Positions 1 to 64,000 of a stretch of 64,000 nucleotides of DNA are shown here, in pieces. The DNA is from Lyophyllum atratum (Eukaryota; Basidiomycota; Agaricomycetes; Agaricales; Lyophyllaceae): the NCBI GenBank assembly GCA_014905825.1, contig JACGCN010000034.1, forward strand, positions 538,003-602,002. Direction: 5' to 3'. The notes below the pieces were generated by a model, which made no database searches, had not been told where the DNA came from, and saw only the letters and a program-made list of their open reading frames with translations. How positions within the stretch are numbered: the stretch's first letter is position 1; every line of letters begins with the position of its first letter. The position numbers and the translations under genes are program-made.

Positions 1-1570
1 TTCTTCCTTCGTCCCTCCTTGCTGGAAATTCAAGACGGAGTCAGTGAAGAGAGCTTGGCTGGCCTCAAGGTTTCGATGATCTCTAGTTATGCGTTGACCT
101 TGATCAGCCCCCGTTTCTGAAATTGGACGACTCTTTTCACTCCTCGATTCGGACTCGGCGGTATCGGTTATTCCGCCGAGACGCTCATTGCGCTATTGCA
201 CTAGCGTGCTGTTCTTTGGCCCATGGGGGTGTGTATCACCACCTTAGCCATCTCCACGAGTTCATGGAGTACGGCAACCAATGGCTGCTGCGTATTGATT
301 TTTTCTCTTCAGTTCATCGTCCCTCGATCTCGCCTGTCTCAAGCCTCCCTGTACAATTCCCGTAGAGTGGATGCTGACCCTTTGCTCGGGAGTACTCAGT
401 AGAGTCAGCGACACCCGTAAATGGTAAGAATATTTCCGAAAGAAGGAATCGTCCTCGATCGATCGGCCACCTACCCTGATGTATATTTGCAATCACCGAC
501 TCTCGGAAAGATGTGGGCCTTGTCTGTTATCGGTGAAAGCAAATTTCCGGAGCGCTGTGGGGAGCCCTGGGGGCCTTGAGGTGATGAGGCTCGGATGTAT
601 CTGTGAATCCGCACTCCCAGTGCTGTTCCGCATCGAACTTTGCATCGATTAAAGATGCGCCACTGGTCAGCTGCTTGAGAAGGCCAGCCAAGTCATGTTG
701 CGTGGTCCCGCTACTCGAGGACGCGCGCATACTTTGTAAGCGTTCTTACCCCTGTATGCCAAATCGGAATCAATTCAAGTTTCAAAGTGCCTATCAGCGA
801 CAGCGCTGACAGTGTTCGCTGGTCACCTAGAAGCGTGCTTGAAGGTGGATACCGATCTTGGTCGCTGTCCTAATCCTTCTCGGTGGTCGCTTTTAATGTG
901 GCAGCAAGAATCATGATCATGATTATCAACATTTACAAAGATAGAACATCAGGTAGGTCAGGTCAGGGAATGAAGTCATTGAAGACAAGAAATATGTGTA
1001 CAAGGCGAAGGAATGCGAGCATATGCTTCTGATACATTGCACGGATCAGATTCCGTTGCGAGTAGACTCGTTGATGGATAGAGTATGTCCTTTTCTCCGG
1101 GCGCATTGAGCGAAAGCAAGTGGTATCCGTCAAGGTGTCAATGTGGTCAAAGATCGTCGCTAGATCGTGATACGCCTCTCACAGCTGGCCGGAGAAGGCT
1201 CCCCTCGGTCTCCAATACCGTTACAACAGGTGCCACATTGGTTATGTCAGGAAGTAACACGTCTGTCAGACGGAAAGATGGATACGTACCTATAACGTTC
1301 ATTGAGCGCATTGTAGCCTAACAGGTGTGACCCAATTTCCTGATTAAATGAACTGATATTCCTTGCCAAATGTATCATTATCATCTACAAGGACTGTGCA
1401 TGAAGACGAGGTGGTGTGCCCAAACACAGCCACGCCCACGGAAGTAAATCGGGAGTTCGGCCATCTCCGAAATGTCGATTGACCGCGGCAATCTGGGATG
1501 AATCGGGCGATTTCACAGCGTGCTCTGAACAACCCCAACTCTTCTCCAACCCTCATCATCATTTCTATCC
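1..1570. other. No recognised gene (5' end of window)
   Basis: No reading frame here could be assigned to a known family. A 67-codon minus-strand frame at 527-730 reads somewhat like protein, but I found no convincing splice partners on either side. The part next to 1571 is presumably the promoter of the zinc-cluster regulator that follows. Confidence 0.4.
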
Positions 1571-4500
1571 ATGACTTCCTCCTCAACGTCTGAAAAGTCC
1601 TTGGGAATTCCTGGAAATATCTCAAATCCTATAAAGAAACGGCGAAAGGGTGCAACTCGCCTCAGCTGTGCTGAGTGCCGCAGGTACGGCCCTGTGGAGT
1701 CATCAATTGAGTTCTACTCAACGTCGCTCTTAGGTTGAAGTTACGATGCGATCGAGGCATTCCTTGCGGCTCATGCGTCAAACGTGGATGCGGGGCTATC
1801 TGTCCTGATGTACGGCTACCCCTGCTTATTCCTGGTCGCATGATGCTAACTTTGCTATCGGCAGGGTTCTCTAACCACTGGACAAGGAAATCGGTACAGA
1901 TCGAATGCCTGCGGTACATAATGTATAATATTAACTAAACATTTGGACAGGTTCGTCCTTGCATCGACTCAAGAACTGCATGAAAAAATTGCAGAGCTTG
2001 CGACACGCGTCCGGCAGCTCGAAGATGGGTTACGCACAGCACATTCTCATCTATCGTCGGAACAGCACCCCTTACTAGCCGAAGAACTTCTTCGGATAAA
2101 AGCACCCCTGCAACGAGAGGCTGCACCTCTTAGGACTCCGAACGCCAACCCTGTTAAGGAGGAGGAGCAAAACCCTGATGTCGTGGATGCATTCGGCTCA
2201 CTGTCAATCAGCATATCCGGTCGAGCCAATTACTTCGGTCATGTGGCTACCTCCTGGGTAAATCCTTTGCTCTCAGCGTATTGGCTATACCCAGCTAACA
2301 TCGCCATATCAGTATTTCCTACAGGTCTGTTTTACCCTTCTGCCCACGATCCGGTCATTTATCAACTTCCGCTTTGTAGAACGAGCTGCCAGAAGACGGT
2401 GATCAGGGGGACCAACTCGCGACCCTTCGTACCGTACTGCCCTCAGACATCCTCAAGAGAGCGTCTGCGTTCCCAATATCGGCCACCAATCAGTCCTCTG
2501 AAAGTGAGCGCGTCGGCCTACAGGACCTTTTTTGGTACCTTCCACCTGCGGACAAGGCTCTTGAGCTTCGATCCATTTATTACAGCCACGCGGCATGGAT
2601 GTAAGTCGGCTTTGTGACGAATCGGATCCGGGCTCAACTAGGTTTGATACAGGTACAACCCCATCTCCCAGGAGTCATTTGACTCTCAAGTATACACACA
2701 GTTCTATGATCCCAACATCGGCCCGCAACCTGACGAGCCTTTGCTATCTCATCGTCTCTCCCTCGTATTCATGGTTCTTGCCATCGGGTCCCTCATGAAC
2801 ACGTCTCTCCCGGCTTACAATCTGGAGGCTGAAAAGTACCACCAACTCGCAAGAGCAGCTCTGTTCACGAACTCAATATTTGATGAGCCGACTATAAACG
2901 CTGTGCAGGCCTTGGTACGTCTGTTCTGATGACACATGGGATGACTCTAAACATGTAGTATTACCAGTACCTTATGACATTCTATCTTTTCTTGGCTGAT
3001 CGTCACGGCACCAATTCTGGGGCCCGATGGGCGATAATGGGGATCGCGGTTAAAGTGGGTCAGAGTGTGAGTTATTCTTAATTCCCTTCCGGGTCTTCTG
3101 CTCTGACCGCTGTGTCCACCAACGTTCTGTAGATTGGACTACGTCAGAAATGTTTATGTTGAATCAACTTCGCCGAACTAACTGTTATACAGATCGCGAT
3201 AGCGGGCGCTGGAAGGTCGATGCACAGGAAACGCAGAATCGACGTGAGCTGTTCTGGGAATTGTTCACGTATGATTCTTGGCAATGTTTCACCTTCGGTC
3301 GACCACCATCCTTCGCGTTACCCCATGTGGATTGCAAGATGCCTTTCCTGAATGACGCGTCCGACGAAAAGAGCTGTATGTCACATATCCCATAAATAAC
3401 CTAATCAGCTACTCACAGGTCATGTCAGTCCACGCTTGGAAGCATCGTTTCAGTTCTGAATGCATGAACCTTCTCCACGATCAAGCCTTCGGGGCGAAGA
3501 TGCCGACATACGCCACCGTCCTCCAGCTCGATCGCAAACTGCGTGCTTTCCCAGTACCACCCGTCCTCCAGGTTGCAGGTTTCGGAAGCTCAGAGCCTCG
3601 GTCCGGTGGTTACCCTGAAACTGTGATGCTGACTCTCCAACGGCATGTCGTGCTTGCCATCAGAGAAATGGGTGCGTGAACTTTCCGACCTCGCCCCGTG
3701 AGATTATTGATCCATGGGATACGTCCCACAGACTTGTTGTATCTCCACAGAAGCTTCTTTGCACGAGCTATTAGTGATCATCCGAAAGATCCTCTGGGGA
3801 GTCCCTACGGAACATCCGTGATCGCAGCCTATCGAAGTGCAGGCTCTCTGGTGGCGCTGATGCGGAACCTTCACACTCAACTTAAAGAACCTAGCGAACG
3901 GATATGGTTCTTGTGGACGCACATGTTCTCTTGTGCGGTAAGTGTTACGGCAGTTTCATGATACCTAGAAATTTTACTGAGCACTGAATAGATTATTTTG
4001 GGATCGATCGTGACCCGATGTCCGTCGATGAGCCTAGCACCGTCTGCGCTAGTGCAGCTTGATTCTGCCTGCGAACTTTTCTCCAAGACGGCTCACGGAT
4101 TCCGTGCCGGGAAGGTTTTAGTGAGTTCTAAAACCCTTCTCAAGTAGCCCTCGGCCCGATTCATCTGACGAAACTATTATAGGATATCATGTTACACCTG
4201 CAGGAGAAAGCCCATTTCAGCCTTGAAGAATTCAGGAAGGGACGAGGTTCTCCAGTGACCAAGTATAGCCTGTCTTCTTCAGGCGACTCTCCTACTTCGC
4301 CAGAGGAAGACGATGAGCTGTCGATTCTAGGTGGAAAGACGCGGTTAGTTGCAAAAAAGGAACCGTCTTCGCCGACAATCATGGAGCGATCACCTACATC
4401 ACGCAACCCCATCGTGCCGCTGCCATTATCTCCATCTATGCAAGGCCAAGTACACCCAAGTGTCTGGGAGTACCTAGACTCATTCGGCCACCAACCATCG

Positions 4501-4992
4501 CAGCAGCTTCCAAACCACAGCCCGACGCACTCTCAAACTCGGCACAACTCGGGCTCGACGAGCAGGCATAGTTCCTACTCAGAAGATCTTTCGCCAGTAT
4601 CCATGTATGGGATGTCGACGATGCCCACGGCGCCTACGTTCCAGGCGGAGCCGGCACCGTATGTCTCGCATTCTCAACCCCAACTCGAACAAATGTCCCC
4701 TACGGTCCAGTACTCAGCCCAGGCGCAGGCTCGTGGTATGATGGGAGACCAACAGACGTCGGGCCAGACCTTCCCGCAATACTTCCCTGTATATGATTAT
4801 GGCAGCAACATGATGAACGGGGGAGGTATGAGTACCAACATGAATGGTGGAATCAATGGGACGGGCACCTATGCTGATGCGCCCATGCTGGATGCGAACC
4901 CACTCCCACCTGGCCAGCGGCGTGCGTCGGGGTCGCCTGAAGGAAACATGCAGTCTACCTGGCACGAGTTCGTGGCTGGTTTGTCGATGTAG
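1571..4992 (+). CDS. Zn(II)2Cys6 fungal-specific transcription factor
   Basis: Predicted nuclear DNA-binding regulator. The ATG at 1571 opens a basic N-terminus (KKRRKG) running into a Zn2Cys6 cluster split by an intron: CAEC before it, then RCDRGIPCGSC and KRGC after it. A coiled-coil-like stretch follows near 1950-2050. The middle homology region typical of Fungal_trans proteins runs about 2650-4080 (GARWAIMGIAVKVGQS, then HRDSGRW and RRELFWELF). The tail (4189-4992) is rich in Ser, Pro, Gln and Met and is probably an activation region. Many short introns interrupt the gene, and one exon is only 10 nt (3133-3142). The target genes cannot be inferred, and no metabolic cluster lies beside it. 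The family call is firm, but exon edges between 1690 and 2650 are approximate. Confidence 0.85.
3133..3142 (+). other. 10-nt microexon in the zinc-cluster factor
   Basis: Intron 3067-3132 (GTGAGT...TAG) and intron 3143-3192 (GTCAGA...CAG) leave a 10-nt exon between them. Joining all three pieces reads VGQS-IGL-HRDSGRW, the conserved GxSIGLHRD motif of the Fungal_trans domain. Skipping the exon loses the motif and shifts the frame. Confidence 0.8.
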
Positions 4993-5571
4993 GTAGTAGC
5001 CTACTTGAGGTGGTGCTGCTGGTTTGTCTCGTCTTATGCTTTTGTATGCTCGAATGCTTGGCTTTTCGTTAGCTTTTCTATATCCCGTCGACTTCCCTCT
5101 GCTTGCTGTTATTGATATGATATCTTGTTCTGCCAATGTTCTGCCTATATATACCGTAAATCCCTGCTCTGTAATACGTCGTGTATATGTACCTTTCACG
5201 TACTTCCTAGAAGATACGATGTTCGTGTATTCCTCAAAATGTTACAAATTCCTCGAGAGTTCGACTGTGTATGCTCAGGAGATTCATGTTGAGTGGTCCC
5301 GGAAGTCTGGCAGTCAGAGCTATCTCTACCAGAAAAGTCCTGCTCAGAAAGTCATCACGCAGCGCCTGACCTGATACCAAATTCCCATTTCAAGCAAAAT
5401 ATACAACATAAAGCGGACAAGCGAGCGCAAACTCGTCGGTGAGGGGAGGAGGTGGGGTAGTGGGGGATAGGGAGGTTACAAAACGTACAAAACGGTCCTA
5501 TTGGGTTTCAAGATATTTCCTTCATTCATTGTTTTCTTTCGTTTTTCTTTCTTCCAGCAATTCGTACACAT
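4993..5571. other. Convergent 3' intergenic region
   Basis: Space between the 3' ends of the transcription factor and the CCCH/Smr gene. It presumably holds both 3' untranslated regions. No further gene was seen. Confidence 0.5.
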
Positions 5572-8384
5572 CTATTCTGAAGCATGGGTCAGGGGATCGA
5601 TGCAGATGATCCCGTCCCGCTCGCTCCAGGGGTATCCCCACCGGTGCAGCCACTCTCGGACGCCGGTGGCGAGGCGGGCGCGGGAGGCACCGCGGGCGGT
5701 GTCCTGGGTGCCGGTGTGCTTTTCTTCTCCGACAACGGCGTAGGCTGTGAGCGGAGGTGGGTTAAATGAGGTGTTGAATTGTAGATGGGGATGACATACC
5801 CAGTCCATAGAAATGTTCGTTCTCGAGCTAAGGACATACGTCAGAAACGGACGTGGATCAAGGGATATGGGGGACTTACAGCAAGCAAAAACGGCTCCAA
5901 CACCTCCGTCGCCTCATTCGAATGCAACCCATGCAAATCCAACAGCGCCTCCATCCTCTCCTCACTCGACAACTTCCCATCCCCCGTATCCCGACTCGCA
6001 ATCCCCAAACACACACCAAACCCACCCCCGCACGAGTTCCCCCTGCTCCCCCGATCGCCAGGGTCGTCCGACCACGACGCGTCCCGGCTCCTCACAGCCT
6101 GCTCCGCCACCTTCGCGCGCTCCCGTACAAGCTTCGCCGCCGCCGCCGCCATTTCCACCGCCATCTTCGCGTTGAGATCGTGGCCTTCCCTGCTGAACCG
6201 CTTCGCCGCCGCCCCGTCTCCGCGGCGCCAGGCGTCCGCTGCACGGGATAGGCACGCGTTCCGGGCGCCGCCGAGCTGGAGCGCGCGGGAGCGGTAGGCC
6301 ATGTACATGCCGCTCACGGCTTCGCCTGTAGGGAGCGTTGGGAGGAGGAGCGGGGGGCGGAGCTTGAGGCGGGGTGAGGGGCGGGGCGCCACGATGGCTG
6401 AGCGGTGGTGCAGGATGTCTGCGGAGGGCCCGCCCATGCGTGCTGCGATGGCGGGGTCGTTCGAGGTGGGGGCAGCGGGCGGGGTGGGTGGGGCGGGTTT
6501 CTTGACGGCGGCGGAGAAGCGGGTGCGGCCGGGGTCGTTATAGTTTCGTTCGTACCCCCCGCGCCGCCCGCGAGCGCCAGCAGCACCGTTGTCGTACCCG
6601 AGGACGGGGAAGTCGTCTTGGGGCGGGCTGGGGTGGGTGGCGAGGGGCCCGGTGCCGGGCTGGATGTTCGCACGCGACATGGCGATGTTCAGGCTGGAGA
6701 TGTCGGCGTCTTTGGGGAGGTGGTGGAGGAATTCGCAGCTTTCTTGCTTGGCGCAGGTGCCGCGTAGCCAGAAGCGGCAGAGCGCGCGTTCGAGATCGTG
6801 ACTGGGAGTAGGGGCACACTCAGTACTCGTAGATAGGGGGGAGGATGTAGGACATACCTGAATCTACAGTCGGCGCGGAGACATTCTCCTGCCATGAAAT
6901 ATCGACAAACTCTGTTTCCGCCGGGGACGGGCCGAGCGCGACCAGCACCGTTGTTGCCGTATCTGGGTCCGTTGCCGTTGCCGTTGGCGAAGGTGCCTCT
7001 GCCAGGAGGACCGCCGCGGCCGTTGCCCATGGCGTCTCGCGAGATGAGGGTGACTCGACCACCCATGGGCTGCATCCTGATCTGCGGTGCAGGCTGCGCA
7101 GCGGGGGCACGGTCCACAAGCCAGGCCATGGCGCGCTCAAAGTCGTACCCGTTGGCTGCTAGGGCGTCTTCGAGCTCGGACGGGGCGAGGGTAGATCCAA
7201 AGACGGAGGAGAGGACGTCGAAGGGCGTCATACCGTCTGTGAGCATGGCCTGGGCGTCGGCGGACATGTCCCCGGCGTCTTGGAACTCGTTCGGGGGGGA
7301 GTCTGTGAAGTTGTAGGGGGGCATGTGGTAGGGCCAGGACATGTTGTCGTAGTCAGAGACAGTTACGGAGTGGAATGAGGGCGGGGCGCGGTTGGGGGCG
7401 AAGGGGTCGAATGGGTCGTCTTCGTCGTCATCGAGTCGCAGGCTGGTACGCAGGGATGAGCTGGGTGTTAGTGAACGAGGTTGTTGAGATGGGGATCCAG
7501 GGATTAGTGGGGCCGCGATGGCTAGGTTTGAGGTGGCTCTGGGAGAGTTGTGGGCCCAGAGATCGGGTGAAGGAGTGTCAGTACGGAGATATGATCCGGG
7601 GGTGGAGGAGGCAGCGGAGAGGGGGCGTGGGATGGGCTTGAACTCGGACGCCTTGGCATTGAGCATGCGCGGGGAAGAGATGGGGGAGGCTGGGAGACTG
7701 GCGGTGAATTGGGCATGAGCGTGTGTTGCCTGTACGTGAGCGAGAACGGGGGACGACTGCGGGGAATAATCGCTTCTGGCAGACATGTACGAGGTGGGCT
7801 GTGCGATTCCGGCCAGTGGAGAGGTTACGGGGGTGTGAGGGCGTCGAAAACCGATAGCAAGGGGCGAGGTGGGAGCAGAGTTGGGGGTGTCTGGACGAGC
7901 AGGATAGAGACGGGTCGAGTTTGCAGACGCACGGGACGATGGACGGGAGATGGGACGACGAGTAGAGGTCAGGTAGAAGAAGGGAACACCGGCCACGTCG
8001 TCCCGATGTTTATGCATCAGCTCCAAGACATTTTGTTCCAGCTGCACCAAGGTCAGTACAACATCCTCATCATACACAAAAGACTGATCACACCGTCTCG
8101 TCGTCCATCCCATAGGTGCCCTTCAGCAGCGCCTTCAGCTCGTCCTCCTGCTCGTCGGCAAGCAAGGCTGCCACCCGGTTCACGAGCGATGAAGGGACGC
8201 GATTGAACTCGTCGCTGTCTGCATCACTGTCGTAGTTGTCGAGGGGCTTGTGCTGGCGCGCGATGGCGGAGAGCTGTGCTCGAGTGTGCGGGAACTTGGG
8301 CATCAGCGAGGACGGGTCGGCGGCAGAGTCTGAGAATGCGCCAGAATCATACGGAGGAGTGAATGGCAGTGTCAGGGAGGCCAT
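5572..8384 (-). CDS. CCCH zinc finger, DUF1771 and Smr domain protein
   Basis: Probable RNA-binding protein. The first exon (8088-8384) starts MASLTLPFTPPYDSG. A long Ser/Pro-rich region follows, then a CUE-like segment (LEDALAANGYDFERAMAWL), then two CCCH-type fingers: CRYFMAGECLRADCRF and, after an intron, CRFWLRGTCAKQESCEFLH. DUF1771 comes next (MYMAYRSRALQLGGARNAC...AAKRFSREGHDLN), then a C-terminal Smr domain (LDLHGLHSNEA...RLATGVREWL) ending at 5572. The Smr LDxHG motif is intact, but the usual TGxGxHS loop reads VVGEEKHTGT, so nuclease activity is doubtful. The order fingers-DUF1771-Smr fits a known fungal architecture. Introns near 5780-5830 give a 28-nt exon (LENEHFYGL). It diverges from the kinase at 8499 with 114 bp between start codons. 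Confidence 0.85.
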
Positions 8385-8498
8385 TGCTGGGAAAGAATGT
8401 TCAAACGAAGGGATGAATGAACACCATTGATCATCGGAGCCTCAATAATACAGGAGCCCACAGCCTCTTGAGTGAGCCTCGATACCCTGTCGATACCC

Positions 8499-9368
8499 AT
8501 GGACCCATGTAAGTGTGGCCGACAGCACGGTTCTGACACTCCCGAAGTCTTTCTACGGGCAGATGGCTTCTCCCTGGAACCCAAATACATCCTCGGTCTC
8601 ATATCCACTGGGTTCAGTATGCCAGGCCCAGGCGTCACCCGCATTCTGGAGGACCTAGTGTTGAAGTATGACTGCGACTCCCGTGTCGCAGAGGCGGAAA
8701 ACTCTGAATTCGTGCGGAAGAACACCAACATTCCCGTCCCCAAGGTCCTCCTAGTCTTCTGTTTGAAGGGTTTCACAGGGATCGTCTTCGAGTTCATCAA
8801 AGGGACTCCCCTGCGCGACTACTGGGGTGAGGTGGGCGATGAAGAACGAAGCAGCATCATTGCTACAACTGCCTCGTATATATCTCAACTCAGATCCTTG
8901 GAAGCACCACCGCGACCTGGACCGGTCAATCCACTGGCTGCGTGGCGCGGCCGCTGGTTCACCAATTATGATCTCGAACCATTGCCATCCCACGCGGCAT
9001 TGGTCGATTGGCTGAATCACAAGCGCGCCGTTTGCGAACGGTTCAACAAACTCGGTGACAGTGGGACGGCTCGACCATTCACCACGGACTACGATTTGGT
9101 TTTCACTCACGGTGACATCGCGCCTCGTAACTTCGTCGTCGACGACAACCGAGTGCTGTGGCTTATCGATTGGGATACTGCAGGCTGGTATCCGGCCTAC
9201 ATGGAGTACACTACCATTGTGACCGCGCAGGATGACATGCATAATCCGATTGTTGGTTGGGAGGACTGGGTCAAGTCGATAACAGCCGCAATCGACTGCT
9301 ACGACGAGGAGACGCAGATGCTGTGGTCCATCTGGTGGGCTTTGAACACGGGGCCTTTCATTCTCTGA
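8499..9368 (+). CDS. Aminoglycoside phosphotransferase-family (APH) kinase-like protein
   Basis: Intronless gene for 289 residues. I chose the ATG at 8499 because the reading frame upstream has only a GTG. It shows the kinase-like catalytic core: the Brenner-type loop HGDIAPRNFVV (catalytic Asp and Asn) and the metal-binding LIDWDTAGWYP. The N-terminal lobe carries LVLKYD and a hinge-like VFEFIKGTPL. Such APH proteins are expanded in Agaricomycetes, and most have no known substrate. The N-terminus has a Cys/His cluster (CKCGRQHG) of unknown meaning. Lack of introns is unusual in this intron-rich region. Predicted cytosolic small-molecule kinase. Confidence 0.85.
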   Translation: MDPCKCGRQHGSDTPEVFLRADGFSLEPKYILGLISTGFSMPGPGVTRILEDLVLKYDCDSRVAEAENSEFVRKNTNIPVPKVLLVFCLKGFTGIVFEFIKGTPLRDYWGEVGDEERSSIIATTASYISQLRSLEAPPRPGPVNPLAAWRGRWFTNYDLEPLPSHAALVDWLNHKRAVCERFNKLGDSGTARPFTTDYDLVFTHGDIAPRNFVVDDNRVLWLIDWDTAGWYPAYMEYTTIVTAQDDMHNPIVGWEDWVKSITAAIDCYDEETQMLWSIWWALNTGPFIL

Positions 9369-10240
9369 TCAAGGTCATCCACGTTGCACACTTTGATGTT
9401 CCTTCTCCTTGCCTTCCCCCCTCCGCCGTCTTCATCATCCTCGACCCCTCCCTCGTCCCAGTTACCCAGCCTCACGTCCATACTCGCAATCCATCGCAGA
9501 TCCAGTCCCACTTATCACCACTGATGACGACGTACGGACACGTACAGGAACCGACGAATACGAATTACAGAACGGAGTTGAGCTCCGCATCTCGCGAGTT
9601 ATTGTATGGTAGTTGGATGGTTGGCCGGGATTGCCGTTGAGGCAGGAGCGACTCCGCGGGCCCACAACTATTTCGTATACTCTCGTCGTATCGCGTTGCT
9701 TTCACCATCGAGTCATCATCTAACTTGCAGTAGTGATTTCTTTTCTGATGAAGTTTCTTCTCTTTTTTTTTTTCCTTCTGGGATCGCGGACTTTGGAGGA
9801 GTCAAACGCGACGCCGCACGTATTCTTCTCTTCTCGCTACCCTTCCGCACACATCACACACACCCTCCTTCCTTCCTTTTTTCTTGCCAAATCTTGACCG
9901 CTCTTTGGACTCATGTGGGTCTTCCTCTCAAACTTGTTTTTCTTTCTATGCTGTTGATATATCTGATTCATACCCGTACTGAGAATGGTTGGTCCAGCTT
10001 TATTTAGTTACAAACATCCATCATCAGCCTCTCTACACCCGAGTACACTACCTACACTCTGTCGATACTCTCAATGTACTACAGGCCATGCTCGTCGTGA
10101 GCAACGGTGCCGCATCATGATCGATCAGGACACGGGGTAAACAGCATCGCGCAGGGCTCTCAGATGATGGTGCTCAAGCATTTTGCCGATATTAAAGACA
10201 ATTGCAGCTGCTGCTATCGCCGCTTTCCCTTTCCTATACC
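9369..10240. other. Intergenic, pyrimidine-rich toward its 3' end
   Basis: Holds the 3' region of the APH gene and the upstream region of the membrane protein gene. The plus strand is C/T-rich between about 9700 and 10080, with an oligo-T run near 9765. That is common just upstream of basidiomycete transcription starts. No gene was seen. Confidence 0.5.
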
Positions 10241-11953
10241 ATGTCGCGCGACGATCGCTATGTTCTCGTCAACACCGCGACCGATGACGGAGACGAGTGG
10301 CCCGACGTGACTGAACTCCGCGCTCGCACTCTCTTTCGATCGAAACAATGTGAACATTGCAAAACGTATGAATTATTTCTATCGCACACGTTGTCCCGAC
10401 TGAACGCTATCCAGGACTGACCTGAAGTTTGTTGTTCCCTCTGTTCATTCATCACCAAGCTAATGTAGCGTCAGGTGCGAGAGAGAGTCGCCCAGCAGTC
10501 CGTGTCGGTGAGTTGCGTTTCGACTGCTTATGTTGCGATATTCATCAGCAAATCGACAGCAATTGTGTGGAAGGAGGCCACGCAGACAGCTGTGTCGACA
10601 AACCGCCACCATATCCTCCAGTCCAACTACAACGGCCGCCAGTATCAACATCCCCGGCGCGCTCACCTTCTGTCGACTCCAATCCATCTTCACCGACATC
10701 CGCCTCCTCTTTGACATGCAGAGGCCTCTTCATCCTGGTCCCTACCTCTGCTCTCTCCGTTTCCAAGTCACTGTGCAAGCACCTTTTTGCCCTTCCTCTC
10801 CTTCCCCACATCATACACCCATTCCTCCTCTACCTGCCAAAGTACTACTCTTCCAGAGCCGATGCTCTGTATGACAATGATGACCCCGATCAAATCCTGG
10901 AAGGATATTACGACTGGATTCGTCAGTTACAGCGACTGTCCCAACCTTCCAATTCAGCATCAACTACGGATACTATGACCGCAAGTAGTAACGCTGCCAG
11001 CATTATCTATGCCAACGCCAACGACACCCCACACAACGCGCACAATTCCAGCTTCGTCTCACTCACGCTTCCCGCCCCCAGTTCTCGCTCTCCAGACGTC
11101 GCCCAGCCCAGCCCGAATGTCGTCGCGATGCAGCGGCAGCCCACCCTACTTTCCTCCACACCTTCCCCGCCTCCCCACCCTTCCACAACGCCCGACCCAC
11201 CACCCCCCGACTCCCTCGGAGAACTACGTGCAGCGTGGCTCTCATACCTCGATAGTTGCATGTATCAATGGCGCATCTCGTTCGCTGTAGCTGGGTTCTT
11301 TTTCTGGTGCGTTCCTGTTTGCTTCCTGCGTTGCCTCAACTAACTTTTTATGTGGTGTAGCACGTCCCCGACGGTATTCCAGATCCAAGGCGCGAGCGAA
11401 GACCCGGTGCCGCGTACACTTGCGTTCCTCGCTGTATTTCGCGCTATTGTGGGGCTGGTTCACGCGCCGGCCTTTCTCCACTACTTTGGGGAACGCAGCG
11501 AGGTGCGGTCTTTGGAGTTTGCGGTTCTCTGGACTCGGGTAAGTTTATTCTCTCCTGTCATCCATTTCGATCGTGTGCATACTCTGATGAGTCCGTATCT
11601 CGGGGTGTAGGAAACAAGGACGCGCGAGGGGGGGATGAAGTGCGGGCCGTGGATATTGTTGTCCTTGCCTGCGAGCGCCACGCTCTGGTGCGTTATTCTC
11701 CTGGCGTCTTTTATGTGTGCGTAACTGAGGCCGTGTGGTGTATAGGGCGATGGTGCTGTACGCCCTCTCGATGCTCGCGTTCATGTGGCGCGTCGGAGCG
11801 AAGGGGGACCCTGCGAACGGCGGGACCACGGCGTATGCGCTGAGGGCGGTGATGACGGGTGTGACGATGGTTGATGTTGGGCGTGGGGTGTGGGCGTGGA
11901 GAAGGATGGGATGGTTCATGAGGGAGGTAAGGGCGATGAAGGGGCGTGTTTGA
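10241..11953 (+). CDS. Multi-pass membrane protein of unknown function
   Basis: Not recognised. The likely start is the ATG at 10241 (MSRDDRYVLVNTATDDG), with a CEHC pair near the end of exon 1. After unresolved splicing around 10360-10545, a clear frame runs through a Pro/Ser-rich segment and a hydrophobic stretch (LFALPLLPHIIHPFLLYLP). At least four more probable membrane segments follow: ISFAVAGFFF, FRAIVGLVHAPAFLHYF, ATLWAMVLYALSMLAFM and AVMTGVTMVDVGRGVW. Introns at about 11307-11361, 11540-11611 and 11692-11746 join in frame, and the stop is at 11951-11953. It is probably an endomembrane or plasma-membrane protein. The N-terminal exon structure needs transcript evidence. Confidence 0.6.
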
Positions 11954-12482
11954 GTGCGCGCGGCATTGACGTACGGACCTTCGCACCTCCGCTTTTTTGG
12001 GATTCGTCTTTGGTCTTGTGGTATTCTTGCATATACTCCTGTTGTATACCCGACGTTGGGACTCGGACTCCTTGGAATCATCTACTCACTGAAATGTACT
12101 CATACGTGTAATATCGTCATACGTTCTGGTCACTTTGCACTCCAGTCAGGGATACATTATCCTACATGCTTGCTCAATAATATAATACGGATCAGCATTG
12201 CACGCAGAGCGCGGAGGCTTCTGGGGCATCATCAGCACCTTGAAGTTTCACTGGAACTGGATGAAAAAGGTATACCTATTCCTCGAAACCGCACCGTGCT
12301 CACAATGTCTTCCACCCATAGAGGCATGTAAACGCCACACTTCCTGAACTTTCAACACCTACCTCTGAGACGGGTGAAGGATCTCCAAAAGAACACTCAT
12401 AGACTCCCCTTAGAGAGTCAAGGCCAGTATGAGCTATTACAATCCTCTAATATGATATTCAGTATCTTTATAAGACGAATAA
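11954..12482. other. Convergent 3' intergenic region
   Basis: Lies between the 3' ends of the membrane-protein gene and the PQ-loop gene. It is AT-rich near 12430-12480. No gene was seen. Confidence 0.5.
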
Positions 12483-13715
12483 TTAGGAACGCAAGGCCAA
12501 AGCCTCCTCCAGCTCGTCGTCATCAGTCATCAGCGTAGTCGGGGGTGGCGCGTTGCCGTATAGGAATCGTTGGACAACGATTGCTAAAACGAAATAAGGA
12601 CCTTGATGTAACATACAGCAAGTAATTCTTACCGCAATCGATCGATAGTTGGAAGATGGCACACACTTTGAATTGAAGTGGCGATCCCTGGGCGAAGAAG
12701 TATATGGTTCTACGGTGAATGTGAGAGGGATAACGTCGTGAGGAGAATTAATCGTACTTGAAAGCGTCACCGCCTGTCCAGCCGACCAGCGTCGACATTC
12801 GGAAGCCATATAAGGACTTTTGTCGGTAGTTGCTATTTACCTGTTGAGCGATTTGGCCAAGCGTGTGTAAGGATATAATTTACCTGATGAGTTGTGGTAT
12901 TGGGAGCGTGCTCTCGAGTCCTAGCGCTACAAAGCCAAGGATGGAAACGTATACTTCCGAACGGCCGAGGATCAGGAAGAGGATGGCCTGACACAGGCTA
13001 CAAGAAGATGTGAGTAGGGTTTATGGCAGACAGTGAAAAAGACGTACATGAAGCCCGCCAAAAACTCGATATATTGGGTGTAACTTGGCCATTGCCAAAA
13101 TGAAAGTGGACGCCTGGATCCTCCATACGCTTCTGGGCTCAACCCTGGGCGGTAGTGTATACAGATATAGAGAAGTGCCAGCTAGAAGTGATGATTGTCG
13201 TAGATTGAACACAAAGGAAGGTGATCCCAAGGAAGGTGCTCGGGGCAACACGCACCTGAGCCAGTATCATCAAAATTGACTGCACCAGCAGTGCGAATTC
13301 GAAACGATTCCTACGTGTATCCTGCTCTAGTGAAGTTATCTCGAGATTATGGATGAGAGGCGTACCCTAGCCAGAAGAAACATCTCGTGATATTGGCTAT
13401 TAAGCTATGAGGAATGGCCCATCAGAACGGTGCCCTGCTAGCTAAACGGGTGATAGGTACAGGATTCCGCAGACGTCATGAGAGAAGCCTGTCGAGTCCC
13501 TATACAGAGAGAGGCCAGTCAGTAGCTGACGAATAATTTAAGGGAGATGGACGCGCTTCTTTCGTATTATTGACACGGCCTGGTCAGCATAGACCTAGGT
13601 GAATGACGAAGACATGTTAACAGTCGGAATCTGCCTTTTAGAGAGTGTTTAAGCAGACCAGAGGAGGCCCCACGGCCATGCCCGTGGAGGCCAAGGTCGA
13701 AATCCAGGAAGACAT
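12483..13715 (-). CDS. ANY1: PQ-loop membrane protein, ANY1/PQLC1 (SLC66A2) type
   Basis: Multi-pass Golgi/endosomal membrane protein. Yeast ANY1 antagonises the Neo1/Drs2 phospholipid flippases, and human PQLC1 is the counterpart. Joining about ten short exons gives a protein that tracks human PQLC1 along its length: GPPLVYADQAVSIIRKK, DSTGFSHDVCGILLIAN, FWLGNRFEFALLVQS, the second PQ loop LESTLPIPQLISNYRQKS, then GWTGGDAFKTIYFF and SPLQFKVCAIFQLSID. It ends in an acidic cytosolic tail (MTDDDELEEALALRS). The first PQ dipeptide reads DQ, a divergence. The start is set at the ATG at 13715 (MSSWISTLAS). One intron (13500-13556) seems to be GC-AG. It is head-to-head with VRG4, 248 bp apart. Confidence 0.85.
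13500..13556 (-). other. Apparent GC-AG intron in the PQ-loop gene
   Basis: Read on the minus strand, the exon ends ...AAGAA and the intron starts GCGCGT and ends TATAG. Only this join gives RKK-DSTGFS, the loop conserved with PQLC1 (NADGFS). The nearby GT at 13553-13552 (reading GTCCAT) puts the frame out and hits a stop. The base before the GC is A rather than the usual G, so a sequence error is possible. Confidence 0.55.
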
Positions 13716-13963
13716 GAGCGCAGGAGGAAAGGGAGGTGGAGGCGAAGACGAGTTGGTGTCACGTGTACATAGCTTTATTACATGCTTCCCGACCACCTCG
13801 TCCACAACGACGGTCATCAGGAGGCCCATTCCTACCGGGCCATTAATACCTAGACTAACACCATAATTCCTAACGACCATCAACGAACCGGTGTGATACT
13901 CCAACCCGTCCACTCTTTATATTCTAGGCTACCCCAACCTGTGAAGCATTCAAGCTGTCACAC

Positions 13964-15542
13964 ATGGGTGGTCGAGATAGATCGCCAGCAACCGAGGACG
14001 ATGTAGCGGAGGTGAAGAAGGCACTGGCCACGGGGGCGTTGAAAGAGCCACAGGGGTCCGCGGGTGAGCTTGTGTGCTTGCTACGAAGATTCTTGGGCTA
14101 ACCTGTGAGATAGTGCCACCAATATTGTGTTATTGCTGCGCTTCCATTCTTATGACGGTGGTGAACAAGGTAAGCCGCCTTTCATTGCATTTGCTACTGA
14201 CAGATCAATTGACTGACCACCGATTCGTGACTTACAGTTCGTTGTGTCTGGTGCAGACTTTTCCATGAACTTTCTCTTGCTGGCGATGCAATCTACAGTC
14301 TGCGTTTCCTGTGTACTCCTTGCGAAGAAGACTGGCCTGATAAGATTCCGACCTTTCGACTTCAAAGACGCGAAGGCTTGGTTTCCTATCAGTGCATTGC
14401 TCGTGAGCGTCATATATACTGGCTCAAAAAGTCTGGTGAGCGGAAAATTGAATTCATTATTATCTGCCAGCCGACTAAGCGAAGAAATCGTTGGTAGCAA
14501 TTTCTGAGTATACCGGTATACACAATATTCAAGAATTTAACCATTATCCTTATTGTATGTATCGCTTGGTGCACATGTGGAACCTGCTAATTGAATCTGG
14601 ACGCTAAGGCATACGGTGAAGTCATCTGGTTTGATGGTCGCATTACCGGCTTGACTTTTGTTTCGTTCATATTCATGGTGAGTCTCCTTTAACATGGATA
14701 TAATTTGCCTCTCACATAGGAACAGGTGATTTCGTCCGTCATTGCGGCATGGACAGACGTTTCGAACGCGTTGGAAAGCCCCATCTCCCCAGGAAACGGT
14801 GTCGCTGGTTTAGAATCGTTTAGTGGCGTTGTGCGCGAACTCAATATTGGCTATCTTTGGATGCTCATAAACTGCCTTACGAGCGCTGGCTACGTGAGCA
14901 CTATCCCATATTAAGGGTGATACCTCTCGGCTAACCATTAGCGCCACACAGGTGCTAGCAATGCGGAAGCGGATAAAAGCCACAGGATTCTCAGACTGGG
15001 ATTCTATGTTTTACAACAATTTGCTGTGTATCCCTGTTCTAGCTGTTTGCTCGATTACAGTAGAAGATTGGGGTAAAGACAGTTTTGCTATGAACTTGTG
15101 AGTGCCTTGTCAGATTGCCAGGGTCCATAATATGACGACATCCCATAATCAGTCCCCAGGAGACACGGACTTTCCTTTTGACAGTCATTGCTTTCTCAGG
15201 AGCAGCTGCGGTGGGAATCTCGTACACCACGGCGTGGTGTATCAGGGTGACGAGCAGCACGACGTACAGGTGGGCCTTCTCCATCAGACCGCAGCTGCAC
15301 CGATTGACCGTGACTGCAGCATGGTGGGAGCTCTGAACAAACTACCTGTGGCTGCATCTGGGATGTTATTCTTTGGGGACCCTGTCACGCCAGGCTCAGT
15401 GTCTGCTGTAAGCGTCGGATTTGTTGCGGGGCTGATATACTCTGTGGCCAAGAATAATCAGAAGAAGATGGAGCATCGAAAGGAAGCTGATACACTTATA
15501 CCCTTGGTGAATCGCGGGCAGTATTTGTCCGAGAAGCGATAG
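13964..15542 (+). CDS. VRG4: GDP-mannose transporter (VRG4/GMT)
   Basis: Golgi nucleotide-sugar antiporter that exchanges cytosolic GDP-mannose for luminal GMP and feeds mannosylation of proteins and lipids. The ATG at 13964 gives [13 protein letters not shown]. Spliced exons read [14 protein letters not shown], then [19 protein letters not shown], a family signature. The two substrate motifs known from yeast Vrg4 are both present: FYNN ([10 protein letters not shown]) and GALNK ([10 protein letters not shown]). Around ten membrane segments are expected. The exon at 15153-15274 must be read in the frame [17 protein letters not shown], ending ...TSSTTYS. The long open frame there is only a shadow. 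The tail [10 protein letters not shown] is basic and cytosolic. It shares a divergent promoter with the PQ-loop gene. Confidence 0.95.
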
Positions 15543-16349
15543 ACTCGAGACGAATTATCCAGTGCGGTCCATTCCCACCAGCTGTAGCAACACGCTTATT
15601 GTTCATTGATGCAGGTGGCATCCTAGCCAGGATTTTAGAGGCTCCGCTGCGGGATAGCCATTGTCCTCGCGGTATATTTGACGGCTATGACGCATCGCTC
15701 GTTCGTTATCGAACACGTTCCAGTAGTAGGCCCCTCTCACGCCTACCGATGGTTCTAAAGCGCTGGGCATAGGCTCTAACGCCGCAACCCCTGCGCATGG
15801 CGGCACGATGGTAGATTTGACTTTGCATACGCTCAGCGCGTTCAGATACTGTCAATAGAATCCTATCGTACTTGCCAACGTGATGTCTCCCCTTCAGATT
15901 AGCGCAGCGCGTCTTGGCAAGGCGGCGGCGATAAGCGTGGAGACGTCAAGCTCTCACCAACAGTCCTGCTAGTACAAGCTCGTCGAATATGTGCGACACT
16001 TGTCCTCGTGAAAAGACGGATCATGCTTGTGCATCGCGGGATTCCGGGTGTCCTGGAGGGATCTAAGGTGTTTTTGTGTGATTCACTATCACATGAGGAG
16101 CCGGGACAGGGAATTGCGACGTGGGACGTGACGGGTACGGAATTTGAGCGGCAAGAGTCCACGGAGTTGTGTATAATATAACCAGAGCAGGACCCACCTC
16201 GTTCTCTAACCTCAACCACCATCGTCGTTGAGCTTTTATCGTGTTTCCATCGTTATCTACCGTGATCTGCAAACATTACTACATCCGTCTCGGATTCGCA
16301 TCCCCGAAGACCTGAATATCCGTTCTCCAGAGGCTTACTCCCTGCAACC
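15543..16349. other. Intergenic, upstream of pyruvate carboxylase
   Basis: No gene recognised. The last 150 bp before 16350 presumably contain the pyruvate carboxylase promoter and leader. Short frames on both strands have no protein-like pattern. Confidence 0.5.
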
Positions 16350-19300
16350 ATGGCCTCTCCGCAGACCTCAACACTGCATCCCCCTAGACTGTCCGGTCTC
16401 TTCGCCGGGTCGCCCAGTGCACCCGGCACCCCCGTACACTCCATCCAGACGATGAGGAGAAAGGCTGCTGGTCATGGAGGACCATTGACAAAGATCCTCG
16501 TCGCCAATCGTGGTGTACGTACCATATCCATGCTCCCCTGTCGCCCTCCATAACCTACGTAATGCACAGGAAATCGCAATTCGCGTTTTCCGGACCGCCC
16601 ATGAGTTAGCGATGCATACAGTTGCAATCTATTCTTACGAGGATCGCTTATCGGCTCATCGTCAGAAGGTGCGATCTCGACAGATTAAAAGATCGCATTC
16701 CTTCTAATTCTCGAAACGTACAAAGTCCGATGAGGCATACCAGGTCGGAAAGGGTCTCACTCCTGTCGGTGCATATCTTGCGCAGGAAGATATCATCAAG
16801 ATTGCTCTGGAGCATGGAGTGGACATGATCCATCCAGGGTGCGTTCCATCACTTCAATCGGTGTTGAACACTCTGCTGAATCCACAGACTCAAGATATGG
16901 CTTCTTGGCTGAGAACGCTGAATTCGCGAGAAAGGTTGAGCAAGCGGGAATTGCGTTTGTTGGACCCACCCCCGAGGTCATCGACGGACTTGGTGACAAG
17001 ACTAAAGCGCGTACACTTGGTCAGCTTGAACGTTTGAATTTTGAGGATAGCGCTGAAGTCATTCTCCAGCAATGAAGGTTGGAGTTCCCGTTGTCCCTGG
17101 AACGCCAGGACCTGTCGACAGCTACACCGATGGTGCATCGTTCATTGAGGAATACGGATTCCCAGGTATGAATTCCTACCAGCTGCTCCTTTTGAATACT
17201 CAATTATGAACAAAACCAGTCATTATCAAGGCTGCCATGGGTGGCGGCGGTCGCGGTATGCGCGTTGTCCGTGAGCAATCCGACTTCAAATCCTCCTTTG
17301 AGCGCGCAGTTAGCGAGGCCAAGTCGGCTTTCGGTGATGGAACGGTTTTCATTGAGCGTTTCCTTGAACGCCCGCGTCACATCGAGGTGCAGATCCTGGC
17401 TGACGCTCAGGGCAACACCATCCATCTCTTTGAGCGTGACTGCTCTGTTCAGCGGCGCCACCAGAAGGTCGTAGAAGTAGCGCCGGCTACTCACTTGCCG
17501 GAGGAGGTCAGGCAGGCGATCTTGGCCGACGCCATCAAGTTGGCGAAGAGTGTTGGGTACAGGAATGCAGGAACTGCTGAATTCTTGGTAGATCAGATGG
17601 GCAGGCACTACTTCATCGAGATCAACCCTCGTATACAAGTGGAGCATACCATCACTGGTGTGTTACAGTATAATATAACCTTACACAGCTACTCACTAAC
17701 GCCCGCTTTCCAGAGGAAATCACTGGTATCGATATCGTTGCGGCTCAAATTCAGATTGCCGCTGGTGCCACTCTTCCTCAACTTGGTCTCACACAAGATG
17801 CTATTACGAAACGCGGCTTTGCCATCCAGTGCCGTATTACCACAGAAGATGCTTCCCAAAGCTTCCAGCCTGACACCGGGAAGATTGAGGTATACCGTAG
17901 TGCGGGTGGTAACGGCGTCCGCCTTGATGCTAGCTCTGGCTTTGCAGGAGCCCAAATCACGGTCAGCGTTGTTCTGGACTCGGTGACCACGATATGCTCA
18001 CTAGAATTCAATATAGCCCCATTATGACAGTTTGTTAGTGAAATGCACGGTCAGCGGGACTACATACGAGGTCGCTCGCCGCAAGATGCTTCGCGCTCTT
18101 GTGGAGTTCCGTATTCGTGGTGTCAAGACCAATATTCCTTTCCTCTTCCGCCTGCTTACCCATGACGTCTTCATTGGAGGCAAAACATGGACTACTGTCA
18201 GTCTGTTTGCTCACTTGCGACCATCACCTGTCTGACTTCATGCTGGCCTACAGTTCATCGACGACACCCCCGATCTCTTCAAATTGGTCCAGAGCCAAAA
18301 CCGCGCGCAGAAGTTGTTGGCATATCTTGGAGATCTCGCCGTCAATGGAAGTTCCATCGCGGGTCAAATAGTAAGTTGTCAGGCTGTATGTAACCCATGT
18401 CATTTCTCAATCCTATGTTAGGGAGAACCTGGCTTGAAGACAGACATCGTTATTCCTCAACTGCAAAGCCGTGAGGATCCCGACAATGGACCTCCTCTTG
18501 ATCCATATGTCCCCTGCACTGTCGGGTGGCGCAATATCATCGTCGAGCAGGGTCCGGACGCCTTCGCGAAAGCCGTTCGTGACTATCCTGGGTGCTTGAT
18601 CATGGACACAACCTGGCGTGATGCCCATCAGTCGCTGCTTGCAACCCGCCTGCGCACTATTGACATGGTCAACATCGCGAAAGAGACCAGTTATGCGTTG
18701 GCGAACGCGTACAGTTTGGAGTGCTGGGGTGGCGCAACCTTCGATGTCGCCATGCGCTTCTTATACGAGGACCCTTGGGAACGCCTTGTATGTCCCTGAA
18801 ATTTTTCACTTTGGATGCCTGGTTGAATATCGTGTCCAGAGGAAACTCCGTACCTTGGTGCCCAACATTCCTTTCCAGGCCCTCGTCCGTGGCGCCAACG
18901 GTGTGGGATATACGAGCTATCCGTGGGTGCAGGACTAGTATCCAGAAACGTCTTTTCCTTACCTCATCGTCCAGTGACAATGCGATCTATGACTTCTCGA
19001 AGAAGGCGGTCGAGAATGGTCTGGACATCTTCCGTGTTTTCGACTCTTTGAACTATATCGGTGAGTAATTCATCCCGTTAGCATCGTGGTATCAAGTTTT
19101 GACGGAATTCCTGGCAGACAACGCAAGTAGCGTGCTCTGAGGGCTCGGCCTACACTGACCTCGTTTACTTACAGATGCGTCTGGGTATCGATGCTGCCAA
19201 GAAGGCTGGAGGCGTCGTAGAAGCAGTTGTTTGCTACAGCGGTGACTGCGCGAGCCCCAAGGAGACAAAGTATACTCTTAAGTACTACCTTGACTTCGTT

Positions 19301-21348
19301 CAAGAACTTGTTACGGAGGGCATCCACGTCCTCGGCGTGAAAGATATGGCTGGTTTGTTGAAGCCGGAGGCTGCCAAGCTGTAAGTGTATTATGCTGTAT
19401 CAATTAAGGACCGCGACTAAAGTGAAACTCGTCGATAGCCTTATTGGTGCTATTAGGAAAGCACACCCCGACCTTCCCATCCACGTCCACTCGCACGATA
19501 CTGCCGGTATTGCCGCCGCTAGCATGATTGCCTGTGCCGCGGCTGGTGCCGATGTTGTCGACGTTGCTATTGATAGTCAGCTACCTTTCCTCATTTATGC
19601 TGATCAAAAACTTATGGAAGGTCTCATGTAGGCATGTCTGGCCTGACTTCTCAGCCTTCTATGGGTGCGGTATGTATGGCTCTGGAGCAGACCGGCATGG
19701 GGACCGGCATCCGTTATCACGATATCCAAGCCCTCAACCTTTATTGGAGCCAAGTTCGCATGCTTTACGGCTGCTTCGAGGCCAACGTCCGGGCTTCCGA
19801 TTCCAGCGTTTTCGACCATGAGATGCCGGGCGGGCAGTACACGAACCTCATGGTACGCAGAGTCACCCCTTTGGTCGTCTCCTGTTGTTCACGAGCCTTT
19901 CGGATAGTTCCAAGCTACCCAACTGGGTCTCGGGTTGCAATGGACAGGTAAAATCTCAGTCTCATCTCCCGATATGAGTCGTTGACGCCAACAACGTTTT
20001 CAGAGATCAAGCGGAAATACATCGAAGCTAACGAACTCGTACGTTACTCCCCTTCTGCTGATGGAATATCAGACTGAAAAAGTCCTTCACAGTGCGGGAG
20101 GATCATCAAGGTATGACCACCTATCCGAGACCATGGATAGGGATTAATGTCAAACAAAAATTCACATAGGTCACACCTTCGTCCAAAGTCGTGGGCGACT
20201 TCGCGCAATGGATGACCTCCAATTCCTTCTCCAAGGAGGACGTCCTTGCTCGGGCTGAATCCCTGGACTTCCCATCGTCTGTCGTTGAGTTCTTCCAGGG
20301 TTACCTCGGACAACCTGTGGGAGGTTTCCCAGAGCCTCTGCGCACGCAGATCATCAGGAATAAACCAAGAATCGATGGCCGTCCGGGTGCAGGTATGGAA
20401 CCTCTTGACTTCAAGAAGATCAAGGCGGAGTTGCGGAGTAAGTTCGGGAAACATATCACGGATGCGGACGTTACATCCTATGTCATGTATCCGAAGGTGC
20501 GCACCTAATTGCTATCTGGGGTTTTCCATGCTTATTAACGTTATCGCCGTGCGCAGGTCTTCGAGGAGTACCAGGGCTTCATCGAGAAGTATGGCGATCT
20601 TAGGTCAGTTCTCTTGTTGTGGTTCCCTATCATATATATATATACTCATGATCACACACACGATAGCGTCATTCCCACAAGGTACTTCTTGGGACGTCCC
20701 GAGATTGGGGAGGAAATGCACATCTCCATCGAGAAAGGAAAGACCTTGATTATTCGCCTCATGGCTGTGGGGCCTGTGGTTGAGGGTCGGGCTCAGCGCG
20801 ATGTCTGGTTCGAAGTCAATGGAGAGGTATGCGTCAATATAATAGTCAAAATTGGTCCGAGTTGACGTTTATAACCTCCGCGATCTCTGATTAGGTCCGC
20901 CCGGTTGCTGTTGAAGATAAGAATTCGGCCGTCGAAACAGTTTCGCGGGAGAAGGCCACCAGCGATCCTGGTTCTGTTGGGGCACCCATGTCAGGTGTCG
21001 TCGTCGAAGTGCGTGTGAAAGAAGGCCAGGAGATCAAGAAAGGAGATCCTCTATGTGGTGAGTCTCTATCATGCTCTGACAATAGATATCGGCTGAAAAC
21101 GGTTGTTATTCCTAGTCATGAGCGCGATGAAGGTGGATTCAAAACAATCAAGGTTTATCCTGGTTCTGCTGCTGATTGTTGCTATTAGATGGAATCCGCT
21201 GTCACCGCTCCTGTTTCTGGGCACATCAAGCGTGTTGCTGTCCAAGAAGGTATGTAATGTCGCATTTGTCCACCAATGAGTTAACTCTAACTCTCATTAA
21301 GGCGACTCGATCAACCAGGGAGACCTTACTGTGGAGATTGTCCACTAA
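16350..21348 (+). CDS. PYC: Pyruvate carboxylase
   Basis: Biotin enzyme that carboxylates pyruvate to oxaloacetate with ATP and bicarbonate. No clear mitochondrial signal is visible, which fits the cytosolic fungal form. The ATG at 16350 gives [12 protein letters not shown]. Domain order: biotin carboxylase ([18 protein letters not shown]-grasp loop [12 protein letters not shown], then [11 protein letters not shown]); carboxyltransferase ([39 protein letters not shown]); allosteric/tetramerisation region (PRYFLGRP follows the [15 protein letters not shown] exon); biotin carrier ending VMSAMKMES, where the MKM lysine is the biotinylation site. The last residues are [10 protein letters not shown]. 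More than twenty short introns all join in frame, including one directly after the biotinyl AMK codons. Full length, with no defect seen. Confidence 0.97.
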
Positions 21349-21855
21349 TCCGTCCGCCGATAACAATTGTACAGAAAGAAACGTGTTTAGACTATCCTGT
21401 TGTAACCAAGACTCACGACGAGCAAATAAAAGATTCTCTCACACGCATATCATGAAACCTTACGTATCTCCTCCAAAATTTTGTGTACGCCAAGGTCCGT
21501 GGCGCCCAGCCTGAGCTAAGCCTAAACATGATATCGCTGGTGTCGGCGTCTATAATCGTTGGGATGAGATCTGCTGGTTTATCCTGTTCCTCCAAGGAAC
21601 CGTTTCGGCCGCAGATCATGAATCGACGTTCCTTGATAAGTACTTCTGTTGGTATCGGTCCGCAGGGATTAGAGGAACGAATACTGATTGCGATATTGGG
21701 GGATCATCGGAGGTCCACAGCAGATAGGGGAACTAGGTTTCTGCGCCAAACCAGGAAGTAATGATTCATAGCGCTTGAGAAGTTTAAGCAGATCTATATC
21801 GGACCAGGGGGTCGAGCTGCAGCCTTCAGATGTTACAGGTAAATTCCAGTTGCGC
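21349..21855. other. Convergent 3' intergenic region
   Basis: Between the stops of pyruvate carboxylase and nitronate monooxygenase. It presumably holds both 3' untranslated regions. No gene was seen. Confidence 0.5.
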
Positions 21856-23144
21856 TTATTGGAGCAAAGAAGCTGCGGTCTGCAGATGTGCTATACATTC
21901 GTCATGAAGTTCTTCGACAATTTCCTGTGATGAGAGTCATGAACATGAGCATCCAAGAAGAATTTACCGGGCCCCTGACCTTTGCTGGTTGTATCTTATC
22001 CATCAAGCCTACCCCAGTACCAGCCCATATAACAATACGGTTTGCATCGTCTGCCTTCACTCCATCAGCATATCTGCGCCGCAGAGTCTCGATATCGATT
22101 CCCTTTTCGAAGTCAATAACCGTATCTGGATAGGAATTAGGATTCTTCGCATGTGTAATTTTGAGTTCGGTATGCACTGTTACGCAGTCCCCTTCCATCT
22201 ATACCATGAGGCCAACCAAGTGTGTTGCGTGCTTGGTCGAACGCCATCGTACGGACAGATGAGGTCGTGTGCGCGGCGATAAGCGCCTGCCGTTGTGAGT
22301 CCGAATATAGACTTTCTGGGGACAATAGGAAGCGGGTTCCAAGAACAGCACCCGAAGCGCCGAGGGTGAGGAGGGAGGCAACGTGCCCGCCGTGCACCAA
22401 GCCACCTGCACCGAGGACGGGTGGGCCGTCCTTTGGGATAGCAGAAAGGATTTCTGATAATAAAGTAAGGAGGGGTGATGCAGTGCTTGAGCCGTGTCCT
22501 CCAGCTTCATTGCCTGAAAGGAGATCAGTGATATATCTTCAAGGAGATATGAGGAGGGCGCCGAACCTTGAGCTACAATTACATCGGCTTTCCAGTCATG
22601 GAACGCCATAAGCGCCTCTTTCACCGACGTGACCTGAACGAAGATTTTTGTCCCACCAAGTTCACGTTCCGAGGCCCGTATGAATTGAATCCACCGTTGC
22701 AGTTCCGCGCCGAAAGAAAGCCACACGGCCTGGACGTTATTGTCCAGTGCGACGGATAATAATTCTTCGGCAGGCGTGTTCGGCTTCTCGAGTTGCCATC
22801 CAAGATATCCTATACCAATGGGCAGCGGTGATGAAGGGTCAATTTGTAACAGCGAGCGCGCAGTGTCCACCTCGGATCTCAGCTTCTCTAGGCTTTGATA
22901 ACCTTAAGAAGTACCATGTGAGAACATACCACGCAAAGGAGTACTGAACGGGACAGCGCACCGTATGCAATGAATCCCAAGCCTCCTCCTTGGGAAACAC
23001 GAGCGGCCAAGGCGCCTAGGGACATTCGGATCTCGATAGTGCATGCTAAATAAGTGGCTTACCTCCGCTGGCTCCCGCCATGGGGCCGCTTACAATGGGG
23101 GTCCGAAGGCCTATGATGATTAAAGAGTGGTTTGTCTCAATCAT
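21856..23144 (-). CDS. Nitronate monooxygenase (2-nitropropane dioxygenase family)
   Basis: FMN-dependent TIM-barrel enzyme that oxidises alkyl nitronates to carbonyl compounds and nitrite. It detoxifies nitroalkanes such as propionate 3-nitronate. The ATG at 23144 gives MIETNHSLIIIGLRTPIVSG, followed by PMAGASGG and GGGLGFIAYG near the flavin site. The middle carries ADVIVAQGNEAGGHG, the family active-site motif with its histidine. Next come GAGGLVHGGHVASLL and GASGAVLGTRFL, the phosphate-binding part. The tail IVIWAGTGVGLMDKIQPAK-EIVEEL ends at a TAA at 21856-21858. The junction between the first two thirds of exon 2 and LEKLRSEVDTARSLL (around 22880-22950) is ambiguous. The rest joins in frame. 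Confidence 0.9.
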
Positions 23145-23543
23145 TTTTGACCATATAACGGTGCGTACTAAGGAGCCTTGTGAGCCTTGTGGAAACAGAA
23201 GGCATTAATGGCTAGATGATGTAGTGAGTTGTGCTTTCCGACGAGCTGATGATTTATACGAAGCCAGCTTCTATCAAGAAGGCGCGTGCTGCATAAGTCA
23301 CCTTGGATGCTGACTGGAAGAAGGGGGTGTTCGACACTGACAAGGCTGAAATATTGTTCCTGAGAGTACAACTAAGATGTACAGAGGACGTTGGTTAGCG
23401 TACTCGCGATGGATGCAACGACGGGCGCGTTAACGCGATCAAGATCAGCCACAACTTCTGAGCGCTGAGCTTTGGTGTTGTTTGTAAAAATTCAAGGTCT
23501 GTGTTGACCCCATCGTCGTTGAAACTCACAAGCATCGCCCACC
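23145..23543. other. Divergent promoter region, NMO and SmB
   Basis: About 400 bp separate the start codons of the minus-strand monooxygenase and the plus-strand SmB gene. No recognisable gene lies in it. Both promoters are expected here. Confidence 0.5.
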
Positions 23544-24320
23544 ATGGTAAGCCTCGCGTTCTATAGGAGACTGTCCTGATACTGATAGGATCGACTAATG
23601 TTTGTTTCAGCCTCCCCCAAAATCAAAAGGAGGGAAAATGCTCAGTCTCATCAACTGGAGACTGAAAGTCACGATCAACGATGGCCGCGCGTTGACTGGG
23701 CAGATGCTCGCGTTCGATCGTCACATGAATCTCGTTCTCGCGGACTGTGAAGAGTTCAGGCGGGTCAGGCCCAAGAAGAAAGCAGGCGAGGAGTCGGCGC
23801 CCGAACAGGAGATCAAAAGGACATTGGGACTTGTGATACTAAGAGGAGAGACAGTTGTCAGTCTGAGTGTCGAGGGACCGCCACCTGTGGTTGATGAGGA
23901 CAAGAAGAATGCGGTGCGTACTTCAGGATAATTTTTCTTGCGACTACTGATTAGGCTCATAACTTACAGCTTCCTGTTGGACCTGGTCGCGGCATGCCCG
24001 CAGGCCGTGGCATGGGCATGATGCCTCCCAGTAAGGCCTCCATCCAAGACGTAACCTTGAATCCGTGGCTGATGATCGCTTTGTTATAGTGGGACCACCG
24101 TCTCTTGCGAGGCCACCAATGCCGTTTGCACCCCCTGGCATGCCGGGGCCCCCACCCGGATTCAGACCGCCAGGATTCCCACCAGGCATGCCATTCCCCC
24201 CGCCCGCAGGCTTTGCTGGACCTCCTCCTGGGTGAGTGATATCAGCCCACGTTTCCCTGTCATAAGTATGTTCCTGCGCTGACTGCTGTCCATGTCAGTT
24301 TCCAACCTCCCCCGCAATGA
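23544..24320 (+). CDS. SMB1: Small nuclear ribonucleoprotein SmB/B'
   Basis: Core Sm protein of the spliceosomal U1, U2, U4 and U5 snRNPs, acting in the nucleus. The coding part of exon 1 is only the ATG (23544-23546). Intron 23547-23610 follows, and exon 2 starts PPPKSKGGKMLSLINW. Sm1 and Sm2 motifs are visible: RLKVTINDGRALTGQMLAFD, HMNLVLADCEEF, and LGLVILRGETVVSL. A linker then leads to the typical C-terminal Pro/Gly/Met-rich tail (PGRGMPAGRGMGMMPP, then repeated PPG and MPG units) ending PPPQ. The length (about 190 residues) suits fungal SmB. The 3' end converges with a tentative minus-strand gene. Confidence 0.95.
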
Positions 24321-24329
24321 GCGGATCCT

Positions 24330-25579
24330 CTATTCCTTGCTGTGTCCTGTTTGTTTTTTTTGTCGAAGAAAAGGAAAGTGTACAACGGCGTCGGTACTCA
24401 CGCACGCTCCTGTGTTGTTTAGACACTGTAAGTTTGGTGGCGTACTTGATGAGGGATCGTGATCCACAGTCTGGATATTCCCTTTGAAAATAAATGTTGA
24501 CGATACTTTGGCCCCACCGGAGCTTGCGAGATCATTGACTGTCATGGACATGTGCCCTGAAGCTACTGACTGACTCTCCTTGGCTAGATTTTTCAACTCG
24601 AAACCGCGATTTGTAGTCACGGGGATGATGAGTAGGTGATCACCAGATCCCTCATTCTGGTGAGTCTTCCGAGTGCGTCGGGTTGCGAATGGTTTGAATT
24701 TTAGCCTTTGGGCAGCGCTTCCCCATCGAATGCTGCATGTAGAACAAGGCAGACAGCGTCGGGTACCGTCGGGCAATCCAGTTTTGGGTGCCTTGCCTCA
24801 TGGACGCAAGGTACATCGCCAGCCGGTAACTCAGCTCGCGAACCCGGTGACCAAGAGGACCTCTCATCTCCCCTCACCTCCTCAGCTTCCGCGCACACTG
24901 ATTGACCCTGAGCCATATAACATTTCTGGAAGCCACCATGATCACTATGTATACTTAGACGTCGCAATACCTCCGCTATCTGTCGCTGTTCCTGCTTTTG
25001 GTCTAGTCTTTCAGGGCGCCTGATCGTAGCTTGCACGTCCAAGGTGCCATCGCTGCTTAGCATGTCGACTAGTCTTGTCGCCCTTTCCCCTCGGAATCTT
25101 CTAAATGCACTTATGACGCCCACCATGATGGGTCTTCAGGAAGATATCGTTACTCTGCGTTGGAAGCGCGCCCCCCCATTCAAATGCTAGGGCCAACCCA
25201 TACCTGAGAGTCAATCTGCTCATTTACACTCCACAAGCTGATCCACAGACTGCTCCAGAACCTGTCATCGGCTTCCCTATAATACGTCCAATGGATTGTT
25301 TTTCCTATTGCAATTCCCTCAGTTGCGCCCTGAATACATGCGACGGAACCTTGTCGCCGGAGCCTCAACTCAATCAAAGTCGGGGGCTGACAAATATCGT
25401 GGAACCTGGCGAGCCCGCTGTCTGGCAATCAACTTTTCAGGTTCGCGTGATGGCGGTGCCATTGTCGCCCGCAAAAGGACTAGTTTGCATAGACTCAGAG
25501 GAACATGGTCGGTTGGCAGGTTGTAGGCACAGCACCAGCGAAATTGGCCCTGGAACTTAAATCGTCGCTTCACCATCAT
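24330..25579 (-). CDS. Tentative unknown gene
   Basis: Not recognised. Several minus-strand frames look like protein and are bounded by plausible splice sites. One near 25185-25385 reads PPTLIELRLRRQGSV and SSLWISLWSVNEQIDSQ. One near 25027-25126 reads RFRGERATRLVDMLSSDG. One near 24740-24865 reads RVRELSYRLAMYLASMRQ and WIARRYPTLSALFY. The last, 24400-24640, reads IPVTTNRGFELKNLAKES and SSGGAKVSSTFIFKG. These could be exons of a single protein, but I could not join them all in frame. The coordinates are an envelope, not a model. The 3' end would nearly touch SmB. Confidence 0.35.
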
Positions 25580-28500
25580 CAGCTACTTATCGACGATGAC
25601 AACCTCAAAGGTTTGTTTCCTATATGTTATATTTGATCTTGATCTTGCCCCTTTACTATTATTGGCTCACGCGCTGATGGTGCGCACAGGTCCCAGTCAA
25701 AATTTGACTGAATGTGCTTAGAGGGACCTGAATTTTGGCAGAGAGGAGTGGATGACCTCACAGCTAGTCAACGTAGGTCAACGTCGGTCGCTACGTACGT
25801 ATTTTGATTCCATTGGAATATTGCCTAATATTGCTCCGACTCTGCCGGGACCCAGGTGATCTGTTTACTATGTTTACTAATATGGTAACTACCTCCGCTA
25901 CATTTGTAACTAAGGACGATCGTGAGATTCGCCTCGGTAGACCTACGTCTTAAGGATAAGAGAAAATGCAAGTTGTCCATCGAAGACCTGTATAAGAGCT
26001 CGACCAGTAATAAAGCCCATTCCCACTACCCAATACGAACATTCACGTGATCCGTCCACGTATCGTGCCACTGGCGCGCGATGTGAGCACTGGCGAAGGA
26101 GCGCGAGGCCTTTTCCGGGAGTGTAGCACTTATCTTTGAAAGTGAGTCTATCTCGTTTCCATCCCATGTATATTGCGTGTTCTCACGCATAATGGAGTCA
26201 GTTTTGTGTGTGAACGCGATCGATCGAGTCGTCGGCAAATTCGACCACGACATTCAATCTACCATAACCAGGTGCGCAGTCGACTTGTTTGATTTTCTCT
26301 CTCCTCGCGTGAGGACTGAGCTCTGACTGGACTCCGCGAAACAGGTGTCGTACGATCGCGTCATGGCCGTATTATCATCACGGGCCTTTCCTCGGAAGCG
26401 ACTGTCTGTTTCATTACCACTGCTGCGCACTGGCAGCCTCCGAACTACCAAGTGCGTAATCAGCGTCCATTCACCCCTTCATATCCCGGCTGTCAGATAG
26501 CGGTATTATCCGGAGATACAATGTACCATACAATGTACTGGCAGCCTTGAACATAATTATTCTATGCTATTCCGATATGCGTGGCTCAAGGAACACTAGT
26601 GCGAGTCCAGAAGCAGGCTCTTATTTTATGCCCATGCCAAATAAGCTTCCGGGTCAGGTCGTGTCCTCACGGCCTGAAGCATATTCGACATACCTTGGAA
26701 ATATTGGTCCGATGAGCGCTCTCGTACCATGCGCAGCCGAGCTCGCGCCCACGGTCCTCCAAGCTCAATCAACATCCAAGGTGTCCGTCTTCGGCTCCCA
26801 TTATAGGTGATCCCTCCATCTCTCAGCTCCTTGGAGGCACCGGGGTAAATAGACCGCGGGAGCACGTCTTGCACTACGCTACTCTCGATCAACATCATCT
26901 CTGTCGATCGTGATGATTGAACCTGCGAGGACTACATAGCATTCGGCGACGATGCATGCTGTAAGTCCAACTGATCCCAGGAAGAAGGAATAAAACACGG
27001 AAGGCAAGTTACTAGGCACGCAATCGCCGCCACCGCCATGCAGACTCTGGCAGTCCCAGCATCAGAACTCATGAGTATACTATGTATGCCATGGTGGGCG
27101 CTTAGATGCGCGTGTGGCACCGAAATTTGGCTCATTGCATACAAGTACAGGTTGACGGGGCGGACCCGGGTCGGTCGGTGCTTCGAGGGTGAGGTCCAGG
27201 TCTTCCATTACAGGGATACATATACGGTATGTGTGCCTCTCTTTGTACTGGTGTCGCTGCAGGGTATAGGGTGCTTGCAGGGCGCAGGGTGTGCGGTGTA
27301 TACAGATAGATAGATATCATCGTACAACGATCTTTTTTTGTGTTTGTGGTGGTTGGATCGATGGGAGAAGGGCAGCTGCATATCGATGTAAGTAAGTACG
27401 TTACGAGGAAGATGTGTACCGGGACATTTGGGAGCGCTGCCATCCCGAATGCGAGACACTGCGGTGCAGGAGGGGTCGGGCCCGACGCGCTGGTGCTCTC
27501 GTACAACTTGCCCAAGAAAAGCTTCTCCGAATTCTGGATGCACCAACCATAATTCTGCTTTGTATGTATGTACTACTCTATGTAACAGGTTTTCTATTAT
27601 GTAGCAGGTGGTTCGCGCGATATCCTTCCCGCGAAGCACAGTTGCCCCGCGACCAGATACGTTGGAACGTCGACGGTTCCAGATGCCTGGCAAGGGATCC
27701 GTATCTGTCTCTACCACCCCCCTCTCTGGTGCTTCTTTGCATTGTTTTTTTTTGCTCCCCTCTGCATGAGGGCTTGCAGGAAGACGAGAAGCACGAGAAG
27801 CGAGACGAGAAAGGCAGGTGCGACCCAGAGCTTCCGCAGAAGGGTTTGGATTTGATCATTGTGAGTGGCTGGCCGTTTGGGCTGCAGACCCAAAGTGGAC
27901 GGCTTGGTTGGGTCATGTGGGGGGTCTTTTGGGCAGGAAGTTTCGCTGACGAGGGGGCTTTTAGGTAAGGGGTGTGGTCACGTCAAGGTAAGGCGCAAGA
28001 AGGGAAGGAAGGCAGGTAGATCCACCTGGGGGTCCGCGTCATGGTTGAAGCGTGGGTGGTTCTTGGGGCTGGGCTGCTCCCAGGGTAGAGAGGAGGAGCC
28101 AAGAGTGGGGTGGATTTTTTAGACTCAGGACTCAGGGCGGACTGCAGGGAGTGGGAACACGATATGCATTTCGATGCGATGCGCGGCAGGGGAAGTTTTA
28201 CAAATGAGTACAGGGCAGTAGCGTACAGGGAACCGGTGTCTAGAGTGGTATGCGCGAAATAAAAAGTGAGTGTATGTGTGTCAGTTGAACCCAAGTGACG
28301 GGTAGGGATGGATGTCCGTAGTAGGGTAGGGGAATGGAGTGGGATGCACAAGGTGATTTTTGTGAGTGGGGTGGGGTGGGAGACAAGGTAGGAAAGGGGG
28401 GAATGAAGGTGGAGAGACATGCCAAAAAGAGTAATGGGAGGTCATGGTGTGCTGCCGAAGCAGGGGAATCGATAGTCCGAGTGGTATGTGAGGGGGGTGG

Positions 28501-28638
28501 TCATAATAAAGCCTTTTTATTTCGTTCGGGCAATATGAAGGTGTGGCGTGAATCCATCGGGTAGGATGTCAATGCGCGAACGAAGACGGCTAGAGAGAGC
28601 AAGAGATCTATGGTGCGAGGCTAAATAAATTGAGGGGC
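25580..28638. other. Gene-poor block, 3 kb
   Basis: No family could be assigned. Short frames occur on both strands (for example minus 26026-26253 and minus 27208-27717) but lack conserved motifs or coherent splicing. Between about 27950 and 28450 the plus strand is strongly G-rich, so the minus strand is C/T-rich. This may be the 3' region of the ECL1-type gene. No terminal repeats or transposase remnants were noticed. Confidence 0.4.
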
Positions 28639-29550
28639 TTATTTGCGGGATAGTTTACGGCCGCGGGCTCTAGAGTGGTCGAGACCGGTGGTGGACAACT
28701 TCCACGTCGGTGCTGCGTCGTCGAAAGAAGAGTAGGAGATGTCGAGCGCGGGCGAAGGCCGTGTGTGTGCGACGACAGTGAATTTCTGAGGCTCGCCTTG
28801 CCTCGCCGTGAGGGGGGTAATTTGATGCTTGAGATGAGAGGGCGAGGAGGGGGAAGCGATAACCGGAAAAGTTGGGGCGACCCATGAGCGGACGTGGGTG
28901 GTTATGGCGCAAAGAATGGAGGGTTTCGGGCGTGTGGAGGCTATTGGCATGGCCAGCGTGGACGCGGGAGTGGCGAGCGACGAGTCGGTGGCGCCTGAAA
29001 GAAGCGAAGTCTTGCCCATGCTCTCTGCGTCGAGAGACAGGCGGCTGGGAAAAGCAGAGTACTGCTGGGTGAGAATGGGCCGCGTGGGGGGAGGGACGAC
29101 GGGTCGAGGGGTGCTGATAGAGAGGGCTGGTGGTGCGGGGCGCTGATTTGGTCGCAAGAGTTTTGGAAGGCGACTAGTGGAGGCTGAAGGAGAGGGCGTC
29201 TTTGAGCAGGAACGGGAGGAGCTGGCGGTAGAAGAGGCGCAGGGGCTGGATGGAGGGATCTCGGCTGCCCAAGCGAGAATGCCTGCGGAGCCATTTCCTG
29301 TCCACTGGGCGTGTGGCTGGACATCGTCGACCTGGTGATAGATGATTTCTTCGTCGAATTCGTCGTCGTCAGAGTAGATCTCGGACGGGGACTCGTAGTT
29401 GTATCTGGAGGGGCCAGATTTATCCTGGCAGTCGACGGAGCAGTAGGGAGTAGGGCCATCCTGAGCGGGGGTGAGGGGGCGGGGAGGGGAATAAACTAGT
29501 AAGGTACTCACGAAATGGCAGTCGCAGGTCAAGCACCAGTTAGTGTCCAT
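28639..29550 (-). CDS. ECL1/2/3-type zinc-binding protein
   Basis: Small regulatory protein of the Ecl1 family, whose yeast members extend chronological lifespan and respond to starvation. The ATG at 29550 gives MDTNWCLTCDCHF. An intron with GTGAGT and CTCAG ends follows, and the next exon reads DGPTPYCSVDCQDKSG. Together they make the CxxC...YCSxxC zinc site that defines the family. The rest is an acidic patch (IYSDDDEFDEEI), then a long Ser/Pro-rich disordered region. A basic end (RARGRKLSRK) could be a nuclear signal. At about 286 residues it is longer than yeast Ecl1, as usual for basidiomycetes. One frame is clearly preferred; overlapping frames are shadows. Confidence 0.75.
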   Translation of the reverse strand: MDTNWCLTCDCHFVSTLLVYSPPRPLTPAQDGPTPYCSVDCQDKSGPSRYNYESPSEIYSDDDEFDEEIIYHQVDDVQPHAQWTGNGSAGILAWAAEIPPSSPCASSTASSSRSCSKTPSPSASTSRLPKLLRPNQRPAPPALSISTPRPVVPPPTRPILTQQYSAFPSRLSLDAESMGKTSLLSGATDSSLATPASTLAMPIASTRPKPSILCAITTHVRSWVAPTFPVIASPSSPSHLKHQITPLTARQGEPQKFTVVAHTRPSPALDISYSSFDDAAPTWKLSTTGLDHSRARGRKLSRK

Positions 29551-32500
29551 GTTAGTTGGGGGGGGAGAGCAGAGAAGTGGAGGGCAAACGATAGAGTTCT
29601 TATAATACGCCTGCCCCGTTTGGGCGAGATTGCATCGGCGATGTGAATCGGGTTAATAAGTGCGGAGACTGAAATAATATATGTGAGCGAAAGAGGTTGT
29701 GCACCCGCGCATCTCGGTGCCTCCCTGTCCCCGCAGACCCGCCCGACAGTCCTCCAGCCCTCTCTGGGCTCGTGTTCCGGTGGCGTCCACAGGGATGCTC
29801 TCTCTCCTCTCATTCCTGCCCCTGCCCAACTCAGCCCAAGTCTGCGTCCATCTTTCTATCTGTCGTGATACCCGTCGCCTAGCACAGGCTTCTTCTCTCC
29901 ATCCCACCATTGTATTCTCTCACCGTGCGAAGTGCCACAAACCCAGTTGTCCCCCGCCCCCTTCGTTGCCAACGCTCAATCCGTCCATCATGTGCCCGCT
30001 CTCCCTCCTCGTCATTCGTGATATGTACTCGTATAGACTCTCCTCACCCGCGATACTCGTATAGGCTCTCCCCACCCAACGAACTGGCGGTCAATACGTG
30101 TCATCCTGTCACCCCGCCAGAAAAGGCATCCATCAGCAGCAACCACGCCCAAATTCGGACTCCTTCTTTTTCTCTCATCTTCAGATCGGCTGCCCGACAA
30201 TCCTTCCAGAATCTAGAACAAACGCTTTTGTGCCAATCTGCCATCCGTGGCTTTCTCCCTCGTCCTTGTCCTAGCCTGCTTCCTCACCCCCGTGGCATAC
30301 ATCTCCTCGCTCAGAAGCTTCCCGCCCGCTACCACCATTGTCCATATACTACTACCTGTCCATCCTCTGTTTGATCTGTCGTCGTCAACACTCTTCCTGT
30401 TGATCGTCAGACACCCTAAGAATGGCCTGTACCCCAGATCTTTTCCGTGGACCCTTCCTGGCGCCCATATACCAAACTAAGAAACTAACAGCGCAGTAAT
30501 TCCCTTGATCCCTCCTGTGCACTGAAATCCTGTTCTCTACCGGCCCACGCCGTTGCTGATCCCATAGCGATCTTTCTACCCTACTCCTATACCGCTGTTT
30601 AATTTTTTAGAGAGCATGTAAATTAAATTCCCTATTTGACTCGGGCCCCACTGAACGTTTTCCTGTACGACCAGCAAAACGGCGCGATGTGATCCATCCT
30701 ATTTGACCGATCAAAACCTACCACGCAAAACGTGGCCTCCCCTCTACGGTGTGGGGCCGAGTGGACTTGTCGTAACAATTCAGGCAACCTCAATGCTGTC
30801 CCCGTTTCGCTATGGGGCGCCATTACTACACGAGTACACGGACTGCCAGGACTCGATGCAGCGTCCAGGCCCTCAGGTGTAGTTACCTGTCACCCGCGGC
30901 CCATCTCACGCAAAAATAAACATGGGCGCCTCCTATACGAAACCGGACAGCGCACTTCCGCTACAAGGGGCCAGGTGGAAGCGAGCGGGACACGCCTACG
31001 AGCTGCCGATAGTCCTGCGAGCGTTCTGATAAATACTTTGAGGCTAATGCTGACATGCTGACATACGAGGTGAGAACCATCAACTGCGTCATCGAATTCC
31101 ACGGACGACATATGGCATCGAAGCGCGATGCAAGATGGAAAGTTTGACACTTCCATCCACTCGGCCATCCTTGCACGCGGATTTCCGGAGAAGTGGGGAG
31201 TGCTGTGGCGTCTTCGTCTCCGGTTTTGTTGTATCACTATATACTGATATGTTGGTAGAAGGGAAGCAACTGATTGCTGTTGGGAAACGAGCAAGGAACA
31301 CGGGTAGATTTAGTGCGAGGTCGGTGACAGATTGTCGTGCTTCGGTATGCCAAAGTAACAGTTGCTGCTGCTGCTGATCTGGATCTCATGTCACACCGGA
31401 GACTGGAATTGCCTGACGGAGGGATATCTTAATCATTGGGGTGCGAGCGTTCCCAGTGTGTTTACGGCATAGGAGGGAAATGAATGTTATTGGTATGATA
31501 CGACTCGATACATGAATGCGAATCCCGCGATAGGAAGGCGCGGTGTATCGATAGCGAGAATAGACTAGCGATGGCACAGTCCTAATTACCGCCCAATGCG
31601 ACGCTCCACCTGCACGCCTACGTGGCCAGGCATGGAGACACACCTCATTCCGGGCACAGTAATATGATCTGCCCGAGACTGAGCCTCGAGCAGCAGTGAT
31701 CGGGCGGCGGCACTATCAGCGATCACCATCCAGGCGTGTCGTGATGCCGGCCATCTTCGAGTTTCGGGGTGCACGACGGACATATGCAGATGTCCACACC
31801 ACCCCATAAGTCGCCTCGTACAGGGTCCTCTGCTCCGGGTGCCGGCGGCATGGCAGCTCCTGAAGTATGCCTAGAAAGATATGTACCCTCGGGGAAGGAA
31901 GCATCGGTGCTGATAGTGCATCGCCGTCGTAAACCCCGAAAAACGCAGCACCCGGCGTAGGCCCTCCTCGCAGGTGTAGGTACTCCCAGGTTCTTAGTGG
32001 CACATTAGCTCCTGAGTACATCATGCCATAAGCTGCCGGCAGGAAAACCTTCGAACCCCCAGGTCAAAAGTATATGTTTCTGGCATCAGATCCAGAACCA
32101 GCCGGTGAGTGGAACCGCGAGAGTGTATCCGTGCGGGCGGTTGACTGATGATGCGACTGATGATGATTCATGATCCTCGACCGTGGTCTTTGCAGCTTGG
32201 CGTGCTATTATTGAGACATTCACCCCACGCGCGGAGGCTTCTTTTTTTCTTCCGATCGGGTTCCTTGTCGTATTCCAGGCGGAGTGTACCATTGGTCGGC
32301 GGCGGCGGCGGCGTAGATATGGTTCTGGTTCTACAAGTTGACGTGATACTTGGACGTGGGCCCTGCATGTGTATGACTCGAGCCCGTTTCCACACCAGAG
32401 ATGAGGATTCACGGAAAAGTCACTGGCGCCGTGATCCAAGAGTGAATCGTCCTAGCGTTCTGAGCATTAGAGGTACTTTACCTGGATTGGGTGCACTGTG

Positions 32501-33295
32501 TGGGTCAGTGGGAACCATCATGATGACTGAAGCAGCACGCATGGACCCACGGTTGACTTGGCTCTTGCTTCTTTCTTGTTGTCCGTGGGACAGACACAGA
32601 AACAGACACCAGTGGGACATACGTCGCGAGATAAGAACCTCGTCGCGTATCCCGTAACCTGGAATCAGACTCACGTTCGCGGCAAGCGAAGGGAGGGAAC
32701 CTGCACTTTTCACAACGATTATTGTACGCGCAGAATGACTCGTACCATGTCAAAATGACAGAAGAGCAACAGGACAACGTGAGTGATTGATGGACTTGGC
32801 CGCGCTTCGAGTCGGACGTCGGAGTCGTGGCGGATAAGCGAGAGGACGGATTGCCGGAGAGGGTTGCATCGAATAACGGCATATGCCATGGCCAGTCCCT
32901 GTACGAACGTCGATGTCGCAAAAAAAGAAATGAGCAGAACGAGAGGTTTCGACTGTGGAATCCGTCGTGGATCGTCGCGGGACGCACCCGATTGAGAGGT
33001 AACCATTCAATTTGTAAATGAAGGTCATTACTTCCCGTAGTCTATGGACTTTCTGATCGTTTTCTGTGGAGATGTTTTTTCTGGAGCATCCGCTGCCCTT
33101 TTAGGGTCTTTCGCATCAGAAAGGAACGATCGGTGATCGACTGGATATCACCGGACCCTCGGGCTTCTTCTGGGTCGCCGGCGCCTAGAGCACCAAGGGG
33201 CTCGGCCACGATTTTCTTCATTAAGTAGAAAGATCTTGTGGTAATTGCATTCCCTTAGTGTACTTCAAGAATCAAGGGTGTTTCGTATACAAATC
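29551..33295. other. Gene-poor block, 3.7 kb
   Basis: Nothing could be assigned. The plus strand is C/T-rich at about 29740-30330, resembling an untranslated leader or promoter. A minus-strand frame at 31716-32024 (MMYSGANVPLRTWEYLHLRG) reads like protein but I found no partners. Small triplet tracts occur: CTG near 31365 and CGG near 32300. No transposon ends were seen. Confidence 0.4.
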
Positions 33296-34071
33296 TCATT
33301 GATCTTTCTTCTCAATCGGAGTAGCCTTCCTACGCTCTTCCTCTTCCAATTTACCCAGTGCCTTGACCTCCGCCCGCCGCGCATATTCTTGACCCGCCTG
33401 CGCAGTGTAAGCAAAGATTCGAAATGACCCGTGGCACATTGCAGACGTACCTGCAAAACCAGGATAGCTCCCAGCAGAACCATGACTATCACGTTCCCTG
33501 CCGAGAGTACACGTATTGCCTGCACCCTGTCTTCCTCGGCGTCCTGGGTATTTTCCACAGCCTCCAGTGGTGTTACGATAGCTTGCAGGGCCGGTATCGT
33601 CACAGTGATGTAAACCGCGATGCTGAACACATATGCGCCTAGGATATAGATGCATCAGATACACTAGACAGCGGGGTATAGAGAAGACCAGACCTAGACA
33701 CGAGCCGTCAAAAAACATCGCGCTATCGTCCCATTTGTGCAGCTTCGATAATAGTCCAACAAGGCCCACTCCAATCATGCCGTGCAGAAGCGCCTTGCAA
33801 CCGTCAGCACAACTCCGCGCTTTCGACAGCCACGAGGCATACCTTAATAGCTGGCGGGGCATTGAAGAAGGTGGCATAGAATTGGAATCCGTCAGAGACC
33901 ACATCGTTCGTCAGTTGGCCCCATAGTATCCGGTGGTCTATGTTGAAGCAGATGAACAAGACGCCTGGAAACCGCCAGCACGTCAGTTGGGCTCGTGCTA
34001 ATGCTCTGCCATGTTTACTAACCCAGGAAGAAAGAAACTGGAGCAAGAACCGCAGCTTGCTTAAAGCCCAT
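33296..34071 (-). CDS. SHR3: SHR3/Psh3 amino-acid permease chaperone
   Basis: ER membrane chaperone that lets amino-acid permeases fold and leave the ER. Five exons join in frame: MGFKQAAVLAPVSFFLG-VLFICFNIDHRILWG, then FQFYATFFNAPPAIK, ALLHGMIGVGLVGLLSKL, AYVFSIAVYITVTIPALQ, and a cytosolic tail AGQEYARRAEVKALGKLEEE ending KKDQ. Four membrane segments and a charged tail match the family. The pattern resembles S. pombe Psh3. Introns end in ..CAG or ..TAG before GCG/GC. The start at 34071 lies only 126 bp from the end of the transposon at 34197, so its upstream region is now largely the element. Confidence 0.88.
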
Positions 34072-34194
34072 GGTTCTGGGGGTGTGGTAGTTGATACCTG
34101 ACACGCGTTACCCCGGTTGCTTGGCATTTCGAAAATTTTGATCATGACGCGTTCGGCTTGGCATACCTTGTATGGCGATTTCGAAACATACATA

Positions 34195-34196
34195 TA
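34195..34196. repeat. TA target-site duplication, left
   Basis: TA immediately outside the left terminal repeat. It is matched by TA at 37791-37792 on the right, as expected for Tc1/mariner-type insertion. Confidence 0.85.
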
Positions 34197-34227
34197 CAGT
34201 GTTTTGCATGTGAGATTGCAGCCATCA
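34197..34227 (+). repeat. Left terminal inverted repeat (31 bp)
   Basis: Begins CAGTGTTTTGCATGTGAG. It matches the reverse complement of 37760-37790 at 30 of 31 positions: the first 25 are identical and position 26 differs. Confidence 0.92.
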
Positions 34228-34298
34228 TTCTCGCAAAATGATCACGAGGTCAGGTGAGGTGACCCATCACAGCAATCCCACGCCATCTCACGCTCGTT

Positions 34299-34308
34299 TG
34301 CAATCTCA
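34299..34308 (-). repeat. Subterminal inverted copy of the TIR core
   Basis: TGCAATCTCA here is the reverse complement of TGAGATTGCA at 34211-34220 inside the left terminal repeat. It may be a second transposase-binding site, or chance given its 10-bp length. Confidence 0.4.
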
Positions 34309-34658
34309 TCGATGAGCACGATCCTCGAGCTTTTGCTTTTTTCTTGACTTCTTGCTCCGCTGCGTTTCAGTCTTCATTTCAAGGATACATCCGACACTAG
34401 TCCCTCGGGCGGAACTTTGGGGCCTTGCAACCATCATGGTTGGCAAAGGGTGAGCTTTGTCCTGCAATTTCGCCACCAATATGTCTCTGATCATCGGGGC
34501 GGCATATTCTAGATACATTCAGTAGACTAGGCACATGTATATGAGGTTTCCATTCCAATGTGAAGGGTCATGGTGCCAGATTGACACCGGCCGATGATAC
34601 AATGCCGTGAAACAGTTATATTCAGGACGATTTTTCGAGGCATTTTTCAAGTTCGAAA

Positions 34659-36505
34659 ATGCTCCCCAACTTCACTCTGCTGGACTCTCGCGACAAGGAG
34701 AACACCCCGAACATGTCTGTCCCTATGCAGAGGCGCCCCGCCTCTGAATTTTGGCTTCAGAATCCTGGATGGATAGGTGAGTGAATTCCTGACTTGACAG
34801 TGATATCGATGCTCACACCCGTCTATAGATGGTGCTGTCAATCCACCTCAGTTCTACACTAGCCATGAAGAAATGAATGCGACATTGATTGCATATGGAC
34901 GGCCACCACGCCCACTACCGCTGCAAGCCGTCCGCGATGCTTTAGCGTCTTTATCAGACAATGCGGGACTGGCGGCTTCTGCCACTACGAGCGAGGCTCC
35001 TGGATCACAGGCAGTTTCAGTGGAAGCTCCGGCGTGCAACGGTAAGCTTGCTCGTCCAGGAGTGCATCGTCTACATTAATAATTGGCTGCGTCATAGCTG
35101 ATCCATCGTCGCATCTCGTCACTGTTGTGATGGCGTACTCTGCCCCAGTCGCACCGACTACTCGAAATGCGAAGCCAACGACAAAGAAAACCCGCACCAA
35201 CAAGGCCAAAAACATCTCGATCGAAGGGACAACACGTGTCGAATTTATCAAAGCTTGTCTCTCGGTTCATGACATCGCCGAGAAGTTTAGTCCTGGAGTC
35301 CACTCTGGCCCCGACTTCATGCTTTGGTGGCCAGGCGGCGCGTACGTACTTCTCGTTCCATTTGATTTCATGTGTTGGCAATTCACTTCACTTCCAGTGG
35401 CGGCAAGACAGGAGCGCCGACAATTTCTACTGACGATGATTTCAACACGGTCGTCGTGGAGTTGCTGGCAAAGGACAAGAAGAAGAAGTCCCTCACACAC
35501 GTTTCGGTCGAATTCGATGTCGATAAGATGGAAGGGTTTCGTATCAAGCAGCCGGTATTTCCTTTCTTATGTACTTCTATGCCCACCATTCATATTTCAC
35601 AGGCTCCTTGGGACGAAGCGAACACGGCGGCTGGAGAAGAGGAGCTAGCATATGGGACACGTGTATGTTGGTCGCTTGTATCTCTTGCGACGCTTGACTC
35701 ACTTTTTCGTTATCAGGTTCCTCAAGTTGGGATGTTCAGCGAGGCCTCCCAGATTAACGGCAACTTCATTCTCATGCTCAAGCAGAAATGGAAATGCGAC
35801 AAACATCTCGGCGAGCATGGGGAACCAGGGTTCTGTTACACGACACCCGATCACGGCCATCTTCCGCTCAACCACCTTCGATTTAGAACATGGGCAGCAG
35901 CTATGGTACGATCCTATTCCTTTTTTGTCATCATATCTGAACACAATCCTGAACAGGCTGCTGGAAATTGTACGAAGAAGGAGCCTCCAAACGCACCTGA
36001 GTTTGATGGTGTACGTGACGGAACCCTGCTCGATACACGTCCGCGAGGTCGCAATGGCCCATATCCGGCAGCTTCGGCCCCCTCCACCCCTGCAGCTCCT
36101 GACATGTCAGCTCTACTTGGTGTTGCCACTGTTGCACTTCTCAAGGACCTCACCCGCCGTAAGCGCCGTCGTCATTATTCGTCATCTCCACCGTCATCAC
36201 CACCTCGTGCCAATACTGCACCTCCACGTGCCTATTCTCCCATCCCTCTGCCACATCTTGAGCTCACCACATGTCTCGACAACTTCAAGACATCGAAATT
36301 TGTCGATCTTACAATGCATGAAACTGCTCTGGCCAAGCTGGAGCTTACTCCGGCCATCATTCCACAGGTTCCTGTCGCGCGCTTGTGTGAGATCATGCAT
36401 ATACCTGAGGGTCGTGTTCACAAGTTGCAGCTATTTTGTCGTGAGTGGCAGGCTCGCCTTGAGGAGAAGAGTAGCCATCTCAACAAGAAACCTCGTCTCG
36501 ACTAA
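34659..36505 (+). CDS. Transposon-borne accessory protein, unknown function
   Basis: Seven exons (34659-34776, 34829-35041, 35098-35341, 35398-35554, 35603-35662, 35717-35905, 35957-36505) total 1,530 nt with no internal stop, giving 509 residues. I do not recognise a named family. The N-terminus (MLPNFTLLDSRDKENTP) leads to a basic stretch (TRNAKPTTKKTRTNKAK). A folded-looking region follows (RVEFIKACLSVHDIAEKF, HVSVEFDVDKMEGFRIK), then a Cys/His-rich segment: CDKHLGEHGEPGFC and then DHGHLPLNHLRFRTWAA. A Pro/Ser linker with RRKRRRH could be a nuclear signal. The C-terminal helical region (LELTTCLDNFKTSKFVDLT...VPVARLCEIMHIPEGRVHK) looks like a SAM-type domain. It lies wholly inside the element and converges on the transposase. 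A role in DNA binding or transposition control is inference only. Confidence 0.75.
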
Positions 36506-36592
36506 GAAACCTCAATCTGCTCATACATATAGTAGTTATCTTCCCTAGTATACTTCTATAAGTTCTATCGTACATATATTTCGTCCCCCTAC

Positions 36593-37662
36593 TCAGTATC
36601 CACAGTTCCTAATCCACGCTTGGGCCATTTCGGCTGTAATTGCCATTCGTGCTTGGTGGATGAGCCATGGTCTGACCTCTGGTGTGGTTGCCTCTGCTTC
36701 ATGCCGTCGGAGCCATGATTTGATTGAATGGAAGCCTTGCTCGATAGGATTGAAATCGGGGGAATATGGCGGGAGGTATATCAACTTGGCCCCTGAAGAT
36801 GTGCATAAGTCGAAGTTGAACTGAACAAATGTTCGAGGGGTTGGGCGATTTACCACATTCATCTACAATTACGGCACGTATCTCTTCGTCGTGGTGAATT
36901 GCACAATTATCCATGACCACAACACTACGGGTATTTGGATATGGGTTTAATTGAGGAGCCTGGTACTGTGTTTCAATATCAGAAGCGTGTTCTCATGAAA
37001 CCACATACCAGATCATTCCGAATGAATTCCATAAATTTCTCCTTGTTCACAGAACCTTCAAAGATATCCAGGGCTATGATTCCCTCCGAGGTGAGTGCCG
37101 GGAGTACTGAATATCTTTGGCCTCGAATATAGGTGTCACGGCAGACACATGCCCGGCCAACCGTCGCCCATCCATTGCGTCGCTGATTTGTAAAATCATC
37201 AACGCTAGCTTCATCCAACCAAACAAAACAAGTAGATGGTATGGCGCCATATTCAGCCTGCCAAGTTGCCCGTAGGAGCTCATTCCGTTCAGAGGCAGCC
37301 CGCGAGACCTGCTTATTGGTGATTGCAAGTCGATGGAGGGTGCGCGAGATTGTTGAGATGGAGACATGGACACCTCGGTTGATGGCCAGTTCCTCCTGGA
37401 GTTCATCTAGGTATATCTTGGGACGGGCATCAATGAGGGAAGAAATATAATTGACATCCCCGACGTCCAAGATTCGGGATCCACCTCCGCGAGAGACCAA
37501 GGGATTGTCGACAACATTGAAATCACGATGATATGCGAGAATATTATATACAGTACGCTCACTGCAATTGGCCAGTTCGGCTATCTGTGCAACTGGTTTC
37601 CCATCGGTGTTGCGCCAGCGAACAATGCACACTCGCATTTCGTGCGAGACGACGGGGGCCAT
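36593..37662 (-). CDS. Tc1/mariner-superfamily DDE transposase
   Basis: Three exons (37009-37662, 36854-36965, 36593-36792) give 321 residues. The N-terminus has a helix-turn-helix (PVAQIAELANCSERTVYNIL) and a second helical DNA-binding part (VSISTISRTLHRLAI). The catalytic triad is complete: D150 in VWLDEAS, D237 in VVVMDNCAIHHDEE, and E273 in PPYSPDFNPIE, with 35 residues between the last two. This matches the DDE_3-type superfamily endonuclease. The start ATG at 37662 lies about 100 bp inside the right terminal repeat. No frameshift or stop interrupts it, so the enzyme may be active. It should cut at the TIR ends and insert at TA, which agrees with the flanks. Confidence 0.93.
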
Positions 37663-37759
37663 GGTGTACTCAACGACTTGGACTCATCCCTGGCACTGGC
37701 AGCCAAGGCACCGATTTGTAGGTGTCACATCACATGACAAAAAACTCGTTTCAAAACAT

Positions 37760-37790
37760 TGATGCCTGCAATCTCACATGCAAAACACTG
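37760..37790 (-). repeat. Right terminal inverted repeat (31 bp)
   Basis: Ends in ...CTCACATGCAAAACACTG on the plus strand, the inverse of the left repeat with one mismatch. Confidence 0.92.
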
Positions 37791-37792
37791 TA
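37791..37792. repeat. TA target-site duplication, right
   Basis: TA immediately after the right terminal repeat. It pairs with 34195-34196. Confidence 0.85.
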
Positions 37793-37968
37793 ACTGGTTG
37801 TATCGAGTGTACAGTGCGAGTACTATGACAAGGATCAAGCAGCGTGGAGATGAGATAAAGGGCATCCAAGGATGGTGGTACTGGTGGTATCAATGGTGGT
37901 ATATAGGGTGCATCGTCCAAGGAGTAATAAAATAACGAATCAAGATAATACAAGTCAAGAAATCCATC

Positions 37969-40900
37969 TCATGACACAAAAGACGGTGTCGGAGGTGCGT
38001 CTGGTGGTCGCGACGGCGTCGAGACCTGAGAGGGCCGAGGAGATGAAGGCAGCCCGATCATCCTTGAATGGCGGTTCCCTCGCTCTGAACCAGTCACATT
38101 CACATTCAGACCCCTCGTCGCTGCGGTATTCGAAGCCTTCGAGGGTTTCGTCCTGGAGGCGACGGGAGTGTCGGGAGGCGTTATGCGGAAACCACTTCGC
38201 GTTGCGGAAGCCTGGCCAGACTCCGAGGATGACTCCAACGTAAAGTCCCCGTCAGTCGTCTCTGCCCCACTTTCATCTTGACCAGACAGATCATCTCCGT
38301 CGGAGGGAGCCTCATTCGCCGCTGCTACTGGTCATACATCAGTTGCAATTCAGAATGCATCAGGAAAGAAGACGAGTGCACACCTTTGAGGGTGCGGCCG
38401 GTTAATCCGAGGAGCTGATCAGCTGCCGCGTCTGAGTAGTGCTTGCTGTTTCGCCGATCCAAATCCGATCCGTCACCTTCACCATTCTCCGTGTGGCTCG
38501 CACTTCCCTCTGTGTCAGCATCGACATTGAACACGCGGTTGAACTCCCCAAGCATCAAACTGAACACCCCAGCAGGAATGCCCAAAGTGGGGCTGAACAC
38601 GATGCCCACGTTGCGCATGGTCATCTTGTTAACGTTTGAGTTCTGCACGACGAGGATCAGGTGCGCCGTAAGTGCGCGAAGTAGGCTGTAGTTGGCAAGC
38701 GGTAGCGCTGCGATCAACTGCGAAAGCTCTCTGATCCTCTCTTGCGCATCCACGAAATCTGCGAGAGCGGGGGTGGGTCAGTCACCTTCGTACGGATAGT
38801 GCCGCGAGAACATACCAATGACAGCAAGAAACCTGAGATGGAGATCACGCGTCAGGATGCTGGCCGGCAGCTCACGCAGGAAGCTCTTCAACAGTCCAGC
38901 GATGGCATGCGGATCCCAATACTCGTCCGAAGCCAACAGATCCACATCGCCCTCTGTGATGGAGTTAGCTTACTGCAAAGATGACAGCTCCTGAGACTTA
39001 CCCGCATTGAATCTGTCCTTGAGACCCTTGATAACAGCAGAACTGCCACTCAGCCTGTAGATACCTTCTTCTTGATCTGCCTTCTTCGCTTCGAGGTACT
39101 GGATGGAGCGGAAAACGATCGCGGGAAGGTTGGCGATTTGTACGACATCGAGAGATTCCTCTAGCGCCACTCCGAAGACGGCTCGAGATACATAAGTGAC
39201 GGGAGGTTGGGAGCTGCCGCCTTCGGAGAGAAAATTTAAGGGATAAGTCAGTGTCCACATCGAAGTCACGAAGCAAAAACGCACCGTTCCCTTTGCTAAA
39301 GCCCCAGAATGATCGAGACTTGAGTCGTCGGTCAGCCGCTGAAGACTCAGATGCGGCAGGCGCATCTTTTCCTCCGAATTTGAACCCAGACGGAATAGGG
39401 GCTCCGTTGAGGGGTCCAGATATTTTGACCTTGCTATTTGCTTCAGCCTTGTCAGGTGATCCTGCTCGGTCGATGGGCGATGCTACGGTGGGCGACGAAG
39501 CTACGGGATTCAAAGTCGGATGGAATGACCTGTGCTTTTCGTGTGGATCTCGACTTCGGTGCCGTTCTGGAGAGACTTGACGATTGCTGCGCCCGGTAAG
39601 ATCTGGATAGTGACCAAGCTCTGAGTTGGCCCGTTGGCCAGCGCTGACTAACGATTCAGAGTGGGAATTCGAGATGACGGACAAGGGGGACGAATCGGGC
39701 AGGCTTGAAGGCATCCCCTGTCCGCGTTCCAATATCCGACGGGCAGCGGAATTTTGGGGGTCGATGGGCGAATCGACATTCTTAGAAGGGCTAGACGATC
39801 GCGCATAATCTTCATCTCCCCAACCTGGGGGTGTGAAGAGTTTAGCGTTGTTTTGGTCGGGTGGTAGCAGTGAGATTGGCACTGCTGCAGCCTTGGCTAC
39901 TGAGATATCATCCTTTGAGAACCCGCGGGGAGGTCTACGAGTGGTTGGGCTCTCTGCGATCGAACTGGTACTCGAACGGGGTTGACCGGGGGCAGGGACG
40001 CCGTTTTGATAGACTGAAGTACCTGGGACAGGTGAAGGGCCATACTTGACGGGTTCCTCACTGTATGTTCCCGAAAAATATCGAACGAGGATCTCGACCC
40101 AGGCATCCCTGTCATCGTCGCTTTCCGCACAAAGTACGTGGCGAGGGTGATTGCCCCCTGGTCCCTTCTTGGCTTCGACAATGAGGAAGGCGTGCCTGTA
40201 TTCCTTCTCCTCGTCCGTGCTGGGAGTCCGTTCACTTCGCTGCTGTCGTCCGATCTGAGCGCCAGTAATGAGAATAGAGCCTAAATGAGCTCCACCACGC
40301 TGTGTGAGAACATCCGGCTTGAGAATGTGCGAAGAACTAAAGAAATTAAACAAAACGTACACAGTCATAGTATTCCAAAACCGGCCCCTGCAGGACAAAG
40401 TATCGTGTTTTCCAACCTCCGAAGTTTTTCCCCCGCTTAGTCAAGTATCCCTCCTTATGACCGACTTGCATGACTGGTTGTTTCGTTTCGCGGACGATGT
40501 CAGAGGTAAAGAAAGCAATTACTTCATTGTTTTCTTTCACGGGTAAGTTGATGAGCATTTGTAAGTAGCTCTCGAGCACAGCCTGCAAAAAGATGAAACA
40601 ATATCAGAAAGGTCAAGCCAGTTAGTTAATAATACAATTTATATTTCGAGAGATTGGGACGAAAGATGGGAAACGAACGGACACGTACCTTTCTCTGGTC
40701 AACCTTCGCGGGCGCATGATCCTTCCACAGCTTCCCTTCAGGTAAGCTGGCAATCTTCTTGCCCATGCCCTTGCCCACGGCGCTGCGTACCCGGTGGTCC
40801 AGACTCAAAACATCAGAATACATCTTCTCGACTTTCCACCCCTCCTTCCCTTTCCCAGGGTCAACAAACACGATGAAAGACAGGACTTCCTTGCCCCGAT

Positions 40901-43382
40901 CGTTTGGGCGAACGAAGGAATGGGAGACCGTGATGGTCGTGCGAGGGAGGTCATTTGGTAACAAAGGGAGCGCCCGGAAATTGGCTGGAACTGATTGTAC
41001 CATGGGTTGCTGCGCCTGGTTTTGATCGATGCGCAGCGACTGCAAAGAGTGCTGAGGCGTTTGACCATGACCGGGGGGAGAGTAAGGATTCTCCAAGGGG
41101 GAGATGTCATCGGTGCTTGGGAACGTAGAAGAAGAACCGGAACCCATCTGCTGCTGATAAACAGATTCATGCGAGCCTTGGGCTGCAAGCATTTGGGCTT
41201 GAGTCATCCCAGAGTGAGGCTGCAGAGATGCGTTGGCGGGAGGAAGAGGGAAAAGGTCCACAGCGATACGAGGTTTTGGCTGCCTGCCATGAGCCTGAAG
41301 CTGCGGGGTATCGAGTTGTGGTACTGCCTGCATAGGCTGTCGCGGAGTGTCGTGGAGAGACATCTCATCCGTAACTTCATCCCCATCTGGAGCCGCTGAT
41401 TCCTCGTCGTCTGCATCGTCGTCGTCGTCTTCGTCATCCTCATCATCATCTTCATTCATGTCCAAAAACTCGCTGGAGCCGCCGGGGCTATCGGCTTCGC
41501 GTAGAACGGCCGCACTTGGTGGTGCTAGCCCACCAGGATTTTCAGGAATTTGAATTTGTGGTTGGTGCATTCGATATGAACCGCCTGCCTTGGCTGCAAA
41601 GGCATCCACTTTTGGACTTGGAACGGGAGAATCGGTCATGTTGGCGATATACTGCCGTGCCTCATCTGGAAGGGATATCCGGGAATCTCGTGACAGTGCC
41701 TGAGTATGACCTTCTGGAATTGTCGACAGCATGCCGTTCGGAGCTTGATTTGTAGCTGCCGGTGGGTTTGAAGGCGTGGAGGGAGTAGTCACTATCAGAG
41801 GGTACGATTGAGACTGAACGACTGGAGTAGTTGCGGTCCTTGGAGTGGACTGGTGGGGGTCAGAAGGAGGGCCACCGACTCCGGCCGGAGCGGTTTGAGG
41901 TGTCAGCCCTCCGTTATAATGGTACTGCTGCGATGATGGGGTATATGGCGATGACGTGGGAGATGGCGATGTTGCGTAGTTGACGTTGCTAGTAGAACTC
42001 GACAAGTTACTGCTTGCAGCGGTACTGCTGCTCCTGCCACTGCTGATGCTATCAGCAAGACTGGATTTGCGGGGATAAGTGGCTAGAGGTCGTGTGGGAG
42101 GTAAGTTCGTTGGGTCACCGTTGCTTGTGGAGGACGTGTCCTGGGGCGTAAAGGGCGGGGCGTGCTGAGTTGGCTGTCCAAAAGAATTCGTTTCTTGTGT
42201 GGCAGATATAGCGGACACAGGGACGGGTAGACTTTCAGCGCGAGGGGGGACGATCAAGGGGGTTGGGGAAGGCTTCGGCGGACGTATATTGGGTGCCGAG
42301 TTTGCGGATTGAATGTTGATGGATGAGGGGGCGGAGGCTGGGGGAGCTGGTAAGGGCAAAGTTTGTGATCGAGGCGCAAGGAAGTTCCCTGAGGCCGAAT
42401 AACCCGCATTTGCTTGCAACGAGTGATCACGAGGGGAAAGAGGTTCATGAGAACGCGAGGAGTGAAGTTGTGGGTGATGCCCAGAACGGGGTGTTGCTGG
42501 GGCGGGGGGTAAAAGGTTAATCTGAATGTCAGCGGTTTTAAGCATACAAACGCACGTTGATCGTTAGAGTGATGTCGTGACATCGCCTGCCTAGGATCGC
42601 CATTGAATGAACCACTCTGCTCTGCGACGGCAGGCGCATGCTCGGAGAAACTAAGTTTCGTATCCTTGTCTGCATCACTGCCTCTGTGTCGTCGATCCTC
42701 TCGCCCGCTGCCACCAGAGCCACTGAGCTTCGCCTTGTATGCATCACGCTCGGTCCGGACTCGCTCGAGCTCCTTCAGAATCTGGTTGTAACCAGCTCTT
42801 TGTTTTTCAATAAGTTTCCATAGCTGGGCATTCTGCGAAGAGAGGGTATTGCGGTCATTGACTGCTTGCTCGAGCGCGGCTAATTTCGGATCTTGAGCTC
42901 CTGCGTTTGATCTGAGAAGAGAAGCAGAAGTGAGGGGTCGATCCTTGTTTCCGGGTGGTGCTGAGCTCGATGATGTTGGTGCTGTTGAGAACGAAGCTGA
43001 GTGCGAAGCAGCAGCAGTAGAATGAGCTGGTGGACGTGTATGTGCTGGAGACGGGTTGGAAGATTGGGGGAAAGGCAAACGTTCGCTCCTGGAAGGAGTA
43101 CCATATATGCTGCTGGCCCCGTTGGCTGCACTGAGGGACATGGTTGCAGGAGAGGAAGCTGCAGCGACCACCTGAGAATGTTGGAGAAGCTCAGGGTCAA
43201 AGCTCGGTGTTTATTACGAGATCCCAGATGTGATTGACGCCGAGCGAAGATAAATCAACAATGTCACGACTGGGGTGGTCAATGAGAGGCAGGAGCTCGT
43301 TGTGACGAACAGCGAACAACTGGGTTGTGGTCGAGCAAGAAGGATTGATCGTGGTAATTTTTAGTCTTGAAGTTGCTATCAT
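37969..43382 (-). CDS. BEM3: BEM3-type Rho GTPase-activating protein (PX-PH-RhoGAP)
   Basis: GAP for Cdc42/Rho GTPases in polarity, acting at membranes. Order along the protein: a short N-terminal exon (43197-43382 region: LLPLIDHPSRDIVDLSSLG), joined by an intron to VVAAASSPATMSLSAANGAS; a coiled coil (LWKLIEKQRAGYNQILKELE); a long Ser/Pro/Gln region with an acidic run (EDDDEDDEDDDDDADDEE). Then a PX domain (ITVSHSFVRPNDRGKEVLSF...VEKMYSDVLSLDHRVRS), a PH domain (KEGYLTKRGKNFGGWKTRYF...RDAWVEILVRYF), and the RhoGAP domain: arginine finger EEGIYRLSGS, WDPHAIAGLLKSFLRELP, NKMTMRNVGIVFSPTL. The tail is Ser/Pro-rich to the stop at 37969. If the first exon is wrong, the start is the ATG at 43141. 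Its 3' end is 178 bp from the transposon. Confidence 0.9.
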
Positions 43383-46038
43383 TCGTGCTTGTGCGTGACC
43401 ACTGACGACACAAAACGCCCTCTACATACCTACACAGACATATTCCTCGTATCCTGCCAGAATCTCATCCGGGCAAAACCCCCGATTACACGCTCTTGCA
43501 CGAGCTGACTCTGCACATCCTCCATAGCTGGCGTTCCCGCCAATCGCAACTATCAGCCATCAGTCCAAATGTCAAGCTCTACATACGTGGACCATCATTT
43601 CCTGAGGTTCTGAGAGGTCATTGTGTGTTCTGGGCCTTGATACTCAAGTTGGGATCGGTCACCAATGTTCAATTCCACCACGCCAGCTGCCAATTGCATG
43701 CTCGACGTTTCGGGGTAGTCGGGGGCCAGTTGCGTATTCCGTTACCCCACGGCGCTACCAAATCCGAAACATTTGGCGGATCTTGTCTTCCCTGAGCTAC
43801 GGCGTAGCCCGTTCGACTTCTAGGCAGCTTCGCCAAGATGCAATAGGTCCTAGGACTGCTCCACATTTATGGACGCCAGCCCCAATGTGAGCTTACCAGT
43901 TTTAGGCACCAATTTTCACCGCTTCAGTGCACCGAAATCAGGCTTGATGGTTGTCAAGAGTATGTCGCGGCAAGTCTCTCCTCATTAAGCAACCCTGGCT
44001 GCTGACTCGATTTGTTCAATTTACGAAGATTGGTGGGGACGCGATCTCACCAGATTCCTTATCCTTCTTGGCTCAGCGTGCCATGGAACACTTTTACCGA
44101 GGGTGCATATTCAGGATGACATCGTCTCCCGGTCCTCGCCGCCTTCACAGGTTATTGTGATGGCCCCAAGATCAAGGCAAAATATTGGGATCGACTAACA
44201 TCACAAAGCCCCATCTGTCGTCTAATAGCAATCTCATAGTCTATTACCATCAGTCGATTTGGACGCAGTTTTCTTCATTCCGGACCACACCAATAGGATC
44301 CAACGATAGCTGAAACTCGGCATGTCTTAATCATGCCATACGCACAGTGCCTAACTTGGCTTCAGTGCCTCAGGGAAGGATGTTGGGCGCTATAGATATC
44401 GGTCTGAGGTGCAGCATTGGTCGGGGCCCGTCGTTCGCGGAAGGGCCGATGTTTTCAAAAGTTTGAGAAGTAAGCACCATTCTGTTCCCAGCTTCTTTCT
44501 AACATGGCCGCTCGGTTGTGCGACTTGGAGGTTTCCGGGTTCCCATTAAGGCGCGACGAGCGCAGCGAGGCTTATGTTTACTTCCTTTTTGTCACTACCT
44601 TTCATCCTCATCGACTTGCCGGACGCCGTTCCCTTCTTGAAATGACTGCGGATCACTAGATTTCAGCGTCTCTCCATCAAGGCTGGCTGGTTCAGCACCG
44701 TCTCTCCATATCCCATGCTGTGCGTCACTCGTCACTCTTAGCAAATTCACGACACAAATGCTTCGGCTTCGGCCCGCATCGGGTAGTCGGGCGGCCAACA
44801 GCGGCCAACGCCTTGTCCATCAGAGTGGCAGTGAGGGTCCCATCGCTGCCCTGTTGATACGTTCTTGGATTCCTCCCACCGTTCTACTGACTTTTTTTTG
44901 TTTTTAGAAGCATGTAGCCACTTCATCATGTTGGAAAGTCGGGCCTGAAAAATTCAAACAGGACTTTTCATGATCGCCATTCGTGCAGGAACACCAGGAG
45001 ACCTGACTGAGATCCGTAGACCAGCCACTTCTCCTTGCTGCTTTCAACCCTCCGGGAATTCTACGACGAAGAAAAGCGGCCGCCCGACAGAAGTGTATGG
45101 GATACCTATAAATCTGGAAAGCTAACACCGATTACCAGCCCAAGCCTAGGCGCGCATACCTTGGCGATTATCACGGGCGATATCCAATCTCCCCAATGGC
45201 CATTCGTTGGAGGAAACCCTCGACCATATCATGGATGATCGTCCCGTGTAGAGTATCTCACAGTCTTCCCGTCACCTACAGAATGCACATACACCGGGTG
45301 CTGGAGTGTTTGAGAGTTGGAGTGGCAACTTTCGACCATGCCGTTGGTGTTACCTTGCCGCACATCACCGTGTTTCACTTTACGATACACCTCAGTCAGC
45401 AAGTAGTCTAGGACAGGACCACGGATCTTATCAACACTCATTATCGTGCCAAATGAGCCCTTCGGGTGTAACGTGTAGCTAAGCTGCCTTATCGTATCTT
45501 CGCCTGCGTAATCGAGATAGAATGAAGCTAGCAGCGGCGGTTGTGATATGATGTGCGCCCACAGGCGCCCACCTTCGCAAATATACGAACCATGGAAGGC
45601 GGTCCTTATCGTTATCGTTGGCAGCAGTAAGTGTTATCAACCATTTATCATCGTTTCAAGAATAGCTAGGACGGTAGAGCTGCGAGACGTCCACGATGTA
45701 CCTGGCGATGTCGTTGTCACGTCACTGCAGGTCACTGCTCTCCCCGGCGTTCGGTCATCCCTCAAACCATAGCTCGCTGACAAGTGCTGTAAGGATTGTA
45801 GAACTACTCGAAGTCTTGGGACATCCAATGGAAAATTTCCGGTCGGTTGCATGTAAAGCCAACGGAGGTAAAATACGCGCAAGAATTTTCATGTCCTGAT
45901 GAAGTTTCCTTTTGAGGGACGGAGGTCCGACCGAGCTTAAGTTGAATACCGTCATGTTTCCGAGAGCTCCTATGCATATTATCAACGCTTAAGTGGAACG
46001 AGGAGCTCCCCATCCTTCCATTTCAACCACCAACATAA
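43383..46038. other. Gene-poor block, 2.7 kb
   Basis: No gene could be assigned. Short frames occur on both strands (for example plus 43951-44160, minus 45637-45882) without recognisable motifs. It contains the promoters of the RhoGAP gene (left) and the serine dehydratase gene (right). Confidence 0.4.
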
Positions 46039-49000
46039 ATGCCTCCTCGATTGCTGGCCCTTGCAGGAGCGCCCCTTAGGTTTCGTCTCAACCCATGCCA
46101 CCTTCGCAGCCGCCTTCCGTCATCCGTCCTATCAAGAAAATACAGCAAACTCGCGCTAAAACTCAAACCACGAGAAGATGAACACCCTGATAGTCCTCCT
46201 CTGCAACTCCCAGAGCATGCTGTCATATCAACGTTCGACCTCTTCAGCATTGGCGGTATGTTTGACGTCTAGCACGGTCCCTCGCATTATTCAAGCTTGG
46301 CGTCGGTTGCACTACAGTCGGCCCCTCGTCTTCTCACACTGTCGGCCCAATGCGTGCAGGAAGGATCTTCATTACAGACTTGGAGGAGCTGAAATTGTTG
46401 GAAGAGGTGCGTTGCATGATGATGATGTCAATTTTTTTTCTGAACGGATCCTAACAAACGTGACAGGTCAGGACCGTTAAAGTTACCCTGTGAGTAGATA
46501 TCCCCATTTATTACACCCTAGCCCTTCTGAAATTCGTTTCCCAATTTCTATAGATATGGCTCTCTGGCAGCAACAGGTATGACTCACTTTGTGCATCATC
46601 GCGCTCATACCTTATTTTCGTCTTTCTAGGCAGAGGGTATGGATTTGGAAATGGGAAACTAAAGTTCACTTAACTCAACGTGATATCCTCTTTAGGCATC
46701 ACACCCCGCAGGCGGTCCTACTGGGACTGGAAGGTATAGGACACACCTCATACATAGTCCACGGAGTACTTGACGTCATCTCACATAGGTTCCGATCCAG
46801 AAACCATCGACACCGGCACCATTCCAACTCGCTATGAGGCTATCCTTGCCAATAAGACCCTCCTTCTTGGCGGCAAGCACCGCGTCGTGTATAACATAGA
46901 ACGCGACATGGTCTGGCACTGGGATAGAGTGCTGAAAACGCACCCCAACGGAATGCGCTTCAGCTGTTTCGGCGAAGAGGGTGAATTGTTGGCTACTAAT
47001 GAGTACTTCAGTGTTGGGGGCGGGTTCGTTGTGAACGAGAAAACAAAAGGTGCGTCCGAGTAATGGCCGGGAGTTTGTTATTGACATCAAATACCATTGT
47101 CAAATCGCGCGTTAGTCGATGAAAACATGTTTTACAAGGGAATTGACAAGCGAACTGTTCATGAATCGAGACTCAATCAGAGCCATTCGTTCTCTGATCC
47201 TACAGACGATGGCAGCCCTTCCTCGTCCCAGACAGCTTCTTCGTCGACAGACGTTAGTGGAGATAAACCGGGTTCTGGCCACCCACCATATCCTTTTTCC
47301 TCGGGAGATTCTCTTTTGGCGTTGACCAAGAAGCACAATGTCCGTATAGACATCTTGTCATTGGCGGTCTATTATTGACGCGTCGTGGTGGAGATTAGAT
47401 GACGATAGCGCAGATTGTCCATGACAATGAAGTGGGCTTAATTTCGGATTTCCAAGTCTTTTAATGACCTTATGTCACAGAAATCTTTTGGTTATACCGA
47501 TGAGGACATTCACAAGAAGGCACGTTATACTCCGCGAGCTTGATATCTCTCCGCCCCTGATGTTCTCATCCCGGCGTCCCTTAGATCATGAAAATATGGA
47601 GTGTCATGGACGAGTGCATTCATACAGGAGTGTCCACGTCCGAAACCACGCTCCCCGGACGCTTAGGTCTGAGGCGGCGTGCTCCTATGCTCTATAGGCG
47701 ACTCATGCGAGGGTAGGTGTCCACGATGTACTTCACCTGACCCGCTGACAAAATTCTTTTCATCTACGTAGGTTATATCCCGGTATGACCGCTCCCAATC
47801 TCCCACGAATTGAGTCAGGATCGAAGGCAGCCGCATATATTGCTTCCCCTGACACTGTGGAGGATGCTCAACCTGACGCAGAAGGTGGGCCGCACCACAG
47901 GCGCCTTCGAAACAGGGTCAGGATGTCTGGCTCGCGTCCACCCAGAGTTGTAGGATCCTTTGATCATCCCGTCCTGCCCATGCCTCCTGTAAGCCAGCTT
48001 TCCAGATCAGCGTAAAAATGGGGGCTGAATCGTCTTATCCACGAAGAGAAAAACTGATATTCCCGCCGTGGATTTCTTGTCTTGCTATGCTATAGCCGTT
48101 AACGAGGTGAATGCATCAGGTGGCCGGATCGTCACATCGCCAACGAATGGCGCAGCAGGCGTCATACCGGCTGTTCTGAAGTATATCATCGAGGTAAATG
48201 TTCCTACTCGAATTCAAGCTGTCGGCGTCTGGATCTTGAGATCCTCTAGTTTGTTAGCGATGACCCAGAGAAGAGCATCGAAACGTTCTTGTTAACCGCG
48301 TCGGTAAATCATTACCTTCGTTTGCGTTGCGCTTGTTCGACGGGCTGAAGCTATACCTTTCCCACGTAGGCTGTTGGCATGCTGTTTAAACGAGGTAGTA
48401 CGATATCGGCAGCTGAAGGTGGTTGTCAAGCTGAAGTCGGAGGTGTGTAACCCCTTTAGTTTCAGCCGTTTACCAGTGCTCAATTAGACCATCAGTCGCG
48501 TGTTCGATGGCAAGCGCGGGATTTGCAGCGTGTATGGGAGGTGAGAAGAATCTCATCAGCTTTCAATACAACACCTTAAGCTTCCTGATCTGACCCTTTG
48601 GTGATGCAGCTTCCCCAGAAACCGTACTCCAGGTAATGTCAATTGATGATTTGATCGAGCCAGCGCTCATGCTAGGCTACACTTCCACAGGCTGCGGAGA
48701 TTGGCATTGGTAATGGCATTCTTTTCCACAATGATTTCTGATGTCGAACTGACCTTCTGCTATCAGAGCACAACTTGGGTCTGACCTGCGATCCAATTGA
48801 TGGACTCGTTCAAGTCCCCTGCATCGTACGTCTATCTCCACTTTGTGCCCACAGAATTCTCAACCTTCGATCCCCCTGCATACAGGAGCGAAACAGTTTG
48901 GGAGGTAAGTTTCCCGGGTCCTGTTATCGGCTGCTCGTTCAAGGCTTGCCTATAGCGGTTAAAGCCGTTACGGCGGCGCAACTTTCGATGGCTAGTGATG

Positions 49001-49272
49001 GAGTATATAGCGTAACCCTGGACGAAGCCATCGAAGCGATGCGACTGACTGCTGCGGATATGAGCGTTAAGTACAAGGAGACCAGTCTCTCGGTACGTGC
49101 ATAGTCCCCTGTTAGACCCGCGACTTGCTGAGGTTGCGGTGGCTTGTGGCGCTTTCTAGGGTCTCGCGGTAAGCCTGGGCTTTGATGTGCTAATGGTACA
49201 ACTTTACTGACCAAAGTCTTGCAGACCGCCGTTAGGATACCGCTTTCTGTTCCTGCTTGGTGCGTATGCTGA
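46039..49272 (+). CDS. Iron-sulfur L-serine dehydratase (SdaA type), probably mitochondrial
   Basis: Deaminates L-serine to pyruvate and ammonia using a [4Fe-4S] cluster, not PLP. The ATG at 46039 starts a basic, acid-free leader ([18 protein letters not shown]...SRKYSK) typical of mitochondrial import. The beta part follows: [27 protein letters not shown], then [19 protein letters not shown]. The alpha part carries [33 protein letters not shown], and [17 protein letters not shown]. The first Cys of GGC and the CxxxxxxxxxxC pair are the expected cluster ligands. It ends [24 protein letters not shown]. About 18 introns are used, including exons of 7 and 9 nt and one apparent GC-AG intron. A His/Arg-rich insert lies at about 47870-47970. 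Most fungi rely on PLP-type serine dehydratase, so this class is notable. Confidence 0.9.
46630..46636 (+). other. 7-nt microexon in the serine dehydratase gene
   Basis: Introns 46577-46629 and 46637-46695, both GT-AG, leave an exon of seven bases (GCAGAGG). Joined, the protein reads [19 protein letters not shown], which matches the conserved [18 protein letters not shown] of the family. Without it the frame shifts. Confidence 0.8.
47520..47584 (+). other. Apparent GC-AG intron in the serine dehydratase gene
   Basis: The exon ends ...CACAAGAAG, the intron starts GCACGT and ends CTTAG. The join gives [20 protein letters not shown], as expected for the family. No GT donor nearby keeps the frame. 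Confidence 0.7.
49160..49168 (+). other. 9-nt microexon in the serine dehydratase gene
   Basis: Introns 49093-49159 and 49169-49224 leave GGTCTCGCG (Gly-Leu-Ala). The join KETSLS-GLA-TAVR matches the C-terminal KETSxGGLAV of the family. Skipping it would keep the frame but delete the conserved GLA. Confidence 0.75.
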
Positions 49273-50180
49273 ATTGTACGCAATCGATGTTATTAATTTG
49301 AGAGCAGTTGAACTTCGGACTTGGTTTGATATTAGAGAGTATGGAATCGCGTTCTGATCATGACCTTTATCGTATTATACACACAACCAATATTCCCGAA
49401 CATTTAATTGTCGTAAATCCTTAGTCAGTACTACATCGTCGGCTCCCATAGAATGTGCTACCTTAGATACCTCCCGATGTCTGGCCCAATTTTTATCTGT
49501 GTATATGCAACACCACATTTCGTCGTCATTACTGATGTGGCCTTGGGCGTACTCCTTGCATAAATCGAAAAGACTGCAGGTGTGTCACAAAGGCGTTGAG
49601 CACTTGCCACGCATAGGGACACATTCAGCAACGCAATTCGTCGTCGGGGCCGACAGCATTGTTTATGTCTGCTCATGCTACTAGCCAAGTCGTGGGTGCC
49701 ACTTGGTGCGATTGTGGGACATTCCCCTATATCGTCGTCCGGGTGTTATCACAAAAATTGATCCAAGATACGTTTGAGAGATGTCGAATATGATGCGAAG
49801 ACTGTGTGGAGGCTTGACACACATTGTATCGACTATTTTCACTCGCCACCGAAAAAAGGAACGGTGCACTGCACTATTCCCTGAAAGGTGGGCGCAAGGG
49901 TGAGTATGCTGGCAGCCTGGATACTCGTGGACAGTCGAAATCATCAATGCATAGTAATTGGGAGTGTAAAACAAAGAAAAGGTTGACCCAAAGGCTTGAC
50001 AGGGGTTCCTCCACGACAACCTTTGTGGTTGAGTGCAAGTTGAGTAATATTATAAAAGTGATCGCCTGCATGATATTGTCAGAAATGTCATCGAGGGAAC
50101 TAGACAACAAGAGTAAATAATATCCGCTTTCCCATTCCCCCCTACCGTCCCGACGTTCAGTTGAAGCTGTCACCTCCACC
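49273..50180. other. Intergenic, upstream of clathrin heavy chain
   Basis: No gene seen. It holds the 3' region of serine dehydratase and the clathrin promoter. Confidence 0.5.
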
Positions 50181-53100
50181 ATGGCCGCAGTAGACACCTC
50201 AAAACCCATAGCCTTCTGCGAGCATCTGCAGCTCTCGAGTCTCGGCGTCCAACCCGCGTCAATTTCGTTCCAGGTAAGTTGACGCGGCCGCTCTTGCTGG
50301 CGTGGTACTGACCAACCTTACAGGTTTGTCCGCAGCAGACGCTAAAGCGCAACACCGGCAGCTAATATACGCTATTCCTACAGACTCTAACTCTTGAATC
50401 CGACCATTTCATCTGTGTACGAGAAAAAGTCAATGAGCAGAACCAGGTTGTCATAATCGACCTCGCGGACGCCAACCAAGTTCTCCGGCGTCCAATCTCT
50501 GCTGACTCTGCCATCATGCACCCTCGAAAGAAGATCCTAGCCCTCAAAGGCACGTCATCTCGTACATTTTGGTTGTTCTGGTACACAGTTGACTTTGCAT
50601 TGATTAACAGCTGTCCGGACGCTCCAAATCTTCAACATTGAAGCCAAGGAAAAGGTCAAGTCGCATGTGAACAACGAGGACATTGTCTTCTGGAAGTGGG
50701 TCTCGGACACTACTATCGGCATGGTCACTGAGACGGCTGTCTATCACTGGACCCTCTCCGATGCAACATCTCCTCCGCAGAAGATCTTTGATCGCCATCC
50801 AACACTAGCTGGTGCCCAAATCATCAACTACCGTGTCACACCCGACGAGAAGTGGCTGGTCCTCATCGGTATCTCGGGAAATTCCACCAATCCCTCCGCA
50901 TTCAAGGTCAAGGGTTCGATGCAACTCTACAGCCGAGACCGTGGTGTTAGTCAACCTATCGAGGGTCATGCAGCATCCTTTGCCGAAATCAAGCAGGATG
51001 GTCACCAGAAGCCAACAAAACTGTTCAGTTTTGCCGTAAGAACCGCTACTGGTGCGAAGGTCTGTTTTCCCAAACTTGAGGCTGTTGGCGACATTAATAA
51101 TCGTCTCTTCATAGCTGCATGTTGTTGAGATTGATCATACCGCGCCAGATCCACCATTCGTCAAGAAAGCCGTCGATGTCTACTTCCCACCTGAAGCAAC
51201 AAACGACTTCCCGGTTGCGATGCAGGTGTCTAAGAAGCATGGTATCATCTATCTTGTCACCAAGTACGGCTTCATCCATCTCTACGACCTCGAATCCGGC
51301 GCCTGTGTTTACATGAACCGTATCTCGGGTGAAACCATTTTCGTAACCGCGGAGCATGAAGCGACGAATGGTATCATCGGTGTCAACAAGAAGGGTCAAG
51401 TCTTGAGCGTAAACGTCGACGAGCAAACAATTATTCCGTATATCCTGACGACCCTCAACAATACGGACCTTGCGTTCAAATTGGCCAGTCGTGCCAATCT
51501 CCCTGGAGCTGACGACCTCTACGTCCAACAGTATCAGCAACTGTTCCAGACTGGCCAGTACGGGGAGGCTGCTAAGATTGCTGCGAATTCACCGAGGGTG
51601 AGAACTACTCATTCCGTTTTGCTGATGTCTTTCTGACCGAATCTCCGACAGGGTATTCTTCGTACTGTTGCCGTTATCGAATCGTTCAAGCAAGCACCCA
51701 CACCACCTGGCGGCCTATCTCCCATCCTCCAGTACTTTGGTATTCTGTTGGAAAAAGGCGAGCTCAACCATCTCGAGTCCGTTGAACTTGCGCGTCCCGT
51801 GCTCCAACAAGGCAGGAAACAGTTGCTGGAGAAATGGCTCAAAGAGAACAAGGTAATATTTTTCCGAGCCAGTGTGAACACCACTAACCGTTTGTTTGTG
51901 CAGCTTACGTGCAGTGAAGAGCTTGGCGACATCGTGCGCCTCCATGACATGACCCTTGCCCTGAGCGTCTACCTCCGCGCCAGTGTTCCCAATAAGGTCA
52001 TTGCATGCTTTGCCGAGACCGGCCAGACGGACAAGATCGTACTGTACTCCAAGAAGGTGGGATACCAGCCTGACTATGTTGCGTTGCTGCAACATATCAT
52101 GCGCACGAACCCCGAGAAGGGTGCGGAGTTTGCGACCCAACTTGCCAACGATGAGTCCGGGCCACTGGTCGACGTTGAGCGGGTATGTATTTCGCCTTGT
52201 ATAAGCTGCGAGTGTCCGTCTTACGGTATATCACCTTAGGTTGTTGATATCTTCATGTCTCAAAACATGATTCAACCTGCGACCTCATTCCTACTTGATG
52301 CTCTCAAGGACAACAAGCCCGAGCAAGGACCTCTGCAAACACGCTTATTGGAGATGAACTTGGTCCACGCACCTCAAGTCGCTGATGCAATCCTCGGGAA
52401 TGAGATGTTTACACATTATGACCGACCGAGGATTGCGAACCTTTGTGAAAAGGCTGGTTTATTGCAACGCGTGAGTCTCTTTCCATGCACTGTAAGCTAC
52501 TATGTCTGACAACATCTCCAGGCCCTCGAGCACTACGAAGATTTGGCTGACATCAAACGCGCCATTGTCCACACCACCACCCTACAAGCTGATGTGAATT
52601 TCCCTTACAATCCCCTTTGTTGATTTACTTACCAAACCTTTCAGTGGCTGGTCAACTACTTCAGCCGCCTGACAACTGAGCAGTCAATGGCGTGCTTGAA
52701 TGAGATGCTTCGTGTTAACATCCGCCAAAACCTCCAAGTCGTCATCCAGATTGCCACCAAGTATTCTGACATCCTAGGCCCAGTCAAGCTCATTGAGATG
52801 TTCGAGAGCTTCAAGAGCTTTGAGGGTATGTCATTCTCCTTTTTGAATGTTCATACCGACATGACTTGCGATTCCGTAGGCTTGTACTACTATCTGGGCT
52901 CTGTTGTCAATCTCAGTGAGGACCCCGAGGTGCATTTCAAGTACATCCAGGCTGCTACCCGAACAGGCCAGATTCGCGAGGTGGAACGTATTTGTCGGGA
53001 GAGTAACTTCTACAACCCGGAGAAGGTCAAGAACTTCCTCAAGGAGGCCAAACTCGCCGATCAGCTTCCTCTCATCATTGTTTGCGATCGGTTCGATTTC

Positions 53101-56100
53101 GTGCACGATCTCGTTCTATACCTCTACCAGAATGGCCTCACCAAGTTCATTGAGGTCTACGTCCAGCGTGTCAATTCTGTCCGCACTCCTCAGGTCATCG
53201 GTGGCCTTCTCGATGTTGATTGCGACGAGACGACTATCAAGGGATTGCTCGCCTCGGTTACTGGAAACTTCCCTATCGACGAATTGGTACACGAGGTCGA
53301 GCAACGGAACCGTCTTAAATTGATTCTTCCCTGGCTCGAGGCCCGCGTCCAGTCTGGAAGCCAGGATACGGCCGTCTTCAACGCGCTCGCGAAGATCTAC
53401 ATTGACAGCAACAACAACCCAGAGCAGTTCCTCAAGGAGAACAATGTGAGTCATCTATTCTTCTTGCATGTTGCGATTCGTCTGAAAATGAAACGTGACA
53501 TTTCAGCTTTATGAACCTCTCGTCGTCGGTAAATTCTGCGAAGCCCGCGACCCATACCTGGCGTACATTGCCTATGCGAAGGGCCTTTGTGACGACGAGC
53601 TCATTGCTATCACCAATGACAATTCCATGTTCAAGCAGCAGGCTCGGTACTTGGTTAAACGCCGTCAGCCTGACCTCTGGGCTCAGGTCCTTGTGCACGA
53701 CAATGTCCACCGCCGCCAGCTGATCGACCAGGTCCGTCGAACGCATTTCCCACTCCTTACTTGTAATTTATCATTAATACCGCATCTAGATCGTTGCGAC
53801 TGCCCTTCCGGAATGTACAGACCCCGACGATGTTTCCATCACCGTCAAATCATTCCTTCAAGCGGATCTTCCTATTGAGCTGATCGAGCTCCTCGAGAAG
53901 ATTATTATCGAGCCTTCGCCCTTCAGCGACAACAAGAACTTGCAGAATCTGTTGTTGCTGACTGCTATTCGCGCTGATAAAGGAAAGGTCGTGGGGTACA
54001 TCAATAAGCTCCAGAACTACGATGCGGGGGAGATTGCCAAGATTGCGACTGACCATGGTTTGTATGAGGAGGCTTTGACCATCTACAAGAAATACGATCA
54101 ATTCGCGATGGCCATCAATGTTCTGGTGGAGCACATCGTTTCCATTGACCGCGGTCTCGACTTCGCCAACAAAGTCAACAGGCCGGAGGTGTGGAGCAGG
54201 CTCGCCAAAGCTCAGCTTGACGGTCTTCGCATCAAGGATTCCATTGGTATGTATGACTCACATCCGTTGCCGCTATATATTGACAATATTATCAAGATTC
54301 ATACATCAAGGCTGAAGACCCCTCCAACTTCGCGGAGGTCATCGAGATCTCGAATCACGCCGGGAAGCACGATGATCTCGTCAGGTTCCTCCAGATGGCT
54401 CGCAAGACTCTTCGGGAACCCAAAATCGACACGGAATTGGCCTATGCATATGCTAAGACCGACCGCCTCCACGATATGGAGGATTTCCTGGGTATGACGA
54501 ATGTCGCAGACATTCTGGAGGTTGGAGAGAAGTGCTTCGAGGACGAGCTCTACCAAGCTGCGAAGCTGCTGTTCACCAGCATATCCAACTGGGCTCGCCT
54601 CGCTACGACGTTGATTTACCTTGGAGAGAACCAGGCTGCTGTTGAAAGCGCGAGGAAAGCTGGCAACACCCAGTGAGTATCACAATTGTTGTTAAGCTGC
54701 AACGCATCTAATGTGATTATTAGGGTTTGGAAGCAGGTTCATGCTGCTTGTATCGAGAAGTCTGAGTTCCGTTTGGCTCAAATCTGTGGTCTCAACATCA
54801 TCGTCCATGCTGTACGTCCATTTCAGCCTATGAATTAAATGCCCGCCCGGTGTCTCACAGTTATTTCAGGAGGAACTCAACGCACTGATCCAAATGTACG
54901 AGCGTCGTGGACACTTCGAAGAGGTCGTCGGGTTGCTGGAGGCTGGATTGAGTTTGGAACGTGCCCACATGGGTATCTTCACGGAGCTATCGATCCTGTT
55001 GAGCAAATACAAGCCAGCTAAACGTGGGTGATACCTAACGACAATGAATAACGCTAACCTATTATCCCCTAGTCATGGAACATCTTAAACTCTTCGTCGC
55101 TCGTATCAACATTCCCAAGGTACATTTACTCTTTACTTTTCACCAAGTCATTAACTGACCTTTACTAGGTCATCAAAGCGACTGAGAAAGCACATCTCTG
55201 GCCGGAACTGGTGTTCTTGTATATCAAATACGACGAATTTGTATGTTTCGATTTGGACGTCTTTACACACGATCACTGATTGATATATGTAGGACAATGC
55301 GGCATTGGCAATGATTGAGCGCTCTGCGGATGCATGGGAGCACAATCAGTTCAAGGATGTCATCGTCCGCGCTGCCAACGTCGAGATGTGCGCTGATTTC
55401 CTGAGTCTCAATCCTTGCTGCCTATTGACATCTATTCCCAGTTACTATAAGGCCTTGACGTTCTACCTTCAGGAGCAGCCGACACTACTCACGGATCTCC
55501 TCACCGTCCTCATTCCCCGCATTGATCACAGCCGTGTCGTGCGCGTCTTCCGCCAGATTGATCACATTCCCCTGATCAGGTCATATCTCATCGCGGTGCA
55601 ACACGTACGTTCTAGTGTCTCTCTATGTTTGAACATTTATGTATGCCCCGCCTCATTAGCTCAATATTGAAGCCGTGAACGACGCATACAACGACCTTCT
55701 CATCGAGGAGGAGGACTACAAAACACTGCGCGACTCAATAGACAACTTCGACAACTTCAACAACATTAGCCTCGCGCAACGTCTAGAGAAGCACCAACTG
55801 CTAGAATTCCGCCGACTTGCTGCGCATCTCTACAAGGTATGGTAGCCGCCATTTGATGATTGGTATCAAGTGCTCACAATACTCCAGAAAAACAGCCGCT
55901 GGGAGGAGTCAATATCCCTTTCGAAGCAAGACCGCCTATTCAAGGACGCTATGGTCACTGCAGCAGTCTCCGTTTCAACCGAGGTTGCCGAGGACCTCTT
56001 ATCATACTTCGTTGACATCGGCAACAAGGAGTGCTTCGCTGCGCTCCTCTATATCTGCTTCGACCTTCTTCGCTCTGACATCGTGGAGGAGCTGTCTTGG

Positions 56101-56473
56101 CAGCACGGTTTGAATGACTTCTACATGCCGTACAAGATCCAGGTGCAGCGGACTTTGGTGGACAAGGTATGTCATCCTGGGGTAGGTCATATGAAGAAGA
56201 CTTCCTGACTGACCTCGAAAAATAGTTGTCGCAGCTGGAGAAGGAGGTACGGGAGCGGTCGAAGAAGGACGCACAAAAGGAGCAGGTGGAATCTGAAGCT
56301 CCCATTATCAACCCTGGAGGATTCGGGAGCACGCTGCTGCTGACGAACGGGTATGTTATCGTTTTAGTTGGCCGTGGGTATCGATACTTATTGTTGGCAT
56401 TACTAGCTTCCCTGGACAAGCACCTCCTATGAACGGTATGCATCCTGCGATGACTGGGTTCGGAGGCTTCTAG
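50181..56473 (+). CDS. CHC1: Clathrin heavy chain
   Basis: Forms the legs of the clathrin triskelion that coats endocytic and trans-Golgi vesicles. The ATG at 50181 gives [20 protein letters not shown]. The N-terminal seven-bladed propeller follows ([56 protein letters not shown]). The linker and alpha-zigzag repeats make up the rest ([70 protein letters not shown]). The C-terminus after the trimerisation region reads [21 protein letters not shown] up to the TAG at 56471. Some twenty introns all join in frame. Full length (about 1,680 residues expected) with no break seen. Confidence 0.97.
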
Positions 56474-56786
56474 TGGCCAACCTCTCTTGATAACTACCTG
56501 TAATACCTGACTGCATAATACTCTGTTTTGACCACGTTTTCTGTTAATGGATGGTTTCTTTTCTCGTCTCATGTTCAAGGCCATGAAGCAAAGTGTGCTA
56601 CTGGGTAACAAGAGTGAATTCCGTCCGGAAGAAATAGAGCGCAGAAGTGCGAGCGTATGCTAGTAAGGTATACATAAATGAGAGATACATGGTATCGATG
56701 CAACGGCCGTAGTCAGAGCGCGGAACGTATGCAATGGAGGTATGTTGGTGGAGGGAGTCCAGTTCCACCTGGTCCGATAGAGTACA
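56474..56786. other. Convergent 3' intergenic region
   Basis: Lies between the stops of clathrin heavy chain and RHO3. No gene seen. Confidence 0.5.
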
Positions 56787-57845
56787 TCACATCACCACGC
56801 AGCCTTCCCCAGCCCCTTTGGCTCGTGTGCTGAGTGAAACGCGGGCAGCCTCGTAGAAGACCTCGGATACGCCGCGATTGTGTTTGGAGCTGCATTCTGT
56901 GCGGGTGATGTGAGGATTACGGGGAGAGAATGTCAAAGCGCTGAGTATGCACCTAGATATCGGCTTGCCCGTATCCGCCGGGCTACGGCGAGACCCTCTT
57001 CGTATTCCACGGCGTGTGTCCCGAACCGTTGTAGACGGTCTCTCACGCCCCGGTCGTCACGAAGATCACATTTCAGAGCTGGGGGCGACGGAGTTGAGAT
57101 GAGAAGGAAGGTGTGGGGTTGGTACTAACCAACAAGCACGAGCTGCGAGGGACGAGTCAGATTGGATCTGCAAGGGGAACGGGTGCCGCACCTTTACGCC
57201 TGGACAGTGTTCCAAGATCTCTTCTATCCACTGCAATTGGTTCAGAACGACTGAATGAACGGCGAGACTCAAGCCTTACTTTGGACTCGACGTTCTCTAA
57301 TGAAGTTGGGTTGTCTACCTAATAGCTGCGCATCAGGACGCTGTGCTTTGCCCACCGGAGTGCTGGACTCACCGAAAAGCAGATCATGATGACATGTGTT
57401 TCGGCATAAGATAGTGAACGTAGCCTATCGAATTCTTCTTGACCTGCTCACGGGCAACGGGAGGGGATGTCGCTCTGTCAGATGTCACGACCAAGGTCAG
57501 ATAGGTTGCATCATGAGGCATACCGGCGGTATCCCACAGGCTGAGTTCCACCACCTGGTCATCTACTAGGATATCTTGCACATAGTTCTCGAATACCGTG
57601 GGTTCGCTGTTGCCGGATTTTTAGTAGAGAGAGGTATGAGGGCAGGAATAGGGGCGGACTATATTTGTGTGAAGAAGCCACGGGTAAAGACGTTTAGTAG
57701 TGAAGTCTTGCCTGCAGGTAGACGCGTGAGTGCATGGACACATGTTGAGCTGATACTACGCACCACATGCACCATCGCCGCAGACGACAACCTGCCGAAT
57801 TAACTCGTCTGTGACATGCTCTCCCGCGATACAGATGTGGGTCAT
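56787..57845 (-). CDS. RHO3: Rho-family small GTPase, RHO3 type
   Basis: Membrane-anchored GTPase for polarised exocytosis and actin organisation. Exons join to [18 protein letters not shown] (P-loop, split by an intron), the effector region [16 protein letters not shown], switch [20 protein letters not shown], then [17 protein letters not shown] (NKxD equivalent LKCD) and [18 protein letters not shown] (SAK equivalent SSK). It ends CVVM, a CAAX box for prenylation. The sequence matches S. pombe Rho3 more than Rho1, Rho4 or Cdc42. The start is uncertain: the ATG at 57845 gives [18 protein letters not shown] before VVV. A further upstream exon joined after ...RK is possible, since other Rho3 proteins have RK before VVV. 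The TGA is at 56787-56789. Confidence 0.88.
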
Positions 57846-58067
57846 ACCTTTCTTTGTATCTGGGAAGAAGAGGGTGAGGGTGTGTGAAGAAGAGGGCAGA
57901 GGAGTCAGAGATCGCGTACTGGTTTGCTGCGTCCAAAACTGGCACCCTTGGCCGAGGATCCACAGAGAGACATGGGTCGATGGGAGCAGCGGAGCAGGGC
58001 GTGAGTGGTGAAGAGGACGGGTCATGTGACTTATGACGGTTCATACTCCTCCTGCTTCCCATCTACC

Positions 58068-58856
58068 ATGTCTCTCGCCGCCCGCCGCCTAATTTCACGT
58101 CCCCCCTCCTCCCTATTCTCCCATCTCTCCCGCTCTTTCTCTGTTTCTCAACCCAGACCCGACTTTCATTTCGACACCCATCACTTTGTCCAGCGGCTGG
58201 AACGCGAGGGCTTGAATCGCGCCCAGGCGGAGGGCATCATGTCCGCCATGGCAGAGGTCATCGATGAGAGCATTCGGAATATGACCAGCAACATGGTGAC
58301 CAAAGCCGAGCAGGAAAAGGTGCGTCGATCGCTTCTCCTATCACGTTCGACCCTAAGTCTTGTCGCAGCTACACTATACCCAGCAGGTGGACTTTGCCCA
58401 GATCAAATCCGAACTCCAGCTCACGGAGAAGAATGACCTCGCCATGATCAAGGCTGAGAATGATCGTCTGGTTACAGATATTGAGAAACTAAAGCAGCGG
58501 TTACGGGAGGAGGTCACGCGAACACAAGCTGGCGTGCGGTTGGACTTGAACCTTGAGAAGGGACGGATGCGGGAGGAGAGTAGTCATCAGGAGTTAAAGA
58601 TCAAGGAGGTGGATACGCGGATAGAGCAGGAGATTGCTGGTTTGAGGACCGCGATTCAGGCTTCCAAGGTGAGTTTCTTGCCATCTTCGAGATATACATC
58701 CAAGTGGACTATTTCATTAGGCAACGACCCTGCAATATCTGGTCGGTTTCGGTACGTCATTTTCTTCTCTCTGTGCGTAGAATGTCGTTTTCATTCGAAT
58801 TGCCAGTCACCGGTTGCTCAGCGTTGCTCATGGCGTACATGAGGTTCCGTGTATGA
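58068..58856 (+). CDS. Mitochondrial DUF1640 coiled-coil protein (FMP32/MCUR1-like)
   Basis: Inner-membrane protein of the CCDC90/MCUR1 family; yeast FMP32 is linked to cytochrome oxidase and proline metabolism. The ATG at 58068 starts a mitochondrial leader (MSLAARRLISRPPSSLFSH). Then comes FDTHHFVQRLEREGLNRAQA, EGIMSAMAEVIDESI, the long coiled coil (NDLAMIKAENDRLVTDIEKL, then LDLNLEKGRMREESSHQELK), and a C-terminal membrane segment (TTLQYLVGF-VTGCSALLMAYMRF). Three introns join in frame to the TGA at 58854-58856. The architecture of leader, DUF1640, coiled coil and one C-terminal membrane segment is exactly that of the family. Its 3' end is 35 bp from that of the convergent hydrolase gene. 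Confidence 0.88.
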
Positions 58857-58891
58857 CTAGACTATTATTATACTTATACATCTGCTATAAT

Positions 58892-59999
58892 CTACGCGCC
58901 GACCTCTGGCCCGGGCCCGAGTGCGATCATGCTGAATTGCACGCTAGAAGTGTTGCTGACATAGGTCTCTTTAACGATCTTTGCAACATCCTGAGGAGAG
59001 CGGGTCAATGATTACTCAGGCCGACAGGATGACGCGCATACTGTTAACAGATCGTCTTTCATTTCTCCTCTGTCGACGGGTCCCTCGCGTCGCCCATCCA
59101 GCTCGATAACTCGGTACTCGCCAGGACCTCCAGGACCTCTGACGGCGGGTGCCTGGATGAAGCAGGTGAAATGCAACGTTGTATCAAGGTCGGTGGGCGC
59201 CTGGGTCTGACCGCCAGAGGCCGCTTCGGCATGGATGTTGGCAAAGAGTGGTGTCGTCTCGAGATGTTTTGCAATCTCGTCGGGTTTCTTCCCTGTAATA
59301 GATATCAAGTTCAATTCCGAGAGGGATTGGAGGTGACAGACAGACCTTTGCACTCTTCGATGAACTGCGCAAGAGCGCCGTGGGGCTCCATTGTCACGTC
59401 GGACTGTAGGTAGATCTATAAAAGACGACACGCGTCGAGGGCTAGGGTTCTCACATTGGCCAGGGCGTGAAGCAGTCCGATTGTTCCACACGCGTTAGGG
59501 ATCTTCAGAAGATAAAATTAGGGTATTGGGAGAGAAGATCACGGCGTACCGTTTGCTTGATCCAGAGCACTGTCGGATCCAGCGAGGGCTGCCCTTCATT
59601 CTTGATCTTTAGATCCTCCGCTTTCCTCTTCTCCTCGAGAGCATCTGTGATGGGGAACAGTAGCACCACGGCTTTGACAGGTTGGTTCACTAGGGCTAGA
59701 AGCTACAGCGGTTGTGATGCAGCGTCTTAATGGGCAAGCGGCAGGCGGGAGAGTCACGGTAGAAGTACCTCTGGATCCAGACCGTAGACATCTTGGAATT
59801 CTGCCTGGCTAGTGACGAGGCCCACTTTCTTTGACCACTGCAGAGGCGAAGAAAATGAGAGAGGAGTGCGAAAATGAGGGGACGCGACCGACAGCGTTTA
59901 GAACCTGTTCCAGACAGGTGTTTGTTAGCAACTATTGTATACATATTGCACTCTTGCCTCGGGATTGCTTTCGAGCGGCACCCAGCGGTTGATGGACAT
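58892..59999 (-). CDS. Ubiquitin carboxyl-terminal hydrolase (UCH, peptidase C12; YUH1/UCHL3 type)
   Basis: Cysteine protease that removes small adducts from the C-terminus of ubiquitin or NEDD8. The ATG at 59999 gives MSINRWVPLESNPE, then VLNA (12-nt exon) and WSKKVGLVTSQAEFQDVYG, LDPELLALVNQPVKAVVLLF. The active site is complete: oxyanion Gln in WIKQT and nucleophile in IPNACGTIGLLHALAN, His in TTLHFTCF, and Asp in VIELDGRR. The C-terminal exon DVAKIVKETYVSNTSSVQFS ends at a TAG at 58892. The intron after SNPE begins GC. The order and spacing match UCHL3. It is convergent with the coiled-coil gene. Confidence 0.93.
59893..59904 (-). other. 12-nt microexon in the UCH gene
   Basis: GTTCTAAACGCT codes Val-Leu-Asn-Ala. 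It lies between the GC-AG intron 59905-59957 and a GT-AG intron that begins at 59892. The join NPE-VLNA-WSKKVGL fits the family pattern NPEVxNxFxxxLGL. Confidence 0.75.
59905..59957 (-). other. GC-AG intron in the UCH gene
   Basis: Read on the minus strand, the exon ends CCCGAG, the intron starts GCAAGA and ends GAACAG. AG|GCAAG is the textbook context of GC donors. No in-frame GT donor restores the NPEV join. Confidence 0.8.
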
Positions 60000-60302
60000 C
60001 GGGAAGGTGCGTGATAAAGGTTGGATAAAGGAGAACAGAATACAAGTGACGTCCTATATAATTTGTCTCTATTCTTTTTGCCCCTTTCCCGTGACCTTGC
60101 TCCACGTCTCGATGTCCATTTCTTCAACGGACATCCTTGACACACGCATTCCAGACCTAACGGAAAGCTCACCGCACGTCGTCCTTTTACATGTCATGTA
60201 TTTAATACTTAGTACAACAGATTAGTTCCCGGTCCACCCTTTCGGCTACGCGTGGAAAACATGGACCACGTCAATAAAGAGCGGGGGCAGATTGTGGGCA
60301 GT
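60000..60302. other. Intergenic region between UCH start and BUB3 stop
   Basis: About 300 bp holding the UCH promoter and the BUB3 3' region. No gene seen. Confidence 0.5.
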
Positions 60303-61604
60303 TCACACCTTGATCTCGTCGCCTAGCTTCCTCACGAGGACCGTGGGGCGTTCTGCCGTTTTGAGCCCCGCCTCACCTTCATCCCATGTATAGCTCACTG
60401 CAATAGCAAGCTTCGTCCCATCACAGTTGAACGCGAGCGACGAAATGGGGTTCGAGAATTTCGGGTACTGGCGCAGCCGCTTCTTCACCTTGTGGTCCCA
60501 TATCGACACAGTGGCATCGGAGCCTGCTGAGGCAAAGGTGTTATATCTGGAGGAACATTAGTTATGGAGCGGAGGACGCGATGTGGATGCTTACATAGGG
60601 TGGAAGGCCAAGGCATTGACGGGCCAGACATGGTCAACATCATCGATGGTTTGTCGGTGGCACTTGAATGCATATTTCTTGTCTTGGGCAGCGGGGGACG
60701 GGTCGAAGTATTCCACCGCTATCCGGCCTTCCACTGAAGCAGTAGCGTAGCCTGGCGAGACAATTAGCATAAAAGTAGGGCATCGTCTGAGGATGCGCAC
60801 CTTGCCCACTTGGCATGCATGCAAGTGATCTCGTCATGAACTTGAGACTGCTCTCGCGCTCCTGTGCGGGAGTGTTCATGTTGCGAATGTCGTAGATATT
60901 GAAGAGCCTGCTGGCCATGGCAACGACGAGCGTGTTGTTGACAAGGTCAAGTTGATAGACCCGCTCGGGCGTGTTATGGGATGACTGTTGCGGGCTGGGT
61001 GCGCGGGAATCCCAGAACCGCAGGGTACGATCCCATGAGCCTGTTATTAGGACATCTGGAGACGATTTGAGCTGGATTTGAGGCAAGAGATGCGAGGGAA
61101 CGCACTGGTATCCCGAGAATAGGCCATGGTGGAGATGCTATCGTTGTGCGCACCAAGGTTACGCATGTTCTCAGTCCCAAGATCTAGCCTGTTGCAAAAG
61201 ATGTGAAAAAAACCACTGGTAGAGGGGAGATGCGACGCACTCTCTGACAGACGTGTCTAACCCTCCGCTGAACGCATGGGTTGCATCGGAGAAGCAGCAC
61301 GCTAGGACGGCTGCTCGATGATCAAATTTTGCTTTCTGCTCGCTTTCCCTCCCCCCTTTTTCGCCAACTTCGTAGAACCGGACACTCTGTTATCGACGGT
61401 CAGACTTTAACGAAAAATAAGGGGACGACTGTACCGTATCCCATGATGAAACCAAGAGGTGGTCTGGATTTGTGGGGGAATACCGCACGGATGATATGCT
61501 GTCGAATGGGGGCGAAGGGAGCGTCAAGGTGTTCTGTTCATCTTTACTGGCGCTAATTAATGAGGAACGAAGGAGAGGAATGGGGGTAGCATACCGTTGC
61601 TCAT
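60303..61604 (-). CDS. BUB3: Spindle checkpoint WD40 protein BUB3
   Basis: Kinetochore WD40 adaptor that binds Bub1/BubR1 (Mad3) and phosphorylated Knl1. The first exon is ATGAGCAACG at 61604. Intron 1 ends AAAG, giving [24 protein letters not shown] repeats follow: [58 protein letters not shown], then the Bub3 signature [17 protein letters not shown] and [11 protein letters not shown], and [20 protein letters not shown]. It ends RKLGDEIKV at 60303. EGRxAVEYFD and KYAFKCHR distinguish Bub3 from Rae1/Gle2. Only 75 bp separate its start codon from that of TFIIF beta on the other strand, so they share one promoter. Confidence 0.95.
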
Positions 61605-61679
61605 CGTGGTCGAAGCCAACTCGCGTTGTTTGGTCGTGTTAAAATTGCTGGTCTCATCTTAATTTACTCCTTCACCTTA
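61605..61679. promoter_or_regulatory. Shared divergent promoter, BUB3 and TFIIF beta
   Basis: Only 75 bp lie between the two start codons, so both core promoters and leaders must overlap here or extend into the partner gene. No TATA box was seen. Confidence 0.6.
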
Positions 61680-62900
61680 ATGGACGATGAGAAAAAGCCT
61701 TTCGACGCCGAGACCCATGACGACGACGACGCGCAACCAGACCCCGATGAACAACTCATGCTTGACCAGGGAAATGGTAGAGTTTGGCTCGTCAAGGTGC
61801 GTCCAGAACATGTTGCTTACATGAGCTCATCCAACCAGCCACTTAGATCCCTAAATTCCTGCTCAAACGTTGGGCAGCTCTCAATGTTGAGGACGTTCAC
61901 CTCGCCAGCATTCGCGTATACAACAACTCGATAAACCCCGCAAGCAAGAAACCGCGTATTGTGCTGTTTCTGCCGCCGAACCAAGACCCAAACGACCCAA
62001 CTGCCACACCTCCGCCCCCGCAGCCAGGCCGCCCTGCCTTCAATACCACCACCTCCTTTGCTACACTCGGAGCTGAACCCGACTGCTATGAGCTAGACAT
62101 GGTCAATGATTCAGTGGACAACCAGATTGTCGTCGCTGAGCGGCCAAAGGATGCATCACTAAGCGTCTCGATGAGCGCAGCCGCGGCGACGGTGAACACT
62201 CGTGCACGGACCACAATCCTAACAGGGCGTATTAAGCACGAGTGTACGCTGCGCCCGGCTTTCAGCCAGAGCTACCGGAAGCAGATGCGTGAGCGCCACA
62301 GGAAGTACAACACGCCCCAACGACAAATCAGGATGATTGACGACGCAGGCGTGCCGGGCGGACGTGGTGGCGTCAACAGACTCAGCAGTGGTGTCGGCGT
62401 CGGGGCAGGGAGTGCCTTTGGGGATCTCATTGTACGTGGCTTTCCTTCACTTTTTGGATTTCCGTCTTGACCTGGATTCGCGCAGAAAACCAAACCCAAA
62501 TTCGCAAAGGGCACGTTCGAACGTATGGCGCGGATGCCGCGCAACCAGCTTCTCGATCAAATCTTTCTCCTCTTTCGCGACCCGACACGCTGGGGCATCA
62601 AGCCTTTGCGGGAGAAGACCCAGCAGCCGGAGGTCTATCTCAAGGAAGTGCTTTCCGAGGTCGCGTTCCTGCATCGGAGCGGTGAGTACAATGGTCTGTG
62701 GGAGCTCAAAGACAACTTCAAAGAGGAAGGGGTGCGTGTCATTCTTCTGAATCCGTTGCACTTGCTGACTTTTTTTATGGTTGTAGATCAAGGGCGAGAA
62801 CGTGCCAGGGCCGAGTGGATTTGACGTAGGTGACACCAAGATGGAGGGCGTGGATGAAGAAGAAGAAGATGAGGACGAAGATATGGAGGAGATTTCGTGA
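61680..62900 (+). CDS. TFG2: TFIIF beta subunit (RAP30/TFG2)
   Basis: General transcription factor that escorts RNA polymerase II to promoters. The ATG at 61680 gives MDDEKKPFDAETHDDDD. After intron 1 the dimerisation region reads GRVWLVK-IPKFLLKRWAA and SIRVYNNSINPASKKPRIVL. The family motif RTTILTGRIKHECTLRP follows, then the winged-helix domain: ARMPRNQLLDQIFLLFRDPT, WGIKPLREKTQQPEVYLKEV, YNGLWELKDNF. An acidic tail (DEEEEDEDEDMEEIS) ends at 62900. A Gly/Val-rich insert lies between the halves. The length (about 350 residues) suits fungi. It is divergent from BUB3. Confidence 0.95.
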
Positions 62901-63177
62901 TTCACATCAGGACATGTGGAGAGGAGTGTGTTATATTATGATTGTAATTTATTTATTGACCGCCCTAGCTTGAGCCACAAGATTAAAGCATAATTCAACC
63001 CCAAATACTGAGCGAACCGTCGCTATCGTCTTAACAGTTGCAGTAAAGCCGCACTGCATGGAATCAACGCAATCTGAGACTAGGTAAAGCATGTCGAAGT
63101 TGTTTCTATTAGTACTATATCGTAAGAATTACGCCCATGTCCATTTCCAAGATATGACGAAGGCTGGCCACTGGCTG

Positions 63178-64000
63178 TCACCTACGATTCCAACGTTGCC
63201 AACAGACCCTTCCAGACAAATCCCTAGCATTTCCGCTTGACTCCGTATACTTGGACAAGATACCTCATCGTACATGGCTGCCGTTAAAAGCGTCAGTGTG
63301 AGCTATCGCGAAAAGGGAAGGAAGGCATACATGGTGTCAGGGCCTTGTCATCTTTCCAGATCTCGAACAACGACGCGGCCTCTGTCACGCTAAGTGCTCC
63401 GGCACATGTATCGGCCTCAGTCCAGTAGTGTACTCCATGAGGGGGCGCGAGCGCTCATCGTACGGCGACTTGAAGTGCTCGTGTGGAAGGCCGAGTGCGT
63501 CCTTCAGCTCCAGTGGGAGCTTGTACACCGTGTCCGAACTCGTGACAGCTCCAACGAATGCACCCTTTGCCTAGACATCATATGGATTCATTAGAGGTAA
63601 CGAACTTGATGGTAAGAGATGGCATACAAAGGCACGTTTGCCAGAGGCGAACTCCATGATCAAACGTGGCAGCGATAGATGATATGGTCGAATGGGTACG
63701 AAATGAGGGTCGCGGTATGCCGTTTGGCAGTATAATGATTGGAAGTCATCTACAGCGAAGAGAACTGGGCTCCTAATTGTCGACAGAACATTAGTTACTT
63801 GTGGTAGTTGTCATGCAAAGTCACAAACTTGGTTTGGATACTTAGCTCCAACATGACAGCTTCGAGAATAAGAGGCGCGAGCGGTGGCTCCTTGATGGCG
63901 ACTCCGATGAGGTCGGTCAGGTTCGTTCCAAGTGGAACCTCTCGCTTCTCAAAGACGTGTTTTTTCTGCGTCGTTAAGGCGGATAGTTTAGCATGGTTGG
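63178..64000 (-). CDS. Mitochondrial ribosomal protein mS29 (DAP3/RSM23), 5' end outside window
   Basis: GTP-binding protein of the mitochondrial small ribosomal subunit. Only the C-terminal half is here; the gene runs off the window at 64000. Visible exons read FEKREVPLGTNLTDLIGVAI and LILEAVMLELSIQ. After an intron comes SPVLFAVDDFQSLYCQTAYR and DPHFVPIRPYHLSLPRLIM (the family's FQ-LY-TAYRDPHF-I-PYHLS-PR signature), then AKGAFVGAVTSSDTVYKLPL and EASLFEIWKDDKALT. The final exon ILSKYTESSGNARDLSGR ends at a TGA at 63178. The P-loop part is beyond the window. Confidence 0.9.

Follow-up and report, generated by a model that had tools for sequence, protein, structure and literature searches.

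A fungal Tc1/mariner-type element with a convergent, multi-exon second gene: organization, relatives and traces of movement within one genome assembly

Transposition by a single protein is typified by the Tc1/mariner transposases, from which gene tools such as Sleeping Beauty have been derived. The classic elements harbor a single gene and are about 1-2.4 kb long; in their transposases, HTH domains bind the element ends, whereas cutting and joining are carried out by the DDE core. Ant1 of Aspergillus niger is a Tc1-type element described as carrying part of an amylase gene of its host. As for second proteins, those of PIF/Harbinger (whose target site is 3 bp long) or En/Spm are thought to help or regulate transposition.

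According to the passages of PMC7325037 used here, the TBE and Tec elements of ciliates are of the Tc1/mariner type and have three ORFs between their repeats (about 80 and 700 bp); TBE has a zinc-finger protein and Tec a site-specific recombinase, and purifying selection is reported on the TBE ORFs. In PIF/Harbinger and its relatives (PHIS), two ORFs are the rule, and the role of the second one is called unknown in the corresponding passages of PMC4482050. Concerning fungi, a limited search of the open-licence literature retrieved, among the matches listed, no description of a two-gene Tc1/mariner element, which does not by itself establish novelty in print; a 2020 pogo survey (PMC7386202) contains none of four phrases for a second or a single ORF or gene.

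The window, i.e., the whole stretch of 64,000 nucleotides analysed here, belongs to contig C80 of a 64.76-Mb assembly of 151 contigs, and all the comparisons were carried out within this one genome. The element under study spans positions 34197-37790; with 3594 bp and two genes, it does not have the classic single-gene form of about 1-2.4 kb. It is bounded by terminal inverted repeats of 31 nt (34197-34227 on the plus strand and 37760-37790 on the minus strand), which match at 30/31 positions with one mismatch, and an independent detection gave a longer pair of arms (47 nt, 87%). The flank letters reveal a TA both on the left (34195-34196) and on the right (37791-37792). When the 25-nt end sequence was searched in the 64.76 Mb allowing up to three mismatches, three occurrences were retrieved, corresponding to both ends of this element and to one end of a copy on C46; the same pattern read backwards gave none under the same conditions. 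The surrounding gene neighborhood looks ordinary: other open frames of the window match DUF1771 (5841-6680), an APH phosphotransferase (8472-9368), a clathrin/VPS repeat (52687-53514) and, just below the cut-off, a PH domain (38998-40398).

The two genes are convergent, with 87 nt separating their stops. The transposase gene runs on the minus strand from 37662 to 36593 and consists of three exons: the first (37009-37662) codes for the N-terminal HTH region and the first catalytic Asp, the second (36854-36965) for the second catalytic Asp, and the third (36593-36792) for the catalytic Glu, the stop being reached after 321 codons. This 321-aa model is one among 39 GT-AG combinations that retain the core motifs, and it was preferred because its relatives likewise have two introns, located at equivalent positions. 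All three acidic positions are in place (D150, D237 and E273); the spacing between the last two is 35 residues by the gene model, a figure of which a residue or more hinges on the splice site chosen. Pfam HTH_23 and DDE_3, matched in exon 1, scored above the cut-off over the part scanned (residues 1-218), and the sole PDB match to the 321-aa protein up to E 1 was the Sleeping Beauty transposase (phmmer, E 0.0015).

The second gene, hereafter the partner, lies on the plus strand (34659-36505) and comprises seven exons, for a total of 1530 nt including the stop and 509 aa, with 6/6 introns of the GT..AG type. Exon 1 (34659-34776) starts with ATG, and its tail alone can be aligned with the C46 copy; it is followed by exons 2 (34829-35041), 3 (35098-35341), 4 (35398-35554) and 5 (35603-35662), the introns after exons 3, 4 and 5 being in phase 2, 0 and 0, respectively. 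Exon 6 (35717-35905) is the best conserved (76% with respect to C46), and the intron that follows its W-A-A-A-M motif, in phase 0, aligns exactly with that of a second family discussed below. Exon 7 (35957-36505) reaches the stop; it codes for clusters of basic residues and for a helical, weakly SAM-like C-terminal region. Three of the introns (35555-35602, 35663-35716 and 35906-35956) are multiples of three and stop-free, so that an open frame (35372-36505) would be preserved if they were retained; on visual inspection, not all of them have this property in the C46 copy. The preliminary description of the locus, which had spoken of 31-bp inverted repeats with one mismatch and TA on both flanks, an intact 321-residue DDE transposase and an open, convergent gene of seven exons and 1,530 nt, is in full agreement with this organization.

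The partner did not match anything in Pfam up to E 1, and further Pfam scans gave no usable match; in particular, neither a Myb/SANT nor a known silencing-related domain of Pfam was matched. Its sequence has basic clusters near a Ser/Pro-rich linker and at its end. A structure model from the single sequence (pLDDT 69) shows a non-significant resemblance to SAM-like and helix-hairpin folds, and a profile built from three partner sequences matches a Sla1 chain at E 0.021, below significance.

Using the whole element as a DNA query against the assembly, one other copy was retrieved, on C46, with 68% identity in the partner and 75-76% in both parts of the transposase; the same query also gave 50 bp of a residual end on C69 and, more weakly, two transposases from a one-gene family. 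The C46 copy harbors both genes in the same convergent layout. This is the outcome of the BLASTN check proposed in the preliminary description, at least within this genome: the only other same-ended copy found keeps both genes, and the opposite pattern, namely same-ended copies with the transposase alone and the partner on its own elsewhere, was not observed. The C46 copy is disrupted, with no recognisable end on the partner side, and contains nested insertions, one of which is bounded by 142-bp direct repeats. These repeats (2412-2553 and 3148-3289 of L009, the C46 locus) are 96% alike, lie about 600 bp apart inside the transposase gene, and have the appearance of a small insertion of the LTR type (TRIM-like). 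Between the two genes there are about 650 additional bp (L009, about 4010-4650), which by eye abound in short motifs related to each other and may represent another insertion.

The genes of the window element and of C46 were compared codon by codon. For the partner, NG86 gave a dN of 0.273, a dS of 1.39 and a dN/dS of 0.20 over 470 codons; for the transposase, the corresponding values were 0.093, 1.15 and 0.08 over 319 codons. In the partner, the change by codon position was 27% (first), 21% (second) and 51% (third), and the introns were identical at 160/310 positions (52%; each 47-57%) vs. 67% for the exons (each 57-76%); the codon-position pattern and the intron/exon contrast support the partner gene model and a long purifying selection. 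Third-position divergence was slightly greater in the partner (0.507) than in the transposase (0.433; z 2.1), and the divergence values suggest that both genes diverged over a broadly similar, long time. Overall, we consider it quite probable that the window element is a Tc1/mariner-type transposon that is autonomous, moves by cut-and-paste and owns both of its genes; since related two-gene elements of this genome have moved very recently (see below), the second gene looks like a standing part of the element and not like a chance passenger.

The selection on the partner bears on the idea that it is mere cargo, either selfish or beneficial to the host, which became fixed in the lineage and plays no part in transposition. 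A lineage of related one-gene elements (C74 and C61, see below) does without the partner, as such a reading would have it; the purifying selection seen when the window element and C46 are compared and the retention of the partner in two families speak against it, and we regard it as unlikely.

Transposase relatives at 36-41% identity were found on C13, C64 (two loci) and C63, and represent a second two-gene family. The C64 and C63 elements are units of 3.0 kb, bounded by inverted repeats about 60 and 95 nt long, in which the transposase is accompanied by a convergent five-exon gene (470 and 462 aa). C13 likewise has a convergent partner between inverted repeats, and in C64, C63 and C13 the frames of both genes are open to the stop; the coding exons of C13 and C64 differ by four substitutions, one in the transposase and three in the partner. 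At the other C64 locus (626602), the genes are convergent as well, and the transposase match is interrupted by stops and by additional sequence. The transposases of C64 and C63 give a dN/dS of 0.06 (dS 1.79); the silent sites of the partner are saturated (pS 0.774, pN 0.27).

A single-sequence search with the partner of one family did not retrieve that of the other. The alignment of their profiles with hhalign gave 324 columns in order, with a probability of 92%, an E of 5.6e-7 and a score of 57.0; the best control scores were 23.5 in 100 full shuffles, 26.9 in 100 windowed shuffles and 15.5 for the reversed profile. Moreover, the two families agree in the order and the phases (2, 0, 0, 0) of the four introns of the shared region; two of the four align exactly, and the middle two, located where the alignment is poor, are displaced by about 4 to 6 residues. 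Judging from the profile homology and the corresponding introns, the partner probably predates the divergence of the window family and the second family.

To what extent the elements move was assessed through copies and empty sites. The C64 and C13 units are 99.7% identical from TA to TA and have different flanks, the match ending within 3 bases of the unit on each side. Empty counterparts of the intact two-gene elements were sought by flank, and 4/4 sites gave one, 3/4 with a single clean TA: that of C64 is on C123 (flanks 99% and 93%), that of C63 on C86 (flanks 100% over 1318 bp and 99.93% over 1494 bp) and that of C13 on C78, where the flanks are only 78-85% identical and the site may be a paralogue. 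The nearly identical flanks of C63 and C86 make the C63 insertion look very young. The site corresponding to the window element is on C75 (flanks 96% and 97.7%, i.e., 96-98%), where the whole unit is absent and CAG replaces TA-element-TA. Empty counterparts, together with the identity between C64 and C13, indicate that the two-gene units of the second family move as a whole, and the window element is a real and probably mobile DNA transposon. For the one-gene C74 element, the search by flank gave no result, the flank being repetitive; its left part (L011, 1035-1834) has at least 51 matches in the genome, about 11 of them to a 640-bp piece and many to a 96-bp piece.

The CAG of C75 corresponds to the last three bases of the window element. 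CAG-like remnants resemble Tc1/mariner excision footprints, and the three letters could be a footprint left by this very element; as a proof of excision, they were rejected, since one substitution and one insertion at a pristine site give the same letters. The presence/absence of the element across C80 and C75 is an observed fact, which may reflect either insertion or excision. An assembly chimera was also considered and discarded, as the two families and the empty counterparts speak against it. C75, C123 and C86 share long, highly similar stretches with C80, C64 and C63, respectively, which suggests that the assembly contains both haplotypes of a dikaryon or heterozygote, a circumstance useful for dating insertions; judging from flank identity, the empty sites would be allelic to the filled ones. 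The preliminary description had proposed a recent, possibly ongoing movement, to be sought in empty sites. Such sites turned up within the same assembly, and the proposal holds well for the second family, with its clean TA sites and 99.7% identical copies; for the window element, of which the assembly holds no near-identical sister copy, it holds only through the C75 site.

A census was carried out on the one assembly at E 0.001, with only the best candidates scored, so that the counts are lower bounds. At least eight partner-like loci were found (C80, C46, C13, C64 twice, C63, C66 and C86), 6/8 of which adjoin a convergent transposase; further DDE_3 matches lie on contigs such as C122, C57, C62, C24, C35 and C116. 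The remaining two, C66:526868-528649 and C86:536399-537063, are decayed and partner-only, 95% alike over 1.3 kb, with no transposase in the flanks examined; these relics (918-2229 of L067 and 908-2212 of L069) were possibly spread by another repeat. Transposase-like loci are at least 13, including six two-gene, two one-gene (C74 and C61) and four distant ones (C66:534076, C130, C84 and C1), with C119 left out of the classification; beside the distant ones, no partner was found in the flanks examined.

The two one-gene elements are 1.38-1.39 kb long, with perfect 26-bp repeats and open transposases of 323 codons that are 97% identical to each other; they consist of the transposase alone and leave no room for a partner. 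Their existence implies that the partner is not universal, and their 97% identity that this lineage moved without a linked partner. Their transposase shares with that of the window 52-53% identity over exon 1 and 58-59% over the spliced protein; in terms of spliced transposases, one-gene and second families share 44%, and window and second families 40-43%. A nine-row tree left the branching order open. The ends of the one-gene and window elements differ at 7/25 bases.

That a related one-gene element occurs in this genome is what one would expect if the window element were a one-off capture or nested insertion, with a host gene riding as cargo in an ordinary one-gene Tc1/mariner element. Such an origin appears highly improbable, given that the same-ended C46 copy shares both genes and their layout, that a homologous partner, with introns in corresponding places, is present in the deeply diverged second family, and that, at E 0.001 and with the best candidates scored, no partner homologue was found outside element-like or decayed loci. 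A capture that occurred before the two families split is possible. Thus, between the capture and the two-component system that had been proposed at the outset, the latter is supported by the convergent transposase at 6/8 loci and by purifying selection, and a one-off capture is rejected.

As to mechanism, the transposase would bind the element ends via its N-terminal HTH domains and would cut and paste at TA. By analogy with the second proteins of other elements, the partner may be an accessory or regulatory protein encoded by the element itself; less certainly, it would be nuclear and would help or regulate transposition through end binding, oligomer assembly or the control of chromatin and silencing. 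We tentatively propose, giving it a chance that falls just short of even, that an old and still active fungal branch of Tc1/mariner is a true two-component transposon, whose partner, of a new family, belongs to the transposition or anti-silencing machinery, and whose one-gene relatives arose by loss. The transposase-only C74/C61 family and the two partner-only decayed loci count against a two-component reading.

The movement of the one-gene relatives without a linked partner would also agree with a regulator or anti-silencing factor, encoded by the element and dispensable for the chemistry of transposition, that controls element expression or chromatin; the faster evolution of the partner with respect to the transposase (dN/dS 0.20 vs. 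0.08) would fit. The lack of a match to known silencing-related Pfam domains argues in the other direction, and we consider such a role a serious but somewhat doubtful possibility.

The partner represents a protein family that matched no Pfam entry here. As its lineage has long kept a second protein and is still moving, one can test directly what such a partner adds to the minimal reaction. The presence/absence of insertions within one assembly suggests that this natural system may be active now.

Compared with the known systems, the two-gene elements share with Tc1/mariner (IS630-Tc1-mariner) the TA target, the short inverted repeats, the N-terminal HTH and the DDE transposase; they differ in their length of 3.0-3.6 kb and in the multi-exon convergent second gene. 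The spacing of the last two catalytic residues of the window element may differ as well, being 35 by the gene model, with a residue or more depending on the splice site, and 34 in the classic form. Ant1 is likewise a fungal Tc1-type element with extra sequence, whereas here a conserved partner is common to element families. The resemblance to PIF/Harbinger, as far as the part of the literature used here describes it, concerns the way of working, i.e., a transposase plus a second, usually DNA-binding protein; that transposase belongs to another superfamily and its partner is usually of the Myb/SANT type, whereas no Myb/SANT match and a 2-bp TA target were found here. TBE and Tec, in the passages considered, are alike in having extra ORFs inside Tc1/mariner-type repeats, with purifying selection in TBE, but they have three ORFs and ciliate hosts, whereas the window element has two genes, 31-nt repeats and a partner without a Pfam match. 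Tc1/mariner elements with extra genes are already known from ciliates, and the limited literature search gave no fungal counterpart of the two-gene form with this partner.
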